A stretch of DNA of 64,000 bases from Actinomycetes bacterium (GCA_029782335.1 JAKOVA010000053.1:1-64000); one strand, 5' to 3'; shown: positions 1 to 64,000, numbered from the stretch's first letter. Translations and numbers: made by a program. The notes: a model not told the origin generated them from the letters alone.

Positions 1-314
1 TACCAGGGCCGACCGCGGCGACACGCTCGACAGTTCCCGCACACCGCCCGCCAGTTGAGGATGACGAAGTCGCCGGGCGCAACATCGGTGACGCCACCGC
101 CCACCGTCTCGACGACACCGGCGGCCTCATGACCCAACAGGAAGGGGAACTCGTCGGAAATCCCACCTTCGCGGTAGTGGAGGTCGGTGTGACACACCCC
201 GCACGCCTGCACTGCGACGACGACTTCGCCTGGGCCGGGATCGGGGATCAGCACGGTCTCGATGGCGACGGGCGCACCCGGCTCCTTGGCGACGATTCCT
301 CTGACCTCTTGCAT
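1..314 (-). CDS. mscR: S-(hydroxymethyl)mycothiol dehydrogenase, N-terminal part (cut by window edge)
   Basis: I translated this from the reverse complement because the ORF runs off the left edge and is not in the track. About 104 residues are visible, beginning [13 protein letters not shown]. They contain the catalytic zinc site [13 protein letters not shown], the GHEAAG segment, and the start of the structural-zinc lobe [19 protein letters not shown], whose wording is characteristic of mycothiol-dependent formaldehyde dehydrogenases. In that family the enzyme oxidises the spontaneous formaldehyde-mycothiol adduct in the cytoplasm. The NAD-binding Rossmann half lies outside the window. Family assignment is strong; the exact substrate is inferred from family identity. 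Confidence 0.82.
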
Positions 315-388
315 CGACCCATCATGCCGCCCGGAACCCGAGCGCGCTCGGACGCGTCGTCGGCCCGTCCGTCACCGAGTGCCGCGGA

Positions 389-1222
389 TCAGCCGAGCAG
401 ACTGGCTGCCTCCGCAGCGTCCTGCAGCGTCGTCCGCGCCAGTTCCGGCAGCGACTCCCGAGGAACTCCGAGCGCTTCGATTCGGTCGATTCGCTCCGCC
501 GACCATTCCGACTCGGGAAGTACGACGAGGTGCGCCACCGCATCACCCGCGAGGAGCACCCGGTCCAGGGGCGTCTCACCGACACCGGCATCGTGGTGGG
601 CGGCAACCGCAGCCACGAATGCGGAGGGAAAGTTCCAACCGGCGAGCACCCGCGCTGCCGCCTCCGCGTGGCTCATCCCGAACTCCGCAAGTTCCTGCGC
701 ACACAGCAGGGAGGTGTCGTCCTCCTCTTCGATCAACGCGGCGTGAGTTGCCGGGTCGACCGTGTGGAGGATGGCCGAGCCGATGTCGTGGAGCAGGCCG
801 AGCGAGAAGGCATCCCCGCGAACCACGCCGAAACGTCCCGCCATTACGGCGCACGCCGACGCGGTCACAGAGGCGTGCTGCCAGAAGCTCGGCGGAACCG
901 GAGTCTTGTGATTGCGCAGACCCGACGCCAACAGGACGGCGATCGAACGGATCGCGGAGAACCCGACGAGGCTCACCGCGACCTGCGTCGAGCTCACCCG
1001 CTCCGACATTCCGAACGCGGCAGAGTTCGCGAGCCGGAGCACCTGGGCTGTCAGCATGGGGTCGACGTCGATGGCCGTCGCGACCGCTCGGGCGTCGGAA
1101 TTCGGGTCGTCGGTCACCACCAGGACACGCGCCGCCGCCGGCCGCGACGCCCGGACCTCCTCGAGTGCCCGCTCCAGGTCTCGGGCGCGATTCGGGTTGG
1201 GGGTAGTCAAGACGAGAGACAT
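389..1222 (-). CDS. HDOD-domain protein
   Basis: A 277-residue cytoplasmic protein read from ATG at 1222, preceded by GGAG at normal spacing; the longer ORF start runs back through the neighbouring GH5 promoter and is not credible. Residues about 20-230 form an HDOD fold, with a DPMLTAQVLRLANSAAFG helix and the HD-type signature GLLHDIGSAILH, followed by AAHHDAGVG. HDOD proteins are degenerate HD-superfamily scaffolds used in signalling and cell-cycle or motility control, often without enzymatic activity. The gene is divergent from the GH5 lipoprotein gene, sharing a 98-bp intergenic region. No partner domain (REC, EAL) is present, so the input signal is unknown. Confidence 0.75.
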   Translation of the reverse strand: MSLVLTTPNPNRARDLERALEEVRASRPAAARVLVVTDDPNSDARAVATAIDVDPMLTAQVLRLANSAAFGMSERVSSTQVAVSLVGFSAIRSIAVLLASGLRNHKTPVPPSFWQHASVTASACAVMAGRFGVVRGDAFSLGLLHDIGSAILHTVDPATHAALIEEEDDTSLLCAQELAEFGMSHAEAAARVLAGWNFPSAFVAAVAAHHDAGVGETPLDRVLLAGDAVAHLVVLPESEWSAERIDRIEALGVPRESLPELARTTLQDAAEAASLLG

Positions 1223-1320
1223 CGAACACTCCGATCCGCGGCGCGTCGGCCGCGTGACTCCATCGGTGCCGAAGCCACCGACCTTGAGTGCCTCGGCGAG
1301 CGCTTCGTACCATTCAGCCC

Positions 1321-2808
1321 ATGCGGGGACATCTGATTCGGTGGTTGGCGGCTGCAGCGGCGGCCACGTCGCTCGGTGCATGCAGTGCAGTGCCACAGCC
1401 TCTCGTGACGTTCCCGACCGGGTCCGGTGACACGGTGATCACATCGGAGCCCGACATCGTCGGACCACTCCGCCTCGAGGGCCGGCGACTCGTCGACGCG
1501 ACCGGCCGCGTCGTGATCATCCACGGCGTGAACTCGGTGCAGAAGTCGCCCCCCTACATTTCCCCGCTCGAGGACGGCTGGCTGGGCCCGAGTGATTTCG
1601 AGTCCTTCGATCGCGACGGGCTGACCGGCGTTCGTCTCGGCGTACGCCCCGAAGCGCTCATGCCCGAGCCCGGCGTGATCGACACGGCGTATCTCGAGCA
1701 GGTGGCGGCGGTGGTGGATCGCCTCGCCGAGAACAACATGTGGGTGCTGCTGGACCTCCACCAGGACGTCTTCACCGGGATGCCCTCGTGGGCAACGTTG
1801 CCGGCGGCGGCCCAGCTCTCCGACGAGGCGCCGGAGTTCCTGAAGCCGATCGGCTGGTCCGCCTCGTACTTCAGTCCGCGTTCGCTCCGACAGTGGGGCG
1901 ACTGGTGGTCGAACGGCCGCCTCGCCGGAGGCCGGGGCGTCGTTGATGCGTTCGGCGACGGCGTCGAAGCGGTTGCGGCACGTTTCGCGAACTCCCCCAA
2001 CGTCATCGGCCTGGATTTGCTGAACGAGCCGTTTCCCGATGAAGCGCACCTCGCCGCCTGCCTCGCCGGCGACTGTCCCGCGCTCGACAAGCTGATGTCG
2101 GCACGGTTCACCGAGCTGACGAACCGGGTGCGTGACGTGGCCCCGACGATGCCGGTCTGGTGGGAGCCGGTCACGCTGTCGGTGCTCTCCCCCGTTCCCC
2201 ACCTCGACATCTCCGGCGTCCACGAAGGGCCCAACGGCAAGCAGGTCGGCGTCTCGTTCCACACGTACTGCCTCGGAACCGACGCCGGTGAACCAGAGGC
2301 CCCCAGCGCGATCGAAGTCGGCCTGTGCAACCCGGCGTACCAGCGGGCGTTCGACCACGCGCGGGGCCTCTCGCGGAAGTGGGATGCGCCGGCGATGATG
2401 ACCGAGTTCGGGGCCTCAGCGAGTCCGTTGAACGTCACCGAACCGGCACGCCTCGCGGACTCCGACCTCGTGTCGTGGTTCCACTGGCACCACCCCTTCG
2501 GCGGCACGGTCGAGGCGCCCGAAGTCGTGCGCACCCAGCTCGTCCGCACCTATGCGCAGGCCACCGCCGGGGTCCCCCTCGAGGCTCGGTTCAGTCCCGC
2601 GACGGGGCGCTTCCGCTTCCGCTATCAGCCCGATCCGTCGATCGCGGCGCCGACGAGCATCGTCGTGCCCGAAGCGCAGTACCCGAACGGGTATCGCGTC
2701 AGCGTGGTGGGCGGAACGGTTACCTCGGTCCCCAACGCGGGACATCTCACCGTGGTCGCGGATCCCGCCGCCACCGAGGTGACCGTCGAGGTCACGCGAG
2801 CCTCCTGA
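1321..2808 (+). CDS. GH5-family glycoside hydrolase lipoprotein (endoglycoceramidase-like)
   Basis: A 495-residue exported lipoprotein. The ATG at 1321 gives a proper lipoprotein signal: a hydrophobic alanine-rich stretch ending in lipobox LGAC at about residue 20. The mature part has a GH5 barrel, with DATGRVVIIHGVN near the start, LLDLHQDVF, the acid/base glutamate in LDLLNEPFP (about residue 237) and the nucleophile glutamate in MMTEFGAS (about residue 362). A C-terminal beta-rich domain of about 90 residues follows. The LHQD and HTYCLG wording resembles endoglycoceramidase/EGC-like GH5 enzymes acting on glycolipids rather than cellulases. Substrate is inferred. The first 11 codons of the track ORF are rejected because they would disrupt the signal peptide. 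Confidence 0.8.
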   Translation: MRGHLIRWLAAAAAATSLGACSAVPQPLVTFPTGSGDTVITSEPDIVGPLRLEGRRLVDATGRVVIIHGVNSVQKSPPYISPLEDGWLGPSDFESFDRDGLTGVRLGVRPEALMPEPGVIDTAYLEQVAAVVDRLAENNMWVLLDLHQDVFTGMPSWATLPAAAQLSDEAPEFLKPIGWSASYFSPRSLRQWGDWWSNGRLAGGRGVVDAFGDGVEAVAARFANSPNVIGLDLLNEPFPDEAHLAACLAGDCPALDKLMSARFTELTNRVRDVAPTMPVWWEPVTLSVLSPVPHLDISGVHEGPNGKQVGVSFHTYCLGTDAGEPEAPSAIEVGLCNPAYQRAFDHARGLSRKWDAPAMMTEFGASASPLNVTEPARLADSDLVSWFHWHHPFGGTVEAPEVVRTQLVRTYAQATAGVPLEARFSPATGRFRFRYQPDPSIAAPTSIVVPEAQYPNGYRVSVVGGTVTSVPNAGHLTVVADPAATEVTVEVTRAS

Positions 2809-2902
2809 GGCCTCAACGACCGCGCCTCACTCGACCCGCCGTGTCGAGTCACAACCCCTGAAACGTGCACATCTCCGCTCGGATCGCGGCGAGAATCCTC
2901 CG

Positions 2903-3538
2903 ATGGCCACCAGACACGCCCAGGACGAACGCGCCGCACTGTGCGAGCTTTTCGACGAACTCGGCCCGGATGCACCAACCCTGTGCGAGGGCTGGACCAC
3001 CCGCGACCTCGCCGCCCACCTCGTCATCCGCGAGCGGCGACCCGACGCCGCCATCGGGATCCTCCTCCCATTCGCCGCTGCCTACAGCGAGCGCGTGCGC
3101 CACAAGGTGGCCGATAGTGATTGGCCAACGTTGGTCGGCGCCGTCCGCAACGGCCCGCCCGCCTACTTCCCGACGCGGATCGCTGCGATCGACGAACTCG
3201 CGAACACGAACGAGTTCTTCGTCCATCACGAAGACGTCCGCCGTGCTCAACCTGCGTGGCAGCCCCGGGATCTCGACGACGGGCTCAACGAGGCGCTGTG
3301 GTCGGCGTTGTGCCGGATCGGGCGACTGACGCTACGACGAGCGGGAGTCGGAGTGGTCCTCGACGACAGCAACGGCCGTCGCCGGAGGCTCATCGACCGC
3401 GAACCGGCCGTAGAGCTTCGTGGTCCCGTGGGAGAACTCGTGCTGTTCGCGAACGGGCGGCAGGCCCACGCACAGATCGACATCGACGGACCGGCGACGG
3501 CCGTCGAGCGAATCCGCAACGCTCACCTCGGGATCTGA
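2903..3538 (+). CDS. TIGR03085-type DinB/mycothiol-maleylpyruvate-isomerase-like protein
   Basis: A 211-residue protein with the four-helix metal-binding fold of the DinB/MDMPI superfamily. LCEGWTTRDLAAHLVIRERRPD is the typical N-terminal segment carrying the first histidine, HHEDVRR supplies the second histidine pair, and the C-terminal beta domain ends ATAVERIRNAHLGI. This matches the actinobacterial TIGR03085 family by wording and length. Related enzymes use mycothiol as thiol cofactor, but no reaction has been assigned to this subfamily as far as I know. It starts 94 bp after the GH5 gene and is probably transcribed separately. Confidence 0.75.
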   Translation: MATRHAQDERAALCELFDELGPDAPTLCEGWTTRDLAAHLVIRERRPDAAIGILLPFAAAYSERVRHKVADSDWPTLVGAVRNGPPAYFPTRIAAIDELANTNEFFVHHEDVRRAQPAWQPRDLDDGLNEALWSALCRIGRLTLRRAGVGVVLDDSNGRRRRLIDREPAVELRGPVGELVLFANGRQAHAQIDIDGPATAVERIRNAHLGI

Positions 3539-3565
3539 CCCGCCTCGACCGGCACCCGCGGTCGG

Positions 3566-4675
3566 CTACTTGTAGCGCAGCACGCCCCGGATGTTCTTGC
3601 CGTCGCGCATGTCGGCGTAGCCCTGGTTGATCTCGCTCAGTTCGTACTCGCGGGTCACCATCCCAGCGAGGTCGAGCTGGCCGGAGCGGTACAGCTGGGT
3701 GAGGCGCGGGATGTCCGACTGCGGGTTGGCGGAGCCGAAGATCGTGCCGACGAGCTGCTTTTCCATCAACGTGAGGTCGACGAGCGAGAGTGAGACCTCG
3801 GTCTCGTTCACCGAGTGGACGTTGGTCACCACGCAGCGACCGCGCTTCGCCAGCAGCGTCATGATCGCCGCGACCTGATCGCCCTGGCCGACGCCCATGC
3901 AGCAGATGATCTTGTCGCACATGCGCCCCCACGTGACCTGCTGGATGAGAGCGAACGCGTCGCCGATGCTCGAGGCAAAGTGGGTGGCGCCGAAGGACTG
4001 GGCGAGTTCCTCCTTTGCCGCCACCGGGTCGATCGCGAAGATGTTGCGGGCCCCGGCGAGGCGGGCGCCCTGAACCGCCGCCGCGCCGATACCGCCGATG
4101 CCGATCACCGCCACGTTGTCGCCGGGCCGCACATCGCCGGCGTACACCGACGACCCCCACCCGGTGGTCACCCCGCATCCCAGCAGGCAGGCGAGCTCCA
4201 GGGGGATGTCGTCCTCGATCTTCACACACGACATCTCGTTGACCACCGTGTGTTTGGCGAAGGTCCCGAGACACACCATCGTCCACAGGTCCTGACCGCG
4301 GGCGTGATGGCGCGTCGTGCCGTCGAGTTGTACGCCCACCAGCAGCGCCGCCCCGTTGTCGCACAGGTTCGAATGCCCGTCCGCGCACGACGGGCAGTGG
4401 CCGCATGCGGGAACGAAGCTGAACACCACGTGGTCGCCCGGCTTCACACGGGTGACGCCTTCACCGACCTCCATCACCACGCCGGCACCCTCGTGCCCAC
4501 CGACGAGCGGCGTCACGACGGGCAGGTCGCCGGTCACCCCGTGCTCGTCGGAATGGCACATCCCCGACGCCGTCAGCTCGACGAGCACTTCACCGGCCTT
4601 CGGTGGATCGAGTTCGATCTCCTCCACGCTCCACGGTTCGTGCGGTGCCCACAGGATTGCGGCTTCGGTCTTCAT
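3566..4675 (-). CDS. Zinc-dependent, NDMA-dependent-type alcohol dehydrogenase
   Basis: A 369-residue medium-chain dehydrogenase. The ATG at 4675 has GGGAGT upstream, so the nine extra N-terminal codons in the track are dropped. It shows the catalytic zinc ligands in GMCHSDEH and GGHEGAG, the structural zinc lobe CGHCPSCADGHSNLC, and the nucleotide motif GIGGIGAAAVQGA. The overall wording (HHARGQDLWTMVCLGTFA, IFGSANPQSDIP) fits the TIGR03989 family of NDMA-dependent alcohol dehydrogenases. These keep the NAD(H) tightly bound and pass electrons to an external acceptor, in some actinobacteria mycofactocin. No mycofactocin genes are in this window. The physiological alcohol is unknown. Confidence 0.82.
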   Translation of the reverse strand: MKTEAAILWAPHEPWSVEEIELDPPKAGEVLVELTASGMCHSDEHGVTGDLPVVTPLVGGHEGAGVVMEVGEGVTRVKPGDHVVFSFVPACGHCPSCADGHSNLCDNGAALLVGVQLDGTTRHHARGQDLWTMVCLGTFAKHTVVNEMSCVKIEDDIPLELACLLGCGVTTGWGSSVYAGDVRPGDNVAVIGIGGIGAAAVQGARLAGARNIFAIDPVAAKEELAQSFGATHFASSIGDAFALIQQVTWGRMCDKIICCMGVGQGDQVAAIMTLLAKRGRCVVTNVHSVNETEVSLSLVDLTLMEKQLVGTIFGSANPQSDIPRLTQLYRSGQLDLAGMVTREYELSEINQGYADMRDGKNIRGVLRYK

Positions 4676-4776
4676 GGAGTGACTCCCCTTCCGTGTCACG
4701 TCGTCGTCCGACGTCGCGGCCGCGGGATGCTATCGACGCGCGCCCGGCACCGGAGAAACGGGTACCGTCCGGGGCC

Positions 4777-6318
4777 GTGGCAAGCATCTGGCAACTCATC
4801 GAAGCGCGCGCCGCCGATTCGGCTGACCGCACCCTGCTGATCGCCGAGGACGACTCGCGAATCACCTACGGCGAGTTCCGCGAGCGCGCCGAGCGCGTCG
4901 CCGCGGGCCTCGCGGGCCTCGGCGTGGGCGAGGGAACCCGCGTCACCTGGCAGCTTCCGTCGCGCATCGACAGCGTGGTCGCGTCCGCAGCACTGGCACG
5001 CCTCGGAGCCGTGCAGTGCCCGGTGTTGCACCTTTACCGGGAAAAGGAGCTCGGCTTCGTGATGCGTCACACCGCGGCGGAGTTCGTCATCACCCCTGGA
5101 GAGTGGAAGGGCTTCGACTTCCGCGCGATGACCGACGGTCTCGCGGCACAGATGGACCCGGCGCCGGTGGTTCTGTCGGTGGGCGAGTTGCCCGAGGGTG
5201 ACCCCGCGACCTTGCCGCCGCCCCCCTCCTATCCCGACGGCGACGAACCGATCCGCTGGATCTACTCCACTTCTGGCACCACGTCAGATCCCAAGGGCGT
5301 GCAGCACACCGACGGCACGTTGCTCGCCGGCGGCAGAGGCCTGGCCGATGCACTCGAGATGGGCCCCGACGACGTCGGCTCCATCGCCTTCCCCTTCGCC
5401 CACATCGCTGGGCCCGACTACCTGATCATGATGCTGTACACCGGCATGTCCGCATGCATCGTGGAGGCGTTCGTGCCCGACGCTGCGGTGGCCTTCTACG
5501 CCCGCAACGGCGTGACGATGGCTGGTGGGGCGACGGCCTTCTACCAGATGTTCCTCGCCGAGCAGCGCAAGCAGCCAGGCACCCCGATCATCCCCACGCT
5601 GCGGGCACTGTCGGGAGGCGGCGCCGCGCTGCCTCCCGAGCTGTACCGCGAGGTGCGAGACGAAATGGGCCTCAAGGCGTGCCACGGCTACGGCATGACC
5701 GAGATCCCGATGATCACCCAGGGTTCGCCGTCCGACACCGACGAGCAGCTCGCCCACACGACGGGCAAGCCGGTCACCGGTGCAGTCGTGCGAATCGTCG
5801 CTGAGGACGGTAGCGAGGCACCGCAGGGCACCGACGGCGAGGTGCGGGTGAAGGGCCCGATGGTCACCAAGGGCTACACCAACCCGGAGCTGACCGCGGA
5901 AGCGTTCGACGAGGACGGGTGGTTCCGCACCGGCGACGTGGGGCACATCCGCCCAGACGGCCACGTCGTCCTGACGGGCCGGCTCAAGGACATCATCATC
6001 CGCAAGGGCGAGAACATCTCGGCGAAGGAGATCGAGGATCTGCTCTACGCGCACCCGAAGGTGGCCGACGTGGCGGTGATCGGACTGGTCGACCGTGAAC
6101 GCGGCGAACGGGTCTGCGCCGTGGTGGAGCGCGTCGTCGGCAGCGACGACGACCTGACCTTCGACGAGATGGTCGTGTATCTCAGCGAGGCCGGACTCAC
6201 GAAGTTCAAGACGCCCGAGCAGCTCGAGGTCGTCGACGCACTGCCCCGCAACGAGACGCTGCGCAAGGTGCTCAAGTACAAGCTGCGCGAGACATTCGCC
6301 GACAAGCCCTGGCCGTGA
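4777..6318 (+). CDS. Class I adenylate-forming enzyme, acyl-CoA ligase
   Basis: A 513-residue AMP-binding enzyme. The GTG at 4777 is chosen because the ORF upstream of it overlaps the divergent dehydrogenase promoter and has no family sequence. Motifs appear in order: P-loop-like YSTSGTTSDPKGVQHT (about residue 165), GYGMTEIP, DGWFRTGDVGHI, and the C-terminal lysine region NETLRKVLKYKLRE. The reaction is carboxylate + ATP + CoA to acyl-CoA. The wording resembles cyclohexanecarboxylate-CoA ligase and other cyclic or fatty acid ligases, but the substrate cannot be read from sequence. It faces the second acyl-CoA synthetase convergently, with a 33-bp gap. Confidence 0.8.
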   Translation: MASIWQLIEARAADSADRTLLIAEDDSRITYGEFRERAERVAAGLAGLGVGEGTRVTWQLPSRIDSVVASAALARLGAVQCPVLHLYREKELGFVMRHTAAEFVITPGEWKGFDFRAMTDGLAAQMDPAPVVLSVGELPEGDPATLPPPPSYPDGDEPIRWIYSTSGTTSDPKGVQHTDGTLLAGGRGLADALEMGPDDVGSIAFPFAHIAGPDYLIMMLYTGMSACIVEAFVPDAAVAFYARNGVTMAGGATAFYQMFLAEQRKQPGTPIIPTLRALSGGGAALPPELYREVRDEMGLKACHGYGMTEIPMITQGSPSDTDEQLAHTTGKPVTGAVVRIVAEDGSEAPQGTDGEVRVKGPMVTKGYTNPELTAEAFDEDGWFRTGDVGHIRPDGHVVLTGRLKDIIIRKGENISAKEIEDLLYAHPKVADVAVIGLVDRERGERVCAVVERVVGSDDDLTFDEMVVYLSEAGLTKFKTPEQLEVVDALPRNETLRKVLKYKLRETFADKPWP

Positions 6319-6351
6319 CCCCGACGGAGCCGACGCCCGCGGCGGGACCGA

Positions 6352-7959
6352 TCACACCGCGGGATGGCCGTCCGCGATGTCTCGCAGCTCCTTCTTCGAG
6401 ATCTTCCCCAACTCGGCGGTCGGGAACTCGTCGAGGAAATACACCGCTCGCGGCACCTTGAAGTCCGCGAGATTCGTGCGACACGCCTCGATGATCGCGG
6501 CGGCCATCTCATCCTCGGGTGCCGCCGCCGCGTTCCGGATCACGAACGCGACCGGCACCATGTCGAGCATCTCGTGTCGCTTCGCAACGACGGCGATGTC
6601 GTCGATCCCGGGAACGGTCCGGCACACGTCCTCGACCTCGCGTGCCGAGACGTTCTCGCCGCCGACCTTGAGCGCGTCCTTGTCGCGGTCGCAGTAGAAG
6701 AGGTTGCCGTCCGCCTCGAGGCGAACCACGTCACCGGTACGGCACCAGCCGTCCTCAGTGAACATCTTCTCGTTCGCCTCGGGGTTGTTCAGATACTCGA
6801 GGAAGACCTGGATGCCGCGGGTACCGCGGATCCACAGCTCGCCCATCTCCCCGACCTCTGCGAGACGCCCGGTTTCGTGGTTGACAACGAGGTACTCGTA
6901 GCCGGGTGCGACCTTGCCCATCGCCATCTCCGGGTAGGTCTCGTAGGGCGAGGACCGCACACAGTGGGTGACGAGTTCGGTCATCCCGTACGCCGCGATG
7001 ACCCGCATCCCCATCATCTGGTCCAGCACCGGCATGATCAGGCCGAACACGCCCACCTTGACGGTGTGGCCCTCGGGGATCCCCTGTTCGAAGGCCGCCT
7101 TGATCACGAACGGGATCAGCGAGATGTGGGTCACCGAGTGTTCCGCGATCGTCGGCCACATGCGGCTCGCCGAGAACTTCGGCTGCAACACGACCGTTCC
7201 GCCGGCCCCCAGCACCGTCCAGATCGCCCATCCCTGGGTGTTCACGTGGAAGAACGGGAGGAACGCCAGGTAGGTGTCATCGGGGCCGAAGTCGATGTTC
7301 GTGGGGTTCACCTTCGCCGCCCACAGCACGTTCCCATGGCTGTGCACGACCGCCTTCGGCTTCGATGTCGTCCCCGAGGTGAACAGGATGCCGACCGGCC
7401 GCAGCGGGTCCCGCTCGAGGGTGGGGAGATCATCGGGCGCTGCGTAGAGCGAGTCGAAACCGTCGCGGCCGTGGTTCTCCTCCTCGGCTGACGGCGCGTC
7501 GCCGGAGTTGTCAGCCGTGACGACGATGAACTCGAGTGCCGGGCCGGCTTCCGCCACCAGGGCCGCGTAGCGGGGTTGGGTGATGGCCGCCTTCGCCCTC
7601 GAGTGCTCGATGAAGTACGCGACCTCGGCGGCGACCGATCGGGTGTTGGTGGTGACGGTGATCCCACCGAGGCGAGCCACCGCGTACCAGGCGATGACGG
7701 CCTCAGGACAGTTGTCGGCATGAATGAGGACGGTGTCGCCCTCGCCGATCCCCCGGGAGTGCAGGCCCGCCGCGACGGCTCGGGTGGCATCCGCGAACTC
7801 CCGGTAGGTCCACGTGCGGCCCGCTCCGTCCCGAGGCGCCCAGACGAGGAACGGGTGGTCGCCGCGGTGCTCGGCCCGGTGGTCCAACAACCAGCCGACG
7901 TCTTGGCCGTGGAACTGGTAGCCGGCGGCCGCCGACGAGTCGAACAAGGTGGTCGTCAT
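6352..7959 (-). CDS. Acyl-CoA synthetase (AMP-dependent ligase)
   Basis: A 535-residue adenylate-forming enzyme starting at the ATG at 7959 (MTTTLFDSS). The 120 upstream codons in the track are low-complexity and include the 15-bp repeats, so they are excluded. It has LFTSGTTSKPKAVVHSHG for ATP binding, AAYGMTE, DGWCRTGDVV, and the C-terminal catalytic lysine segment AELGKISKKELRD. It activates a carboxylic acid to its CoA thioester. The architecture matches the actinobacterial FadD/CaiC-like group. The methyltransferase gene lies 187 bp upstream on the same strand, but the repeat and hairpin region between them makes co-transcription uncertain. Confidence 0.82.
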   Translation of the reverse strand: MTTTLFDSSAAAGYQFHGQDVGWLLDHRAEHRGDHPFLVWAPRDGAGRTWTYREFADATRAVAAGLHSRGIGEGDTVLIHADNCPEAVIAWYAVARLGGITVTTNTRSVAAEVAYFIEHSRAKAAITQPRYAALVAEAGPALEFIVVTADNSGDAPSAEEENHGRDGFDSLYAAPDDLPTLERDPLRPVGILFTSGTTSKPKAVVHSHGNVLWAAKVNPTNIDFGPDDTYLAFLPFFHVNTQGWAIWTVLGAGGTVVLQPKFSASRMWPTIAEHSVTHISLIPFVIKAAFEQGIPEGHTVKVGVFGLIMPVLDQMMGMRVIAAYGMTELVTHCVRSSPYETYPEMAMGKVAPGYEYLVVNHETGRLAEVGEMGELWIRGTRGIQVFLEYLNNPEANEKMFTEDGWCRTGDVVRLEADGNLFYCDRDKDALKVGGENVSAREVEDVCRTVPGIDDIAVVAKRHEMLDMVPVAFVIRNAAAAPEDEMAAAIIEACRTNLADFKVPRAVYFLDEFPTAELGKISKKELRDIADGHPAV

Positions 7960-8075
7960 CGTGGGAATGCCCCCTGGGTCTGCGGCCGCCGTCCCGAAGG
8001 CAGCCGGTCGTGGCTCCGGGGAGCGTACCGAGTGCCGAGCTGCCAGCCGACCCCCTCCCGAACTCTGGGCCCTCC

Positions 8076-8091
8076 GTCCCGAATCCGGGAC
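8076..8091. terminator. Short GC hairpin between methyltransferase and acyl-CoA synthetase genes
   Basis: GTCCCG-AATC-CGGGAC forms a perfect 6-bp stem with a 4-nt loop on either strand. It lies 56 bp downstream of the methyltransferase stop codon. There is no following T-run, so this is at best a weak or Rho-assisted terminator, or an mRNA-stabilising hairpin. Confidence 0.35.
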
Positions 8092-8103
8092 GCTCGACCC
8101 AAA

Positions 8104-8148
8104 GTTCCGGAGGGGGTGGTTCCGGAGGGGTTGGTTCCGGAGGGTCCT
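8104..8148. repeat. Three tandem 15-bp repeats at a gene end
   Basis: Three back-to-back 15-bp units share the consensus GTTCCGGAGGGGNTG: 8104-8118, 8119-8133 and a decayed third copy at 8134-8148. The last unit touches the stop codon of the minus-strand methyltransferase gene. The array does not code for anything in the annotated genes. Confidence 0.85.
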
Positions 8149-8758
8149 ACTTGGGCGCGTGTACCAGGACGCTGACGAGGAAGTCTGACGCTTCGGTGAA
8201 CGGCCGCAAGTCCCACGTTCCCAACTCGAGCTCCACCGCGAGGCCCGCCGCCGCGACGTCCGAGCGGAACTCGTCGAAGTCGTAGCCCCGACCTGCTCCG
8301 AACCCGATGGCCGCCCGGCCACCCGGCGCGAGGTGGGCGCGAATCGCGCTGAGCACCGCCTGCCGCGTGCTGGGCGCGAGGAATGTCATGACGTTGCCGC
8401 AACACACGATCGCGTCGAACGGCTCATCGATGCCGACACTCGACAGATCCATTTCCGCAAGGTCACCCACCAACCACGTCGGGCCGGGATGGTCTGCCTC
8501 AGCGGCGTCGATCAGCACCGGGTCGACATCAACGCCCACCACGACGTGGCCCCTCGCCGCCAGCTCGCCGCCGACTCGACCCGGCCCGCAACCGGCGTCG
8601 AGCACCCGAGAACCACGTGGCAGCATTGCATCGACGAAGCGGGCCTCCCCCGCGAGATCGTCGCCCGCCGCGGCCATCGAGCGGAACCGCTCGACATACC
8701 AGGTTGAGTGGTTCGGGTCGCGCTGGGTGATCTGCACCCACTGGCTCGTCTCTACCAT
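8147..8758 (-). CDS. SAM-dependent methyltransferase
   Basis: A 203-residue class I methyltransferase beginning at the ATG at 8758, preceded by a very good GGAGGAG ribosome site; the longer track ORF is extension into an arginine-rich shadow. The SAM-binding motif I is VLDAGCGPGRVGGELA, the acidic motif II is VVGVDVDPVLIDAA, and DAIVCCGNVMTFL is the motif IV region. It is a generic small cytoplasmic methyltransferase (Methyltransf_11/25 type). The acceptor is unknown. The 15-bp repeat array abuts its stop codon. Confidence 0.82.
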   Translation of the reverse strand: MVETSQWVQITQRDPNHSTWYVERFRSMAAAGDDLAGEARFVDAMLPRGSRVLDAGCGPGRVGGELAARGHVVVGVDVDPVLIDAAEADHPGPTWLVGDLAEMDLSSVGIDEPFDAIVCCGNVMTFLAPSTRQAVLSAIRAHLAPGGRAAIGFGAGRGYDFDEFRSDVAAAGLAVELELGTWDLRPFTEASDFLVSVLVHAPK

Positions 8759-8795
8759 CGACTCCTCCGATTCGGTGCTCGGCGTTCCCTCAGGA

Positions 8796-9878
8796 TCATG
8801 ATCCCTCCGACGAGTTACCTGCTGCGGACAGCGTTGCGACCTGTGGCCCCGCCGCCGCGACCAGCTCGTCGAGGCGCTCTGAACCCGTCGGGTCGTCCTT
8901 GAGGTGGGCGTCGTAGAACGCGAGCGTCGCACGGGTGACGAGCTCGTCGAGCGGGGAGGTCATGCCGCCGAAGAAACCCGGATCGTGCGCGGAATCAAGG
9001 AGCGTCAAGAGCCGGTGCGAACCCGGGTACATGTCGTTGAGCGAGGTCGCCGAGGCGTATGGCACCACGGGGTCAGCGGAGCCGTGCACCAGCAGCGCGG
9101 GTGGCGCCTCCGCCGCGGCGACCGGGCCGGGGGCCCCGAAGGACGCCCATGCGCCGGCGAACTCGGTGATCGCCCCGACTCGACGGTCGGCGCAACACGG
9201 ATTGATCGCCGCTGCCACCGTCGTGATCGCGCCCATCGACTGACCGCCGAGGCCGATCTTTCCCGGATCGATCAGTTGCGCCCACGGGCGGGCGGCGTCT
9301 TCGGTTGCGTCGAGCACCTGGCTGATGACGAAACCGACGTCTCGCGCCTGCGACTCGATGTCGCCGTAGTCGGTGCCGCCCGGCGTGCCCGTCTTGGAAA
9401 GAGGGAAGTCGGGTCCAACGACGACGTAGCCCGCCGACGCCCACGACTCGAGGGTCGCTGCGTAGTCGACCGCACGGCGAGTACTGCCGTGGGAGAACAC
9501 GAGCAGCGGAAAGCGGCGACCGTCGGCACCTGCGGGATACCAGATGTCGATCGGGAGCGTCCGGTCACGGAGTTCGGGCTGCCCGCCGTGAGCCCGCGTC
9601 GGCCTCGACGGATCGACGAACGTCGTTGTCGCATGTTCGACGGTGTAGGTCCCGACGGCCGAAGCTCCCGCCCCGTCGGGCGTGATGGCGGTCGAGGTCG
9701 ATGCCGGCGCCGGAGTCGTCGAGTCGGCTGCCGGGCGATGCGAACCCTCCGAGGACCCACACGCGGCGACCGAGCACGCGAGCGCGATCGACGTGATCAC
9801 TCCGGCGATTCGCCGGCGGCCTCGGACCGAACGCGGCCGTAAGTGAATCACCCTTTGAGCACGGCGTTGGCGCGTCAT
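8796..9878 (-). CDS. Alpha/beta hydrolase lipoprotein (PAF-acetylhydrolase/dienelactone hydrolase-like)
   Basis: A 360-residue exported lipoprotein. From the ATG at 9878 there is an Arg-rich n-region, a hydrophobic core and lipobox VAAC near residue 38, then a threonine/proline linker. The hydrolase domain has LLVFSHGSTRRA (oxyanion loop), the nucleophile elbow GGQSMGAIT, LVHGSADPVVPY with the acidic residue, and DSAHDPGFF supplying the histidine. Family relatives hydrolyse platelet-activating-factor-like phospholipids or small esters. The start choice is set by the lipoprotein signal. It is divergent from plsC with a 126-bp spacer. Confidence 0.78.
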   Translation of the reverse strand: MTRQRRAQRVIHLRPRSVRGRRRIAGVITSIALACSVAACGSSEGSHRPAADSTTPAPASTSTAITPDGAGASAVGTYTVEHATTTFVDPSRPTRAHGGQPELRDRTLPIDIWYPAGADGRRFPLLVFSHGSTRRAVDYAATLESWASAGYVVVGPDFPLSKTGTPGGTDYGDIESQARDVGFVISQVLDATEDAARPWAQLIDPGKIGLGGQSMGAITTVAAAINPCCADRRVGAITEFAGAWASFGAPGPVAAAEAPPALLVHGSADPVVPYASATSLNDMYPGSHRLLTLLDSAHDPGFFGGMTSPLDELVTRATLAFYDAHLKDDPTGSERLDELVAAAGPQVATLSAAGNSSEGS

Positions 9879-10004
9879 GATGCTCTCCGAACGACGAACC
9901 GTCCGGTCCGTCTCACGAGCCGAGCGTAGGGCGACTTTCCAGCCCTCGTTACACGCAGCGGCCCTACGATTCAGCGGCACGGCGCTGCGGAGGAGGTCGA
10001 GGCG

Positions 10005-10829
10005 ATGCCCGACGACGACACGAGCGAGCCGGCCGGCTCCGAACGCGACCCGGATTTCTTGCGGGTGGCGAGGCCGTTTCTCGATCTCTACGCCGCCTAC
10101 TTCCGATCCGAGGTCCGCGGTTTCGATCGTCTTCCCGAGACTGGCCCGATGCTCGTCGTCGGCAACCACTCCGGCGGCCAACTGCCGCCCGACATTCCGG
10201 TCCTGCTGAGCGCGTGGTGGCGTGAGCGCGGCGAGGACGACCCGATCTACGTGCTCATGCACTCGTTCTTCCTCGCCCTCCCCGGCATCGGCCCGGTGAT
10301 GGCCCGCGCCGGCGGCGTCGAAGCCAACCCGGCGTCCGCCGAGGCGATCCTCCGCGACGGCGGCGTGCTCATCGACTACCCCGGCGGCGACCACGAGGTC
10401 TTCCGTCCGTGGTCCGAGCGGAACCGCATCGATTTCGGTGGCCGGACGGGAGTCGTGAAGCTCGCGCTACGCACGGGGGTCCCCGTCGTGCCCGCCGTCT
10501 CGGTCGGCGCGCACGAAACGGTCGTGGTGCTCGCACGCGGCACCGCCCTCGCGCGCCGGCTGGGCCTCGACAAGCGGTTCCGCATCTCGGTGCTGCCGCT
10601 GGTCGCCGGGCCCCCCTTCGGCATCGTCCCCGGCGGAATCCCCACGCTGCCGCTTCCGGCGAAGATCACCGTCGAGTTGCTCGATCCGATCGACTGGTCC
10701 GAGCGGTATTCCACCGACGACGCGGACGATCCCGACGTCGTCCACGCCTGCTACGACGAGCTGACCTCGGTGATGCAGGAGGCGCTCGACCGGCTCGCCG
10801 GGGAGCGGCGTTATCCGATCATCGGCTGA
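10005..10829 (+). CDS. 1-acylglycerol-3-phosphate acyltransferase family protein
   Basis: A 274-residue PlsC-type acyltransferase, with GGAGGAGG shortly upstream of the ATG. The active-site block is VVGNHSGGQLPPDIPV, where the usual HX4D spacing is replaced by H-S-G-G-Q-L-P-P-D, a form common in the actinobacterial branch. Block II is DYPGGDHEVFRPW, and block III is GVPVVPAVSVGAHE. It probably esterifies a lysophospholipid or another hydroxyl acceptor at the membrane. It is convergent with the ABHD18-like gene, 9 bp apart. Confidence 0.8.
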   Translation: MPDDDTSEPAGSERDPDFLRVARPFLDLYAAYFRSEVRGFDRLPETGPMLVVGNHSGGQLPPDIPVLLSAWWRERGEDDPIYVLMHSFFLALPGIGPVMARAGGVEANPASAEAILRDGGVLIDYPGGDHEVFRPWSERNRIDFGGRTGVVKLALRTGVPVVPAVSVGAHETVVVLARGTALARRLGLDKRFRISVLPLVAGPPFGIVPGGIPTLPLPAKITVELLDPIDWSERYSTDDADDPDVVHACYDELTSVMQEALDRLAGERRYPIIG

Positions 10830-10838
10830 ACCGACGGG

Positions 10839-12152
10839 TCAGCGGACCCCGACGTTGAACCCACGGCACTCGAGCACCCTGTCGACGAACTGCCACACCG
10901 GCTCCGACCACAGGTACCCGACGTGGTTGCCCGGGAACCAACACGTGTCGGGCTCCTCCCACAGCTCCCACAGGCGTCGCGCCTGATCGGTGGTGGCGAG
11001 ACGGTCACCGAGGCCGGCGAAGATCGCCCTCGCACGACGAGGCGCCAACACTGGGAAGGCGAACGGTGAGACGACCCGATGCACGTCTCGGGCGACGTCG
11101 TCGAGGATGTTGTGTTCGATCCCGCGCATGAGCAGGTGCCGCGGCGCGTGGTGGCGGACCATGTCGGGGAAGTCGACGATCGGGATGCCCGCGATCACCG
11201 CGTCGAGTTGTGAGTCGAAGGCGGCGACGAGCGAGCTGACGAGCGCCCCCAGCGAGACACCGAACACACCGACGAGCGTCGGATCCTGGGCGCGCACCCA
11301 GCTCAACAGGCTGCGCGCGTCCCACAGCGCCTGGCTCAGGCCGTGGATGACGTTCATCAACTCGAAACCGAGAAACTCCTCGCCGCTGAAGCGGCTCGGA
11401 CGGCGAGCGCCGTGCACCGGCAATACCAGCGCCGCGATGTTCACGCCGAGGTCGTGGTGGAGGTGCGGGGCCCGGAACGTGATGAGGTCCATGAACGTGG
11501 AGCCCGTGCCGAGACCGTGGATGCACACCAACCACGGTCGTGGCCCGTCGCGATGGCGCAGCACCCACGCGGATGCGGTTCGGTTCGCCTCGAAGGCCAA
11601 CCACCGATCGGTGCCCGGCACGCCGAGACGCGGCTCGAAGCCGCTCGGCCACCACAGCCGCTCGTACCGCGTCCCCAGCGCCCACCCGCGGGTGACCGCC
11701 GGCTCCTCGAGCGGTGGCGGTGCGCGGTGAAACGACGCCGGGTCCTCGATCCAACCTCGCTTGTCAAAGAGGCGGTGGGCTCGACGGATCTCGTCGCCGA
11801 CGCGCTCGTAGTCGGCGCGCCGCGGGAAGCGGTTAGGCCCGACGGCGAGCGCCATGATCGACTCGTCCATCACCACCTGGCCGACGAGCGACGGCGTGAG
11901 CGGCGCGGGGGGAACACCGCTCGGCGACGGATCAAGACGACGGACGATCTCACCGCCCATGAACCGGGCCGCTCGTGGAGCGGCGAGACTCAGCCGAGCG
12001 AGCGGCTGAGCGGCCAGGCGTCGCTCGACCGTGCGGACACTCCGCTGCGTTCGTTCGATCGCGGCACCGGGATGCCACCACGCAGCGCCGCCCTGTTCCG
12101 GTGGTGACGGGTCGGCACCAGGTCCAGCCAGTTGGTGCGAGGCCTCAGCCAT
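10839..12152 (-). CDS. Alpha/beta hydrolase, ABHD18-like
   Basis: A 437-residue hydrolase with GGAGGTGC directly upstream of the ATG. A long N-terminal region (about 200 residues) precedes PWLVCIHGLGTGS, the elbow GVFGVSLGALVSSL, and a terminal histidine region FPGNHVGYLW. This layout matches the ABHD18/PF09752 family, whose biochemical role in bacteria is not established to my knowledge. The gene follows the WS/DGAT gene by 42 bp on the same strand and is likely the last member of that lipid operon. Confidence 0.72.
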   Translation of the reverse strand: MAEASHQLAGPGADPSPPEQGGAAWWHPGAAIERTQRSVRTVERRLAAQPLARLSLAAPRAARFMGGEIVRRLDPSPSGVPPAPLTPSLVGQVVMDESIMALAVGPNRFPRRADYERVGDEIRRAHRLFDKRGWIEDPASFHRAPPPLEEPAVTRGWALGTRYERLWWPSGFEPRLGVPGTDRWLAFEANRTASAWVLRHRDGPRPWLVCIHGLGTGSTFMDLITFRAPHLHHDLGVNIAALVLPVHGARRPSRFSGEEFLGFELMNVIHGLSQALWDARSLLSWVRAQDPTLVGVFGVSLGALVSSLVAAFDSQLDAVIAGIPIVDFPDMVRHHAPRHLLMRGIEHNILDDVARDVHRVVSPFAFPVLAPRRARAIFAGLGDRLATTDQARRLWELWEEPDTCWFPGNHVGYLWSEPVWQFVDRVLECRGFNVGVR

Positions 12153-12194
12153 ATTGCACCTCCGTTCAGAAGAACACCTTCACCCTAACGTCGC

Positions 12195-13574
12195 TCATTG
12201 CGTCGCAGCCCAGTCGGCAAGTTCGGCCGCGAGGTCCTCGGTGAGCACGCGTGGCTCCGGGAGTGACGCCGCACACCCGAGGACCGACACCTGCATCACG
12301 TCCCCGTAGCTCCAGGCGGTGATGTTGAGCCCGATGCCCTCGAGAATGGGCCCGACCGAAATCAGCGACGCCACGTAGCTGCCGTCGGCGAGTTCGAAAC
12401 GACGCCGCGGACCGCGAACGCACGAGGCGATCAGATTCAATGGCGGCCGCAGCCGGTTCGCGAGCCGTGTCGCTGCCCACAGTCGTGGGAGTGCCCCGTG
12501 TGCTGCCGCAGGGACCAACCCGGAGCGGGCTTCGAACAGCTCCGGACCGAACGCGGTGCGGATCCGTCGGGCGGCGACGGCAGCGTCGTGAATCGCGGCG
12601 ACCCGTTCGGTTGGATCTGCCAGGTCGGTGCGCAACGGCAGGAACAGGTTGTCGACGTGGTTGCCCGAGAGTCGATGCCGGTCGGTTCGAGTCGCCATCG
12701 GCACTGATGCCACGAGGCCCCGCTCCGGCAGGGTCCCAAGGCGGGCCAAGTAGCGACGGATGCCGCCACCGGCAACGGACAGGAACACGTCGTTGAGCGT
12801 CGCGCCGGTCGCGCTCTTCACGTCGAGCAGCTTCGCCATCGGCAACGGGACGGACGCGAAGGTCCGGTCCGCGCTGAGCGCAACGTTGAACGACGAGCGC
12901 GGACCGCTGAAGGGTCCGGGCACCGCGGCTGCCTCGTCGCTGCGCAGCGCGTGGGCCTCGCGGCGACCGACGCGAGTCCGACGAACCACCTCCGGCAGCG
13001 TTCGCAACGCTCGGCCGGCGCTCCTCGAAGATGCTCGCAGCAACTGCCGACGGGTGGGGACGGCCTCTGGGACGAACGGCTCGACCACGGCGTCGGCGTC
13101 CTCGAGCACGAAGGCGTTCTCGAGCAGGGCGACCGACGCCATCCCGTCCGCGAGTGCGTGGTGCAACTTCATGATGAACGCCACTCGGCCGGCTTCGAGG
13201 CCGTCGACAACGGTCAGCTCCCACAGCGGACGGTCCCGGGGAAGTGGCGTGCTGGCCACCTCGGCGATCACGGCGTCGAGCTCGGCGGGGCCCCCCGGTT
13301 CGGGTGCGCTGCGATGCCGAAGGTGGCGCGCAATGTCGAAGTCGGGGTCGTCGATGATCGCCGGGTTGCCGAGCCCGAAGGGCATCGGGACGACCCGTCG
13401 CCGTAGCACCGGCATGAGCGGAATCCGCTGGTCGATCAACGCAGGGAGGTCCTCGAGACGAAGCGCTGCGTCACGATTCGCGATGTCCAGCACGACGACT
13501 TTCATCGTATGCATGTGGGCGGTCGCCGTTTCTGAGGCCAGAAAGCGGGCGTCGAGCCCCGACATGATCTTCAC
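12195..13574 (-). CDS. Wax ester synthase/diacylglycerol O-acyltransferase (WS/DGAT)
   Basis: A 459-residue WS/DGAT protein. The signature HHALADG sits in MKLHHALADGMASVALLE (about residue 135). The second family block, LSGNHVDNLFLPLRTDL, is near residue 300, and the C-terminal segment carries GLNITAWSYGDVMQVSVLG. Length and motif order are standard for actinobacterial Tgs/WS-DGAT enzymes, which transfer acyl-CoA onto diacylglycerol or long-chain alcohols to make storage lipids at the membrane. Its ATG overlaps the stop of the upstream serine hydrolase (ATGA), so the two are translationally coupled. Confidence 0.9.
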   Translation of the reverse strand: MKIMSGLDARFLASETATAHMHTMKVVVLDIANRDAALRLEDLPALIDQRIPLMPVLRRRVVPMPFGLGNPAIIDDPDFDIARHLRHRSAPEPGGPAELDAVIAEVASTPLPRDRPLWELTVVDGLEAGRVAFIMKLHHALADGMASVALLENAFVLEDADAVVEPFVPEAVPTRRQLLRASSRSAGRALRTLPEVVRRTRVGRREAHALRSDEAAAVPGPFSGPRSSFNVALSADRTFASVPLPMAKLLDVKSATGATLNDVFLSVAGGGIRRYLARLGTLPERGLVASVPMATRTDRHRLSGNHVDNLFLPLRTDLADPTERVAAIHDAAVAARRIRTAFGPELFEARSGLVPAAAHGALPRLWAATRLANRLRPPLNLIASCVRGPRRRFELADGSYVASLISVGPILEGIGLNITAWSYGDVMQVSVLGCAASLPEPRVLTEDLAAELADWAATQ

Positions 13575-14734
13575 GACCCCACCCCCTCGAGCGACGCCAC
13601 AACAGCATCGAGGAGCGCGGCGCTGCGCGCATCACCGGTGATGCCGAGCTGCATCTGGTTTGCCACGTACGCGAACGACCACTCCCCTGCCGGATCCGCG
13701 AGGGCCACGGAACCGCCCGCGCCGACGTGACCGAACGACCCGGGCGGCCCGCCGGGAGGCGGTGTCATGAAGCCGAGGCCGAAGGGGATGGCGACGCCGA
13801 GCACACAGTCTGGGCCGTCGACCTGCGACTCGGTCGCCCGCGCAACCGTGTCCGGACGCAACAGCCGCTTGCCGTCGACCTCGCCGATCAGCGCCGCGTA
13901 CATCCGGGCCAGCGATCGAGCCGTCGCGACGCCGTTGGAGGAGGGCATCTCGGCGCGCAATAGGTCTGGTCGGTTCCACATGTCGTCGTAACCGAAGAGA
14001 TTCGACGGACCCGACAGCACCTGGCCGAGGGTGGTGTCGGGCCCCATGAACGCGTCGATCGCGTCCTGGACGTCGGCTGCGATGACCGGCGGGTACGTGT
14101 GGGCGACACGCGGCAGTTCCGACGCCGGGAGTCCGACGAACAGATCGAGGTCGAACGGCGCCGCGACCTCGGCTGCGAGGAACTGGCCGAGGCGCTTGCC
14201 CGTTGCGCGTCGAACCACCTCGCCGAGGATCCACCCGAACGACCGGGCGTGGTAGCCGTGCCGGGTTCCCGGCTCCCAGATCGGCGCCTGTGCGGCAATG
14301 GCGTCGACCACGCCGTGCCACCCCAGGATGTCGTCCATCGTGACGTCGCCGGTGACCGCGGCGAGGCCTGCCCGATGCGACAGCACCCAGCGGAGGGGGA
14401 TCGCGTCTTTGCCCTCCGCGGCGAACTCGGGCCAGACGCTCGCGACCGGAGCGTCGAGATCCAACACACCGCGTTCGACGAGCAGGTGCACGCACGTTGC
14501 CGTGACGCCCTTCGTTGCCGAGAACACGATCTGCAACGTGTCGCGGCCCCAGGGGCGAGCGCTGTCGCGATCCGCGAAGCCGCCCCACAGGTCGACCACC
14601 GGGACACCGCGGTGATACACGGAGACGGCGGCGCCGACCTCACCGTGTGCGGTGAAGTTCTCCGCGAACGCGTCGGCGACCGCGGAGAAGCGAGGAGCGG
14701 TCGATCCGTCGATCGGCGCGGCGTTCGGTGCCAC
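13571..14734 (-). CDS. Serine hydrolase of the beta-lactamase/EstB family
   Basis: A 387-residue class C beta-lactamase-fold hydrolase. The nucleophile SxxK is in IVFSATKGVTA (about residue 75), and YHARSFGWILGEVV provides the Tyr of the YxN-like motif. The C-terminal FGHVGAGGS is the usual HxG substitute for KTG. Family members in actinobacteria act as esterases or lipid-linked hydrolases (LipE-like) rather than antibiotic hydrolases. No signal peptide is visible, so it is cytoplasmic. It is first in a three-gene operon with WS/DGAT and the ABHD18-like gene, suggesting a role in neutral-lipid turnover. Confidence 0.82.
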   Translation of the reverse strand: MAPNAAPIDGSTAPRFSAVADAFAENFTAHGEVGAAVSVYHRGVPVVDLWGGFADRDSARPWGRDTLQIVFSATKGVTATCVHLLVERGVLDLDAPVASVWPEFAAEGKDAIPLRWVLSHRAGLAAVTGDVTMDDILGWHGVVDAIAAQAPIWEPGTRHGYHARSFGWILGEVVRRATGKRLGQFLAAEVAAPFDLDLFVGLPASELPRVAHTYPPVIAADVQDAIDAFMGPDTTLGQVLSGPSNLFGYDDMWNRPDLLRAEMPSSNGVATARSLARMYAALIGEVDGKRLLRPDTVARATESQVDGPDCVLGVAIPFGLGFMTPPPGGPPGSFGHVGAGGSVALADPAGEWSFAYVANQMQLGITGDARSAALLDAVVASLEGVGS

Positions 14735-14919
14735 GCGAGCGACGCTACCGAAGCGCCGCCGACGCTGCGCTCTGCTCGTTTCGGTTGACCGTCGTTCGCC
14801 CGATGAAACATGTCACAGCGGCCCTGGGACCTTTGGCCCGGTTCGCTGTCGGGGCATGGGTCGATGATGAATCCACCACCTTGGCGGTGGCGCCAGGGGG
14901 CGATGATCCGGGGGTTCCG

Positions 14920-15816
14920 ATGGTCGATTTCCTGTCCCAGTACTCGATCCAACGCTGGCTCGAGATGTGCCCGCAGGGCTATCTCGACGGCACGGTCTAC
15001 GGGCACGACCCGGGTGAGACCGAAGCCCCGGAGATTCTCGAAGTGGACTCGCTCCGAGAAGCCTCGATCGCCGTGACCGTGCAGTTGATCGCGGGTGAGC
15101 GGTGCGCGCTCGCTGCGTCGTCGGGGCTCATCAACTGTGCGCCCGACGACGCGAGCAAGACGTTCCTCGCGACCCAGACGCTCGACGAGGCGCGCCACGT
15201 CGAGATCTTCACGCAGCGCTTGATGGACCTCGGCGTCAAGAAGGAGAACGTGAACTCGACCGTCGCGGACCTTGCCAACCCGCATCTCGTGAAGTTCGCG
15301 GAGACGCTGCTGGAGAAGGTGTCCGACGGCGATTTCGTCGCCGGCGTCGTCGGTCAGAACATCATTCTCGAGGGGATGGCGTTCTCGGTGTTCGAACTGC
15401 TCCAGGCCTCCGCTGCCGGGAACCCGAAGTTCGCGAAGACCCTCGCTGGGACCATCGCGGACGAGCGGCGCCATGTGGGGTTCGGGGAGAACCGCATCGG
15501 GTCGTTGATCCGGGAGCACCCCGAGAAGAAGGCCGAGGTGCAGGCGATGCAGGCCGAGATGTCGTACCACATGCTTGCGACCTTCACCGACATGTTCAGC
15601 GACGCCGGCCAACGCATGGAGGAGGCGAAACAACTCGTCGCCGACAAGGAGGACAACCCGCTCGAGGGCGTCACCTGGCACGGCGCCGATCTCATGAGCG
15701 CAACTCCCGACGTGATGGAGGCCGTGTTGGCCGACACGGTGCTCAACGAGTTCCGGACACGTCTGGACCGGATCGGCATCGAGTACCAGTCCCCCAAGGT
15801 GCCGGCCAGGGCATGA
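14920..15816 (+). CDS. Ferritin-like diiron protein, paralogue 1
   Basis: A 298-residue helical protein with the ligand pattern of a four-helix diiron carboxylate site: Glu in IAGERCALAAS, ExxH in TLDEARHVEIF, Glu in QNIILEGMAF and ExxH in IADERRHVGFG. This resembles the R2-like ferritin superfamily (oxidases, N-oxygenases). The start is uncertain. ATG 14920 has GGGGG upstream and aligns with the start of the neighbouring paralogue; ATG 14803 and GTG 14887 are possible but lack ribosome sites. Its stop overlaps the next ATG by 4 bp. The reaction is unknown. Confidence 0.75.
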   Translation: MVDFLSQYSIQRWLEMCPQGYLDGTVYGHDPGETEAPEILEVDSLREASIAVTVQLIAGERCALAASSGLINCAPDDASKTFLATQTLDEARHVEIFTQRLMDLGVKKENVNSTVADLANPHLVKFAETLLEKVSDGDFVAGVVGQNIILEGMAFSVFELLQASAAGNPKFAKTLAGTIADERRHVGFGENRIGSLIREHPEKKAEVQAMQAEMSYHMLATFTDMFSDAGQRMEEAKQLVADKEDNPLEGVTWHGADLMSATPDVMEAVLADTVLNEFRTRLDRIGIEYQSPKVPARA

Positions 15817-16598
15817 CCAACGTCGATGACTCCTGGGAGCCGCACCTGCTCGACGAGGACGAGTTCATCCGCGAGGTGCAGTCGTTCACGTTCTGGTTCG
15901 AGGCGGTCGAGGGGTACCTCGGCGACCGTCCCTACGGGCACGACCCGGATCTCCCCGAGGCGGCGCTCGGGGAGATCGAACGGGACCAGCTCGTCACGAT
16001 CCTGTGCAACTACTGCGTTGGAGAGACGGCGGCGCTCGAAGCTTCGAGCGGGCTGGTGCGGCTCGCAGCGACCAACCCGTCGCAGATCTTCATGGCCACG
16101 CAGGTGGCTGATGAGGCACGACACGTTGAGGTGTTCCGGCGGCGCCTCGAAGATCTCGGTGTCGCCGACGTCGACGGGGAAATCGCCCGGAGGGCGAACC
16201 CCGAGCTGTCCGAGTTCCGTCGTCAGCTGCTCGAGTTCGTCGACGCCGGCCAGTGGGAGCTCGCGGTGTTCGCACAGAACGTGCTGCTCGAAACGATGGA
16301 GGACACGGTCTTCCGCTACCACGCGACGGTTGCGGACCCCGTCACTGCGCAGGTGCTCGACGGGGTGATCGCGGACGAGCGCCGCCACCTCGGTTTCGGC
16401 GAGAACGACCTCGGGCGGCGACTGGCACGCTACCCGATGCGACGTGCCGAACTCGCCGAGGTCCGGGCGCGGCTCGACCCGCTCATCCTGGCGTCGTTCG
16501 AAGCCACCTATCGCGACCTCGGCCTCAGCCGGGCCGAGGCGCCCGAGCTCGGACGCTCGTACCTCGAAGCAGTCGAACGCCTGGGGTTGGCCGGATGA
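15813..16598 (+). CDS. Ferritin-like diiron protein, paralogue 2
   Basis: A 261-residue paralogue of the preceding gene. It shares the GYL..(x)YGHDP block, GETAALEASSGL, VADEARHVEVF, QNVLLETMED and IADERRHLGFG at equivalent spacing, so all diiron ligands are retained. It is read from the ATG at 15813, which overlaps the upstream stop (ATGA). Two adjacent, coupled diiron paralogues suggest a heteromeric oxygenase or oxidase, but this is inference. The track ORF begins much further upstream inside paralogue 1 and is not the real start. Confidence 0.77.
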   Translation: MTNVDDSWEPHLLDEDEFIREVQSFTFWFEAVEGYLGDRPYGHDPDLPEAALGEIERDQLVTILCNYCVGETAALEASSGLVRLAATNPSQIFMATQVADEARHVEVFRRRLEDLGVADVDGEIARRANPELSEFRRQLLEFVDAGQWELAVFAQNVLLETMEDTVFRYHATVADPVTAQVLDGVIADERRHLGFGENDLGRRLARYPMRRAELAEVRARLDPLILASFEATYRDLGLSRAEAPELGRSYLEAVERLGLAG

Positions 16599-16909
16599 AC
16601 GACGATCTCGACACGGTGACAGCACCCGCTACTGCGACCGCCACCGACGAGCCGCCGCGTCGCACCTACGAACTGGAGGAGACGGGGTTCCGGGAGGTTC
16701 CGAAGCGGTGGCGGCGCTTCTACCGGATCTGGCAGGGCGAAGGAGACACCCTCGCTCCGAACGAGGTGATCTGCCCGGTGTGCAAGGTGGTCATCCGATC
16801 GCGGCGCGAACTCCGACCGGGCGATCGCGTCTACTGCATGCCGTGCATGTCGCGGCTCGTCGTCGTGCGAAACGCCGACGGCGGCCTCGAGGCCGAGGTC
16901 GTCTACTGA
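16595..16909 (+). CDS. Small zinc-ribbon protein
   Basis: A 104-residue protein whose ATG overlaps the diiron paralogue 2 stop by 4 bp. The N-terminal half is acidic and threonine/alanine rich. The segment GFREVPKRWRRFYRIWQGEG is basic. Two knuckles, CPVC and CMPC, spaced about 25 residues apart form a plausible rubredoxin-like or zinc-ribbon metal site. The tight coupling with two diiron proteins makes an electron-transfer or assembly role attractive, but the site could equally hold structural zinc. Confidence 0.6.
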   Translation: MNDDLDTVTAPATATATDEPPRRTYELEETGFREVPKRWRRFYRIWQGEGDTLAPNEVICPVCKVVIRSRRELRPGDRVYCMPCMSRLVVVRNADGGLEAEVVY

Positions 16910-16980
16910 GGCTGCCCGTCGCCTGACGCCGTCGGCTCGCGGGCCTCACCCCGCGCCCACAGGTAGAGGTCGGCCTCGGG

Positions 16981-17448
16981 TCACGGTTCGGCGAGGAGGC
17001 GTCCAATGGCGGTGCCGAGCGCGAGATCCTCGACCATCCCGAAGCGGCTCGATCGAACCCGCCCGGAGCGGTCGAGCAGGATCTGGGACGGAGTGCCCTG
17101 CAACGAATAGGCGCGCATCGTCGCCGGGAGCGACGAGTCGGTGTCGTGGAGGTCGACGCCGACGGGGTACGTGATGCGGTTCTCCGCGAGGAACACCTTG
17201 AGGGCGGCCGGGCTCATGACGTCGTGATGCTCGAAGACGGTGTGCAACCCGATGACGGCGACCTCGTCGGCCGGATAGAGCCGCCGGACTCGCAGGGACT
17301 GTGGGATGGAGTGGCTGACACACGCTGGGCACAGCATCTGGAACGCTTCGAGCAACACCACCTTGCCCCGGAGCGCTGCGAGGTCGAGGGGGTCAGAATT
17401 GAACCACTGCGAGACTTGGAGTTCGGGAGCGGGCGCCGGTTGATCCAC
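16981..17448 (-). CDS. Thioredoxin-fold protein, TlpA/redoxin-like
   Basis: A 155-residue thioredoxin-fold protein with the redox motif CPAC in LLEAFQMLCPACVSHSIP and the cis-Pro loop in LQGTPSQILLD. No signal peptide or membrane segment is seen, so it is probably cytoplasmic. It is convergent with the zinc-ribbon gene, 71 bp apart. Reductant and partner are unknown. Confidence 0.72.
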   Translation of the reverse strand: MDQPAPAPELQVSQWFNSDPLDLAALRGKVVLLEAFQMLCPACVSHSIPQSLRVRRLYPADEVAVIGLHTVFEHHDVMSPAALKVFLAENRITYPVGVDLHDTDSSLPATMRAYSLQGTPSQILLDRSGRVRSSRFGMVEDLALGTAIGRLLAEP

Positions 17449-17613
17449 TGCGGCAGCCTACGACCCGACCTCCCGCGGCCGTCCGGCGACGTCGAGGTCT
17501 TTGCGTCACTGCCGGGTCGAAACTACGACCCGAACCGCCACCAGCCTGAACACCATCCGCTTTGTTGGTCAGGCGATAGCTGGGTCGAGCGGCCCGAATA
17601 CGGCACGCTCACG

Positions 17614-17659
17614 TTCTCAGCAGCCTCGAACCGAGAATCCGGCCTCAGGCTGCTGAGAA
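17614..17659. repeat. Perfect 13-bp inverted repeat
   Basis: TTCTCAGCAGCCT (17614-17626) and AGGCTGCTGAGAA (17647-17659) are perfectly complementary across a 20-nt spacer. There is no T-run and no flanking gene end within 150 bp, so it is not a typical terminator. It could be a recombination remnant, an RNA hairpin or a protein-binding site. Confidence 0.7.
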
Positions 17660-17754
17660 TCGGATCGGCCCCTCTAGGCGACCCGCGGGCTGCCGCAGCC
17701 GAGTCCCGACCCTGTTCGGGCGCCTCGAACGTTCCGGTGTTCTGCTTGCGGATC

Positions 17755-18015
17755 GAACGTCTGTCCGCTCGGGTCAGTGCCGACGGTGGTGACATCAGCA
17801 GCCCGCGTCGTCACCCCAACCAACGAAACACGAGTCGCCGAAGTGGTCCGAGCGTGCACCCCCAGCCAAGCACAACGAGTACTCGCCGCCTAGCGAGAAA
17901 CCCGCCCCACCGGGCACAAGGGCAAGGAGGATTCCGACCCCGCTGATGATCCTGTGTTGGATCACTGGTGGCGAAACTGGATCGACGACCACCACCTCCT
18001 CGCCGCCGCCTGAGC
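17755..18015 (+). pseudogene. Possible decayed DUF222/HNH-endonuclease (13E12-type) fragment
   Basis: One plus-strand frame reads TSAARVVTPTNETRVAEVV, then RACTPSQAQRVLAA, hits an in-frame TAG, and continues RETRPTGHKGKEDSDPADD and PVLDHWWRNWIDDHHLL before a second stop. The wording and order resemble the DUF222 region of the 13E12-repeat/HNH endonucleases that are abundant in high-GC actinobacteria. No HNH motif is recognisable and both ends are lost. The assignment is from memory of family style, not from a search, so confidence is low. Confidence 0.35.
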
Positions 18016-18213
18016 GGGCACACGGGCCAGCGACCTCTCTGCGATCACGTCAACGACGATGGTGTCCTCCTGACGCTCGCCATCCAACGCTCGGCCTGCA
18101 ACGTGGGTACATCGAACTGCAGTCCGTGATTCGAGCTCCCCGTCGCGGGCACGGCGGGCCCGAACGACCAGCCGGCCCTGCACAGCTCCTGGGACGGCCC
18201 CGCGCCATCACCA

Positions 18214-18272
18214 TGGTGCCCGGGGCGGGGTTCGAACCCGCACGCCCCCTCAGGGACCGAGGGGTTTAAGCC
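18214..18272 (-). repeat. att site 1: displaced 3' half of a tRNA-Leu gene
   Basis: On the minus strand this reads GGCTTAAACCCC, then a variable arm, a T-arm GCGGGTTCGAACCCCGC, and the acceptor strand CCCGGGCACCA with encoded CCA. There is no 5' half to its right, so it cannot be a functional tRNA. The acceptor strand would pair perfectly with the 5' strand of the intact tRNA-Leu at 53773-53779. It shares a 19-nt run around the anticodon with att site 2 and marks the left boundary of the island. Confidence 0.8.
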
Positions 18273-18424
18273 TTCGGTCCACGATGACAGCTGGTGACGG
18301 CCAGGCCGAGCTCGTGCTGCCCAGTAGGCCGTTTCGGGCCTCCAAGCTGGCGTTCGTGACGTCTCGTGCCGCCGAGTGCGAGAGATTCCGAGTAGTTCGC
18401 GACTACTTCCGCGACTACTCGGAC
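18273..18424. repeat. Left-end arm of module 1 (homologous to 41692-41842)
   Basis: Starting directly at the tRNA fragment, this stretch aligns without gaps to the sequence following att site 2, at roughly three quarters identity by eye. Both copies end in GTAGTTCGCGACTA(C/T)TTCCGCGACTAC, beginning exactly 119 bp from the att edge in each. That block contains two direct copies of CGCGACTA. It looks like a terminal arm of an integrative element; the coding frames within it are poor. Confidence 0.75.
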
Positions 18425-18491
18425 CGGCAGCGCCTCAAATATTCGGAGCTGTTCGTCGAGTCGCTGCCTCGACCGCTTCCGGAGCCCGGCG

Positions 18492-18965
18492 TCAGCGTGG
18501 CCGTTCCTTGACCTCGGCTTTGAGCAGCGAGACGACCTCGGCGATCCGGGCCGCTCGCTCGTCCGGCCGGCGTGACGCCCCGTCGATCCAGCGCAGATAG
18601 GCGCGACGGTAGAACTGGGCGAGACCGTCGAAGAAGGCGCCGGCGAGCGGTTCGGCGTCGAGCGCTTCGGCCAGATCCTCGGGGAGGTCGTGGCGTTGTG
18701 GTCCTTCTGGCCAGAGGACCACGTCGACCTGGTCTCCCGGTGCGATGCCGCAGTCGCGTCGCCATGCCGGTCCGAGCAGGATGGCCCATCCATCATCGAG
18801 GGGCTCGACAACTGCGCGCACTGCCATTCCGTTCACGGTCCCGGCCACGGGGTGCGCCGGTTTGCGGCCCCAAGCCTCATCCGGAGCGAACGGGAGCGGG
18901 ACGAGCACCCGCCGCTTCGGGCCCTGGACGACGGTCGTGGTGTAGGACCTCTGCGAATCGCTCAT
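18492..18965 (-). CDS. DUF1905/YdeI-OmpD-associated domain protein
   Basis: A 157-residue cytoplasmic protein. Residues 5-90 form a DUF1905 beta-barrel-like domain (VLVPLPFAPDEAWG, PVAGTVNGMAVRAVVEPL). The C-terminal helical part has LPEDLAEALDAEPLAGAFFD and RRAYLRWIDGA, as in PF13376 (bacteriocin-protection YdeI/OmpD-associated). The biochemical role of the family is not settled. It is the first gene inside module 1, transcribed toward the left end and followed by the conserved arm. Confidence 0.75.
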   Translation of the reverse strand: MSDSQRSYTTTVVQGPKRRVLVPLPFAPDEAWGRKPAHPVAGTVNGMAVRAVVEPLDDGWAILLGPAWRRDCGIAPGDQVDVVLWPEGPQRHDLPEDLAEALDAEPLAGAFFDGLAQFYRRAYLRWIDGASRRPDERAARIAEVVSLLKAEVKERPR

Positions 18966-19023
18966 CGCCGGCCATTCTCGCGGGAGCCCAAATTCGATGC
19001 CGGACCGGTCGGCGGCTCGTAGT

Positions 19024-20376
19024 TCAGAGCATGGAGCCGAGATCGGAGCCGACGGTCGGGTAGGCGGCGGTCATCGACTTGAGTTGGCGGGTCGTGATCC
19101 CGAGTTTGATCGCGAGCCCGCACAGGTTGATGAGTTCGGCGTAGTCGGGGCCGAGCATGTGGGCGCCGACGATGGTGTCGGTGGTGGGGTCGACGAGGAT
19201 CTTGGTGGCTGCGGTCGTCTCGCCGGTCCGATAGCTGGAGTACCAGCCGCTGGTGTCGGTGAATCGGACATCGATGTCCAGCCCGCGGTCGCGGGCCTCG
19301 TGCTCGAGCAGCCCGACCCGGGCGAGCTCGGGGATGGTGAACACTGCGGTGGGCACCCCCCGGTAGTCCGGCACGGTCCGGCGACCGTTGACCATGTTGG
19401 ACACGGCGACCTTGCCTTCGAACACCGCGACCGGGGTGAGCGCCATCGCGTCGGTGTCCGCAGCATCACCGGCAGCCCACACCGCCGGGTTGGTCGTGCT
19501 CTGCAGATGCGCTTCGACGGTGACGCCGCGGTCGGTATGCGCCACGCCGGCGTGGTCGAGGCCGAGGGCGCCGAGCTGCGGGACACGTCCGGCGCCGTGC
19601 ACGACGAGGTCGGCATCGATGTTCGCTTCGCCCTCGGGGGTGTCGAGCCGGACACGTTGGCCAGAGGCGAGCTCGTCGATGCTCACGGTCGTGGATCGGG
19701 TTCGGACGTCGATGCCGACCGTGGCGCTCCTGGCGATGAGCAGGTCGACGAGGTCCGGGTCGAAGCGCTTCAACGGACGCTCGCCGCGGTCGAGGATCGT
19801 GACCGCGGAGCCGGCTCGGGCGGCGATGTGGGCGAACTCGAAGGAGATGAACCCGCCGCCGACGAACACGATGCGGGGTGGGAGCGAGTCGAGGCGCAGG
19901 AACTCGGTGCTGTCGATCATCAGCTCGGCGCCGGGGAATCCGAGGGGTCGGGGGCGGGCGCCGGTGGCGACTAGCGCGTGTCGGCACTCGTGGAGCGTGC
20001 CGGCGACGTCGATCGTCGACGGCGACGTAAACGTGGCAGCACCGTGGAGGGTATCGACACCGTTCGAGGCGAGTTCGCGTTCTGCGTTGCCGGGGGCCGG
20101 GTCGATGAAGCCGCGAGTGTGGCGCATCAGATCGGCCCAGTTGATCGACAGACCGTTCGGGTCGATGCCAATGTCACGCATCAGGTTGGCGGCGTCGATG
20201 ACCTCGGCTCCTCGGCGCAGGATCTTCTTCGGGTCACAGCCGCGAAGGGCGCATGTGCCGCCGTAGGGCAACTCGTCGACGATCGCGGTCCTCCAGCCCG
20301 CCGCGGCCGCCTTGTTCGCCGCCGAGATGCCAGCCATGCCTGCGCCGATGACGAACAGGTCATAACGAGCGGTCAT
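19024..20376 (-). CDS. FAD/NAD(P)-dependent disulfide oxidoreductase
   Basis: A 450-residue pyridine nucleotide-disulfide oxidoreductase. It shows the FAD-binding motif VIGAGMAGISAANKAAAAG, the redox pair in GGTCALRGCDPKK (CX4C), the NAD(P) motif FVGGGFISFEFAHIAARAG, and a dimerisation domain ending YAELINLCGLAIKLGI. It lacks the N-terminal HMA domain and the C-terminal Cys pair of MerA, so it is not a classical mercuric reductase; it belongs with the glutathione-reductase-like branch. Its ATG at 20376 overlaps the stop of the DF-family gene (ATGA), and the pair is divergent from merR, pointing to metal- or thiol-stress induction. Confidence 0.82.
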   Translation of the reverse strand: MTARYDLFVIGAGMAGISAANKAAAAGWRTAIVDELPYGGTCALRGCDPKKILRRGAEVIDAANLMRDIGIDPNGLSINWADLMRHTRGFIDPAPGNAERELASNGVDTLHGAATFTSPSTIDVAGTLHECRHALVATGARPRPLGFPGAELMIDSTEFLRLDSLPPRIVFVGGGFISFEFAHIAARAGSAVTILDRGERPLKRFDPDLVDLLIARSATVGIDVRTRSTTVSIDELASGQRVRLDTPEGEANIDADLVVHGAGRVPQLGALGLDHAGVAHTDRGVTVEAHLQSTTNPAVWAAGDAADTDAMALTPVAVFEGKVAVSNMVNGRRTVPDYRGVPTAVFTIPELARVGLLEHEARDRGLDIDVRFTDTSGWYSSYRTGETTAATKILVDPTTDTIVGAHMLGPDYAELINLCGLAIKLGITTRQLKSMTAAYPTVGSDLGSML

Positions 20377-20666
20377 CGGCTGAACACCTCGATGAGCGAG
20401 TCGAGCGACGGCGCGCCCTCGACCTCGTCGCCGCTGCGGTAGAGGCGACACGCCAACGACGGACCCGCTCCACCGAACGGGTCGACGCCACCGACCAGGA
20501 TCGTCGGGGATCCGCTCATCGCCGAACGCTCTGCTTCGTCGGCAGTGGCGACCTCGTGCTCGCGGACCGTCGCCGCTGCACCGGTCCGTTCGAGAGCGAT
20601 GGCGATGCGTTCACGAGCGACGGCGAGGTTGGGACAGTCCGCGACGTGGAGCAGGTCGATGCGCAT
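20373..20666 (-). CDS. DF-family thioredoxin-like small protein
   Basis: A 97-residue thioredoxin-fold protein starting MRIDLLHVADCPN at the ATG at 20666. The DCPN site corresponds to the redox position that in relatives can be selenocysteine ('DF family (seleno)protein'); here it is a normal cysteine codon. GSPTILVGGVDPF supplies the cis-Pro loop. It is typically found beside MerR regulators and flavin reductases, as here. The start coincides with the predicted transcription start of the MerR-type promoter, so the mRNA would be leaderless. Confidence 0.72.
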   Translation of the reverse strand: MRIDLLHVADCPNLAVARERIAIALERTGAAATVREHEVATADEAERSAMSGSPTILVGGVDPFGGAGPSLACRLYRSGDEVEGAPSLDSLIEVFSR

Positions 20667-20672
20667 ACGCTG

Positions 20673-20704
20673 ACCGTAGAGGTTCCAGTGCACAGGAAGG
20701 TCAA
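20673..20704 (-). promoter_or_regulatory. MerR-type promoter/operator
   Basis: Minus-strand TTGACC (20699-20704) and TACGGT (20673-20678) are separated by 20 bp. That long spacer is typical of promoters activated by MerR-family DNA untwisting. The spacer carries the dyad TTCCaGTGCACaGGAA. Transcription would begin about at 20666, the first base of the DF-family start codon. The same 42-bp gap contains the merR ribosome site on the other strand. Confidence 0.65.
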
Positions 20705-20708
20705 GCAG

Positions 20709-21107
20709 ATGTTGATCGGCGAGCTCGCCCAACGGTCAGGGGTCCCAGCCAAGACGCTGCGCTACTACGAAGACATCGGGCTGCTCGACCCACCACGCCG
20801 CACCGAGTCCGGCTACCGCGACTACGACTCCGATGTCGTCGAACGGCTCATCTTCATCACGTCGTCGAGCGCGTTGGGGCTCACCCTCGGGGAGATCCGC
20901 AGCATCATCGCCCTACGAGACGACGGACAAGTCCCCTGCGGCCACGTCCTGGCCCTGCTCGAACAACACTCGCGTGACATCGACCGCAGGATCTGCGAAC
21001 TCCGCTCGCTGAAAGTCGAGCTCGCCGCGATCGTCGAACGGGGAGCACGACTCGACCCAGCCGACTGTGACCCCGACCGCATCTGCCATCTCATCGGGCC
21101 CAGCTAA
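20709..21107 (+). CDS. MerR-family transcriptional regulator
   Basis: A 132-residue regulator, with ATG at 20709 and AGGAAGG upstream. The N-terminal winged helix reads MLIGELAQRSGVPAKTLRYYEDIGLL, typical of metal-type MerR proteins. A dimerisation helix follows, and a C-terminal segment PADCDPDRICHLIG contains two cysteines that could bind metal, as in the CueR/ZntR/MerR C-terminal loops, with an additional Cys in DGQVPCGHVLALL. It is divergent from the DF-protein/flavoprotein pair and probably activates it. The metal is unknown; divalent or soft-metal sensing fits the Cys positions. Confidence 0.85.
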   Translation: MLIGELAQRSGVPAKTLRYYEDIGLLDPPRRTESGYRDYDSDVVERLIFITSSSALGLTLGEIRSIIALRDDGQVPCGHVLALLEQHSRDIDRRICELRSLKVELAAIVERGARLDPADCDPDRICHLIGPS

Positions 21108-21239
21108 TTCGACACCGTCGAGGTCTTGATCAAGTCGTCAATGAGAGCACCCCCCGCCGGCCCAGTCGTTCCGATCGCAGCATGGAGCGGAGCGATGCGG
21201 CTTGGAGTTCGTCGGGCCCGCGATGGGCCCGCTCCTTGT

Positions 21240-21899
21240 TCAGTGTTCGCTCGGGCTCGAACGGTCGAAGGTGGCGGCACACTCCGGTGAGCAAAACAGG
21301 TGCTCGATACCGGCGGCGGTGCGGGTAGCCGCAGCGTGGGAGCGGGTGACCGCCATCTGGCAGATGGGGTCGACGGCACGGTCCGGTAGCGCAGGGCACG
21401 AGGTGATGGCGTAGAGATCGATCGGTTCGGGGAAGCTGCGAAGCGATGTTGGTCCGAGCGCAGCGACGGCCATGCCGGCGTGCTCTGCGGCGTCGGCGAC
21501 CACAGCGGTGGCGACCACTTGGTCGGGTTGCGCGAGGGCGGCGATCCGGGCAGCGACGTTGACGGTGGCACCGAACCAGTCTCCGCCGCGTTCCACGACG
21601 GGTCCGTGGTGGAGTCCGATGCGCAGGAGTGGGAAGGCGGCTTCGTGATCGGCGAGGTGGCAGATCCGCCCGGCGAGAGCGAGCGCGTCGTGCGAGCTGG
21701 TCGAGACCAGCATGACGGCGTCGCCGAGGCCCTTGACCAGCTGGTCACCGTCTCCGAGAGAGATGGTGGTGAGATCGCAGAGCCGTTCAGCGAGGTCGGC
21801 GGCAGTCTCGTCGCCGTGGGTGGCGGTGGCAACGGTGAAGCCGGCGAGGTCGATGAACACGACGGTTCGCTCGAGGGCGGTCGGGGCAGTGTCGGTCAC
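21240..21899 (-). CDS. Class III nucleotide cyclase fused to a YHS domain
   Basis: A 219-residue protein with GTG start (21899) overlapping the lspA stop (GTGA). Residues about 8-165 form a cyclase catalytic domain. The metal-binding Asp is in VFIDLAGFT, the second Asp and substrate-specifying Lys in LVKGLGDAVM, and the transition-state Asn/Arg in VNVAARIAAL. Residues about 175-215 (DPICQMAVTRS, then EHLFCSPECAATF) match a YHS domain, a small Cys-containing module linked to metal handling. All catalytic positions are present, so cAMP synthesis is plausible. A soluble cyclase-YHS protein at the end of a metal-efflux operon suggests a metal-responsive second messenger. Confidence 0.8.
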   Translation of the reverse strand: MTDTAPTALERTVVFIDLAGFTVATATHGDETAADLAERLCDLTTISLGDGDQLVKGLGDAVMLVSTSSHDALALAGRICHLADHEAAFPLLRIGLHHGPVVERGGDWFGATVNVAARIAALAQPDQVVATAVVADAAEHAGMAVAALGPTSLRSFPEPIDLYAITSCPALPDRAVDPICQMAVTRSHAAATRTAAGIEHLFCSPECAATFDRSSPSEH

Positions 21900-22378
21900 G
21901 GTTCAGCCGCTGACTCGTGGGGCGCGGCGCGCCAGCTGGTGACGGCGAGGACGATGCCTCCGCAGACGATGGCGACATCGGCGAGGTTGAAGGTCGGCCA
22001 CCAGCCTGTGTAGAGCATGTCGACGACAGTGCCGGCTTGTGACCGGTCGATGACGTTCGCCAGTGCGCCGCCGATGACGACGCCCGCTGCGATGTAGCTG
22101 GCGAACATGCCGCGCCACGCTGCCACGGCGATTCCGACGGCGACGGCGCCGGTGAGGGTGAGGACCAGCCACGTTGGGGTGCTGGTGCCCATGCCGAACG
22201 CAACACCGGGGTTGTAGGAAAGGCGGAGATCGAGCGGGCCCGGAAGGTCGATGTCTCGGTCGGCGAGCGCTGCGCTCGCCGCGATCTTGGTGGCGAGGTC
22301 GATGGCGATCACGGCAGCCGCAGTGGCCATGAGGATGGTGTGCTTGCGTCGAGACGGGCCGGAGAGGTCGGTGGTCAT
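21896..22378 (-). CDS. lspA: Signal peptidase II (lipoprotein signal peptidase)
   Basis: A 160-residue protein with four membrane segments and the LspA aspartates in ALANVIDRSQAGTVVDML and FNLADVAIV, plus the SYNPGVAFG motif. It cleaves lipoprotein signal peptides at the lipobox cysteine in the membrane. It is coupled by ATGA/GTGA overlaps to the upstream P-type ATPase and downstream cyclase genes. Extra lspA copies beside metal-exporting ATPases are a known recurring arrangement. Several lipoproteins sit in the same island (28264, 28666, 36976 and others), so it may process them. Confidence 0.9.
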   Translation of the reverse strand: MTTDLSGPSRRKHTILMATAAAVIAIDLATKIAASAALADRDIDLPGPLDLRLSYNPGVAFGMGTSTPTWLVLTLTGAVAVGIAVAAWRGMFASYIAAGVVIGGALANVIDRSQAGTVVDMLYTGWWPTFNLADVAIVCGGIVLAVTSWRAAPHESAAEP

Positions 22379-24315
22379 TTGCGGGCGAGCCGGAGCCCGT
22401 TGGCGATCACGGCGAGCTCGGACAGCTCGTGTGCGAGCACTGCGACCGGGAGGGCGAACACACCGAAGAGAGCGCCCGGGACCAGGACTGCGAGGATGAC
22501 GAGGCTGAGCGCTATGTTCTGTGCGACGACGCGATGGGTTCGGCGACCGATGCGCAGCGCTTCGGTGAGCTTGGACAGGTCGTCGGCCATGAGTGCGACG
22601 TCGGCGGTTTCGAGGGCGACGTCGCTGCCGGCGGTCCCCATCGCGATCCCGACCGAGGCTGCGGCGAGGGCGGGCGCGTCGTTGACGCCGTCGCCAACCA
22701 TGCCGACGTGCCCGCTGCGGGCGAGTTCGGTGATGAGCCGGGACTTGTCGTCGGGTTTGAGGTGGGCGTGGACCTCGTCGATGCCGACCTGGTTTGCGAC
22801 TGCGGCGCCGGTGCGGGCGTTGTCGCCGGTGAGCATGACGATCCGTTCGACCCCCTCACGGCGGAGTTCGGCGATGGCGTCGGCTGCTTGTGGACGGAGG
22901 ACATCGGCGATGCCGATCACGCCGACGATCCGGTCATCCACTGCGGCGGCGATGGCGGTTTGGCCGGAGGTCTCGAGTTGCTCGATGCGGTCGCGAAGTG
23001 CGGTGAGGGCGAGCCCCCGGTCCTCCATGAGGGCGGGCGACCCGACAAGGTACTGATGACCGTCCGCGGCGGCTTGGGCGCCGGCGCCGATGAGGGCCTC
23101 GAAGGTGTCACTGGCCGATGGGGTGGCGATGTCGAGCTCGCGAGCCCGGATCATCACGGCTTTGGCGAGGGGATGCTCGGAACGCTGCTCGACCACCGCC
23201 GCAGCCGACAGCACTGTCTGCTCGGTCTCACCGGTGGCTGGGAGGGTCTCGACGACTCGAGGCTGACCCTGGGTAAGGGTGCCGGTCTTGTCGAGCGCCA
23301 ACACGGTGAGCCGGGCGAGCTCTTCGAGGTAGATGCCGCCCTTGATCAGGATCCCCTTGCGGCTGGCGTTGCCGATGGCGGCCACGTAGCTCACCGGGAT
23401 CGAGATCACCAGCGCGCACGGTGCCGCAGCGACGATCACCGTCGCTGCTCGGGCCACCCATTCGGAGAAGTCACCAGTGAGCAACCCGCCGCCCAGTCCG
23501 ACAGCGAACCCGACGGCGAGCACGGTCGGTGAGTACCGGCGGGCAAAGCGGTCCATGAACTTCTCGCCTCGACCCTTCTGCTCCTGGGCTTCGCTGACGA
23601 GGTGCACGATCTTGGCCAGTGTGTTGTCGGCCGAGGTCGCCGTTGCCTCCACCACGAGCGCTCCGGTGGTGTTGAGTGTCCCGGCGAAAACCTTGTCGCC
23701 GGCCTGCTTGTCGACCGGCGCCGATTCGCCGGTGATCGCAGCCTCGTTGAGCGCGGAGCGGCCCTCGACGATGGCGCCGTCGGTGCCGACTCCTTCGCCG
23801 GGTCGGACGACGAACCGGTCGCCCACCGCAAGCGCATCCAGGGCGACCTCTTCTTCGACACCGTCACGGACCCGCATCACTCGTTTCGGGGCGAGGTCCA
23901 TCAGCGCCCGGATGGCGTTGCGGGTGCGGTCCTCGGTGAACTCTTCGAGCGCTTCGGAGATCGAGTACAAGAACGCCAGCGTGGCCGCCTCGCCCCACTC
24001 GCCCAGCCCAGCTGCAGCGAGGGTGCCCACCGTCATCAACAGTTCGATGCCGATCACCCGTTCGCGTACCAGCTCGTTGACCGCTTCGAGAGCGAAGAAC
24101 CGCAGCCCTGCCAGCGTCGCGACCACATACAGCCCGGTGACCGCGACGTCGGGGGCGTCGAAGCGGCCGGCAACGAACCCGACGACCAGCAGCAGCCCGG
24201 CGAGCGCCGACCAGCGCACTTCTCGGCTCTGCCACACGTGCGCTACGCCGTCACCATCGTCGTCTGCGTCGTCGCGATCACCGACGACGGACCGAACGGG
24301 AGGTGTGGCGCTCAT
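22375..24315 (-). CDS. P1B-type heavy-metal-transporting ATPase
   Basis: A 646-residue ATPase; the ATG at 24315 overlaps the regulator stop (ATGA) and is preferred to 24339. Motifs appear in order: the TGES actuator loop in AAITGESAPVDKQ, the transmembrane metal motif AAAPCALVIS, DKTGTLTQG (phosphorylated Asp), and the hinge MVGDGVNDAPALA. The last membrane segment reads HELSELAVIANGLRL. It resembles CadA/ZntA exporters but has APC where they have CPC, and the N-terminal HMA metal-binding domain is missing, replaced by an acidic stretch with DDADDDGDGVAH. Export of zinc, cadmium or lead is likely given its CmtR-like regulator; exact metal is unknown. Confidence 0.88.
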   Translation of the reverse strand: MSATPPVRSVVGDRDDADDDGDGVAHVWQSREVRWSALAGLLLVVGFVAGRFDAPDVAVTGLYVVATLAGLRFFALEAVNELVRERVIGIELLMTVGTLAAAGLGEWGEAATLAFLYSISEALEEFTEDRTRNAIRALMDLAPKRVMRVRDGVEEEVALDALAVGDRFVVRPGEGVGTDGAIVEGRSALNEAAITGESAPVDKQAGDKVFAGTLNTTGALVVEATATSADNTLAKIVHLVSEAQEQKGRGEKFMDRFARRYSPTVLAVGFAVGLGGGLLTGDFSEWVARAATVIVAAAPCALVISIPVSYVAAIGNASRKGILIKGGIYLEELARLTVLALDKTGTLTQGQPRVVETLPATGETEQTVLSAAAVVEQRSEHPLAKAVMIRARELDIATPSASDTFEALIGAGAQAAADGHQYLVGSPALMEDRGLALTALRDRIEQLETSGQTAIAAAVDDRIVGVIGIADVLRPQAADAIAELRREGVERIVMLTGDNARTGAAVANQVGIDEVHAHLKPDDKSRLITELARSGHVGMVGDGVNDAPALAAASVGIAMGTAGSDVALETADVALMADDLSKLTEALRIGRRTHRVVAQNIALSLVILAVLVPGALFGVFALPVAVLAHELSELAVIANGLRLARK

Positions 24316-24725
24316 CGTGTCGCTCGGTAGTTCGGGCACAGCGAGATCTCCACGCCCTCAGACGCCAACAGTTCGGCGCCGGAACGCAACACCGCGACGA
24401 CCTCAGGCCGGGCGATCCGGTAGAAGACCTGACGGCCCTCAGGCCGGTCAGCCACCAACCCGCACGCCTTCAAGCACTGCAGGTGTCCCGAGATGTTGCT
24501 CTGAGAACCCTGCAAGCGTTCCACCAGGTCCGTGACCCGCATCTCGCCTTCGCTCAGCTCGTCGAGAATCGCCAGCCGCACGGGATCGCCGAACCCCCGG
24601 AACAGCTGCGCAGCGAGCTGGACATCGGACGACATCAGCTCGCCCGACGCACCCCGGACCGCCGTGGCCGTCGCTCGACCGCCTTTCGCAGCTTGCACAC
24701 TCTCGGACGAACGAAGCAACGGCAT
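24312..24725 (-). CDS. ArsR-family metal sensor, CmtR-like
   Basis: A 137-residue winged-helix repressor, first gene of a four-gene operon with the ATPase, lspA and cyclase-YHS genes. The recognition helix region reads QGSQSNISGHLQCLKACGLV. The CX3C pair there matches Cys57/Cys61 of mycobacterial CmtR, which binds Cd(II)/Pb(II), and a third Cys lies in the tail at ISLCPNY, as in CmtR's Cys102. It should repress the operon and release on metal binding. A predicted promoter places transcription start at the ATG, so this would be a leaderless message. Confidence 0.83.
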   Translation of the reverse strand: MPLLRSSESVQAAKGGRATATAVRGASGELMSSDVQLAAQLFRGFGDPVRLAILDELSEGEMRVTDLVERLQGSQSNISGHLQCLKACGLVADRPEGRQVFYRIARPEVVAVLRSGAELLASEGVEISLCPNYRATR

Positions 24726-24731
24726 ACAGCG

Positions 24732-24759
24732 ATGATAACGGCGAATACCGTAGAGTCAA
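24732..24759 (-). promoter_or_regulatory. Promoter of the CmtR-like/ATPase operon
   Basis: Minus-strand TTGACT (24754-24759) and TATCAT (24732-24737), 16 bp apart, place transcription start at about 24725, the A of the start codon. The spacer holds an imperfect dyad (ACGG-N6-CCGT), a likely operator. The -10 to ATG stretch, ATCATCGCTGTATG, closely resembles the second CmtR-like gene's promoter. Confidence 0.6.
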
Positions 24760-24869
24760 TTATTCCAGCCTCTACCGGTTCTGACCGGTGCGACGGCCAT
24801 CGTCTTCTGCTAAGAGCGCTGCACCGGCTGGGGTGGCCGCATCGCAGTCGGGCCGCAGTGTTCGGTCGT

Positions 24870-25580
24870 TCAGCCGAGACCGGTCGACACGAGCGCGAAG
24901 AGGGCGAAACCGCCGAGCAGCGCCACGCTGGAGGCTCGTGTGTCCTCGCTCGCTTCGTGGGCTTCGGCGATCATGTCCTCGAACACCGCAACGGTGAACA
25001 AGCCCGCGGCGGCCACCAGCGCCGCACGTTGCGCCGATTCACTCGCTTCGCGCAGCATCAGGTAGGACAGCACCGATCCTGCGACGACGGGGAGCACCAG
25101 GGTCGCTGCCCGCAGGAGCCTTCTGCGTCGGGGGACGCCGTTGGCTTCGAAGGTGCTCGTCGTCGCCAAGCCCTCAGGAACATCGGCGAGGACCTGTCCA
25201 ACCGCCAACGCCAGACCCAGACTGGCCGTGACGGCCGAACCTGAGCCGATCAGGAGGCCGTCCGCGAAGAGGTCGGTGGCGACCGCGAGGTAGATCATCC
25301 ACATCTGTGTCCCGCCACCGACTCGACGCTCGATCGCTGCTTGCGCGAGGAGGTACACGATTCCGCCAGCGAGGAACGACGCTGCGATCTGCACACCCGA
25401 CAGCACCTGGAGCGCTTCGGGCATGATCTCGATCGCCACGACCGCGACCACGATGCCGGCGGCCGCATGCAACGCTCGGTTCCGCCACCTGTCCGATGGC
25501 GAGAACAGCTCGGCGGTGAGCGAGCCGGCGAAGTTCCCGACGAACGGAAGGAGCGACAGCAGGACGACGTTCAGAAACAC
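24870..25580 (-). CDS. ZIP-family metal transporter-like membrane protein
   Basis: A 236-residue protein with about seven hydrophobic segments. The ZIP signature region is DVPEGLATTSTFEANGVPRRRR, where DVPEG replaces the usual H-x-x-PEG; the next helix carries a second acidic site, VAVFEDMIAEAHEASED. ZIP proteins move divalent metals into the cytoplasm, though some act as exporters. The missing first histidine may change metal preference. It lies 144 bp downstream of the CmtR-like regulator's promoter on the same strand, with its own transcription. Confidence 0.72.
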   Translation of the reverse strand: MFLNVVLLSLLPFVGNFAGSLTAELFSPSDRWRNRALHAAAGIVVAVVAIEIMPEALQVLSGVQIAASFLAGGIVYLLAQAAIERRVGGGTQMWMIYLAVATDLFADGLLIGSGSAVTASLGLALAVGQVLADVPEGLATTSTFEANGVPRRRRLLRAATLVLPVVAGSVLSYLMLREASESAQRAALVAAAGLFTVAVFEDMIAEAHEASEDTRASSVALLGGFALFALVSTGLG

Positions 25581-25676
25581 AGCAAGCCTGTCTGTCGTTT
25601 CCCCGGTAAGACCGCCCGTCCGATTCCGAGAGGTTTGAGGCCATCAGGTGTAAAGGCAGGCACAGCCACAGCCGAG

Positions 25677-25913
25677 TCAGCCGGGGCGGTCGCGCATGCT
25701 GTGGCTCCACCACATCGCAAGGCCGGCCTCGCCTAGACCCACCGCGCGCGTTGCTGCCGGATGGTCCACGAGTGGCCGCATCGCCCGCTGGTACCAGTCA
25801 GGCCCGTCATACCAGCGCAGCATGTGGCGACGAGGCATCACTGCGGCCACGACACCGTCTCCGATGAGGATGAGCGCTACGACCCAGAGAACACGACGCA
25901 TCGTGGGTGCCAT
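25677..25913 (-). CDS. Small membrane protein of unknown function
   Basis: A 78-residue protein with an N-terminal membrane helix (VLWVVALILIGDGVVAAVM), a polar WYDGPDWYQRAMRPL stretch, and a second weakly hydrophobic segment (AVGLGEAGLAMWW). I do not recognise the family, though the pattern fits small actinobacterial membrane proteins. It is about 100 bp upstream of the ZIP-like gene on the same strand and could be co-transcribed with it. Codon usage matches its neighbours. Confidence 0.55.
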   Translation of the reverse strand: MAPTMRRVLWVVALILIGDGVVAAVMPRRHMLRWYDGPDWYQRAMRPLVDHPAATRAVGLGEAGLAMWWSHSMRDRPG

Positions 25914-26138
25914 ACCCCGAGCGGATCCGTCCTATTCCTGCGTCTCCAGAGGGTCATGGCAGGATTCGGCCCGTGGTCGCTGCGCGTTGGTGCCACGACT
26001 GGGCTGAGGTCGACACAGCCGTCTCGAGGGTTCCGTCCGTCGTGTGAGCCGCGAGTCAGAGCGCGCGGGCGAGCATCGGCGAGCCGGACGAGCGACCGCT
26101 TGCCGACGGGTACATGCCGCTAGCCGCTGCTGCAAGGA

Positions 26139-26804
26139 CTACTCCGCGGGGTCGTTGCGGCGGCGATCGCCGATCGCGGCTGGTGCCACCAGACGCGGGC
26201 CCTCTCGGTTGCTCGGGCGCGAGGTACGAGACACAGGACGACACAGGATCCATAGGAGCACGACGCTGAACAGCTCCGGGATGTGAACTGCTTCACCGAC
26301 GAGTGGGGCGCGTCCCTGGAGCACGTCGACGACACCGGTGATCACCAACGCACCGACGAGCACCACGGCGACATGGAGCATCGTGCGAGCACGAGCGGGG
26401 CGTGCGACGACGACGAGCAGACCGACCGCGTAGGCGAGCGTGAACGCGCCAAGGTGCCGCGCCGCGTGTGCGACGTCGCGGTGCACGTCGGTCGCGAACA
26501 GGTCAGGCGTGGACAGCAGAACGATCTGAGCCGCGACGAGTGCGAGCAGCCACCGGGCGATGGATGGGCTGGTGCGGCGATCCTCCGCAGCGGCTGCGTC
26601 CGAAATGGATCGGCCGAGACCAGGGATCGTCGGTGCAGCGCTAATGCGGGCGCGACGCCGGAGATCGTCGACCTCTGATTCAAAGACGGTGCAGTCATCG
26701 CAGTGAGCCAGATGGGCGTCGACGAGCGACGGTTCGATCTCCTCGGGCTCGCCGTCAGCTCGTGCGGACAGCGCTGCTTGAACTGCGTCACATGTCGAGC
26801 TCAC
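26139..26804 (-). CDS. Anti-sigma factor with zf-HC2 domain and membrane segments
   Basis: A 221-residue protein; the GTG at 26804 gives VSSTCDAVQAALSARADGE, the correct zf-HC2 beginning. The zinc-binding anti-sigma motif is completed by HLAHCDDCTVFE. Four hydrophobic segments follow, two of them in LALVAAQIVLL and LHVAVVLVGALVITGV, so the sensor is membrane anchored. It is divergent from the sigma factor gene, with which it presumably pairs. The C-terminal tail is basic. The signal is unknown. Confidence 0.75.
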   Translation of the reverse strand: MSSTCDAVQAALSARADGEPEEIEPSLVDAHLAHCDDCTVFESEVDDLRRRARISAAPTIPGLGRSISDAAAAEDRRTSPSIARWLLALVAAQIVLLSTPDLFATDVHRDVAHAARHLGAFTLAYAVGLLVVVARPARARTMLHVAVVLVGALVITGVVDVLQGRAPLVGEAVHIPELFSVVLLWILCRPVSRTSRPSNREGPRLVAPAAIGDRRRNDPAE

Positions 26805-26860
26805 TGGTTGCTCCGCGTGGTGCTTTGTCACCCGAGGGGGTCGTCTGGGACCATTCACTG

Positions 26861-27388
26861 GTGCGGTCCGACTGGGTTCTCCGCGAGGTGGTGTCCCGGG
26901 CGGTCGAGGGTGATGATACGGCGATGGCGGAGTTCGTCGCCCTCACCGAGCCTGAGGTCTGGAAGCTGTGCCACGCGTTGGGCTCTGACGGTGAGGTCGA
27001 GGATCTGGTGCAGGAGACCTATCTGCGAGCGATCCGATCGATCGGCTCGTTCCGAGGCGATTCCCCTGTGATGGCATGGCTGTTGCGGATCGGCCGCAAC
27101 GTGTGCGCCGACCACGTCCGCCTTCGACAGCGAGACCGTGGTCTCGTGGAACGGGTCGGTCTCCAGCTCCGCGAGCAAGACTGGATCGAGCCGAGCTTCG
27201 CGTCGATGCTCCTCGCAGGGCTGGCCCGCCCTCAGCTCGAGGCGTTCGTGCTCACCCAGCTGTTCGACATGACCTACGAGGCGGCGGCGGAGGTGCTCGA
27301 CTGCCCGGTCGGCACCGTGCGGTCCCGCCTGTTCCGCGCGCGACAGGAGCTGGCACGCCGACATCACCGGAGCTCCGACACCGGTTGA
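26861..27388 (+). CDS. ECF sigma factor (SigC-like)
   Basis: A 175-residue sigma factor with region 2 (VEDLVQETYLRAIRSIGSFRG, WLLRIGRNVCADHVR) and region 4 (FDMTYEAAAEVLDCPVGTVR). The wording is close to mycobacterial SigC. The start is uncertain: GTG 26861 aligns with the family N-terminus, while ATG 26792 would overlap the divergent anti-sigma start. There is no convincing ribosome site, so leaderless translation is possible. It probably transcribes its own island genes when released by the zf-HC2 partner. Confidence 0.8.
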   Translation: MRSDWVLREVVSRAVEGDDTAMAEFVALTEPEVWKLCHALGSDGEVEDLVQETYLRAIRSIGSFRGDSPVMAWLLRIGRNVCADHVRLRQRDRGLVERVGLQLREQDWIEPSFASMLLAGLARPQLEAFVLTQLFDMTYEAAAEVLDCPVGTVRSRLFRARQELARRHHRSSDTG

Positions 27389-27683
27389 GCAGAGCTGTCC
27401 GCCGTTGCCCTCGGCCGGCAGCAGCACTGCATTGTGGACCATCGGTCCTCCTCGAGTGTGGTGGCGGCAGCCCGGCAGCCAACCAATCGACCATGGACAA
27501 ACCACGCCGACGGGCAGCCGACAGTCCACGGTCGGCGCAGCCACTCGAAGGGTTCCGAATCCCTCGCAGTTCGTGAGTGACACGGATCGTGGAACTCCGT
27601 GGCGGTCTGCGCCGACTGTGAGACGTGCGCTCTCTCCGTCGGCCTTCATCCGAGGTGCTGACGATTCCGGAGTCGACCGACCG

Positions 27684-28238
27684 GTGCTGCTCGTGAGGCG
27701 CACGAACCAGCGAGGTCAGGTTCGACGCGCCCCTCTCATCGCAGCGGTGGTCGGCCTCGCGGCACTCGGCCTGGTAGCAGTCTTCGCCACCGGTCCTATC
27801 GGCGGTCGGGTGCCGGACTCGAGCCCGCTCGTCGGGCAGATCGCTCCCACGCTCGCAGGGCGAACGCTCGCCGGTGATCGTTTCGACATCGACCAGGAAC
27901 GCGGTCGTTGGGTCGTCGTGAACTTCTTCGCGACGTGGTGTCCGCCCTGTGTTCAGGAACACCCCGAGCTCGTCGAGTTCTCCCAACGAGTTGGCGACTC
28001 CGCGACGGTCGTCAGCGTCGCCTATGACCAGAACGAGCTGGACGACGTCGAACGGTTCTTCGCCGAACGAGGCGGCGACTGGCCAGTGATCATCGATGGC
28101 GGCGACGGCGCAGCGCTGGACTACGGCGTCAAGAAGCTGCCGGAGTCCTTCGTCGTCGCACCGAACGGCACCGTCGTCGCCAAGATCAACGGAGGCGTGA
28201 CCGCCGACGAGCTCGAGCGAATCATCATCCAGTCTTGA
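27684..28238 (+). CDS. Membrane-anchored TlpA/CcmG-type thiol oxidoreductase
   Basis: A 184-residue protein with one N-terminal membrane helix (LIAAVVGLAALGLVAVFA) and an extracytoplasmic thioredoxin domain with FFATWCPPCVQEHPE and the cis-Pro loop KKLPESFVVAPNG. Such proteins reduce disulfides for cytochrome c or metal-site assembly outside the membrane. The start is probably GTG 27684 (GGAG 11 nt upstream); GTG 27693 is an alternative. The 27389-27683 gap holds no gene. In this setting it could keep copper-protein or cytochrome c thiols reduced. Confidence 0.8.
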   Translation: MLLVRRTNQRGQVRRAPLIAAVVGLAALGLVAVFATGPIGGRVPDSSPLVGQIAPTLAGRTLAGDRFDIDQERGRWVVVNFFATWCPPCVQEHPELVEFSQRVGDSATVVSVAYDQNELDDVERFFAERGGDWPVIIDGGDGAALDYGVKKLPESFVVAPNGTVVAKINGGVTADELERIIIQS

Positions 28239-28263
28239 CCGACGGGGATCGTGCCCGGGACCG

Positions 28264-28629
28264 TCACTCGTCGCCGCAGCGCTGCTGTATCGCCGCGATG
28301 TTGGATGGCACCGAGATGTCGGTTCCCGGCTCCGCTGCGGCCTGGGCTTCGTCGAACGCCTTCGCCTCGGCGAACGGCACCGTCTCCTTCATTCCGTCGT
28401 ACACGCAGCGACAGAACGGCTGGGACTCCAGGGTGGTGTCTCGGTACTCACCGTCGACGGGCGTGACGCCGGTGCAGCCGAACATGAAGTTTCCGTAGAA
28501 GCCGTCGCCGTCGGGATTCGCCGAGCCGTAGCTATCCGGCTGGCTGGCTTGGCCACCGCAGCCGGCGAGGGCGAGTGCGCCGATGACGAGCGCGACGACG
28601 ATCGGGGACGTGGAGGAGTTGATGGTCAT
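28264..28629 (-). CDS. Small Cys-containing lipoprotein
   Basis: A 121-residue lipoprotein with lipobox LAGC at about residue 24. The mature part contains FMFGCTGVTPVDGEY, FCRCVYDGM and a final RCGDE. These cysteines, conserved in many actinobacterial cell-envelope lipoproteins, probably form disulfides. Function is not recognised. It faces the TlpA-like gene convergently (25 bp) and precedes no gene on its strand; it may be the distal member of the CDF operon, 36 bp after the next lipoprotein. Confidence 0.7.
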   Translation of the reverse strand: MTINSSTSPIVVALVIGALALAGCGGQASQPDSYGSANPDGDGFYGNFMFGCTGVTPVDGEYRDTTLESQPFCRCVYDGMKETVPFAEAKAFDEAQAAAEPGTDISVPSNIAAIQQRCGDE

Positions 28630-28665
28630 GGGCCTGGCGGCCTTTCTGGGCGGGTTCGGGTCGGG

Positions 28666-29409
28666 TCATGGGGCGACGACGGGGTCGCAGGCTCCCGGGC
28701 GATTGTCGAGGGAGTCCAGCTGAGCTGCGTCGACACGACGGGTCGGTCGGGGTCCGAAGCGGTCGTGGTTGGCGCCGTCTCGGTAACGGGCTGTGTAGCC
28801 GACCTGGGTGGCGTCGCGTTGCCCTTGTTGCTGTGGATCCTCTCCTGCGACGACGAGCTGTTCGAGGTGGTCATGGGCGTCGAGCGTCACGTCGAGCACG
28901 GTCGGTTCGACGCTGCGGTCGATGATGCGGAACCGGTTGTCGTCGAGCCGTTCGACGCTGTCAGCGGTCGTGAGGAGCTGGCCGAGCTGGCGGTTCGGCC
29001 GCTCCGCCTCGCCGGTCAGCGCCAGCTCCGCCACGATCGGGCCGACCAAGCGGCCCACCGATTCGAGTGCCGCTGGCCCCTTGATGGCCCACCAAGCGTC
29101 GGGACCACGGGCGAACGCGGACGGGCGCAGCACGAGCTCGTCGCCCTGTGCGACGAGCACGGGATCGGCCATCGGGTCGTCGAACACTGCAATCGATTCG
29201 TCGTCGATGACGCTGATGGCGAGCGTCCCCCCGTCGGGGAAGCAGCTGACGATGCTCGACGGGTCCGACACCGTGACGCTCACCTGGTAGCCATCCGGAG
29301 GAGATGTGCTCCGGAGCCTTCGGGCGAGCTCGGATGCGGGCGACGAACTGCACCCGACGAGGACGGCCAGGGTCAGCAGGGCCACCGCTGAGCCGGCGAT
29401 CCGGGTCAC
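28666..29409 (-). CDS. Lipoprotein, LolA/LppX-like fold possible
   Basis: A 247-residue lipoprotein starting at GTG 29409, overlapping the CDF stop (GTGA). The signal peptide ends at lipobox LVGC. The mature part has alternating beta-type stretches (YQVSVTVSDPSSIV, TLAISVIDDESIAVF, TVLDVTLDAHDHLEQLVVAG) reminiscent of the LolA/LppX half-barrel lipoproteins that carry hydrophobic molecules. The likeness is by pattern only. Its coupling to a CDF metal exporter suggests an envelope role in metal stress. Confidence 0.6.
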   Translation of the reverse strand: MTRIAGSAVALLTLAVLVGCSSSPASELARRLRSTSPPDGYQVSVTVSDPSSIVSCFPDGGTLAISVIDDESIAVFDDPMADPVLVAQGDELVLRPSAFARGPDAWWAIKGPAALESVGRLVGPIVAELALTGEAERPNRQLGQLLTTADSVERLDDNRFRIIDRSVEPTVLDVTLDAHDHLEQLVVAGEDPQQQGQRDATQVGYTARYRDGANHDRFGPRPTRRVDAAQLDSLDNRPGACDPVVAP

Positions 29410-30407
29410 GTGTGGTGCTCTGGGGTGTCACAGCCGTGGCACTCGGGTTCGAGTGTGGAGTGGTTGATGTCGAATCGCTCGACGAGCATGGCCTTGGCAT
29501 TCGACGTCACGGTCTGGGCGTCGTGCAGGTCGACGCCGTCGACCAGGTCCAGGTGTGCGGTGAGGGCGACGGTCTGGGAGTCGACCGACCAGACGTGCAC
29601 ATGGTGTGCCGAGCGAACACTGTCGATGTCGGCGAGGGCCGATGTGACCTCGTCGACGTCGAGGCCGGCGGGTGTGGACTCGAGCAGGACGCCGACCGTG
29701 TCACGCAGCAGCCTCCAGACGCCGATCAACACCAGTAGGGAGATGAGGATCGAGACCGCTGGGTCGACCCAGCCGGCGTCGAAGAAGTAGACGCCCGCCG
29801 CAGCGACGACGACACCGAAGGACCCCAGCGCATCGGCGATCAGGTGCCAGAACGCGGCACGGATGTTCAGGTTGTCGCCGCCGGCCCGGCTGAGGATCCA
29901 CGCACTGCCGCCGTTCACTGCCAGGCCGATCACACCGATGAGCGCGAGCGGGCCAGCGTCCAGCGCCACCGGCTCGGAGAAGCGGCGTATCGCCTCGACC
30001 ACGACCCATCCGGTCAACGCGATCAGGACGGTGCCGTTGACCAGGGCAGCGAGGATCTCGGCTCGCGCGAGGCCGTAGGTCCGACGCGCGGTCGCTGGAC
30101 GAGCCGCCAGCGCCTGGCCGACCAGGGCGATGACGAGAGCGACGACGTCGCTCGCGTTGTGCAACGAATCCGCCAGCAACGCCAACGAACCGATGACCAG
30201 GCCGACCACGACCTGAACCGCAAGGAGGATCGAGTTCGCGCCGACGGAGAACCACAGCGCGAACCGCTGACTCGACGCCGCTGCGGCGCGCGCGTGGCTG
30301 TGCCCGCCACCATGGGTGTGGCTGCCTTCGCTGCGGCCGGCGGTCATGGGTGCCCCCTGGTGGCCCGCGACAGGTTCGGTCGCCGCATCCCGGCGTTCAT
30401 CACTCAT
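29406..30407 (-). CDS. CDF-family cation efflux transporter (CzcD/ZitB-like)
   Basis: A 333-residue transporter read from the ATG at 30407, which overlaps the DUF3703 stop. The N-terminus carries a His-rich metal-binding tract, HTHGGGHSHAR. Membrane segments 2 and 5 carry the transport-site motifs HNASD and HLIAD. The C-terminal cytoplasmic ferredoxin-like domain contains SVRSAHHVHVWS and a Cys/His tail (PECHGCDTPEHH). Zn(II)/Cd(II)/Co(II) export by proton antiport is the family function. It is regulated with DUF3703 by the adjacent CmtR-like sensor. Confidence 0.9.
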   Translation of the reverse strand: MSDERRDAATEPVAGHQGAPMTAGRSEGSHTHGGGHSHARAAAASSQRFALWFSVGANSILLAVQVVVGLVIGSLALLADSLHNASDVVALVIALVGQALAARPATARRTYGLARAEILAALVNGTVLIALTGWVVVEAIRRFSEPVALDAGPLALIGVIGLAVNGGSAWILSRAGGDNLNIRAAFWHLIADALGSFGVVVAAAGVYFFDAGWVDPAVSILISLLVLIGVWRLLRDTVGVLLESTPAGLDVDEVTSALADIDSVRSAHHVHVWSVDSQTVALTAHLDLVDGVDLHDAQTVTSNAKAMLVERFDINHSTLEPECHGCDTPEHHT

Positions 30408-30757
30408 CGCGAGTCGCTCAGGATCCGTTGGAGATCCGACGGGATCGGCATCGGGGCGAACATCGAGACTCGCGATCGTCCGCTGTTCCCCTCGGGGAAA
30501 CGCCCGCTGAGCGAACCCGGGCCTGCGACGACCAGGCGCACGACCTGCCCGAACGTCTCGCGGACGTCGCGACCCTCGACCGCCGTGCTCAACATCACCG
30601 CGTGGACCCGCACATGCGCGAGTGCCCAGGGTTGACTCAGGATGTGCGCCCGCTCCAGGTGGTGCCACGCCGACTCGATGTCGCCGTCGCGTCGCGCCGA
30701 GCGTGCAGCGTCGAGCGCGAGGCGCAGCTCTGATCGGGCTGGTTCTGCCACCGTCAT
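30404..30757 (-). CDS. DUF3703 protein
   Basis: A 117-residue protein matching DUF3703 in length and in DIESAWHHLERAHILSQPWALAHVRVHAVML. That segment is helical, His-rich and highly conserved in the family. DUF3703 genes commonly sit beside metal exporters and regulators, but no function has been shown to my knowledge. It overlaps the CmtR-like gene upstream and the CDF gene downstream by 4 bp each, so all three are translationally coupled. No signal peptide is present. Confidence 0.82.
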   Translation of the reverse strand: MTVAEPARSELRLALDAARSARRDGDIESAWHHLERAHILSQPWALAHVRVHAVMLSTAVEGRDVRETFGQVVRLVVAGPGSLSGRFPEGNSGRSRVSMFAPMPIPSDLQRILSDSR

Positions 30758-31134
30758 CGCTCGACCTCGTGATCACATTCGGCTGCGGGAGCGAGCGCGA
30801 GCCCGCACAGGTCCGAAAGGGCGTGGGCCAGCTTCGGGTCGCTCAGGCGGTATCGCTGCCGGCGCCCCTCTGCCTCGGCCACCACGAGTCCACATCCCCG
30901 CAGGCATGCCAGGTGGTTGGACACGTTGGGTCTCGAGAGACCGAGGTCTCGGGCGAGGTCCGAGGGGTAGGCCGCTCCTTCCAGCAGGGCCATGAGCATG
31001 CGCCGTCGTGTGTCGTCGGCCAACGCGGTACCGACCCTCGCCAAGGCGGAGAGATCGACCGTCGCAGGACGCGATGGAACCAAACGGGCCCGTTCTCCGA
31101 CTGTGGATTGATCGGGCGCGATTTGCGACGACAT
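30754..31134 (-). CDS. ArsR-family metal sensor, CmtR-like (second copy)
   Basis: A 126-residue repressor. The region LSRPNVSNHLACLRGCGLVV carries the CX3C pair and is nearly the CmtR wording. The tail contains CGLALAPAAECDHE, giving a third cysteine and a histidine. The track start (GTG 31149) would put the start codon inside the operator; ATG 31134 is better because the predicted promoter begins transcription there. It controls the DUF3703-CDF-lipoprotein operon and probably the divergent DUF3105 operon through one shared palindrome. Confidence 0.85.
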   Translation of the reverse strand: MSSQIAPDQSTVGERARLVPSRPATVDLSALARVGTALADDTRRRMLMALLEGAAYPSDLARDLGLSRPNVSNHLACLRGCGLVVAEAEGRRQRYRLSDPKLAHALSDLCGLALAPAAECDHEVER

Positions 31135-31142
31135 GTCAGCAT

Positions 31143-31178
31143 GATTCACTCTTGGCTGAATTCAGTCAAGAGTGAATC
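31143..31178. promoter_or_regulatory. 36-bp palindromic operator with two divergent promoters
   Basis: A 36-bp inverted repeat has 17 of 18 paired positions (GATTCACTCTTG on each outer arm, CTGAATTCAG centre). On the minus strand TTGACT (31164-31169) and AATCAT (31141-31146) are 17 bp apart. On the plus strand TTGGCT (31152-31157) and AATCTT (31175-31180) are also 17 bp apart. One bound ArsR-family repressor could block both promoters. Confidence 0.75.
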
Positions 31179-31258
31179 TTCCGTTCGGGGTGATCGACCC
31201 GAGCCCGTGACACGTGCGCACGAACCTGCCCGACGACGACACACCCAGGAGGAACGAC

Positions 31259-31921
31259 GTGACCGATGACGGACTGCCGCCAGATGTCGCCGGCTCGCCA
31301 AAGCCGGACAAGGAGCGGATCCCGACGACCGGTTCGTCGTCATCGACCCCGTGGATCGTCGGTGGGGTCGTTGCGGTGCTCCTCGTCGCCGGACTCGTCG
31401 CCGTCGTCAGCGGCTCCGGCGATCAGGAGGTCGACGGTGCGACGCCGATGGAGCTGACTCCGGTCGACCCGGAGGAGTCGGCGCAGCCCCCCGACGGCGT
31501 CGAGCAGATCGACGTCACGACGCGGAGCCACGTCGAGGGCGATGTCGAGTACGAGTCGGTGCCCGGCGTCGGCGGCGACCATGCCGACGTGTGGGTCAAC
31601 TGCGGCTTCTATCCCGAGCCGCAGTCCGAGGAGCAAGCGGTGCACAGCCTGGAGCACGGAGCGGTCTGGATCGCCTACCGACCCGGCCTCCCTGATGAGC
31701 AGATGAGCGAGCTGCAGGCGCTCGCGGCTCAGCCGTTCACCCTGGTCACACCTGTCGAGGGCCTGCCGGCAGACGTCGTCGCAAGTGCCTGGGGTGCGCG
31801 CCTCGAGCTCGACGGCGTGGACGACCCGCGCCTTCTCGAGTTCCTCGAGTTCTTCCGACAAGGTCCCCAGACCCCCGAACCCGGCGCACCCTGCACCAGC
31901 GGTGTCGGCACACCTGCGTGA
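31259..31921 (+). CDS. DUF3105 membrane-anchored protein
   Basis: A 220-residue protein with GTG start at 31259 preceded by AGGAGGA, the best ribosome site in the region. It has one membrane helix (TPWIVGGVVAVLLVAGLVAVV) and an extracytoplasmic DUF3105 domain. The domain signature is visible in YESVPGVGGDHADVWVNCGF, then AVHSLEHGAVWIAYRP and ALAAQPFTLVTPV. The invariant HSLEHGAVW histidines suggest metal binding. It is the first gene of a seven-gene operon leading to CopCD. Function is not established. Confidence 0.83.
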   Translation: MTDDGLPPDVAGSPKPDKERIPTTGSSSSTPWIVGGVVAVLLVAGLVAVVSGSGDQEVDGATPMELTPVDPEESAQPPDGVEQIDVTTRSHVEGDVEYESVPGVGGDHADVWVNCGFYPEPQSEEQAVHSLEHGAVWIAYRPGLPDEQMSELQALAAQPFTLVTPVEGLPADVVASAWGARLELDGVDDPRLLEFLEFFRQGPQTPEPGAPCTSGVGTPA

Positions 31922-32577
31922 GCACTAGGAACAGACCGCCGATCGTCGCCGTCGTCGCGGTGGCCGTGATCGCTGTCGCCCTCGTCGGGGTGATCGGATG
32001 CACCACGTCCGACCCCGAGACGGCGGAGCCAGCCGCGGCGCCGGGCGAGGCCGACATCGGGTTCGCGCGCGACATGGCGGCCCACCACGCACAGGCGGTC
32101 GACATGGCTGAGCGGATCCGTTCCCGGACCGCCGACCCCCGACTCCGCAGCCTCGCCACGGACATCGTGCTGACCCAGCAGGCGCAGATCGGGCGGATGC
32201 AGGGCTGGCTCGAGCTGTGGGGTGAACCACTGACGTCGACGGCCCGACCGATGGAGTGGGCCGCTCCGGACGGGGACGACACGGACCACGAATCGGGGGA
32301 GAACGGCGAGATGGCCTCCATGACAGGGATGCCAGGTATGGCGGGCCCGGCCGACCTGGCGGAGCTCGACTCTCTCGAGCTGCCTGCGGCGGAGCGGCGG
32401 TTCCTCGAGCTGATGATCGAGCACCACCGCGGCGGCGTGGAGATGGCCGACTCGGTCCTCGCCACGGAGCCGACCGACGTCGTCGCGACCCTCGCAAGGT
32501 CGATCGTCACCGGACAGGCCGCGGAGATCGAGCTGATGGAGACGATGCTCGCGGACCGGACCGAAGCGGGCAGCTGA
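31918..32577 (+). CDS. DUF305 lipoprotein, His/Met-rich
   Basis: A 219-residue lipoprotein with GTG start overlapping the DUF3105 stop (GTGA). The signal peptide ends at VIGC. DUF305 duplications appear as GFARDMAAHHAQAVDMAERI and LELMIEHHRGGVEMADSVL, each with an HH pair. Between them is a Met-rich stretch MASMTGMPGMAG. DUF305 proteins are ferritin-like four-helix bundles associated with copper (CopM-like). Periplasmic copper binding is the likely role, supported by the CopCD gene downstream. Confidence 0.87.
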   Translation: MSTRNRPPIVAVVAVAVIAVALVGVIGCTTSDPETAEPAAAPGEADIGFARDMAAHHAQAVDMAERIRSRTADPRLRSLATDIVLTQQAQIGRMQGWLELWGEPLTSTARPMEWAAPDGDDTDHESGENGEMASMTGMPGMAGPADLAELDSLELPAAERRFLELMIEHHRGGVEMADSVLATEPTDVVATLARSIVTGQAAEIELMETMLADRTEAGS

Positions 32578-32993
32578 TGAACCACCAGCGTCGCGATCGG
32601 AGTCACACCCGGCTCCGGCGATCCGTCGTCGGCGCGCTCGTCATCGCCGGCGGCATCGCCCTGATCGGCTGCAGCGACGACCCGGCGGACCAGCTGAGCG
32701 GTCCCGCCGCAGTCGGGGCGGATCTGGCGGAGTCCTACAACTGTGCGTCGTGTCACAGCGTCGACGGCGCCCGGAGCACGGGACCGACGTGGGACGGCAT
32801 CTGGGGGGAGCAGGTCGAGCTGGCCGACGGCACCCGCGTCGAGGTCGACGACGAGTACGTTCGACGCTCGATCACCGACCCGGCCGCCCAGGTCGTCGAC
32901 GGGTTCAGCCCCATCATGCCGGCGTTCGACCTGCCCGACGACGAGCTCGCAGCGCTCAGCGCCTACATCCGCTCTTTGGGTGAGGACCGATGA
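32577..32993 (+). CDS. Monohaem cytochrome c lipoprotein
   Basis: A 138-residue lipoprotein (lipobox LIGC) with one haem site CASCH and a downstream Met ligand in FSPIMPAFDLPDDELAALSAYI. The domain resembles the cytochrome c domain fused to oxidase subunit II. It starts 1 bp into the upstream stop (TGATG) and overlaps copCD by 4 bp. It could carry electrons for oxidation of Cu(I) or for an oxidase outside the island. Haem attachment needs a Ccm system, not present in this window; the membrane thioredoxin at 27684 could assist. Confidence 0.83.
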   Translation: MNHQRRDRSHTRLRRSVVGALVIAGGIALIGCSDDPADQLSGPAAVGADLAESYNCASCHSVDGARSTGPTWDGIWGEQVELADGTRVEVDDEYVRRSITDPAAQVVDGFSPIMPAFDLPDDELAALSAYIRSLGEDR

Positions 32994-34573
32994 GTCGTAG
33001 AGGGTTCGCGGTTCGTCTGGCGGTCGCGTCTGCGGTCGGGGTCGTCACGTTGTTGGGTGTCGCGTCGCCCGCCGGCGCCCACGCCTCGTTGGTGTCGACG
33101 AGCCCGAGCACCGACAGCGTCGTCGACACCGTCCCGGATCAGGCCAGGATGACCTTCACCGAGGCGGTCACCGCCCTGCCAGGCTCGGTCGAGGTGTACG
33201 GACCCGACGGCGACCGGGTCGACAGCGGGACGCCGAGCATCTCGTCGGACTCGACGACTGTGGACGTCGGGATCGACCCAGGTGGGCAGGGGACCTACAC
33301 GGTGTCGTGGCGGGTCACCTCCGACGACGGACACACGATCTCGGGGTCGTGGGTGTTCCACGTCGGGCAACAAAGCGGCGCTGTCACCCTCGACGACGAT
33401 GCCGGGGACCGTGCCGCCGACGTGGTCGCATGGTTCGCGCGTGTGCTCTTCAGCGCCGGCATCATCGGGGTCGTCGGCGTCGGCGCTGTCGCCGGAACAG
33501 GTCTCGCGGGCTGGCGCTCCATCACCGTGCCGAGAGCCGAGGCGCGGCGCGTGTGGATCGCCGCAGGACTTGCCGCGGTCACAGGTGCCGCGCTGGGGCT
33601 CATCGCCGAGGTCGCCGACGCCACCGGCTCGAACCTCCTCGCCGCGCTCGGGGACGTCGTCGACGTCGTCGCGGGATCGCGGTCGGGAGCGCTCGATGCG
33701 CTCAAGCTCGCAGCCTGCGTGGTGATCCTGTTGCTGGTGAGCGTCGTGCGTCACCGGCTGGTCGTCCCGGTCGCGCTGTCCTGGGCACTCGCGGCGATCA
33801 CGATCTCCGCGCTCTCGGGCCACGCTGCGGTCACCGCAGCGCCCCTCCTGTCCGTGCCGCTCGACGTGGCGCACTTCGCCGCCGCTGGCGTCTGGCTGGG
33901 CGGGCTCGCCGTCCTCGTGAGCACCGCCGGGCGGTCCGTCCCCATCGAACGGTGGTCCACCGTCGCAGTAGTTGCCGTCGGCGTCATCGCCGTGACCGGG
34001 ATCGGCTCCTCGCTGTTCCAGCTCGGAGCGCCCCGCGGACTCTGGGAGACCGACTACGGCCGACTCCTGATCGCGAAAGTCACCGTTGTAGCGCTCATGG
34101 TCGCGCTCGGGTGGCTGAACCGCCGCCACCTCGCCGAACTCACCGCCCGGGCCGGCAGCGCACTGCGGCGGGTGCGCGGCGAGACCGTCGCCGGCGTCGC
34201 GGTCCTCGCCATCACGGGAGTGCTCGTCTCGACCGTTCCCGCCACCGACGCCCTGGCACGGCCGTTCTCGGGCTCGACGAGCATCGGGTCCGTCGACGCC
34301 ACGTTCACCGTCGATCCCGCACGGGTCGGCACCAACTCGATCCACATCATCTTCACCGACTCGAACGGCGGAGCCGCCGAGGTCGACGCAGCCGAGCTCA
34401 CCGTGTCCGGACCGGGCGTCGAACCAGCGCGCGTCCGGCTCACACCCATCACCACGAGCCACTACACGACCGCCGATGCATCGTTCGGACGGCCAGGCAC
34501 CTGGACGCTGGACCTCGTCGCCGTCACCGACGGTGAACCTGCGAACGGCAGCATCTCCGTCCCGGTCCGATGA
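32990..34573 (+). CDS. CopC-CopD fusion copper protein
   Basis: A 527-residue protein. After a signal peptide (cleavage after SPAGA) the mature protein begins HASLVSTSPS, so the N-terminal His is a CopC Cu(II) ligand. DDGHTISGSWVFHV supplies further CopC ligands. Residues about 150-420 are a CopD-like membrane domain of eight segments with HAAVTAAP, DVAHFAAAGVWLGG and LIAKVTVVALMVALGWLNRRHL. The C-terminal about 90 residues form a FixH/YtkA-like beta domain. Periplasmic copper binding and copper uptake or transfer across the membrane are the family roles. Its ATG overlaps the cytochrome stop. Confidence 0.88.
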   Translation: MSRRGFAVRLAVASAVGVVTLLGVASPAGAHASLVSTSPSTDSVVDTVPDQARMTFTEAVTALPGSVEVYGPDGDRVDSGTPSISSDSTTVDVGIDPGGQGTYTVSWRVTSDDGHTISGSWVFHVGQQSGAVTLDDDAGDRAADVVAWFARVLFSAGIIGVVGVGAVAGTGLAGWRSITVPRAEARRVWIAAGLAAVTGAALGLIAEVADATGSNLLAALGDVVDVVAGSRSGALDALKLAACVVILLLVSVVRHRLVVPVALSWALAAITISALSGHAAVTAAPLLSVPLDVAHFAAAGVWLGGLAVLVSTAGRSVPIERWSTVAVVAVGVIAVTGIGSSLFQLGAPRGLWETDYGRLLIAKVTVVALMVALGWLNRRHLAELTARAGSALRRVRGETVAGVAVLAITGVLVSTVPATDALARPFSGSTSIGSVDATFTVDPARVGTNSIHIIFTDSNGGAAEVDAAELTVSGPGVEPARVRLTPITTSHYTTADASFGRPGTWTLDLVAVTDGEPANGSISVPVR

Positions 34574-34626
34574 TCGACCCCGACCCGGATCTCTCCCACC
34601 GCCCTCACCGAACCTGGAGCCACCCC

Positions 34627-35430
34627 ATGCACCGCCCGCCCCGCCGATCCGTGCTCACTCGAGTCGCCGCAGCCGTCGCAGCGAGCTCGCTCCTCGCGGT
34701 CGCCATCATCTCGTCGCCCGCAGGCGCACACGAGGGCACCGCCATCATCACCGTCGAGTCACAGACCGTCGAGGGCACGTCGGTCGAGTACGTCGTTCGA
34801 GCGGTGTGGGACAACGATGGCCACGCCGCAGCAGACGCCACCGCCACGGTCGTCGCCGACAGCCCCACCGGGGAACGCCTTGGCCCGGTGCCGATGGAAC
34901 CCACCGACGACGACGGCCGCTACACCGCCACGCTCGACTTCCCCGGCCCCGGCGACTGGAACGTTCGCTTCACCGTCGTCACACCTCCCGGCACCCTCGA
35001 GATCACACAGACGGTGCCGTCCACCGACGCACCGGTCGCGACCACCGAGACCACGGCGGATCCCGAACAGAGCGCCACCTCGGCGGCCGCCGACGTCGAG
35101 ACGACCGACTCGACTGCGCCGCTCGATGCTGAGCCCGCATCAGCGAGCGCCGCCGAGGAGCGACCGACATCCAACGCCGGCGCAGCACTCTTCTTCTTCA
35201 TCGTCGCAGCGATCATCTTGGGTGCGTGCCTGCTCGCCTATCGCTCCCGGGGGACACGACAGGCACAGCAGCAAGCCTCCAGGACTACGACCACAGACGA
35301 GACCACCGACCCGGGCGACACAACGGACGGCGCCACATCCCAGTCGGACAGCAGCATCGGAGAGGACGGCGCGGACACCGCCGGCGCCGGTGACTCCACC
35401 GTCGACACGGGAGGCGGCACCACTGACTAG
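34627..35430 (+). CDS. Secreted/anchored FixH/YtkA-like protein with disordered tail
   Basis: A 267-residue protein: signal peptide ending at SPAGA, mature start HEGTAIITVES, a beta-sandwich of about 100 residues (DDDGRYTATLDFPGPGDWNV) like YtkA/FixH copper-associated domains, a Thr/Ser/Ala linker, one membrane helix (ALFFFIVAAIILGACLLAY) and an acidic Thr/Asp/Gly-rich cytoplasmic tail. ATG 34627 has GGAGC upstream and gives a clean signal peptide; ATG 34570 overlaps the copCD stop but adds 19 unlikely residues. The mature N-terminal His may bind Cu(II) as in CopC. Confidence 0.7.
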   Translation: MHRPPRRSVLTRVAAAVAASSLLAVAIISSPAGAHEGTAIITVESQTVEGTSVEYVVRAVWDNDGHAAADATATVVADSPTGERLGPVPMEPTDDDGRYTATLDFPGPGDWNVRFTVVTPPGTLEITQTVPSTDAPVATTETTADPEQSATSAAADVETTDSTAPLDAEPASASAAEERPTSNAGAALFFFIVAAIILGACLLAYRSRGTRQAQQQASRTTTTDETTDPGDTTDGATSQSDSSIGEDGADTAGAGDSTVDTGGGTTD

Positions 35431-36979
35431 GTCTCGGCGGTTCGTCCGCCGGGTCGGCGCCGCAGCGGCGATCGCCGCTGCCGTCGTCACACTCGGCGCG
35501 CCACCCGCGGCTGCTCACGGCGCCGCGAGCGACGACGCGCCCGCGTCCAACTACCGGTCCGTCGTCACCGACACCCCCGAGGTCGCAGGCGTGACGGTCC
35601 GTACTGTCGAAGCAGGCTCCCAGCTCGAGGTGATCAACACCGGCGACGACGAGATCGTGGTGTTCGACTACGACGGTCGCCCGTACTTGCGCATCGGGCC
35701 CGATGGCGTGCTCGAGAACCAGAACTCCCCCGCGGTCTACCTCAACCAGTCCAGCGACGCATCGGCACTGGTACCCGACGGTGTCGGCGAGGGTCCACCG
35801 GAGTGGCAGCGCGTGTCGGGCGAGCCGTCCTACCGCTGGCACGACCACCGCGCACACTGGATGGGCGGCGATCCACCCCTCGTCACCGCGCGCCCCGACC
35901 AGCGCCAGACCGTCGCCGAGTGGACCGTGCCGCTGGGAATCGGCGACCGACGGGTCGAAGTCGAGGGCATCACCGAATGGGTGCCCGCCCCATCGCCGCT
36001 GCCCTGGGTCGCGCTCGCCACCGCGACCGCTGCGGTTGTCATCGCGTTGGCGCTGCGACGCCGGGTCGCTGCCGCGCTCCTCGTGGCGTCGATCGCCATC
36101 ACCCTGGCATCGGTAGCGATCGTCGCGGGTTCCTGGAACGCGACCGCAGAAGCGGCGATCGGCAAGCTGCCGATGCTCGCGATGCCCTTCTTCGTGGTCA
36201 CCATGCTCATCGGCGCCGTGTCGCTCGCCCGCTCCCGTCCGAATGACGCGTTGATCCTGGGTGCAGGAGCGGGCGGCATCACCGCGCTGCTCACGTTGCT
36301 CACCAGCGGCGACTGGTTCACACGCTCACAGCTCCCCACCGAGCTCCCGTCGGCCTTGGCGCGGACGGTCGTCGCAGTGACCGTCGGCGCGGGAACCGGC
36401 CTCGCCGTCGCCGCCACCTGGCTGATCGCCCGCCCGTTGCTGTCCCGTCCGGCTGCCGAACCCGCAGCGACAGACCCTGCACCGGGATCCGAAGTTGGCG
36501 GCCCGGCCGCCGATGGCGTCGACGGGGCCAGCCGAGCCGGCGATGAGGCCGACGACCGCACACCTGCAGTGCCTGGGGTGGCGCGGATGCGGCGCACCCT
36601 GCTCGTCGGCTTCGCCGTGACCATGATCGCGGTCGGCCTGACCGCCCAACTCGCGATCGGCGGCTCCGACACCGACCAGTCAGGCGTCGCAGCGATCTGC
36701 CGGGCGGTCGCGTCCGCTCCCGACGACCGCGGCGACGCGTTGCGCGATGCGTTCGCCGGCCCGGCACATGACGCGCTCCATGACCTCGCCGCTCAGGTCC
36801 AGGAGCGCGACCGCAGCGTCGCGGGCGAGCTGCTGCGCGCCAAGCAACAGATCGAGGCAGCCCTCACCGACCCCGACGGGGACCTCGACCCCGGACCGAC
36901 GCTCCCCGCCGCGATCCGGCGAGCCAGCGCCACGATGGACATCGCCGCCCCCCCAGTCTGCACACTGGAGCCCTCATGA
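35423..36979 (+). CDS. Large membrane protein of copper operon, function unknown
   Basis: A 518-residue protein. The frame has no ATG near its beginning. CTG 35423 with GGGAGG 9 nt upstream gives LTRSRRFVRR followed by a signal peptide ending PPAAAHG; GTG 35390 is the alternative. The exported domain contains EVINTGDDEIVVFDYDG and the striking RWHDHRAHWMGGDPPL, a His/Met site suited to copper. About six membrane helices follow (residues 190-400), then a C-terminal helical exported region with an isolated Cys pair (AAICRAV, PPVCTLEPS). I do not know the family, but similar HDHRxHWM proteins accompany copper genes. Confidence 0.7.
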   Translation: MTRSRRFVRRVGAAAAIAAAVVTLGAPPAAAHGAASDDAPASNYRSVVTDTPEVAGVTVRTVEAGSQLEVINTGDDEIVVFDYDGRPYLRIGPDGVLENQNSPAVYLNQSSDASALVPDGVGEGPPEWQRVSGEPSYRWHDHRAHWMGGDPPLVTARPDQRQTVAEWTVPLGIGDRRVEVEGITEWVPAPSPLPWVALATATAAVVIALALRRRVAAALLVASIAITLASVAIVAGSWNATAEAAIGKLPMLAMPFFVVTMLIGAVSLARSRPNDALILGAGAGGITALLTLLTSGDWFTRSQLPTELPSALARTVVAVTVGAGTGLAVAATWLIARPLLSRPAAEPAATDPAPGSEVGGPAADGVDGASRAGDEADDRTPAVPGVARMRRTLLVGFAVTMIAVGLTAQLAIGGSDTDQSGVAAICRAVASAPDDRGDALRDAFAGPAHDALHDLAAQVQERDRSVAGELLRAKQQIEAALTDPDGDLDPGPTLPAAIRRASATMDIAAPPVCTLEPS

Positions 36980-37941
36980 ACCTCTCCCCCGCCGCCCGCA
37001 TCGGAACCTCCGCGGCCATCACGATCCTGCTCCTGGCGGGATGCGGCACCAACGACTCCGGCGACGACGCGGCCTCGCCCGCAACCGACATCGCCGCGGA
37101 GACCGCCAGCTTCGACCTCGCCGCCGGTGTCGACCAGCGCTACCTGCTGGGGTTGTTCGCAACCGAGGGCGGCTCGATCGTCGACGGCTCCATCACGCTC
37201 GACTTCGAGACGGTCGACGCAGGTCCAGCGACGACGATCGAGGACGTCGAGGCGACCTATGTGCCCGTCGCCGGGTTCGACTCCCGAGAACCCGCCGACG
37301 CTCCCCACATCGCCGAGCCCGGTGATGGCACCGGCGCCTACCAGGCCGACTCGGTGGTGTTCCCTCGCGCCGGCAACTGGGAGGTCACCGCCACCATCGA
37401 GCTCGACGGCGTGGCGACCCGCGCGACCGACGCATTCGACGTCCTCCCCGAACGCATCGTGCCCGCACCAGGGGGCCCCGCCCCCCGATCGACGAACCGG
37501 CTCCCGGGCGAACCCGGCGTCGAACCGACCGCGATCGACAGCCGGGCCGCTGACGGCGAGGTCCCCGACCCCCAGTTGCACGCGATGACGGTCGCGGATG
37601 CGATCGACAGCGGACGACCCACGATGGTCGTCGTGTCGACCCCCACCTACTGCGTCAGCAGGTTCTGCGGCCCGATCACCGAATCGATCGAAGAGCTCAG
37701 CGAGAGCTACTCCGATCGCGTCAACTTCGTGCACCTGGAGGTCTGGGACGACTACGAGGAATCCGTGGTGACCAGAGCCGCGGCCGAGTGGATCTTCCCG
37801 AACGGCCCCGACGGCGGTGGCGGCAACGAACCCTGGGTGTTCCTCATCGACGGGGACGGCGTCGTCGCCCAACGCTGGGACAACGTCACCAACCAAACGC
37901 AGCTTCGCCAGGCGCTCGACGAGCTCGAGGCACCGACCTGA
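36976..37941 (+). CDS. Lipoprotein with C-terminal thioredoxin-like domain
   Basis: A 321-residue lipoprotein (lipobox LAGC at about residue 23), with ATG overlapping the previous stop. An N-terminal beta domain (QRYLLGLFATEGGSIVDGS, NWEVTATIELDG) resembles the FixH/YtkA type. A C-terminal thioredoxin-like domain carries a CX4C pair in PTYCVSRFCGPI and VFLIDGDGVVAQRW. The CX4C spacing is unusual and could hold copper or a disulfide, as in Sco-like proteins, whose motif is CX3C. It is the last gene of the seven-gene operon, 7 bp from a convergent gene. Confidence 0.75.
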   Translation: MNLSPAARIGTSAAITILLLAGCGTNDSGDDAASPATDIAAETASFDLAAGVDQRYLLGLFATEGGSIVDGSITLDFETVDAGPATTIEDVEATYVPVAGFDSREPADAPHIAEPGDGTGAYQADSVVFPRAGNWEVTATIELDGVATRATDAFDVLPERIVPAPGGPAPRSTNRLPGEPGVEPTAIDSRAADGEVPDPQLHAMTVADAIDSGRPTMVVVSTPTYCVSRFCGPITESIEELSESYSDRVNFVHLEVWDDYEESVVTRAAAEWIFPNGPDGGGGNEPWVFLIDGDGVVAQRWDNVTNQTQLRQALDELEAPT

Positions 37942-37948
37942 GCGTCGG

Positions 37949-38638
37949 TCACGCCAGGTACAGCACCGACACCGTCGACAGGTTGAACGCCATGTGGCTC
38001 ACCACGGCCGGGCCCAACCGACCCGACCGCTGTGCCAACAGCGCCCAGACGAGACCGGCCACGAACAAGCCGACGAACTGCACCAACTGGAAGTGCGTCG
38101 CAGCGAACAGGGCGCTGCTCCCGACCACTCCCACGGTGGGGCCCCCACGACTGCCCAGCGTGTCACGCAGCAACCCGCGGAAGAACAGCTCCTCGGCGAC
38201 CGGCGCCCCCACCCCGACGACCACGGCGAACAACGCCCAGCCCGCCGGACCACCCGCACGATCAGCCAGCTCCGTCGCAGGACCTTCCACATCCAGGGGA
38301 CCCGTGGCCAGCTGCACCAACCAGTAGAGCGCCGGCAGGGCCACGAGCTGAAGGCCGACACCGGAGAGCACACCGACCGGCACATCCACCCAGCGCACGT
38401 GTGCGGCGAAGTCCGCTCGGACATCGCCCGATCCTTCGACACGACTGGCCCACCACGGCACACCCACGAACCCGACCCACAACCCGATCGAGCCGATCAG
38501 CACCGCGGCGATGCCAGCATCGCCGAATGCGCCGACCCAAAGCGTCACGGCGACCGCAGCCGACACGTTGGCGACCACGTACCCGCCGATCACCCACCAC
38601 GGGGACCAACGGTTCGGCACCACAGCGAGCGACGTCAA
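37949..38638 (-). CDS. CPBP-family intramembrane metalloprotease
   Basis: A 229-residue protein with about six membrane helices and the CPBP (Abi) motifs EELFFRGLL, SSALFAATHFQ and VSHMAFN, which supply the glutamates and histidines of the intramembrane active site. Relatives process membrane substrates or confer bacteriocin self-immunity. It uses a TTG start that overlaps the stop of a 37-codon ORF by 4 bp (TTGA). Substrate unknown. Confidence 0.83.
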   Translation of the reverse strand: MTSLAVVPNRWSPWWVIGGYVVANVSAAVAVTLWVGAFGDAGIAAVLIGSIGLWVGFVGVPWWASRVEGSGDVRADFAAHVRWVDVPVGVLSGVGLQLVALPALYWLVQLATGPLDVEGPATELADRAGGPAGWALFAVVVGVGAPVAEELFFRGLLRDTLGSRGGPTVGVVGSSALFAATHFQLVQFVGLFVAGLVWALLAQRSGRLGPAVVSHMAFNLSTVSVLYLA

Positions 38639-38748
38639 CGGTCAGCACGCGCGGCGAGGTGGCGGCGGATCGCCCGGCCGAGGCCGACGACCATCGGCAC
38701 GACGATCACGACCAACAACCCGAAACCGATCACATCGGCCAGATGCAT
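38635..38748 (-). CDS. 37-residue single-pass membrane peptide
   Basis: Not in the ORF track. It reads MHLADVIGFGLLVVIVVPMV followed by VGLGRAIRRHLAARADR: one membrane helix and a basic tail. Its TGA overlaps the TTG start of the CPBP protease gene, so translation of the protease may depend on it. No ribosome site precedes the ATG, and the open frame continues upstream with GRCGFAGSADCLQTHG, so a longer form from an unusual start is possible. Confidence 0.5.
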   Translation of the reverse strand: MHLADVIGFGLLVVIVVPMVVGLGRAIRRHLAARADR

Positions 38749-38930
38749 GCCGTGAGTCTGCAGGCAGTCCGCCGACCCGGCGAATCCGCAGCGACCGCCA
38801 CGGGCCCGGTGGTGTCACCCTGGAACTGACTCAACTGCTGGTCGGAGGCATCGGGTCACGAACTGCTCAGCGAACCGCTGGCGGTTCCCGGCGGGTACTC
38901 ACCTAGCCAGATGCAAGCGACGCGGTGTGG

Positions 38931-39428
38931 TCATCGTGGTCCGTTCCTCATCCAGCTGTCCCAGTCCCCCATGTTCTGTGCCATCCAGTCGGTCATCTGC
39001 TGGCACCATGCCGAGGTGTCGACCCCGCCGGGCACAGAGTCGGGTGTGCCAGCCATCCACTGCTCGCACGTGGCGCGCATGTTGGAGGGGTTCTGCCACA
39101 TCATCGGTCCCATCATCTGGCCGCGGTCCATCATCGAAGCGTCGCCCGTCCGGCCGTTCATCCAGCCGGCCATCGAGTTGCACCAGTCGTCGTCGGGCCC
39201 GCCGGCGCCCTGGTAGCCGTCGGCCCACTGCTGACAGCCGTCCTGCATCCAGCCGATCTGCGCCGCAGCGTCGTCGGAGGAGTCGTCGCTGTTGACGAGC
39301 AGGACGGCCCCGATGATGCCTGCGACCGCCAGGACGGCGATGACCGCACCGATGACGATCCAACGGTTCGTCGAGCTGGCCCGTTCCGGTTCCTCGGGTG
39401 CGGCCGCGGTATGAGCCGTGTCGTCCAT
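38931..39428 (-). CDS. Met/Trp/Cys-rich membrane-anchored protein
   Basis: A 165-residue protein with GGAGAG before the ATG at 39428. A short cytoplasmic N-terminus precedes one membrane helix (WIVIGAVIAVLAVAGIIGAVL). The exported part has repeated WM/QWM/MM clusters, such as GQMMGPMMWQNPSNM and WCQQMTDWMAQNMGDWDSWM, and four cysteines. Methionine-rich exported segments commonly bind Cu(I). The gene is divergent from the ArsR gene at 39583, whose operator is about 140 bp away. Family not recognised. Confidence 0.72.
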   Translation of the reverse strand: MDDTAHTAAAPEEPERASSTNRWIVIGAVIAVLAVAGIIGAVLLVNSDDSSDDAAAQIGWMQDGCQQWADGYQGAGGPDDDWCNSMAGWMNGRTGDASMMDRGQMMGPMMWQNPSNMRATCEQWMAGTPDSVPGGVDTSAWCQQMTDWMAQNMGDWDSWMRNGPR

Positions 39429-39568
39429 CTCTCCATCGTGCGCCCCGTTCGAGGGTGAGGGAAGTGCCCTTCGGCCCAGGTACGGGAAAGCGTCCAGGAC
39501 GCCCAGCGTGCGAAGACAACGTGAAGCCTGCGACGCAAGATGCCCCTTGACCAGGGGAGTGATCGCGC

Positions 39569-39592
39569 ATATCTGTATAGCTATGCAGATAT
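39569..39592. promoter_or_regulatory. ArsR operator overlapping the start codon
   Basis: ATATCTGTATAG-CTATGCAGATAT is a 24-bp palindrome with one mismatched pair. The ArsR start codon (39583-39585) lies inside it. An upstream TTGACC at 39547-39552 would, with a 17-bp spacer, put the -10 at the operator's left edge and transcription start near the ATG, so a leaderless, autoregulated message is likely. Confidence 0.7.
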
Positions 39593-39972
39593 CGAATAGT
39601 ACGGCGCCGCTCGACGAGTGCGAGATCAAGCAGGTCGATGTCGACAAGGTCGCCGTCGTTCGCGGACTCATCGACGCCGCGGAGGCGTCCCGCCTGGCCG
39701 ACCTGTTCAAGCTGTTGGGCGACCCGACCCGCGCACGGATCCTCTACGCGTTGTTGGAGGCCGGCGAGATGTGCGTCTGCGACATCAGCGAAACCGTCGA
39801 GATCCCCGAGTCGACCGCGTCCCACGCCCTCCGGCTGCTGCGCACCGCCGGGGTCGTCCGAAACCGCCGTGACGGTCGCATGGTGCACTACTCCCTCGAC
39901 GACGCCCACGTCCGCATGCTGTTGGACCTGTCGCTCCAGCACCTCCGCCACGACCAGGACTGCGCATCGTGA
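39583..39972 (+). CDS. ArsR-family metal sensor with CVC motif
   Basis: A 129-residue repressor starting at the ATG within its own operator. The segment AGEMCVCDISETVEIPESTAS contains the CVC motif of the ArsR/CadC group alpha-3 site. An N-terminal Cys (LDECEIKQ) and a C-terminal HLRHDQDCAS could add ligands. Sensing of As(III), Cd(II), Pb(II) or Zn(II) is possible; the N-terminal Cys favours a CadC-like site. It is first in an operon with the ICMT-like and CDF-like genes, each overlapping by 4 bp. Confidence 0.85.
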   Translation: MQISNSTAPLDECEIKQVDVDKVAVVRGLIDAAEASRLADLFKLLGDPTRARILYALLEAGEMCVCDISETVEIPESTASHALRLLRTAGVVRNRRDGRMVHYSLDDAHVRMLLDLSLQHLRHDQDCAS

Positions 39973-40586
39973 ATCGGGCAACGGTCGCGCTCCTGCTGGA
40001 AGTGGTGTTCTTCGCATTGGCGTTCGGTTGGCGGTCCTGGGTCCAGTGGCGTCGCACCGGTTCGACTGGGTTCATCCGGCCACGGCGCGGGGCGAGCACA
40101 GCGGAGCTCCTCGGGTCGATCGGGTTCGTGCTCGCCCTCGTCCTGCTGGTCGCCGCCCCGCTCGCCGACCTCGCCGGAATGGCGCGCGTCACGCTCCTCG
40201 ACACCACCTGGGCAGCCGCAGCCGGGTTCACGCTCGGAGTCGGCGGAGTGGCCTTGACACTGGTCGCCCAGCTGGCCATGGGCGACTCGTGGCGCATCGG
40301 CGTCGACCTGTCCACCCGCACCGACCTCGTCACCGACGGCGTGTTCGGTTCGGTCCGCAACCCCATCTTCACTGCGATGGTCGTCGCGACCGTCGGGCTC
40401 GTGCTCCTGGTCCCCAACCCGGTCAGCGCAGCTGCGCTCCTCGTGCTCGTCGCTGCGCTCGAGGTCCAGGTCCGCATGGTCGAGGAGCCCTACCTGCGCA
40501 CCATCCACGGACCCGCCTACGACACGTACCTCACATCCGCTGGCCGGTTCGTCCCCGGCGTCGGTCTCGAATCCGCGACGCGATGA
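39969..40586 (+). CDS. Isoprenylcysteine carboxyl methyltransferase-like membrane protein
   Basis: A 205-residue protein with GTG start overlapping the ArsR stop. It has about five membrane helices and the ICMT C-terminal motif GVFGSVRNPIFTAMVV followed by EEPYLRTIHGPAYDTYL, which binds SAM and the substrate carboxylate. Bacterial homologues are often linked to metal-resistance genes, but their substrates are unknown. Here it is wedged between an ArsR sensor and a CDF-like transporter. Confidence 0.83.
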   Translation: MNRATVALLLEVVFFALAFGWRSWVQWRRTGSTGFIRPRRGASTAELLGSIGFVLALVLLVAAPLADLAGMARVTLLDTTWAAAAGFTLGVGGVALTLVAQLAMGDSWRIGVDLSTRTDLVTDGVFGSVRNPIFTAMVVATVGLVLLVPNPVSAAALLVLVAALEVQVRMVEEPYLRTIHGPAYDTYLTSAGRFVPGVGLESATR

Positions 40587-41203
40587 CGCCCCTCGATCGT
40601 GACCGCCTGGTCAAGCGCGGGCTCTGGCTCGCCGCACTCACCATCACCTGGAACGTCATCGAGGCCGTCGTCGCGATCAGCGCCGGCATCGCCGCCGGCT
40701 CACTCGCCCTCGTCGCGTTCGGATTCGACTCGATCATCGAGGTGCTCTCCGCCTGGGTCGTCGTCTGGCAGTTCCGCGGCGAACTGCGCGGCGGCTACGA
40801 CGAGGAACGAGAACGCAAGGCACTCAAGGCCATCGCCGTCACGTTCTTCGTGCTCGCCGCGTACGTCGTGTTCGAAGCCGGGCGCGACCTGTTGTTCACC
40901 GACGGCCAGGCCGATGAATCGACTATTGGGATCGTCCTCGCCGCCCTGTCCCTCGCCGTCATGCCCACCCTCGCCTGGGCCAAGCGCCGCACCGCCATCG
41001 ACCTCGGATCCCCCACCCTCCGAGCCGACGCACAAGAGACGTTCCTGTGCGCATGGCTGTCCGCCGCGCTGCTCGCCGGGCTCGTCCTCAACGCCACACT
41101 CGGATGGTGGTGGGCCGACTCGCTCGCCGCACTCGCCATCGCAGGCCTCGCCGTCAAAGAAGGCCGCGAAGCCTGGGAAGGCGACCACTGCGACGACGAC
41201 TGA
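40583..41203 (+). CDS. CDF-superfamily cation transporter-like protein (short)
   Basis: A 206-residue membrane protein; ATG overlaps the previous stop. It carries only the membrane domain of a CDF transporter. Segment 2 has FGFDSIIEVLSAWVV and segment 5 LRADAQETFLCAWLS, where D-x-x-x-E and D-A-Q-E-T replace the HxxxD pair. There is no C-terminal cytoplasmic domain, only a short acidic/His tail (WEGDHCDDD). Such truncated CDF-like proteins are known beside ArsR regulators. Cation unknown. Confidence 0.8.
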   Translation: MTPLDRDRLVKRGLWLAALTITWNVIEAVVAISAGIAAGSLALVAFGFDSIIEVLSAWVVVWQFRGELRGGYDEERERKALKAIAVTFFVLAAYVVFEAGRDLLFTDGQADESTIGIVLAALSLAVMPTLAWAKRRTAIDLGSPTLRADAQETFLCAWLSAALLAGLVLNATLGWWWADSLAALAIAGLAVKEGREAWEGDHCDDD

Positions 41204-41627
41204 CGTGCTCGTTCACGTACCGGACAAGCGATCTGTCGAGGATCGCACTACCATCGCGACTACCTGCCGAGCCGAGCCACCCACCGTGGCGAAGACCCTC
41301 GAGCACGCACGACGCGGCGGTACAGGCGCAGAGAGGTTCCGGCGTGGCCGGCCCGAGCCGCCGCACGAATAATTCGGACGAATCTTCGCGCTTGCATCTT
41401 CTCGACGCGCTTAGGTCGGGCATGCAGCATGTTGCAGATCTGATTCGCCCGATGACCGAGGCCTCGGCAACCGGCCCGGGGCTTGCGTCGGAGCCAGCTG
41501 GGCGAACCATCCGGGCACTCCTGCCTGCGTTCCGCTCGATGGCAGCACCCCCGCGCCGGCTGCGCCCGCCACGTGCCACGATCCGTGAGAAACCCCTCTG
41601 ACGTTCGTGACGTCCAGTCCGGTCTGC
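41204..41627. other. Gene-free right end of module 1
   Basis: I see no credible gene in these 424 bp; the ORFs are shadows without family sequence. The last 45 bp, starting CCGTGAGAAACCCCTCTG, match the sequence at the same distance before att site 3 (CCGTGACAATCCCCTCTG), so this is the conserved right terminus of the element. Confidence 0.65.
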
Positions 41628-41691
41628 TGTCATCGTGCCCGGGGAGAGATTCGAACTCTCACGGAGCGTGAGCTCCCGAGGGGTTTAAGCC
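41628..41691 (-). repeat. att site 2: tRNA-Leu 3' half between modules
   Basis: A 64-bp direct repeat of 53686-53749, identical at 63 of 64 positions. It spans from 8 bp beyond the tRNA 3' end through the T-arm, the variable arm and the anticodon. The 5' half of the tRNA is absent; the module 2 left arm follows instead. It is best read as the junction where module 2's left end meets module 1's right end. Confidence 0.88.
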
Positions 41692-41842
41692 TTCGACTCA
41701 CGGTGACGGTTTGTGTCGCTGGGACAGAGCTGGTGCTGTCCACTTGGCCGTTCCGGGCGTCGACGGCGGGATTCGTGACGCCTCGTGCGGCCAAGTTCGG
41801 GGGATTCCGGGTAGTTCGCGACTATTTCCGCGACTACGCGCC
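41692..41842. repeat. Left-end arm of module 2 (homologous to 18273-18424)
   Basis: Gap-free homologue of the module 1 left arm, including GTAGTTCGCGACTATTTCCG at 119 bp from the att edge. The remaining sequence to the first gene end at 41963 shows nothing recognisable. Confidence 0.75.
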
Positions 41843-41962
41843 GACGCCGAAGCGTCTCCCTCATCCCTCGGCGGGGGGTCGATTCGACCCCTCCCCCCCG
41901 ACCCGTCACTGCGGCGCTCGGACCTGAGCGTCGCCTGTGCCGCTGACCGGCAACGTCGGGGC

Positions 41963-42550
41963 CTACGGCCTTACGTCGGGCCGGATCCCGCTCCAGAAGA
42001 GCGGCAGGATCTGCCCACTGACCTCGTCGGCATCGAGGTGGTTGTCGATGACGAGGCTTCGGAGACCGATGACCGTTACGGCCCCGTAGAGCGCCGTCGC
42101 GGCGATCTCGGGGTCGACCGGACGGAGCGTGCCGTTCGCCGCGCCGAGCGCTAGGAGTCGGCGGACCGGTTCGTGGAAGGCGGCGTTGATCCCGGCGGCG
42201 AGATCGGGAAGCTTGCCCGCTTTGCCGAGGTTGGCCGTGAGTAGCTGGGCGGTGGCGGGGAACTCGCCGAGGTGTGCGAGTTGGGCTCGCACGACGGCGG
42301 CGAGCCGGTCGGGGATGGCAGCGTCTGGATCCTCCGCAGCGGCGACGGCGTCGGTGAGCCGCTCGAGCATTCGAGTCAGGAGGAACTGGAGGATCTCGTC
42401 CTTGGATGAGAAGTAGTAGTAGAGCGTTGCGCGTGGGATGCCGCTGGCCTCGGCGATGTCCTCGGTGCGAACCTCGTCCCAGGAGAGCGCCAGCTCCCCG
42501 GCGGTGGCCAGGAGCTTGTCGGCCATCGGCGCGGGGACTGATCGGCTCAT
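41963..42550 (-). CDS. TetR-family regulator
   Basis: A 195-residue regulator starting at the ATG at 42550 (MSRSVPAPMADKLLATAG). The helix-turn-helix is VRTEDIAEASGIPRATLYYYFSSKDEIL; the C-terminal ligand domain is generic. The track ORF extends 274 codons upstream through uspA and MFS shadows and is wrong there. It follows uspA on the same strand by 71 bp, and may be co-transcribed with the MFS-uspA pair. Confidence 0.83.
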   Translation of the reverse strand: MSRSVPAPMADKLLATAGELALSWDEVRTEDIAEASGIPRATLYYYFSSKDEILQFLLTRMLERLTDAVAAAEDPDAAIPDRLAAVVRAQLAHLGEFPATAQLLTANLGKAGKLPDLAAGINAAFHEPVRRLLALGAANGTLRPVDPEIAATALYGAVTVIGLRSLVIDNHLDADEVSGQILPLFWSGIRPDVRP

Positions 42551-42621
42551 CGGTTGCGGTCCTTCACTTGTGCCTCGGGCCGGAACCTCGGGCGCCGCCC
42601 GGTTGGACGACGCGTCCAAGC

Positions 42622-43119
42622 CTACGAGTCGTGGTGGGGCTGGTCGAACGCCGCGGCCCTCGTGTCGCGAAGCGGCACGACCAGGACCGGACGATCGCTG
42701 GTTTCCGCGAGGCGGATCGCCGTGCAGCGGAACCTGCCGATGGACGTCTTGTGGTCGTGTCGGCCGACGACGACACAGGCTGCCCGGTGGCGGTGCGCGG
42801 CGTCGGCGAGCGCGGTCGCTGCGTCGCCGGCGCGGATCTCGAAGCTCCAGTCCAGGTCGGCACCGGCGAGGGCGAGCTGGCAGTCGAGGTGACAGCGATC
42901 TGCCAGCTCTTCGCGGGTGAGCGCGACCGCCCCCGCAGCGGTCGGGACGGCGATGGCGAAGCCGGATGTCGCGGGGATGACGTGCACGACCACGAGATGG
43001 GTGTGGCGCTGCGTGGCGAGCTCCAACGCTCGCTCGAGCGCGGGGAGCTCGTCGGAGCCGCTGCGCATCCCGACGATCACGGGATTGAGCGCGGATGGGT
43101 GCCGGACCGGGCGGCTCAC
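42622..43119 (-). CDS. Universal stress protein (UspA) family
   Basis: A 165-residue single-domain UspA-like protein with GTG start overlapping the MFS stop (GTGA). It shows VIVGMRSGSDELPALERALEL, HVIPATSGF and the C-terminal VVGRHDHKTSIGRFRCTAIRL, where G-x2-G-x9-G is degenerate, so ATP binding is doubtful. It is coupled to the MFS exporter. Role probably stress-related; specific function unknown. Confidence 0.72.
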   Translation of the reverse strand: MSRPVRHPSALNPVIVGMRSGSDELPALERALELATQRHTHLVVVHVIPATSGFAIAVPTAAGAVALTREELADRCHLDCQLALAGADLDWSFEIRAGDAATALADAAHRHRAACVVVGRHDHKTSIGRFRCTAIRLAETSDRPVLVVPLRDTRAAAFDQPHHDS

Positions 43120-44738
43120 CGGATGACTGGCTCGTCCTCGGGAGCGTGCCGGTGGAGCCGTGGCTCCGCTTCCGCAGCGGTCTTGGGCCCGCGCAGCGCG
43201 GTGAAGCCAGCGGCGGCCAGGCAGACGCCGGCGCCGAGCAGCAGCGCCGGGGGCATCCCGTCGACGAACGCAGACCTCGCGCCCGCTGCAAGGGCAGCGC
43301 CGTTCTCGCCGAGTTGCCCTGCGACCGCGAGAGCGCCGCCGATGCCTTCGCTGACCGGTTCGACGATCTCACCGGGCAGCCCGGCGAGATCAGGCTCGAT
43401 GTTGGAGCGGTACGCGGCGTTCAACACGGATCCGATGAGCGCGATGCCCACCGCCCCTCCCATCTCCCGGACGGTGTCGTTCAGCGCCGATGCCACCCCT
43501 TGCTTCTCCTCGGGCAGCGATGAGGTGATCGCCGCGGTCGACGGGCTCATCGCGAGGCCGACGCCTGCGCCGAGGATGAGCACACCTGGCAAGACGCTGA
43601 GGTACCCGCCGGTGGGATCTGCCATGACGGCGAAGAGACCCAAGCCCGCCGCCATGGCCAGCATTCCGGTGACGAGCGTCCTGCGGAATCCGATTCGTTC
43701 GGCGATCGTCGGCGCAATGGTCGACAGCGGCATCATGACTGCTGCCATCGGGAGCAGACCGGTCGCGGCTCGCAGCGCCGAGTAGCCCAGCACCGCCTGG
43801 AGGTACTGCACGAGCACGAGGAACATCGAGAACATCACGGCGAACACGACGAAGAGGTTCACCGACCCTGCGGCGAGGCCACGGATCGCGAAGATCCGGA
43901 CGTCCAGCAGCGGATGCTCTCTCCGCAGCTCGACCACGATGAACGCAGCGGCACCGAGTAGTCCGGCAGCGGCTGCGACGATGGTGATCGGCGCAGTCCA
44001 GCCCTGTTCCGGTCCTTCGTGGATGGCGAGCACCAGGCCGCCGACGGCGACGATGGACAGCAGCGAGCCTGCGATGTCGAAGCCGGTGTCGACGTGCTCG
44101 ACCGAGTGCGGCACGACGACGACGGTGAGCACGAACGACACCGCCGCGAGCGCGACGGGCAGCGCGAAGACCCACGGCCAGGTGGCGTTGTCGATGATCG
44201 CTGCGGAGACGAACAACCCGATGATCCCACCTGCGCCAGCGAAACCGGCCCAGGTTCCGATCGCCTTGGCCTGCTGCGCGGCGGGGAAGCTGGTGGTGAT
44301 GACCGACAACGTGACGGGCATGACCATGGCTGCAGCGAATCCGGCGGCGACTCGAAGCGCGATCAGTGTGGTCGGGTCCGTCGCGAAGGCAGCGGCGATG
44401 TTCGTCGCGGCAAATGCGACCAGGCCGATGAGCAGCACCGGCTTGCGGCCCCACCGGTCGCCGATGGCTCCGACGGGCATGAGGAGCGCTGCGAGTGCCA
44501 GCGTGTACCCGTTGATGATCCAGAGCAGTTGGCTCTGCGACGCGCCGAGGTCCTCGGCCAAGGCCTGCTGGGCGACGTTGAGCCCGGAGACGGATGCGAC
44601 GACGGCGACGAGCGCCACGCACATCGCCGCGAGGATCAGCCGCCGGCGAACGGGGTCGACGATGACGACGTCATGGAGGTCGCTGGGGTCCTGGTCCACG
44701 TTCGCTGCGGGAGCGGGGTCTGGATGGGCGGCGGGCAT
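43116..44738 (-). CDS. MFS drug-efflux transporter (DHA2, 14-TM)
   Basis: A 540-residue transporter with GGAG before the ATG at 44738. About 14 membrane segments are seen. Motif A is GAIGDRWGRKPVLLIG after segment 2, followed by LIALRVAAGFAAAMVMPVTL (motif C region) as in QacA/EmrB-type proton antiporters. It probably exports lipophilic cations or acids. It is divergent from the TetR gene at 44865, with a 126-bp control region containing repeated GACAC elements, so that TetR is its likely repressor. Confidence 0.87.
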   Translation of the reverse strand: MPAAHPDPAPAANVDQDPSDLHDVVIVDPVRRRLILAAMCVALVAVVASVSGLNVAQQALAEDLGASQSQLLWIINGYTLALAALLMPVGAIGDRWGRKPVLLIGLVAFAATNIAAAFATDPTTLIALRVAAGFAAAMVMPVTLSVITTSFPAAQQAKAIGTWAGFAGAGGIIGLFVSAAIIDNATWPWVFALPVALAAVSFVLTVVVVPHSVEHVDTGFDIAGSLLSIVAVGGLVLAIHEGPEQGWTAPITIVAAAAGLLGAAAFIVVELRREHPLLDVRIFAIRGLAAGSVNLFVVFAVMFSMFLVLVQYLQAVLGYSALRAATGLLPMAAVMMPLSTIAPTIAERIGFRRTLVTGMLAMAAGLGLFAVMADPTGGYLSVLPGVLILGAGVGLAMSPSTAAITSSLPEEKQGVASALNDTVREMGGAVGIALIGSVLNAAYRSNIEPDLAGLPGEIVEPVSEGIGGALAVAGQLGENGAALAAGARSAFVDGMPPALLLGAGVCLAAAGFTALRGPKTAAEAEPRLHRHAPEDEPVIR

Positions 44739-44829
44739 TGTGCGCTCCTGCAGGGGTGGGCCATTCGATCCCGGCTGGATCAATCGGCAGACGAACAATA
44801 TGACACGACGCCATCTATACGACACTCTG

Positions 44830-44857
44830 TTGCACTTCGAGCACGCTTCGCTACGAT
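44830..44857 (+). promoter_or_regulatory. Promoter of the second TetR gene
   Basis: TTGCAC (44830-44835) and TACGAT (44852-44857), 16 bp apart, would start transcription about 7 nt later, at the GTG start codon (44865), giving a leaderless message. Two ATGACAC/ACGACAC direct elements lie just upstream at about 44801-44825 and could be operator half-sites. Confidence 0.45.
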
Positions 44858-44864
44858 CCCGGGT

Positions 44865-45464
44865 GTGACGACGACTGAGGTTCTCCACATCGACCCTCGG
44901 GTGATCCGGACCCGAGTGGCGGTGCTCACCGCCGCCCGCGAGGTGCTCGTCGACGAAGGTTGGGAGGGGGTGACGGTGGCTCGGGTTGCTGAGCGCAGCG
45001 GTTACGCACGGACGACGCTGTACCGGCACTGGCCCCAGCGACTCGACCTGCTGCGCGACCTGATCCGCGAAGAGGCCGCCGTCGCACACTCTGTGCCGGG
45101 AGGCGAGCTGCGTGCGGACCTCGTCGCCGAGGTAGAGGCGTTCCGCTCAGCGATGACCGCTGCCGGGCTGGGACGGGCGATGATCGCGATCGGCCAGCAC
45201 GCACGGGAGGATCCCGAGGTGGCCGAGCTCAACAGCGCGTTGCGGGTCGAAGGCTCCCGGGTGCTCGACGAGATCATCGAGCACGGGATCACACGAGGGT
45301 TGCTTCGCCCCGATGCGGGTGCCGGCGCGGCGGTGTCCATGCTGGTGGGGCCCGTGCTGTTCCGGTACCTGTTCGAGCCCGAGGGCCTCACCGCGAGCTT
45401 CGTCGAAGGTGTCGTCGATCGTTTCATCGAGGCGTTCGCAATCGACGTCGAGGGCGAACAGTGA
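44865..45464 (+). CDS. TetR-family regulator of the LLM/MFS divergon
   Basis: A 199-residue regulator with GTG start (VTTTEVLHIDPRVIRTRVAVL). The helix-turn-helix is VTVARVAERSGYARTTLYRHWPQRLDLL; the C-terminal domain reads FRSAMTAAGLGRAMIAIGQH, typical of TetR_C_11-like proteins. It overlaps the LLM gene by 4 bp (GTGA) and is divergent from the MFS pump. It probably represses both directions and responds to the compound exported or oxidised by module 2. Confidence 0.83.
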   Translation: MTTTEVLHIDPRVIRTRVAVLTAAREVLVDEGWEGVTVARVAERSGYARTTLYRHWPQRLDLLRDLIREEAAVAHSVPGGELRADLVAEVEAFRSAMTAAGLGRAMIAIGQHAREDPEVAELNSALRVEGSRVLDEIIEHGITRGLLRPDAGAGAAVSMLVGPVLFRYLFEPEGLTASFVEGVVDRFIEAFAIDVEGEQ

Positions 45465-46483
45465 AGCTGGACCTGATGACCGCAGGAATGCCGCTGCGCG
45501 CAGTGCAGCAGCTCGCTCGTCATGCCACCGAGGCCGGGTTCGCTGGGCTCGTCATCACCGAAGCCGGGCGAACCCCCTATCTGTCGGCGGCCGCCGCTGC
45601 CCTCGCGGCGGATCTCGACATCCTGACCGGGATCGCAGTGGCGTTCCCGAGGAGCCCGATGGTCACCGCCCAGGTCGCGTGGGAGTTGGCCGAGGCCAGC
45701 GACGGTCGATTCCGGCTCGGGCTCGGGACCCAGGTGCGCGCCCACATCGAACGGCGCTACGGGGTGGACTTCGATCCGCCGGGCCCGCGGATGCTCGACT
45801 ATCTACTCGCAGTCCGGGACTGCTTCGCGGCGTTCCGGACCGGCGAGTTGTCCCACCACGGCGAGTTCTACGACCTGTCGCTGTTGCCACCGATGTGGTC
45901 GCCGGGCCCGATCAGCGCCCCTGACCCGCCGATCGACCTCGCAGCGGTGAACCCGTGGATGCTGCGCGTCGCAGGCGCCCACGCTGACGGCGTCCACGTG
46001 CACCCGCTCAACACGTCGACGTACCTACGCCAGACCGTGCTGGCGAATCTCGCCACCGGGGCAGCCACAGCGGGGCGCTCCGTCGCGGACCTCGAGGTCA
46101 TCGTGCCGGCCTTCATCGTCGCGGGTGACTCAGACGACGACCGGTCACGTTGGCGCGAGTTGGCCCGGATGCAGATCGCCTTCTACGGGTCGACGCCGAA
46201 CTACTCGTTCATCTTCGACCAGATCGACCGGCCCGGAACGACCGCGGCGTTGCGTGAGCGACAGCGGCAGGGCGACCTCGCCGGGATGGCAGCACTGATC
46301 GACGACGACATGCTGGCCGAGTTCGTCATCGAGGGCTCCTGGTCCGGCATCGCAGACGCAATCGCGGACCGCTACGACGGCATCGCGACGCGCGTCGTCA
46401 ACTACTTCGGCGCGATCGCCTGGGCCGACGAACCGGTGTCGATGCGCCCATGGCGCGACATCACCCGAGCGCTCGCCACCTGA
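45461..46483 (+). CDS. LLM-class F420-dependent oxidoreductase (TIGR03617-like)
   Basis: A 340-residue luciferase-like TIM-barrel enzyme, GTG start. ITEAGRTPYLSAAAAAL, LTGIAVAFPRSPMVTAQVAWELAE, GRFRLGLGTQVRAHIERRYG and a C-terminal VVNYFGAIAW are characteristic. The wording fits the TIGR03617 F420-dependent group, which reduces or oxidises substrates using deazaflavin. FMN monooxygenase activity cannot be excluded. It is coupled to the TetR gene and precedes the MMPL gene by 51 bp, where a palindromic operator lies. Confidence 0.82.
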   Translation: MKLDLMTAGMPLRAVQQLARHATEAGFAGLVITEAGRTPYLSAAAAALAADLDILTGIAVAFPRSPMVTAQVAWELAEASDGRFRLGLGTQVRAHIERRYGVDFDPPGPRMLDYLLAVRDCFAAFRTGELSHHGEFYDLSLLPPMWSPGPISAPDPPIDLAAVNPWMLRVAGAHADGVHVHPLNTSTYLRQTVLANLATGAATAGRSVADLEVIVPAFIVAGDSDDDRSRWRELARMQIAFYGSTPNYSFIFDQIDRPGTTAALRERQRQGDLAGMAALIDDDMLAEFVIEGSWSGIADAIADRYDGIATRVVNYFGAIAWADEPVSMRPWRDITRALAT

Positions 46484-46507
46484 GGTCGCCGCACCCACGG
46501 CTTTTGG

Positions 46508-46524
46508 TTAGACGCTGTGTCTAA
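46508..46524. promoter_or_regulatory. Inverted-repeat operator before the MMPL gene
   Basis: TTAGAC-GCTGT-GTCTAA is a perfect 6-bp inverted repeat of the TetR-operator type, overlapping a TAAACT -10 (46522-46527). That -10 would start transcription near ATG 46535. No good -35 is seen, which fits an activator-dependent or weak promoter. Confidence 0.55.
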
Positions 46525-46534
46525 ACTCTGCGTC

Positions 46535-48763
46535 ATGTCACCCCCGGGCCTGTCGCAGAAGTCGACGCTGTACCGACTCGGCGGATTCGCGGCCGGCAAT
46601 CCGTGGCGTGTCCTGGCGGGGTGGGCGGTCGTGATCGCGCTGGTCGTGGGGCTGTGGGCGGCGTTCGGCGAGGGCACCTCGGATGACATCACGATCCCCG
46701 GCATGCCGTCGCAACAGGCGCTCGATCTGCTCGAGGAGCGGTTCCCGGAGCAGGCGGGTGGTCGGGCGGTCGCGGTGTTCGCCACGAGCGACGGCACAAT
46801 GTCGGACCCGCCCAACGCGGAGGCGGTCAGGGCGACACTCGATCGAATCGGCCGACTCGACGGGGTCGCGCAGGTGATCGAGCCGTTCGGACCAGCGGCG
46901 TCGCTGCTGCAGTCACCGGACGGCACCGTGGCGTACGCACAGATCCTCTATGACCGGGGAGCCAGAGAGGTCACACCGGAGCAGATCGACGATCTGTTCG
47001 CCACCGGTGATCCCGCCCGCGAGGCTGGCCTCGAGGTCGGCTTCGGCGGGCAGGTCGTGGAGCGGACAGAGCCCGAACAAGCTCGAACTGCCGAGCTCGT
47101 GGGTCTCGCCGTCGCCGTCGCCGTGCTACTGATCGCGTTCGGGTCGGTCATCGCCATGGGCGCACCGCTGCTCGGCGCGCTGTTGGGTGTGGGCGTCGGC
47201 ATGCTGTTGATAGGACTACTTGCGTCGGTCATGGACGTCATGTCGGTCGCGCCCACGATGGCGACGATGATCGGCATCGCCGTCGGCATCGACTACGCCC
47301 TGTTCGTCGTCACCCGCCATCGCCAACACCTGGCGTTCGGTCATTCAGTCGTCGAGTCGGTCGCGCTCGCGACCCATTCGGCGGGGCGGTCGGTGATCTT
47401 CGCCGGGGTCACGGTGGTGATCTCGATGCTCGGCCTCACGCTGGTGGGCATCCCGCTGATCGCCAGCATGGGTGTTGCGGTGGCGATCACCGTGTCGGTG
47501 GCGGTGCTCGTCGCCATCACGTTCCTTCCCGCACTGCTCGGCCTCATCGGAACGAACATCGACCGCCTCCGCACACCCGGGATCAAGGTCCGCGCTGAGA
47601 TCGACCCGGATTCCCCGACGGCATGGAGTGCCCGCTGGGCGCGGAGCGTGACCCGACACCCGTGGCGAGCGCTCGCGATCGGGGTCCCGCTACTCCTCGT
47701 GCTCGCCATTCCCGCGGCCAGCCTGCGTACCGGGTGGCCCGACGCACGCAACCGCCCACAGGACTCCCCACCGCGCGTCGCGTTCGACCTGCTCACCAGA
47801 GGGTTCGGGATCGGAGCCAACGCCCCGCTGCTGGCCGTCATCGACCTCGACGACGCAGAGCCGGATGCGGCCGCCACGATCTCGGGAGCGCTCGCGGAGC
47901 TCCCAGGTGTCAGTCAGACGACGCCGCCGCTGCCCAACGAGGAGGGCACTGCGGCCATCGTGCAGGTGACGCCCAACAGCGGCCCTGAGGATGAAGCCAC
48001 AGAGGACCTGGTCCGGGCCATCCGGGACCAAGGCGCCCTCGAGGAGAGCACCGGCGCTCGCATCGACGTCACGGGTGCCACCGCGTTCTACATCGACATC
48101 TCCCAGCGGCTCAACGATCGCCTGCCGATCTTCATCGCCGCCGTGGTGTCGCTCAGCTTCCTGCTGCTCACCGCAGTGTTCCGAGCGCCGGTCGTCGCGG
48201 CCAAGGCTGCGGTCATGAACCTGCTCGGCATCGGCGCCGCCTACGGCGTCGTCGTGGCTGTCTTCCAATGGGGATGGGCCAAAGATCTCATCGGGCTGGA
48301 ACAGACCGTGCCCATCATCTCGTTTCTTCCGATGGGACTCTTCGCAGTGCTGTTCGGCCTCTCGATGGACTACGAGGTGTTCATCCTGTCGCGCATCCGT
48401 GAGGCGTGGATCGTCGACCACGACAACGAGTCGGCCATCGTCCACGGACTGTCAGCCAGCGCGCGCGTCATCACCGCGGCTGCAGCGATCATGTTCGCGG
48501 TGTTCGCCAGCTTCGTCGCCGGCGACAGCGCCGAGATCAAGATGTTCGGGCTCGGCCTCGCCGTGGCGGTCCTGCTCGATGCCACCGTCATTCGCATGCT
48601 CGTCGTGCCGGCGTCGATGAAGGTCCTCGGTAACGCGAACTGGTGGATCCCGAACTGGCTCGACCGGCTGCTGCCCAACCTGGACATCGAGGGCTCCGAA
48701 GCCGACGAAGAGCTCGACCCCCCGCCACCGACACCTCACCCTACGGAGACAGCATCAGCGTGA
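46535..48763 (+). CDS. MMPL/RND-superfamily lipid transporter
   Basis: A 742-residue transporter with twelve membrane segments in two duplicated halves. Each half has an exported domain, then a membrane bundle. The proton-relay region appears as GIAVGIDYALFVVTRHRQHL and FGLSMDYEVFILSRIREAWI, the GxxxDY motifs typical of MMPL proteins. Family members export lipids, siderophores or hydrophobic toxins across the actinobacterial membrane. ATG 46535 is preferred over GTG 46517, which sits inside the operator. The stop overlaps the thioesterase start (GTGA). Confidence 0.87.
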   Translation: MSPPGLSQKSTLYRLGGFAAGNPWRVLAGWAVVIALVVGLWAAFGEGTSDDITIPGMPSQQALDLLEERFPEQAGGRAVAVFATSDGTMSDPPNAEAVRATLDRIGRLDGVAQVIEPFGPAASLLQSPDGTVAYAQILYDRGAREVTPEQIDDLFATGDPAREAGLEVGFGGQVVERTEPEQARTAELVGLAVAVAVLLIAFGSVIAMGAPLLGALLGVGVGMLLIGLLASVMDVMSVAPTMATMIGIAVGIDYALFVVTRHRQHLAFGHSVVESVALATHSAGRSVIFAGVTVVISMLGLTLVGIPLIASMGVAVAITVSVAVLVAITFLPALLGLIGTNIDRLRTPGIKVRAEIDPDSPTAWSARWARSVTRHPWRALAIGVPLLLVLAIPAASLRTGWPDARNRPQDSPPRVAFDLLTRGFGIGANAPLLAVIDLDDAEPDAAATISGALAELPGVSQTTPPLPNEEGTAAIVQVTPNSGPEDEATEDLVRAIRDQGALEESTGARIDVTGATAFYIDISQRLNDRLPIFIAAVVSLSFLLLTAVFRAPVVAAKAAVMNLLGIGAAYGVVVAVFQWGWAKDLIGLEQTVPIISFLPMGLFAVLFGLSMDYEVFILSRIREAWIVDHDNESAIVHGLSASARVITAAAAIMFAVFASFVAGDSAEIKMFGLGLAVAVLLDATVIRMLVVPASMKVLGNANWWIPNWLDRLLPNLDIEGSEADEELDPPPPTPHPTETASA

Positions 48764-49473
48764 ACCTCGACGAACCACCAGCACAACTCGCCGCCCGCAC
48801 AGCGCTCGCGTCCGCAATGCAGCGATTGGGCCACTCGCTCGTCGCCCGCCAGGTCGACACCGACCTGGCGGTCGAGCTCGCAGAGGTCGCCGAGCGCTAC
48901 ACCTCCACCGTGCAGCGTGGTGCACCGCGGGACCGGGCCACCGAGATGCTCTCCAGTCCTCGCGTCACCGCAGCGCTCAACGGGAAGCGAGCCATCATCG
49001 ACGACGGTGCGGAGATCGACCTGTTCAGGGACTCGTTCGTCTCCGGGCGGACCAACCCCATGGGCATCGGGGTCCGGGTCGTTCGCGACGGCGACACCGC
49101 CGTGGCCACCACCACCCTCGGACCGGCGTTCGAGGGGGCGCCCGGCCGAGCCCACGGCGGCGCCGTCGGCGCCATCCTCGACGAGACCATGGGGTACCTG
49201 TTGCCGATCATCGGCGAGATGGCCTACACCGCCAACTTGTCCATCGACTACATCGCACCAGCACCGCTGGGTGTCGAAGTGTCCTTCACCGCGCGGCTTC
49301 GCGACCGGGCGGACCGCAAGCTGTGGATCGAAGCCGTCGGCGAATCCGCCGATGGCGTGTTCGTGCGAGCTGAAGCGCTGTTCCTCACCGTCGACCTGTC
49401 GCGCTTCACCAATGCGTCCGCCGAAGGCGACAGCGTCAACGCGGCGGACGCCCAGGCGGTGGAGCTTCCATGA
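48760..49473 (+). CDS. Hotdog-fold thioesterase (PaaI-like) with N-terminal extension
   Basis: A 237-residue protein. About 115 N-terminal residues of unknown helical character precede a hotdog domain with the active-site region PGRAHGGAVGAILDETMG and IDYIAPAPLGVEVSFTARL. PaaI-type enzymes hydrolyse acyl-CoA thioesters. The GTG start overlaps the MMPL stop and the stop overlaps the next ATG. Releasing a CoA-bound acid before export fits the operon. Confidence 0.82.
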   Translation: MNLDEPPAQLAARTALASAMQRLGHSLVARQVDTDLAVELAEVAERYTSTVQRGAPRDRATEMLSSPRVTAALNGKRAIIDDGAEIDLFRDSFVSGRTNPMGIGVRVVRDGDTAVATTTLGPAFEGAPGRAHGGAVGAILDETMGYLLPIIGEMAYTANLSIDYIAPAPLGVEVSFTARLRDRADRKLWIEAVGESADGVFVRAEALFLTVDLSRFTNASAEGDSVNAADAQAVELP

Positions 49474-50366
49474 CCGTCGCTGCGCGCCCCGAGCGGTTCG
49501 ACCTCCCGGGCGCCGACCTGCGATTGGCCGCGGACCGCTGGGGTCCCCGCACCGACGATGTTGTGGTGTTCCTGCACGGTGCGGGCCAGAGTCGCCGGGC
49601 ATGGGACGACGCCGCAGAAGCGGTTGCAGCGATCGGCTGGCACGCCATCACCGTCGACCACAGGGGCCATGGTGACAGCGAATGGCCGATCGAGGCCGAC
49701 TACGACTGGGACCGCTTCGCCGACGACGTGATCGCCATCGTCGAGCACCTCGGCACGCCACCCGTCCTCGTCGGCGCGTCACTGGGCGGGATGTCGGCGC
49801 TGTTGGCGCAGGCTCGAACTGACGAACAGCTCTTCCGAGCGGTGGTTCTGGTCGATGTCACCCCGCGGATGGAACTCGGGGGCGTACAACGCATCGTCGG
49901 TTTCATGGCAGCGCACCCTGACGGCTTCGACTCCCTCGACGCCGCGTCAGCGATCATCGCTGAGTACACCGGGCGACCTCGGCCGCCGACACCGGACGGT
50001 CTGCGCCAGGTCCTCGCTCATGGCTCCGACGGCCGCTGGCGGTGGCGCTGGGACGTCCGCTTCCTCGAAGGACGCGCCGACATGATCATCGGCGGCGACA
50101 TCGAAGCGTTGCGGGAGATCCAGGTGCGCGAACGGCTCCACGAAGGTGCTCGCCGCATCAAGGTTCCCGCGCTCGTCGTGCGCGGCGCCGAGAGCGACCT
50201 CGTCTCCACCGAAGGCGTCCGAGAGTTCGTCGACGCGGTACCGGGCGCCCAGTACGTCGACGTGGCCGACGCCGGTCACATGGTCGCCGGGGACCAGAAC
50301 GACACCTTCACCGCAGCGGTCCTCACGTTCCTGTCCGAAGTGCGCACGGGCACGACCAGACGATGA
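49470..50366 (+). CDS. Alpha/beta hydrolase 1
   Basis: A 298-residue cytoplasmic hydrolase with VVVFLHGAGQSRRAWDDAA (oxyanion loop), the nucleophile elbow VGASLGGMSALL, RGAESDLVSTEG (acid) and DAGHMVAGDQND (histidine). The wording is close to actinobacterial peroxidase-type or ester hydrolases. Overlaps both neighbours by 4 bp. Substrate unknown; a lactone or ester product of the P450/LLM steps is a reasonable guess. Confidence 0.83.
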   Translation: MTVAARPERFDLPGADLRLAADRWGPRTDDVVVFLHGAGQSRRAWDDAAEAVAAIGWHAITVDHRGHGDSEWPIEADYDWDRFADDVIAIVEHLGTPPVLVGASLGGMSALLAQARTDEQLFRAVVLVDVTPRMELGGVQRIVGFMAAHPDGFDSLDAASAIIAEYTGRPRPPTPDGLRQVLAHGSDGRWRWRWDVRFLEGRADMIIGGDIEALREIQVRERLHEGARRIKVPALVVRGAESDLVSTEGVREFVDAVPGAQYVDVADAGHMVAGDQNDTFTAAVLTFLSEVRTGTTRR

Positions 50367-51256
50367 CGACGGACCCCGCTGCGCCGACCGTGCACCGGAT
50401 CCCCACACGCAACGGCGACGAGCTGCGCGTGCTCGACTGGGGCGGCAGCGGACCACCTGTGGTGCTACTGCACCCGAACGGGTTCTGCGGAGGACTCTAC
50501 GAACCGGTCGCCGCAACGCTGCTCGGGACCGCCCGAGCGGTCGCGATTGACCTGGTCGGCCACGGGGGCAGCACGACGCCGACAGACCCGACGCGCTACC
50601 GGTTCGCGTCGATGGCCAACGACGTGCTCGACGTGCTCGACCACCTCGACCTCTGCGGCATCGCCGGCGTCGGCGGATCACTCGGGGGAGCAGTTGCGGT
50701 CCTCGTCGACCAGCTCGACCAAGGGCGGTGGTCACAGCTCCTGCTCGCCGAACCAGTCGCGTTTCCCCCAACACTGTTCAGAACCACGACGCCCAACCCG
50801 ATGGCGGTCGCTGCTCGTCGCCGCCGCCGGCTATTCGCCACCCGAGCCGAGATGCACGACCAGTACTGCGACAAGGCGCCCCTGTCCCAACTCAGCGACG
50901 ATGCGCTCGACGCCTACCTGCGATGGGGGACCGTCGATTGCGGCGACGGTGTGCATCTCGCGTGTGACCCCGACACCGAAGCGCGCATCTTCGAGATGTC
51001 TGCCACTTCGTACGGCGCCCCCGCCGCCTGGGAACACCTCGAGCACCTCGCATGCCCCGCTGTGATCGTCGCCGGAGAGGACACCTTCCTGCCCGCCATC
51101 TTCGACCAGCAGGCCGAACGGGCCAACGCCACATTGCTCACCCTTCCCGGCGGGCACTTCGTGCTGCACGAGGACACCCGCCGTACCGAAGCACTCATCA
51201 GAGAGCACGTGCTCACCCAACCAGCCCCATCCCCAGCAATCGGAGGATCCCGATGA
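50363..51256 (+). CDS. Alpha/beta hydrolase 2
   Basis: A 297-residue hydrolase, ATG overlapping hydrolase 1 stop. It has VVLLHPNGFCGGLYEPVAATL, the elbow VGGSLGGAVAVL, IVAGEDTFLPAIF and LPGGHFVLHEDT. It differs from hydrolase 1 in the oxyanion loop (HPNGFC rather than HGAG) and lacks close similarity, so the two are not a recent duplication. Substrate unknown. Coupled by ATGA to the next gene. Confidence 0.83.
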   Translation: MTTDPAAPTVHRIPTRNGDELRVLDWGGSGPPVVLLHPNGFCGGLYEPVAATLLGTARAVAIDLVGHGGSTTPTDPTRYRFASMANDVLDVLDHLDLCGIAGVGGSLGGAVAVLVDQLDQGRWSQLLLAEPVAFPPTLFRTTTPNPMAVAARRRRRLFATRAEMHDQYCDKAPLSQLSDDALDAYLRWGTVDCGDGVHLACDPDTEARIFEMSATSYGAPAAWEHLEHLACPAVIVAGEDTFLPAIFDQQAERANATLLTLPGGHFVLHEDTRRTEALIREHVLTQPAPSPAIGGSR

Positions 51257-52335
51257 ACGCACCACTTCGCTACACGCGCGAGGAGCTCATGAGCGACCCT
51301 CCCTACGCCGAACGCATCGAGCGCAACGGAGTCCGCTTCCACGGCGGCTACGACACCGACGGCACCTACCTGCCACCCAGGTCGCTGCACCGAGCAGCAG
51401 CCATCGACGCATGGACACGCCAGCTCGAGGCCGCAGGACACCCGACCAGCGTCGTCGACACCGACGCGGTCAAACGGTCGTTCGTCCCCAACGCCACCCA
51501 GGCGAAAATGCTGCTGAGTAACGACGCGACCGGCGCCATGACCCGGATCCTGACCCTGGTCGGCGTCGTCGAGGGGTTCGGCAACGACGGCATCAAACTC
51601 ATCCCCGTCGTCGACCTCGCCGAGCACATCGTCGAACCAACCGACGACACCTGCCTCGGTCACCTGTTCAACGGCCTGCTCGAAGCACACGGCAACGACG
51701 AAGCAGGAACCGACGGAGAAGTAGGACACGACCAGATGTGGTTCGCCGTGCGCGACGCAGCGCTCGCCGACCCGCCCGTCACGCTCGACATGTTCCAGGA
51801 GCTCCCGATCGCCCCGCCTCCCGGCTACAGCGGCCCCGCAAGCCCAGCCGCAGAAGCGATCAGCGTCGGATCGATGATCGGCGGAATGCGCGACGACGTC
51901 TCCCCCGAGCTGCAGTTGCTGGTGAGAGCCATGGTGCAGATCCTCGTGATCGAGCTGCTCGCCTATCACACCTTCGCCTGGGCCTCGGATGTGCTCGGCG
52001 ACCCGTCGTGCAGCCATGACACCGCGTTCGCACGCACGACCATCGACCACATCCGCGCCGACGAGGACCTCCACGTCGGCTACCTGCAATGCGCCCTAGC
52101 GGAACTTGCCACCATGACCGTACGTCGCACCGACGGCGGAACCGTCCGTGGTGCCGATCTCGTGGTCGCCGCATCTCGCGCCGCGTTGGAGAACCAGACA
52201 GGCGACCGGTTCGACCGCGTCCTCGCGTACCGGCTCGCGCAGGTGCGCACCGAGCTCGAGGACCACCCCGATGGCGCCCGCCTCACCGCCGAGTTCGACG
52301 CACTGGCCGACAGCCCCGCAGAAGCTCTCGCATGA
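51253..52335 (+). CDS. Putative ferritin-like/diiron helical protein
   Basis: A 360-residue protein, coupled to hydrolase 2 by ATGA. I do not recognise the family with certainty. The central and C-terminal parts are helical and contain FNGLLEAHGNDE, GEVGHDQMWFAVRDA, VIELLAYHTFAWA and IRADEDLHVGYLQC, a set of Glu/His pairs compatible with a diiron ferritin-like site. Homologous-looking proteins occur beside P450s in actinobacteria. An oxygenase or haem-oxygenase-like role is inference only. Confidence 0.6.
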   Translation: MNAPLRYTREELMSDPPYAERIERNGVRFHGGYDTDGTYLPPRSLHRAAAIDAWTRQLEAAGHPTSVVDTDAVKRSFVPNATQAKMLLSNDATGAMTRILTLVGVVEGFGNDGIKLIPVVDLAEHIVEPTDDTCLGHLFNGLLEAHGNDEAGTDGEVGHDQMWFAVRDAALADPPVTLDMFQELPIAPPPGYSGPASPAAEAISVGSMIGGMRDDVSPELQLLVRAMVQILVIELLAYHTFAWASDVLGDPSCSHDTAFARTTIDHIRADEDLHVGYLQCALAELATMTVRRTDGGTVRGADLVVAASRAALENQTGDRFDRVLAYRLAQVRTELEDHPDGARLTAEFDALADSPAEALA

Positions 52336-52367
52336 ACGACCTGCCTCACGGATGGAGCGAACGATGA
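52332..52367 (+). CDS. 11-codon bridging ORF
   Basis: ATG at 52332 overlaps the diiron-like gene's stop (ATGA), encodes MNDLPHGWSER, and ends in a TGA that overlaps the P450 ATG at 52364 (ATGA). The three reading frames thus chain by two 4-bp overlaps. It may only couple translation of the P450 to the upstream gene, since the P450 also has GGAGCG upstream. No homologue is recognised. Confidence 0.4.
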   Translation: MNDLPHGWSER

Positions 52368-53566
52368 GCCGACCGCCAGTGACGGACTGGGAGACCGACT
52401 TCGATCACCTCGACCCCGCCTTCGTCGCCGACCCGTACCCGATCTATGACCACCTTCGCGAGCAGTGTCCGATCGCGCACACCGACCGCTATCACGGCGT
52501 CTGGATCCCGACCCGATACGACGACCTCGCAGCGATCGCCCATGACCATCAGCGATTCTCGTCGCGCACGATCCTCATCACCGACCGTGCCGAGTCACCA
52601 ACCGACCTCGGATTCCACGCTCCCCCGATCACCGAGGCGCCGCCCTATCACACCGACATCCGGCGCATCCTCCTGCCCCTGTTCTCCCCGGCCGTTGTCG
52701 CCGAGTACGAACCGATCACCAGGACGATCGCGTCGGACCTGATCGACGCCTTCGTCGACGATTCCGGCTGCGACGCTGCTGCGGCGTACGCCCAACACGT
52801 ACCCATCAAGGTGATCACCCGGCTGCTCGGCATCCCCGACAGCGACCACGCGCAGTTCCGCGACTGGATCCACCGTCTGGTTGAACAGAGCCCGCTCGCG
52901 AGCGACAGCACCTACGACGCGATCATCGAGATCGGCGGCTACCTCAGCAGTCACATCGAACAGCACCGGACGCACCCGGCCCACGACGTCATCACCCACC
53001 TCCTCGACGCCCGACTTCCCGATGACCGGCTACTGACCCGAGACGAGATCCTCGGCGTGTGCATCCTGTTGCTCCTCGCCGGGATCGACACCACCTGGTC
53101 TGCGATCGGCTCGTCGCTACTCCACCTCGCCACCCACCCCGACGACCGGCACCGGCTGCGCACCGAGCCCGACCTCATCCACACCGCCACCGAGGAGTTC
53201 CTACGCGCGTTCGCGCCCGTCACGATGGCCCGAGAGGTGATCGAAGACACCGAGATCGGCGGCTGCCCGATGCGCAAAGGCGACCGGGTCCTGCTGCCGT
53301 TCCCCTCCGGCAACCGGGACCCCAACGCGTTTGATCGACCCGACGATGTCGTCCTGGATCGGCAGGCGAACCGCCACTTCGCCTTCGGCGTCGGGATCCA
53401 CCGATGCCTCGGCTCCAACCTCGCCAGAATGGAACTCCGGGTAGCGATCGAGACCTGGCTCGAACGCATCCCCGAGTTCGAACTCACCGACCCCGACGCC
53501 GTCACCTGGTCCGCAGGCCAGGTGAGAGGACCGCGCCACCTGCCACTCACGTTCACCTACCGGTGA
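52364..53566 (+). CDS. Cytochrome P450
   Basis: A 400-residue soluble bacterial P450. It has the I-helix LLLAGIDTTWSAIG, the ExxR pair in EEFLRAFAPV, and the haem loop FAFGVGIHRCLGSNLA with the Cys ligand at about residue 348. The wording resembles camphor-hydroxylase-like and fatty acid or terpenoid hydroxylating actinobacterial P450s. It needs a ferredoxin and reductase; none is encoded in module 2. Last gene of the row, about 120 bp from the att core. Confidence 0.9.
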   Translation: MSRPPVTDWETDFDHLDPAFVADPYPIYDHLREQCPIAHTDRYHGVWIPTRYDDLAAIAHDHQRFSSRTILITDRAESPTDLGFHAPPITEAPPYHTDIRRILLPLFSPAVVAEYEPITRTIASDLIDAFVDDSGCDAAAAYAQHVPIKVITRLLGIPDSDHAQFRDWIHRLVEQSPLASDSTYDAIIEIGGYLSSHIEQHRTHPAHDVITHLLDARLPDDRLLTRDEILGVCILLLLAGIDTTWSAIGSSLLHLATHPDDRHRLRTEPDLIHTATEEFLRAFAPVTMAREVIEDTEIGGCPMRKGDRVLLPFPSGNRDPNAFDRPDDVVLDRQANRHFAFGVGIHRCLGSNLARMELRVAIETWLERIPEFELTDPDAVTWSAGQVRGPRHLPLTFTYR

Positions 53567-53685
53567 ACTTGTCGCCCTCTACAGTCCTGGGTCCTGGCGA
53601 GTTGACGAACGACCCGACGCCCAAGCGAATGGGGCACCGTCCGTGACAATCCCCTCTGCGGACAGTGCCGCCTGGTGTGGTTTGG

Positions 53686-53749
53686 TGTCATCGTGCCCGG
53701 GGAGAGATTCGAACTCTCACGGAGCGTGAGCTCCCAAGGGGTTTAAGCC
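53686..53749 (-). repeat. att site 3: 3' half of the functional tRNA-Leu
   Basis: A 64-bp copy of 41628-41691 with one difference (A versus G next to the anticodon stem). It contains the 3' half of the intact tRNA and 8 bp beyond it. The 45 bp to its left match the right end of module 1 at the same offset. Confidence 0.88.
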
Positions 53750-53779
53750 CTCTGCGTCTGCCAGTTTCGCCACCCGGGC
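53694..53779 (-). tRNA. tRNA-Leu (UAA)
   Basis: An 86-nt tRNA. The acceptor GCCCGGG/CCCGGGC is perfectly paired and followed by discriminator A. The D-arm contains TGGCGAAACTGGCAGACGC. The anticodon stem GAGGG/CCCTT encloses loop CTTAAAC with anticodon TAA. A long variable arm (GGGAGCTCACGCTCC-type) and T-arm GAGAGTTCGAATCTCTC confirm class II tRNA-Leu. CCA is not encoded. The 3' half is the att repeat, so it was probably supplied by the integrated element. Confidence 0.95.
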
Positions 53780-53855
53780 CGCAGCCCACACGGTAGAGGG
53801 CGAGGAGGCCTGTGACCCACCACTCGGTCGCCGCGTACGTCCATCCACCACGCGG

Positions 53856-54000
53856 GTTGCCGTCGCCGTCACGCGAGTGGTGGGATAGCCCCGACAACTC
53901 ACCACACCGTCGGAGGGAAGCCGGTGCGATTCCGGCGCTGTCCCGCAACCGTGAGCACGGCTCCCGCCCGGAGACGTGTCAGCCGGAGCGCTCCGTGGCG
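53856..54000 (+). ncRNA. Cobalamin riboswitch
   Basis: The conserved core GGGAAGCCGGTGCGATTCCG-GCGCTGTCCCGCAACCGTGAG lies at 53914-53954, with the downstream B12-box-like element GAGACGTGTCAGCCGGA at 53971-53987. The 5' boundary is approximate. It precedes the ECF transporter operon by about 95 bp. The distal aptamer helices appear short. It should shut off expression when cobalamin is abundant. Confidence 0.88.
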
Positions 54001-54065
54001 TGATCGCTTCGCAACCGTCCGTCGTGGAATGCGGATGCCGAAGCCTGGCGTCCGTCGGGAACGGA

Positions 54066-54088
54066 CCTCCGGGCCGTCGGCCGGGAGG
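54066..54088 (+). promoter_or_regulatory. Shine-Dalgarno-sequestering hairpin (riboswitch expression platform)
   Basis: CCTCCGGGCC-GTC-GGCCGGGAGG forms a 10-bp stem with one mismatch and a 3-nt loop. The right arm contains the GGGAGG ribosome site of the ATG at 54095. When formed it would block ribosome binding, as expected for a translational riboswitch. Confidence 0.75.
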
Positions 54089-54094
54089 AAACCA

Positions 54095-55093
54095 ATGTCG
54101 AATCCCACCAGACCGACACCGAGGCGGCTGGTCGCGGTACTCGTCGCCGCCACGATCATCACACCGCTCGCCATCCTCGGCGGACCCACCCGCCCGGCCG
54201 CTGCCGCCGTGGACGGGCCGTGTCCTGGAGTGGCCGGGGTCACCGTCGTCATCGATTTCCAGGAACTCGGCGGCGGCGTCGTGGTGCGCTGCGCGCCGGG
54301 CGCGTCGCCAACCGGCCTCGCGGCACTCGAAGCCGCGGGTATCACCTATCGGACGGCTGTCCGCTCCCCCGGCTTCGTCTGTCGGATCTCCGACAAGCCT
54401 GCGACCGATCCGTGCATCAACACCTCGCCCACCTCCGCCTACTGGTCGTACTGGGTGGCGAGCCGCGGCGGGCCCTGGTGCTACAGCAGCCTCGGCGCCG
54501 GCAACCGCCGACCCCCTGAAGGGACGGTTGAGGGATGGTCGTTCTCGATGAATCGTTCCGCCGCGACCGCGCCGCCACCGTCGGTCACCATCCCCGGCGG
54601 CAACGGCGGCGGCCCGTCGGTGAGCACCGGCGACTGCACCTCGACCCCACCACCCCCGACAACCCTGCCCACCCCTCCGACGACTGCACCGCCCCGGCCT
54701 CCGGGCGACGGCTCCCCCGCGGCGACCGCCAGACCCGCCGCTGGAGCATCCGCCGGCTCACCCGTCGCACCAGGCCGTCGCCCGTCCCCCCAATCCCCCG
54801 CCTCCTCCCCGGGTGTCTCGTCGCCGTCCGAACCGGCGGCTTCACCGGGCGCAACATCGCCAGACACGACCGCACCGGTCGACCCTGAGGCACCGGTTGC
54901 GGTGGCCGGGGCGTCTGCCGTCGCCCCCACCACGACAGCGGCCAACTCACCGCGACGCGACGAGGTCGCCGCCGGAGCGGCTCACGCGGCCTCGACGGGC
55001 GGATCGCCAGCAGGTCTCGTCGCAGGTGGCGTGTTGGTCGTCGCGCTCGCCGGTGCCGCCATCGTCGTCCGTCGTCGTGCACGCAGCGCCTGA
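54095..55093 (+). CDS. SCO2322-like secreted protein of the cobalamin/ECF operon
   Basis: A 332-residue exported, C-terminally anchored protein. It has a signal peptide to about residue 33 (ending RPAAAA), a transcobalamin/DUF4430-like domain with TSPTSAYWSYWVASRGGPW, YSSLGAGNRR and GTVEGWSF, a long Pro/Thr/Ser-rich disordered linker, and a C-terminal helix (AGLVAGGVLVVALAGAAIVV) with a basic stop-transfer tail. Homologues next to ECF transporters probably bind or present corrinoids at the surface. Controlled by the riboswitch; first gene of the operon. Confidence 0.82.
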   Translation: MSNPTRPTPRRLVAVLVAATIITPLAILGGPTRPAAAAVDGPCPGVAGVTVVIDFQELGGGVVVRCAPGASPTGLAALEAAGITYRTAVRSPGFVCRISDKPATDPCINTSPTSAYWSYWVASRGGPWCYSSLGAGNRRPPEGTVEGWSFSMNRSAATAPPPSVTIPGGNGGGPSVSTGDCTSTPPPPTTLPTPPTTAPPRPPGDGSPAATARPAAGASAGSPVAPGRRPSPQSPASSPGVSSPSEPAASPGATSPDTTAPVDPEAPVAVAGASAVAPTTTAANSPRRDEVAAGAAHAASTGGSPAGLVAGGVLVVALAGAAIVVRRRARSA

Positions 55094-56198
55094 TACCGGC
55101 CGCCAGCCCGTTCGGCTGCCTCGCGACCTCCACCCCGCGGCGTGGTGGTTGTGGGCGCTGTCGATGGGAGTCGCCGCGAGCCGCACCACCAACCCGATCC
55201 TGTTGTGTCTCCTCGTCACGGTCGTCGGGATGGTGGTCGCCGCACGCCGCACCGACGCCCCGTGGGCCCACGGCTTCCGGCTGTATCTCACCTTCGGCCT
55301 CGTGATCATCACGTTCCGGGTGGTCTTCCGGATGTTCCTCGAAGGCCAGTACGGCACACACGTCCTGTTCCGACTCCCCGAACTCCCCCTCCCCGACGCG
55401 GCGGCCGGGATCCGCATCGGCGGACCGGTCACCCTGGAGGGCCTGCTCGCCGCCGTCTACGACGGGCTCCGCCTCGCGGCCCTGGTGATCTGCGTGGGCG
55501 CCGCGAACGTGCTCGCAGACCCGAAACGGCTGCTCCGCTCGATGCCCGGCGCCCTCTACGAGGTCGGCACCGCCATCACCGTTGCGCTCTCGCTGGCGCC
55601 GCAGCTCGTGGAAAGCGGGCGTCGGGTCACCCGTGCTCGACGACTCCGCGGCGAGGTCGGTCGCCGAACCCAGTGGTTCCGCCACATCGCGATCCCGGTC
55701 ATGACCGACGCGCTCGACCGGTCGCTGCTGCTCGCCGCCGCAATGGACTCGCGTGGCTACGGCCGCACCGTCGGGTTGAGCGCCGCGACCCGACGTCTCA
55801 CCGCGGCCCTGGTGCTCGGCGGCCTCGGCGGTGTGTGCGTGGGCGTCTACGGGACGCTCGATACGACCACCCCACGCGCGCTCGGGTTGCCGATGCTTGC
55901 GGCCGGGGTCGCTGCGGCGATCGGTGGACTCGCCCTCGGCGGGCGACGAATTCGCCGGAGCCGCTACCGTCCGCCCCGGTGGCAGTGGCCCGACGTGGCG
56001 GTCGCCTGCTGCGGCGCCGTGACAGCCGTTGGCCTCGGGGTGGCCGCCTCGGTGGATCCGGATGCGCTCAACCCGTCGGTGCAACCGCTCGTCTGGCCGT
56101 CCCTGCCGACCCTGCCGACGCTGGCGATCCTCGTCGGTGCCCTCGCCGCCGTCATCGCGCCGCCGCCACGACGCTCGAGCGGGAGCAGCGCCGCGTGA
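55077..56198 (+). CDS. ECF transporter T component (EcfT)
   Basis: A 373-residue membrane protein with GTG start at 55077, 17 bp inside the previous gene; the track start lies far upstream and is a shadow. Eight hydrophobic segments are seen. The coupling-helix motifs of EcfT are RARRLRGEVG and AAAMDSRGYGRT (A-x-R-G type). It links the S component to the ATPase dimer. The stop overlaps the ATPase start (GTGA). Confidence 0.87.
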   Translation: MHAAPDTGRQPVRLPRDLHPAAWWLWALSMGVAASRTTNPILLCLLVTVVGMVVAARRTDAPWAHGFRLYLTFGLVIITFRVVFRMFLEGQYGTHVLFRLPELPLPDAAAGIRIGGPVTLEGLLAAVYDGLRLAALVICVGAANVLADPKRLLRSMPGALYEVGTAITVALSLAPQLVESGRRVTRARRLRGEVGRRTQWFRHIAIPVMTDALDRSLLLAAAMDSRGYGRTVGLSAATRRLTAALVLGGLGGVCVGVYGTLDTTTPRALGLPMLAAGVAAAIGGLALGGRRIRRSRYRPPRWQWPDVAVACCGAVTAVGLGVAASVDPDALNPSVQPLVWPSLPTLPTLAILVGALAAVIAPPPRRSSGSSAA

Positions 56199-57856
56199 TC
56201 CGTTTCGAACAGGTCGCCGTCACCTACCCCGAGGCCTCCGCACCGACCCTCCAGGATGTGACCTTCACCGTGCCCGAGGGTGAGCTGTGCCTTGTCGTCG
56301 GAACGACCGGCGCCGGAAAGTCCACCCTGCTGGGTTGCATCAACGGGCTGGTACCCCATTTCAGCGGTGGGCGGCTCAGCGGACGGGTGAGCGTCGACGG
56401 ACTCGACACCGCCACCCATCCGCCCCGGGAACTCGCGGACGTCGTTGGTGTCGTTGGCCAGGATCCGCTCGCCGGATTCGTCACCGACGTGGTGGAGGAC
56501 GAGCTCGCCTACGGGATGGAACAGCTCGGCGTTCCGCCCGCCGTGATGCGCACCCGCGTCGAGGAGACCCTCGATCTGTTGGGCATCGCGGATCTCCGGC
56601 GACGCCCCCTGCGGGAGCTTTCAGGCGGACAGCAGCAGCGTGTGGCGATCGGCTCGGTGCTCACCGCCCACCCTCGGGTGCTGGTGCTCGACGAACCGAC
56701 CTCGGCGCTCGACCCCACAGCGGCGGAGGAAGTGCTGGCCGCAGTCACGCGCCTCGTGCACGACCTCGGCGTCACGGTGGTCGTGGCCGAACACCGCCTG
56801 GAGCGCGTCGCGCAATTCGCGGACCTCGTCGCGGTCGTCGAGGAGGGACGGGTCCGCGTCGGGCCGCCTGCCGCCACGCTCGCCGACAGTCCGGTCGCCC
56901 CGCCGATCGTCGAGCTCGCGCGACTCGCCGGTTGGGATCCGCCGCCGCTGTCGGTGCGCGACGGGCGTCGCCTGGCTCAGCCGCTGCGCGATCGCCTCGA
57001 GCCTCGCCTTCCCCGTCCCCCCTCCGCGCCTCCCGCCGACCGCCGCCCCCAGCCAACCCCGCTGCCCCCGGTGCTGGATGCTCGAGGGGTCGGGGTGACC
57101 TATGGCCCCACGGTCGCGGTCCACGACGTCGACCTGACGCTTCGCTGCGGTGAGGTGGTGGCGCTCATGGGTCGCAACGGATCCGGCAAGTCGTCGTTGA
57201 TGTGGGCGCTTCAGGGCTCCGGCCCCCGATCCCACGGACGGGTGCTGCTCCGCGACCCCGCGCGCGGCCCGGACGCGGCACCCGTCGATCCGTCGACGCT
57301 GAAACCCGCCGAGGCCCGAGGGTGGGTCGGCCTGGTCCCCCAGACCCCGACCGACCTGTTGTATCTCACGACGGTCCGCGACGAGTGCGCCCAGGCCGAC
57401 CGCGACGCACATGCGCCGGCGGGCACCTGTCACGACCTGCTCGAGACGTTGAGCGTCGGCATCGACCGCGACGCACACCCCCGCGACCTGTCCGAGGGCC
57501 AGCGGCTGGCGCTCGTCGTCGCCATCCAGCTCACCGCGGCGCCCCGGGTTGTGCTGCTGGACGAACCCACCCGTGGCCTCGACTACCGCGCCAAGGCCGC
57601 GCTCAGCGCCCTCCTGCGGCAACTCGCCGATGAGGGCCGCAGCGTCATGGTCTCCACTCACGACGTGGAGTTCGTCGCAACGTGCGCGGATCGGGTCGTG
57701 GTGATGGCCGAGGGCGAGATCGTCGCCGACGGCCCCACAGCGGAAGTGATTGCTGCATCGCCCGCCTTCGCGCCCCAGGTCGCCAAGGTGCTCGCACCTC
57801 AGGCGTGGCTGACCGTCGAGCAGGTCCGCGCCGCGCTCGACGAGGGGGACCGGTGA
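56195..57856 (+). CDS. ECF transporter ATPase with two fused ABC domains (EcfAA')
   Basis: A 553-residue protein with two complete ATPase domains. Domain 1 has Walker A VGTTGAGKSTLL, signature LSGGQQQRVAIGS and Walker B VLVLDEPTSALDP. Domain 2 has Walker A MGRNGSGKSSLM, a modified signature LSEGQRLALVVA and Walker B VVLLDEPTRGLDYRAK. The modified signature (LSEGQ) is common in fused EcfA proteins. It energises corrinoid uptake with EcfT and EcfS. GTG start overlaps the T-component stop. Confidence 0.9.
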   Translation: MIRFEQVAVTYPEASAPTLQDVTFTVPEGELCLVVGTTGAGKSTLLGCINGLVPHFSGGRLSGRVSVDGLDTATHPPRELADVVGVVGQDPLAGFVTDVVEDELAYGMEQLGVPPAVMRTRVEETLDLLGIADLRRRPLRELSGGQQQRVAIGSVLTAHPRVLVLDEPTSALDPTAAEEVLAAVTRLVHDLGVTVVVAEHRLERVAQFADLVAVVEEGRVRVGPPAATLADSPVAPPIVELARLAGWDPPPLSVRDGRRLAQPLRDRLEPRLPRPPSAPPADRRPQPTPLPPVLDARGVGVTYGPTVAVHDVDLTLRCGEVVALMGRNGSGKSSLMWALQGSGPRSHGRVLLRDPARGPDAAPVDPSTLKPAEARGWVGLVPQTPTDLLYLTTVRDECAQADRDAHAPAGTCHDLLETLSVGIDRDAHPRDLSEGQRLALVVAIQLTAAPRVVLLDEPTRGLDYRAKAALSALLRQLADEGRSVMVSTHDVEFVATCADRVVVMAEGEIVADGPTAEVIAASPAFAPQVAKVLAPQAWLTVEQVRAALDEGDR

Positions 57857-58776
57857 GCGCGGATCGACGCGACCGGTCCGCGCTCCGTCTCGGCGTCCGA
57901 CCTGCCGCCGTGCTGAGCGTCGCGTCGATCGCGGGCCTCGCGATGTTCCTGTGGCCGCTGTTCGTCCGCGCTCCCGCCGAGGCCGGCCATCGCAGCGACG
58001 CGCCGTTCGTGTTCATCGTGATCCTCCCGATCCTGTTGGCGGTCGTCGTCGCCGAACTGCACTCGGGCGGCATCGACACGAAGGCGCTCGCGATGTTGGG
58101 GGTGTTGTCCGCGATCGGCGCGGCGCTGCGCCCAATGGGAGCGGGGGTCGCCGGAATCGAAACGGTCTTCTTCGTGATGATCCTCGCGGGGCGGGTCTAC
58201 GGGCCGGGGTTCGGATTCGTGTTGGGAAACACGACGTTGTTCGCCTCCGCGATCCTCACCGGCGGGATCGGCCCGTGGCTGCCGTTCCAAATGCTGGGTG
58301 CCGGATGGGTCGGTTTGGGCGCGGGGCTGCTCCCACGAGTGCGTGGACGGTGGGAACTCGCCATGTTGGCGACCTACGGCGCGCTCAGCGCCTACCTGTT
58401 CGGTTTCCTCATCAACATGTGGTTCTGGCCCTACACCGTCGGCGCCGACACGCAGTTGTCGTTCGTCGCCGGCGATTCAGTGGTGGCGAACCTCCGTCGC
58501 TTCTTCTTCTTCACGTTGGCAACGTCGACGATCGGTTGGGACACTGGCCGCGCCATCACCAACGTTGTCGCGATCGCCCTGATCGGCTCACCGGCGTTGT
58601 TGATGTTGCGTCGTGCCTCCCGTCGCGCCTCGTTCGACGCACCCGTCGACTTCGACCCCGGCGAACTCACCGAAACCCCCCGACCGTTCGACGTCCACGG
58701 CCTCGACGCCCACCCCGGCGAACTCGCAACGCCGGAGGGCGATGTTCCGCTGCGGGCCTCCAGTCGACGAAACTGA
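57853..58776 (+). CDS. ECF transporter substrate-binding S component, corrinoid-type
   Basis: A 307-residue membrane protein with about seven helices and a C-terminal cytoplasmic tail. LSAIGAALRPMGAGVAGIETVFFVMI and VYGPGFGFVLGNTTLFASAILTGG, then GPWLPFQMLGAGWVGLGAGLLP, are typical of actinobacterial S components linked to B12 riboswitches. GTG start overlaps the ATPase stop. Together with the preceding three genes it makes a complete transporter. Specificity for cobalamin or a precursor is inferred from the riboswitch. Confidence 0.85.
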   Translation: MSADRRDRSALRLGVRPAAVLSVASIAGLAMFLWPLFVRAPAEAGHRSDAPFVFIVILPILLAVVVAELHSGGIDTKALAMLGVLSAIGAALRPMGAGVAGIETVFFVMILAGRVYGPGFGFVLGNTTLFASAILTGGIGPWLPFQMLGAGWVGLGAGLLPRVRGRWELAMLATYGALSAYLFGFLINMWFWPYTVGADTQLSFVAGDSVVANLRRFFFFTLATSTIGWDTGRAITNVVAIALIGSPALLMLRRASRRASFDAPVDFDPGELTETPRPFDVHGLDAHPGELATPEGDVPLRASSRRN

Positions 58777-58780
58777 GTCG

Positions 58781-59344
58781 GTGAGCACCGCACAGGTCGC
58801 CCGGTTCGTCGCTGTCTTGAGCCTGCTTTGTTGGGCCGGCGCGGCGGCTGCGCTGGCAGCGACGCTGCTGCGTCGGCGCGCCCGCTGGGCATCACAGGCT
58901 GTGGACGCGCTCGCTCCCGCCGCCCTGTGGTTGGGATGCCTGGTCGCAACCGTGACGACCGTCGGAAGCCTGTACTTCTCCGAGGTCGCCCACTACGAGC
59001 CGTGCGAGCTGTGCTGGTATCAACGGATCTGCATCTATCCCCTCTCGGCGACGCTCGCCGTGGCGGCGATCCGACGCGACAGGAACGTGTGGCGCTATGT
59101 CGCCATCCCCGCCGGCGTCGGTCTCGTGATCGCCGCCTACCACACGCAGCTCCAGGCGTTCCCCGAGCAGTCGACGTTCTGTCCCACCGACGTGCCCTGC
59201 ACGATCCGCTATGTGTGGGAGTTCGGATTCGTGTCGCTGCCGTTCATGGCGCTCGCCGCGTTCAGTTTCGTTCTCGTCATGGTGCGCATCGCCGCCCTCG
59301 CCCCCAAGGAGCTCAACCATGGGCAATCCCCCACCCCGGCCTGA
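58781..59344 (+). CDS. DsbB-family disulfide oxidoreductase
   Basis: A 187-residue four-helix membrane protein with GTG start only 4 bp after the S component. The periplasmic DsbB cysteine pair is HYEPCELCWYQR, with the second pair in TFCPTDVPC. DsbB-type enzymes oxidise a DsbA-like partner and pass electrons to quinone. The following DUF929 protein, which overlaps by 26 bp, is the probable partner. It may still be part of the riboswitch operon by spacing, though its function is unrelated to B12. Confidence 0.85.
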   Translation: MSTAQVARFVAVLSLLCWAGAAAALAATLLRRRARWASQAVDALAPAALWLGCLVATVTTVGSLYFSEVAHYEPCELCWYQRICIYPLSATLAVAAIRRDRNVWRYVAIPAGVGLVIAAYHTQLQAFPEQSTFCPTDVPCTIRYVWEFGFVSLPFMALAAFSFVLVMVRIAALAPKELNHGQSPTPA

Positions 59345-60191
59345 GAAGCGGACCAAGCGGTCCGGTGCCCGACCGGCGCCGACGCCACCGCCGGCGCCGA
59401 ACCGGACGCCGCTGATCATCGGTGTCGTCGTGTTGGTGGTCGCCGTGGTCGCGATCATCGTGGGGCTCACCTCGGGCAATGACGACAAGCCCAAAGTCGC
59501 TACGTCCAGCTCGTCGTCGGTGCTGCGCGCCCTCGGGGAGATCCCGAGTTCGGTCTTTGAGAAGGTGGGCACGGGCACCTCGAACAATCCCCCCAAGGCC
59601 ATTACCGACGATCCCCTCATGAAGGACGGAAAGCCCCACATCGCGTACGTCGGCGCCGAATTCTGCCCCTATTGCGCAGCGGAGCGGTGGGCGATGGTGG
59701 TCGCGCTCGGTCGATTCGGGTCCTTCACCAAGCTGCCCCTCAGTCACTCAGCAGTCGAGGACGTGCACTCGAACACCCAGACGGTGACGTTCCGTGGCGC
59801 CGAGTATCACTCTGACGTCTTGGCGTTCAGCGGAACCGAGACCGCCGGCAACGAGTTGGTCGGAGGCCAGTACGAGCGGCTCGACACGCCTCCCGCCGAC
59901 GTCGAGGCCGCTGCCACCAAACACGGCATCGAGTCGATTCCCTTCGTGGACTTTGGTGGCAAGTTCCTGCTGTCGGGAGCGACCTACGACCCGGGGATCC
60001 TCGCCGGCAAGACGTCTCAGCAGATCGCAGACGCTCTTTCCGATCCCAACTCCGAGATCGCCAAGGGCATCGTCGGTTCTGCCAACGTGTTGACGGCCGC
60101 AATCTGCGCCGCGACCGACAACCAGCCAGCAGAGGTCTGCAAGACGCCGGTGATCGAGGCGGCAGGCAAGCAACTCGAACGGCAACGCTGA
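59319..60191 (+). CDS. DUF929 thioredoxin-like membrane-anchored protein
   Basis: A 290-residue protein with AAGGAG before the ATG, overlapping the DsbB-like gene by 26 bp. A Pro-rich basic N-terminus, one membrane helix (LIIGVVVLVVAVVAIIVGL), and an exported DUF929 domain with CPYC in IAYVGAEFCPYCAAERWAMV and the cis-Pro loop IESIPFVDFGG. It likely forms an oxidising pair with the DsbB-like protein, analogous to DsbA. Confidence 0.85.
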   Translation: MGNPPPRPEKRTKRSGARPAPTPPPAPNRTPLIIGVVVLVVAVVAIIVGLTSGNDDKPKVATSSSSSVLRALGEIPSSVFEKVGTGTSNNPPKAITDDPLMKDGKPHIAYVGAEFCPYCAAERWAMVVALGRFGSFTKLPLSHSAVEDVHSNTQTVTFRGAEYHSDVLAFSGTETAGNELVGGQYERLDTPPADVEAAATKHGIESIPFVDFGGKFLLSGATYDPGILAGKTSQQIADALSDPNSEIAKGIVGSANVLTAAICAATDNQPAEVCKTPVIEAAGKQLERQR

Positions 60192-60208
60192 GCCCACCCA
60201 CCGATCGA

Positions 60209-61744
60209 TCAGCTCATCGCGGCGATCGGCTGCTTCGGCGGGTAGGCGCCGAAAGTCATGAAGTGGTCTCGGATGCCGCTCGTGAAGCTATCGATGTAGG
60301 CGAGCTTGCGGATCATGTAGGAGTGCTGCTCCTTGGGATCCAGGTAGAGGTTGTACAGACGGCCATGTGAGTACTTCTGGGTGACCCCGGTGAAGCCGCC
60401 GAGGTTGAAGCAGTCGCGGTCGTCGTCTGAGGAGGAGGCGACCATGAACTTCCACTCCCCGACTCGCAACGCCGAAAACACGTTGGTGAGCCAGTAGTAG
60501 AGGTATTTGCGGTTCGACGAGCCGTCCTCAGCAAGCAGGAACGACGTCTGGTCAACCCCGTCGATGTAGCGATCGGTGGGCACCGACTCGCTGGCGTCGG
60601 CGAGATGAAGGATCGTGTTGAACAGATCCATCTGGGAGAACAGACCATCTGATACGCGATCGGCCGCGACCATCCCGGGCCAGGTGAGGATGGCGGGTAC
60701 CCGCTGGCCGCCCTCCCACGTCGAGCCTTTCGCTGAGCGGAACGGCGAGTAGGCGGCATCGGGCCACGTTTCCATTTCGGGGCCGTTGTCGGAGCTGATG
60801 AATACGAGCGTGTCATCCATCTGCCCGGTGGCCTCGAGCTCCGCGACGAGGCGGCCGACGATGTCGTCGAGCTCGAGGATCGTGTCTTTGTAGGGATGCT
60901 TCGCAGGTGACGCTCCAAGGAACCGCTCGTGGGGGTAGTTGTCGAAATGCGCACCCCGGGTGCAGTGGTAGAGGAACCACGGTCGACGCGAGTGCTGAGC
61001 CTCGGCACCCATCCGGCGGATGAAGTCGAGCGAGTAGTTCGTCCACTTCTCGTCGAGCAACGAGAGGACCGGGATGGTGACCTCTTCGACCGGCTCGACT
61101 TCTTCGCCGCGACGGGCGTGCACGAAGCACTTGTTGAACGGCAGATTCTCGACCCAGCGAGTGCGCTCTTCGCTGTAGACGATCTCGGGAAAGAAGTACG
61201 GGTCGCGCCACTCGGTGTACATGTCCGAGACCGACAGGAATCCGTAGAAGTCGTCGAAACCGACGTGCTGTGGCTGCGACTCGATGTTCTCTCCGATGTG
61301 CCACTTACCGACCGCCTGGGTGACGTAGCCGGCAGCGGAGAGGAGCTGCGCGAGCGTGACCTCACCCGCAAGGCCGCCGGGTTGGCCGTACATCGGCGGT
61401 CGCAACAGGCCATGGCGCATCGGGAGGCGCCCGGTCATGAGCGACGCCCGAGAGGGCGTGCATGAGGGTTCGGAGTAACACGACGTGAGCAGGAGCCCAC
61501 GACGGGCGAGACGATCGATGTTCGGCGTTGGGGCCCCCACCGCGACGCCGCCGCCGTAGCAGCCGAAATCGCCCCAGCCGACATCGTCGAACAGGATGAT
61601 CAGCACGTTCGGTCGCCGCCCCGTGTCGCCGCGGTACGCGGCGAGCGCAGCGGACGCCGCTGACTCCTGAGCTTCGATCACGAATCTCGGCTCGAGCGAG
61701 TCGCGTTCGCGAACCACCTCGGCGACCACTGGGTCGTGTGCCAT
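60209..61744 (-). CDS. Sulfatase (arylsulfatase family, formylglycine type)
   Basis: A 511-residue sulfatase with GGGGGA before the ATG at 61744. The metal-binding LIILFDDVGWGDFGCYGG, the formylglycine motif CTPSR in SEPSCTPSRASLMTGR, GKWHIGE, and FISSDNGPEMETW are all in place. No signal peptide is present, so it is cytoplasmic, which is uncommon. It cleaves sulfate esters after Cys-to-formylglycine conversion; no converting enzyme is in the window. Substrate unknown. Confidence 0.87.
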   Translation of the reverse strand: MAHDPVVAEVVRERDSLEPRFVIEAQESAASAALAAYRGDTGRRPNVLIILFDDVGWGDFGCYGGGVAVGAPTPNIDRLARRGLLLTSCYSEPSCTPSRASLMTGRLPMRHGLLRPPMYGQPGGLAGEVTLAQLLSAAGYVTQAVGKWHIGENIESQPQHVGFDDFYGFLSVSDMYTEWRDPYFFPEIVYSEERTRWVENLPFNKCFVHARRGEEVEPVEEVTIPVLSLLDEKWTNYSLDFIRRMGAEAQHSRRPWFLYHCTRGAHFDNYPHERFLGASPAKHPYKDTILELDDIVGRLVAELEATGQMDDTLVFISSDNGPEMETWPDAAYSPFRSAKGSTWEGGQRVPAILTWPGMVAADRVSDGLFSQMDLFNTILHLADASESVPTDRYIDGVDQTSFLLAEDGSSNRKYLYYWLTNVFSALRVGEWKFMVASSSDDDRDCFNLGGFTGVTQKYSHGRLYNLYLDPKEQHSYMIRKLAYIDSFTSGIRDHFMTFGAYPPKQPIAAMS

Positions 61745-61804
61745 CTCGTCCCCCTGTCGGTTCGACACTGCTTCGTACGCGCATGGACGCTACCGATCGA
61801 CCGC

Positions 61805-62137
61805 TCATGCCGCCGCACCCACCTCGCTGCTGTCGCCTTCCCCAGCGACCGCCGTCCACAGCAACCGGCGAGCGGCGTCTGCCTCCGGCCCGTTGAGCTG
61901 ATTGGCGGCGACGATCCCGTCGACCATGTCGGCGACGACCGCCACGAACGGACGGCCGACGAGACGGACGGCGATGGTGACCGACCCATCCGGGCGGCGA
62001 CGCAGCGACCGATCACGACCTAAGATGCGCGGCGGGCTGCGGAACGTTGGCGCCGACAACCCGCCGCGACGGGCCGCCATCGCAAGCTGTCGAGCCGTTT
62101 CGGCGAAGCGAAGAGATCGGGATCCCACAGCCACCAT
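61805..62137 (-). CDS. Hypothetical protein, Arg-rich N-terminus
   Basis: A 110-residue reading frame with actinobacterial codon bias (MVAVGSRSLRFAETARQLAM start). The C-terminal part, SVTIAVRLVGRPFVAVVADM then VDGIVAANQLNGPEADAARR, looks structured. No family recognised. The start is uncertain: ATG 62137 is preferred; GTG 62188 is the track choice. It is 60 bp upstream of the sulfatase on the same strand and divergent from the thioesterase. Confidence 0.5.
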   Translation of the reverse strand: MVAVGSRSLRFAETARQLAMAARRGGLSAPTFRSPPRILGRDRSLRRRPDGSVTIAVRLVGRPFVAVVADMVDGIVAANQLNGPEADAARRLLWTAVAGEGDSSEVGAAA

Positions 62138-62220
62138 GGTGCCGACGGCCTGTGACAACGAAGCCATCATGTGGCACGAGTCGCTCACGCGCGCGACCGC
62201 AACGGGCAGAGGAGACAGCG

Positions 62221-62634
62221 ATGAACCAGATCTACGACAGACCGTTGTTCCCGCTGCAGGAGCATCTCGGCTTCACGATCGAGGCGACGCCGGGACGAGG
62301 GGTCGCGTCCCTGACCCTCGATGAACGTCACATGAACCCCAACGGCGTCGGCCACGGCGCCGTTGCCTTCACCATGATGGACACGGCGATGGGCGCAGCG
62401 GTGATGTCGGTCCTCGACGAGGGCTGCGTCTGCGCCACGATCGAGATCCACACGCGGTTCCATCGTTCCGCCGCGGCCGGGCGTCTCAGCGCCGAGGCGA
62501 GCATCCTCCAGGCGGGTCGCCGCATCATCCACCTCCAGGCCGCCACCATCGACGAGGGCGGTCGACTCATCGCGAGCGCGACGGCCAGTTTCGCCGTCAT
62601 CCGGCCGGAGAGCCCAGGCGCGCCGGCGGCCTGA
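62221..62634 (+). CDS. PaaI-like hotdog thioesterase
   Basis: A 137-residue hotdog protein, ATG 62221 with GAGGAGA upstream. Active-site region NGVGHGAVAFTMMDTAMGAAV and IHTRFHRSAAAGRLSAEA fit PaaI/YbaW-type acyl-CoA thioesterases. It is about 100 residues shorter than the module 2 thioesterase and not its close relative. Substrate unknown. Confidence 0.82.
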   Translation: MNQIYDRPLFPLQEHLGFTIEATPGRGVASLTLDERHMNPNGVGHGAVAFTMMDTAMGAAVMSVLDEGCVCATIEIHTRFHRSAAAGRLSAEASILQAGRRIIHLQAATIDEGGRLIASATASFAVIRPESPGAPAA

Positions 62635-62826
62635 TCGGTCCGCCGTCTCCACGGTCACGGGGTGGACGATTCCGTTGGCTGATTCCCGAATTCAGCCAGG
62701 AGATCGTCGCTGAATACCCCCATCACAACGAATCGCCCTTGTTTCGACGAGTTTCTCAACCGACAATGGGAGCCCATCCGCCCCGGTAGGGCGGGCGCGA
62801 TCGACGACCCGAAAGCCACTTCCCTC

Positions 62827-64000
62827 ATGAGCGACGAACAGATCACCCGCAATGCAGCCGCCATCGCCCAACGTGAACTCGCCGAGCTGGTGAGCCGGAC
62901 CTCCGGCTCCAAGGCGCTGTTCGAGCGAGCCATCCGCTCGATGCCCGGCGGGGTTGCGTCGTCCTTCCAGCTCGGCGATCCCTATCCGATCTATCTGGAG
63001 CGAGGTGTCGGCCCGCGGGTCTGGGATGTCGACGGCCATGAGTACTTCGACTTCCACAACGGCTTCGGCACGATGGCTGCCGGCCACGCGCATCCCGTCG
63101 TCGCCGAGGCCATCGAGACCGCGGCGCGCAACGGCGTGCACTTCGCTGTCACCGTGGAGCGCACCGTCGCGCTGGCGGAGGAGATGTGCCGGCGTTTCAA
63201 GGTCGACCAGGTTCGTTTCACCAACTCGGGCACCGAGTCGAACATGACCGCGATCCGCGTCGCCCGAGCCGCGACCGGCCGGGACGTCATCGCCAAGATT
63301 GAGGGCTCCTACCACGGCCACGTCGACCAGTTGATGTATTCGGTGCTGCCCGGCGCCGACGTGATGGGCGGCCGTGACGCCCCGGCAGCAACGCCAAAGT
63401 CGAAGGGCGTCCCGGCTGCGATGGCCGACTGGATCCGGGTCGTTCCGTTCAACGACGCGGCGGCGGTCCAGCGGCTCTTCGAGGTCGAGGGAGACAAGAT
63501 CGCGGCGCTCATCATGGAACCGGTGATGATGAACATCGGCATCGTCTTGCCCCAGCCCGGCTACCTCGAGGCGGTGCGCGAGCTGTGCACGAAGCACGGT
63601 GTGGTGCTGATCTTCGATGAGGTGAAGTGCGGCGGCACGATCGCGGCGGGCGGCGCCGCGGAACGATTCGGGGTGCAGCCAGACCTGTCCTCGTGGGCGA
63701 AGTCGATCGGCGGCGGCACGGCGATCGGCGCGTTCGGCGGCAAGGCCGAGATCATGGATCAGATCAACCAGGGCGCCGCCCATCAGGGCACCTACAACGG
63801 CAACCCGCTGTCGGTGGCTGCCGCGTACGCGACGCTCACCAAGGTGCTCACCGCCGACGCGTACGAGCACCTCGGCCACCTCGGCGCACGCCTCGCGGCC
63901 GGCCTCGGCAAGGCGATCGAGGAATACGGGATTCCCGCGAACGTGGTCGACCTGGGGTGCAAGGGGTGCGTGACGTATCGCCGCGAGCCGCTCACCAACT
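62827..64000 (+). CDS. Glutamate-1-semialdehyde 2,1-aminomutase-like class III aminotransferase (truncated by window)
   Basis: 391 codons are visible from ATG 62827 and the frame is open at the right edge, so it is missing from the ORF track. SKALFERAIRSMPGGVASSF, YPIYLERGVGPRVWDVDG, the PLP-binding region with DEVKCG, and the catalytic lysine in SSWAKSIGGGTAIGAFGG identify a HemL-like PLP enzyme. True HemL usually has DEVMTGFR before the lysine. DEVKCG suggests a paralogue with a different amine substrate. No clear ribosome site is seen. Confidence 0.82.
   Translation, partial: MSDEQITRNAAAIAQRELAELVSRTSGSKALFERAIRSMPGGVASSFQLGDPYPIYLERGVGPRVWDVDGHEYFDFHNGFGTMAAGHAHPVVAEAIETAARNGVHFAVTVERTVALAEEMCRRFKVDQVRFTNSGTESNMTAIRVARAATGRDVIAKIEGSYHGHVDQLMYSVLPGADVMGGRDAPAATPKSKGVPAAMADWIRVVPFNDAAAVQRLFEVEGDKIAALIMEPVMMNIGIVLPQPGYLEAVRELCTKHGVVLIFDEVKCGGTIAAGGAAERFGVQPDLSSWAKSIGGGTAIGAFGGKAEIMDQINQGAAHQGTYNGNPLSVAAAYATLTKVLTADAYEHLGHLGARLAAGLGKAIEEYGIPANVVDLGCKGCVTYRREPLTN

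Follow-up and report, generated by a model that had tools for sequence, protein, structure and literature searches.

Cyclase-YHS enzymes (AC-YHS), in which a class III adenylyl cyclase domain is followed by a C-terminal YHS domain, go with metal efflux: in many loci they are apparently cotranslated with the pumps, and they are paired with pumps of several metal types. The case at the center of this study is the last gene of a metal-efflux operon in a 64,000-nt stretch of DNA from an Actinomycetes bacterium, referred to here as the window. Its product adds one more enzyme to a family already known, and the novelty lies in the operon linkage. This linkage gives a gene context for a copper-activated cyclase whose physiological role was left open by Linder 2015 (PLoS One, PMC4626032), and it makes testable both the idea that cAMP reports metal overload and the idea that the metal preference of the YHS domain tracks the neighboring pump.

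Organization of the operon

The operon lies on the minus strand and reads in the order arsR, P1B ATPase, lspA, and cyclase-YHS. The first gene (24312-24725) encodes an ArsR/SmtB metalloregulator (Pfam HTH_5, 2.5e-14; NF033788, over cut-off), the second (22375-24315) a P1B heavy-metal ATPase (Pfam E1-E2_ATPase, 3.6e-50; TIGR01525, 593 bits; TIGR01512, 511 bits), and the third (21896-22378) signal peptidase II (Pfam Peptidase_A8, 1.1e-28; TIGR00077, over cut-off), followed by the gene of the 219-aa AC-YHS protein (21240-21899), which has a GTG start. Each gene is joined to the next by a stop/start overlap of 4 bp, located at 24312-24315 (arsR/ATPase), 22375-22378 (ATPase/lspA), and 21896-21899 (lspA/cyclase), all on the minus strand; here, the ATPase start is taken to be the ATG at 24315, a longer ORF with a GTG at 24339 being set aside. 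The original prediction had read the four genes as a single translational unit on account of these three overlaps, and every ORF and overlap it named was recovered.

Directly upstream of the arsR start lies a candidate sigma-70-like promoter, TTGACT-16-TATCAT (24732-24759, minus strand), which is a consensus match only. It agrees with the consensus at 10 of 12 positions and is the sole promoter-like site in 20400-25700, where 0.3 would be expected; the same consensus scan returned none inside the operon. A search of 24680-24880 for an ArsR operator in the form of an inverted repeat yielded two long-spaced repeats only, neither of them convincing. The promoter candidate sits in a 144-bp gap between arsR and an upstream gene for a ZIP-family transporter (24870-25580, minus strand), and L004, L100, and L101 likewise have ZIP genes next to that of the cyclase. 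At the other end, outside the operon, the convergent neighbor on the plus strand (20709-21107) encodes a MerR-family regulator that is CadR/PbrR-like, with a score under the cut-off of that model.

Metal operons of the pbrABC and cadA-lspA types have a signal peptidase II gene directly after the metal ATPase gene, and the window operon resembles them in that lspA stands directly 3′ of its ATPase gene. To our knowledge, no operon of these types includes a nucleotide cyclase.

The window protein belongs to a known cyclase family

The cyclase homology domain (21405-21866, minus strand; aa 12-165; Pfam Guanylate_cyc, 1.4e-10) contains all six catalytic residues, namely, D17 and D60 for metal binding, K56 and D107 for adenine selection, and N114 and R118 for the transition state. 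It is connected by a linker of 10 residues (Pfam boundaries 12-165 and 176-213) to the YHS domain (21261-21374, minus strand; aa 176-213), whose putative metal ligands D177, C180, C203, and C207 were assigned on the model of Linder 2015. The six catalytic and four ligand residues are invariant in 46 homologues drawn from several actinobacterial lineages and Rhizobiaceae, in keeping with the claims of the original prediction that the class III active site is complete and that the YHS cysteines probably contact metal. Extending the comparison to 92 loci, we found the ten key residues kept almost everywhere, and inactivated homologues, which would have spoken against a working cyclase, amount to isolated exceptions: a P at the first metal position (L184), an N replacing the base-specifying D (L186), an S replacing one YHS cysteine (L075), and two cut or frame-shifted sequences (L105 and L108). 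Conservation of the catalytic residues rules out a degenerate cyclase, and conservation of both sets indicates that selection acts jointly on the catalytic center and the YHS metal site.

The Pfam match of the YHS domain (E = 0.0037, 17.7 bits) falls under the gathering score of 30.3 bits. The domain is nevertheless real, because its four ligand residues are invariant in the 46 homologues and the AlphaFold model is confident across it. This model, for which the plasmid-collection rows were left out of the alignment, has a mean pLDDT of 93.8. Both by sequence and by predicted fold (Foldseek), the closest solved structure is that of Rv1264 (1y10/1y11), a pH-sensing mycobacterial adenylyl cyclase of class IIIc; whereas Rv1264 has an N-terminal regulatory domain, the window protein has the C-terminal YHS domain instead.

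The same cyclase-YHS architecture was described in Linder 2015 (PMC4626032), with 26 sequences counted in mycobacteria, Gordonia, Rhizobium, and others. The enzymes of that family are placed in class IIIc, with a short dimerization arm, and have 8-11 residues between their two domains. In that study, purified MpAC of Mycobacterium phlei was inactive with Mg2+ and was activated by 1-10 µM Cu2+ in a manner that required the YHS domain; Zn, Fe, Cr, Co, and Ni did not activate it, and Cd, Pb, Ag, and Hg were outside the panel (PMC4626032). Like MpAC, the window protein combines a single class III domain, one C-terminal YHS domain, a linker of ∼10 residues, the six catalytic residues, and one D plus three C. 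Unlike in MpAC, no WW precedes the FC motif. MpAC was characterized apart from its gene context, whereas the gene of the window protein is part of an efflux operon of the Cd type. By analogy, the window enzyme probably makes cAMP upon metal binding. It is ∼40% identical to a homologue on an M. gilvum plasmid (L026), a protein of 233 aa whose D178, C181, W201, W202, C204, and C208 reproduce the length and numbering of MpAC; from length and residue numbering only, we infer that L026 and MpAC are the same.

The original prediction had considered a cyclic-nucleotide signal built into a metal-export operon to be undescribed. This does not apply to the fusion, given Linder 2015 (PMC4626032), and it stands for the operon link. 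Linder 2015 makes no mention of operon, neighbors, or efflux (PMC4626032), no other paper joining YHS domains and cyclases turned up in the open literature searched, and a connection of cyclase-YHS proteins to metal-export operons was not found there either. The operon linkage of AC-YHS to metal efflux is thus likely unreported.

AC-YHS genes recurrently adjoin metal ATPases

Homologues came from searches of the order and phylum of the window, of Mycobacterium, and of plasmids, and removal of near-duplicates left 64 AC-YHS loci; a scan of genome contigs with the single protein gave two relatives only. Of these loci, 35/64 have a P1B ATPase gene within 5 kb, compared with 2/20 YHS-free class III cyclases that served as controls (Fisher p = 5e-4, to be taken as indicative since AC-YHS loci share descent). 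The difference is also seen among loci with both flanks complete (30/48 AC-YHS versus 2/17 controls), and ArsR genes occur within 5 kb of 21/64 AC-YHS genes and 1/20 controls. No P1B ATPase was seen within 5 kb in the other 29 of the 64 loci, many of these contigs being short, and seven loci from other actinobacteria had no ATPase in this range.

The neighboring ATPases fall into at least four types. Those with APC/HELSE are encoded on the same strand as the cyclase (the window, L096, L024, and L101); those with SPC and HExxE, in Mycobacteriales (L026 among them), are mostly divergent and accompanied by ArsR; those with SPC and HEGST (for example, L066) are on the same strand, directly upstream of the cyclase; and the CPC (copper) type (for example, L185) was found in two Mycobacterium and two Rhizobiaceae. 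On a quick tree of the cyclases, the ATPase type must have changed at least eight times. Coupling of the gene starts shows a similar variety of partners, in that the cyclase start forms an exact 4-bp overlap with the stop of the ATPase gene in L066, L174, L177, L179-L181, L183, and L024, with that of lspA in the window and L096, with that of arsR in L004 and L100, and with that of a methyltransferase gene in L158.

The closest counterpart of the window operon is L096, from another genus of the window's family, which has ATPase, lspA, and cyclase in this order with both 4-bp overlaps. Of the four-gene order proposed originally, these three genes were thus found again, and an arsR-like gene is located upstream on the opposite strand. 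An assembly error, raised in the original prediction as a possible undoing of the fusion, or a chance fusion is excluded by the presence of the fusion in 64 nonredundant loci, which include complete plasmids and chromosomes, and by the order and overlaps kept in L096.

As a separate observation, a gene for an isoprenylcysteine-carboxylmethyltransferase-like membrane protein lies within 2.5 kb of AC-YHS in 15/64 loci versus 0/20 controls. In Mycobacteriales (L026 6376-7014, L154, L156, L158, L166, and others), it often stands directly before or after the AC-YHS gene, and a SAM methyltransferase sometimes accompanies it.

Metal specificity of the sensor and the pump

Alignment to 2jsc places two cysteines of the window ArsR protein exactly at C57 and C61 of the Cd/Pb sensor CmtR, and a further cysteine is located near the C-terminus (LCPNY). 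Its score against the NCBIfam CmtR equivalog is 57 bits at a cut-off of 150, so the protein is CmtR-like and not filed as CmtR. The ATPase has an APC motif (VAAAPCALVI) in the metal-transport helix and HELSELAVIANGLR at the C-terminus, and Pfam detected no N-terminal HMA domain. In M. tuberculosis, the CmtR-regulated CtpG, which also has an APC motif, confers cadmium but not copper tolerance (PMC13043812). The CmtR-PacL2-CtpG operon (PMC13043812) shares with the window an ArsR-family sensor with C57/C61 and a P1B ATPase with APC in one operon; in the window, by contrast, no PacL gene was seen between arsR and the ATPase gene, and lspA and the cyclase gene follow instead.

Because C57/C61 in ArsR and the APC motif are as in the CtpG system, our best guess is that the window pump exports Cd, Pb, or Zn. 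Similarly, the physiological signal of the window enzyme may be Cd, Pb, or Zn rather than Cu. The M. gilvum homologue L026 adjoins ArsR and an ATPase, and its close relatives in a like setting have an SPC/HELAE pump, not CPC; therefore, the metals outside the panel of Linder 2015 matter most.

A model for metal-triggered cAMP signaling

With moderate confidence, we propose that the operon exports a thiophilic divalent metal, Cd, Pb, or Zn, as an efflux unit of the CmtR/CtpG kind to which a metal-triggered second-messenger enzyme has been added, its cAMP being read by a CRP-type regulator. Cytosolic metal would release the ArsR sensor from its operator, as expected from the family. One promoter would then drive the operon, and the overlaps suggest that pump, signal peptidase, and cyclase would be made together by coupled translation. 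Metal bound by the D/C/C/C ligands in the YHS domain would turn the cyclase on with Mg-ATP, as shown with Cu2+ for the M. phlei relative, and here the substrate of the pump would be a likelier activator than copper. Finally, cAMP would signal metal stress to the wider cell, most likely via a CRP-type regulator; this is the weakest step of the model.

Several observations count against this proposal. MpAC, the only tested relative, answers Cu2+ and not Zn2+; the metal specificity of the window pump is read from motifs only; and a search within 5 kb revealed no ATPase in 29/64 loci, many on short contigs, and in the seven from other actinobacteria. Moreover, the window shows no excess of CRP-family sites, for which the original prediction had suggested a search of the island (12 CRP-like sites versus 16.8 expected), and none lies in the operon's own promoter.

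As for possible receivers, the genome of the window encodes a CRP whose nearest counterpart is the CRP of M. tuberculosis. In this genome, which is 75% complete, no cyclase other than AC-YHS passes the Pfam cut-off. A second, divergent cyclase-like protein (L002, contig C128) reaches 20.7 bits at a cut-off of 21.9. Contig C244 encodes a stand-alone 139-aa cNMP-binding protein (L114 1435-1854) with no recognized DNA-binding domain, and this protein is a possible second cAMP receiver. The best hint at a dedicated regulator reading the cAMP of AC-YHS comes from two Rhizobium plasmids, where a 188-aa cyclic-nucleotide-binding regulator adjoins AC-YHS (L120 7936-8502 and L122 7705-8271) and copper or heavy-metal-associated genes lie alongside.

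It is tempting to speculate, and we do so tentatively, that AC-YHS could be a general metal-alarm module, recruited repeatedly into Cd-type, P1B-4-like, and Cu-type operons and tuned in each to the metal of the pump. In actinobacteria and rhizobia, metal overload would then be communicated through cAMP as a shared second messenger, and some lineages would have CRP-type receivers devoted to it.

Less likely alternatives: copper sensing, shared islands, and metal buffering

A rather unlikely alternative is that the cyclase senses copper as in M. phlei, regardless of the adjacent pump, such that Cd efflux and Cu signaling would be separate functions coexpressed in a multi-metal island. The metal response of MpAC, which Cu2+ activates and Zn, Fe, Cr, Co, and Ni do not, is consistent with this idea, as are the presence of CopC/CopD in the window, the CPC-type copper ATPases or CueR adjoining some relatives, and the fact that L026, with its MpAC length and numbering, adjoins ArsR and an SPC-type ATPase that is not necessarily a copper pump. 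However, the ArsR and the ATPase of the operon bear cadmium-type, not copper-type, signatures, the MpAC panel stopped short of Cd, Pb, Ag, and Hg, and a copper sensor would leave the translational coupling to a Cd-type pump without evident use.

That AC-YHS and efflux genes simply share metal-resistance islands and plasmids, with no functional coupling, appears improbable to us. Homologues frequently reside on plasmids (40 plasmid records), their distribution is patchy (39/249 Mycobacterium genomes), and nearly half of the loci have no close ATPase, as such passive linkage would predict. Yet distant loci repeatedly show exact 4-bp overlaps with ATPase, lspA, or arsR, and four or more ATPase types with at least eight type changes on the cyclase tree look like repeated recruitment. 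It is highly improbable that the YHS domain buffers metal or passes it to the pump, with cyclase activity being incidental or serving local pump tuning: YHS/TRASH domains do occur on metal ATPases too (Linder 2015, PMC4626032), but the full active site is under selection in nearly every homologue and MpAC activity depends on YHS metal.

Other features of the island

The window contains a multi-metal resistance island. In addition to the genes above, this island holds a divergent gene pair for a sigma factor of the ECF type and a putative anti-sigma protein with zf-HC2 (26139-27388), a cation-diffusion-facilitator transporter (29406-30776), and a CopC-CopD fusion (32990-34573). At 19024-20669, a MerA/glutathione-reductase-like flavoprotein gene overlaps a small ORF resembling DF-family (seleno)proteins (55.8 bits, cut-off 70). 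Farther away, a cobalamin riboswitch (39.1 bits) is located on the plus strand at 53916-53975.
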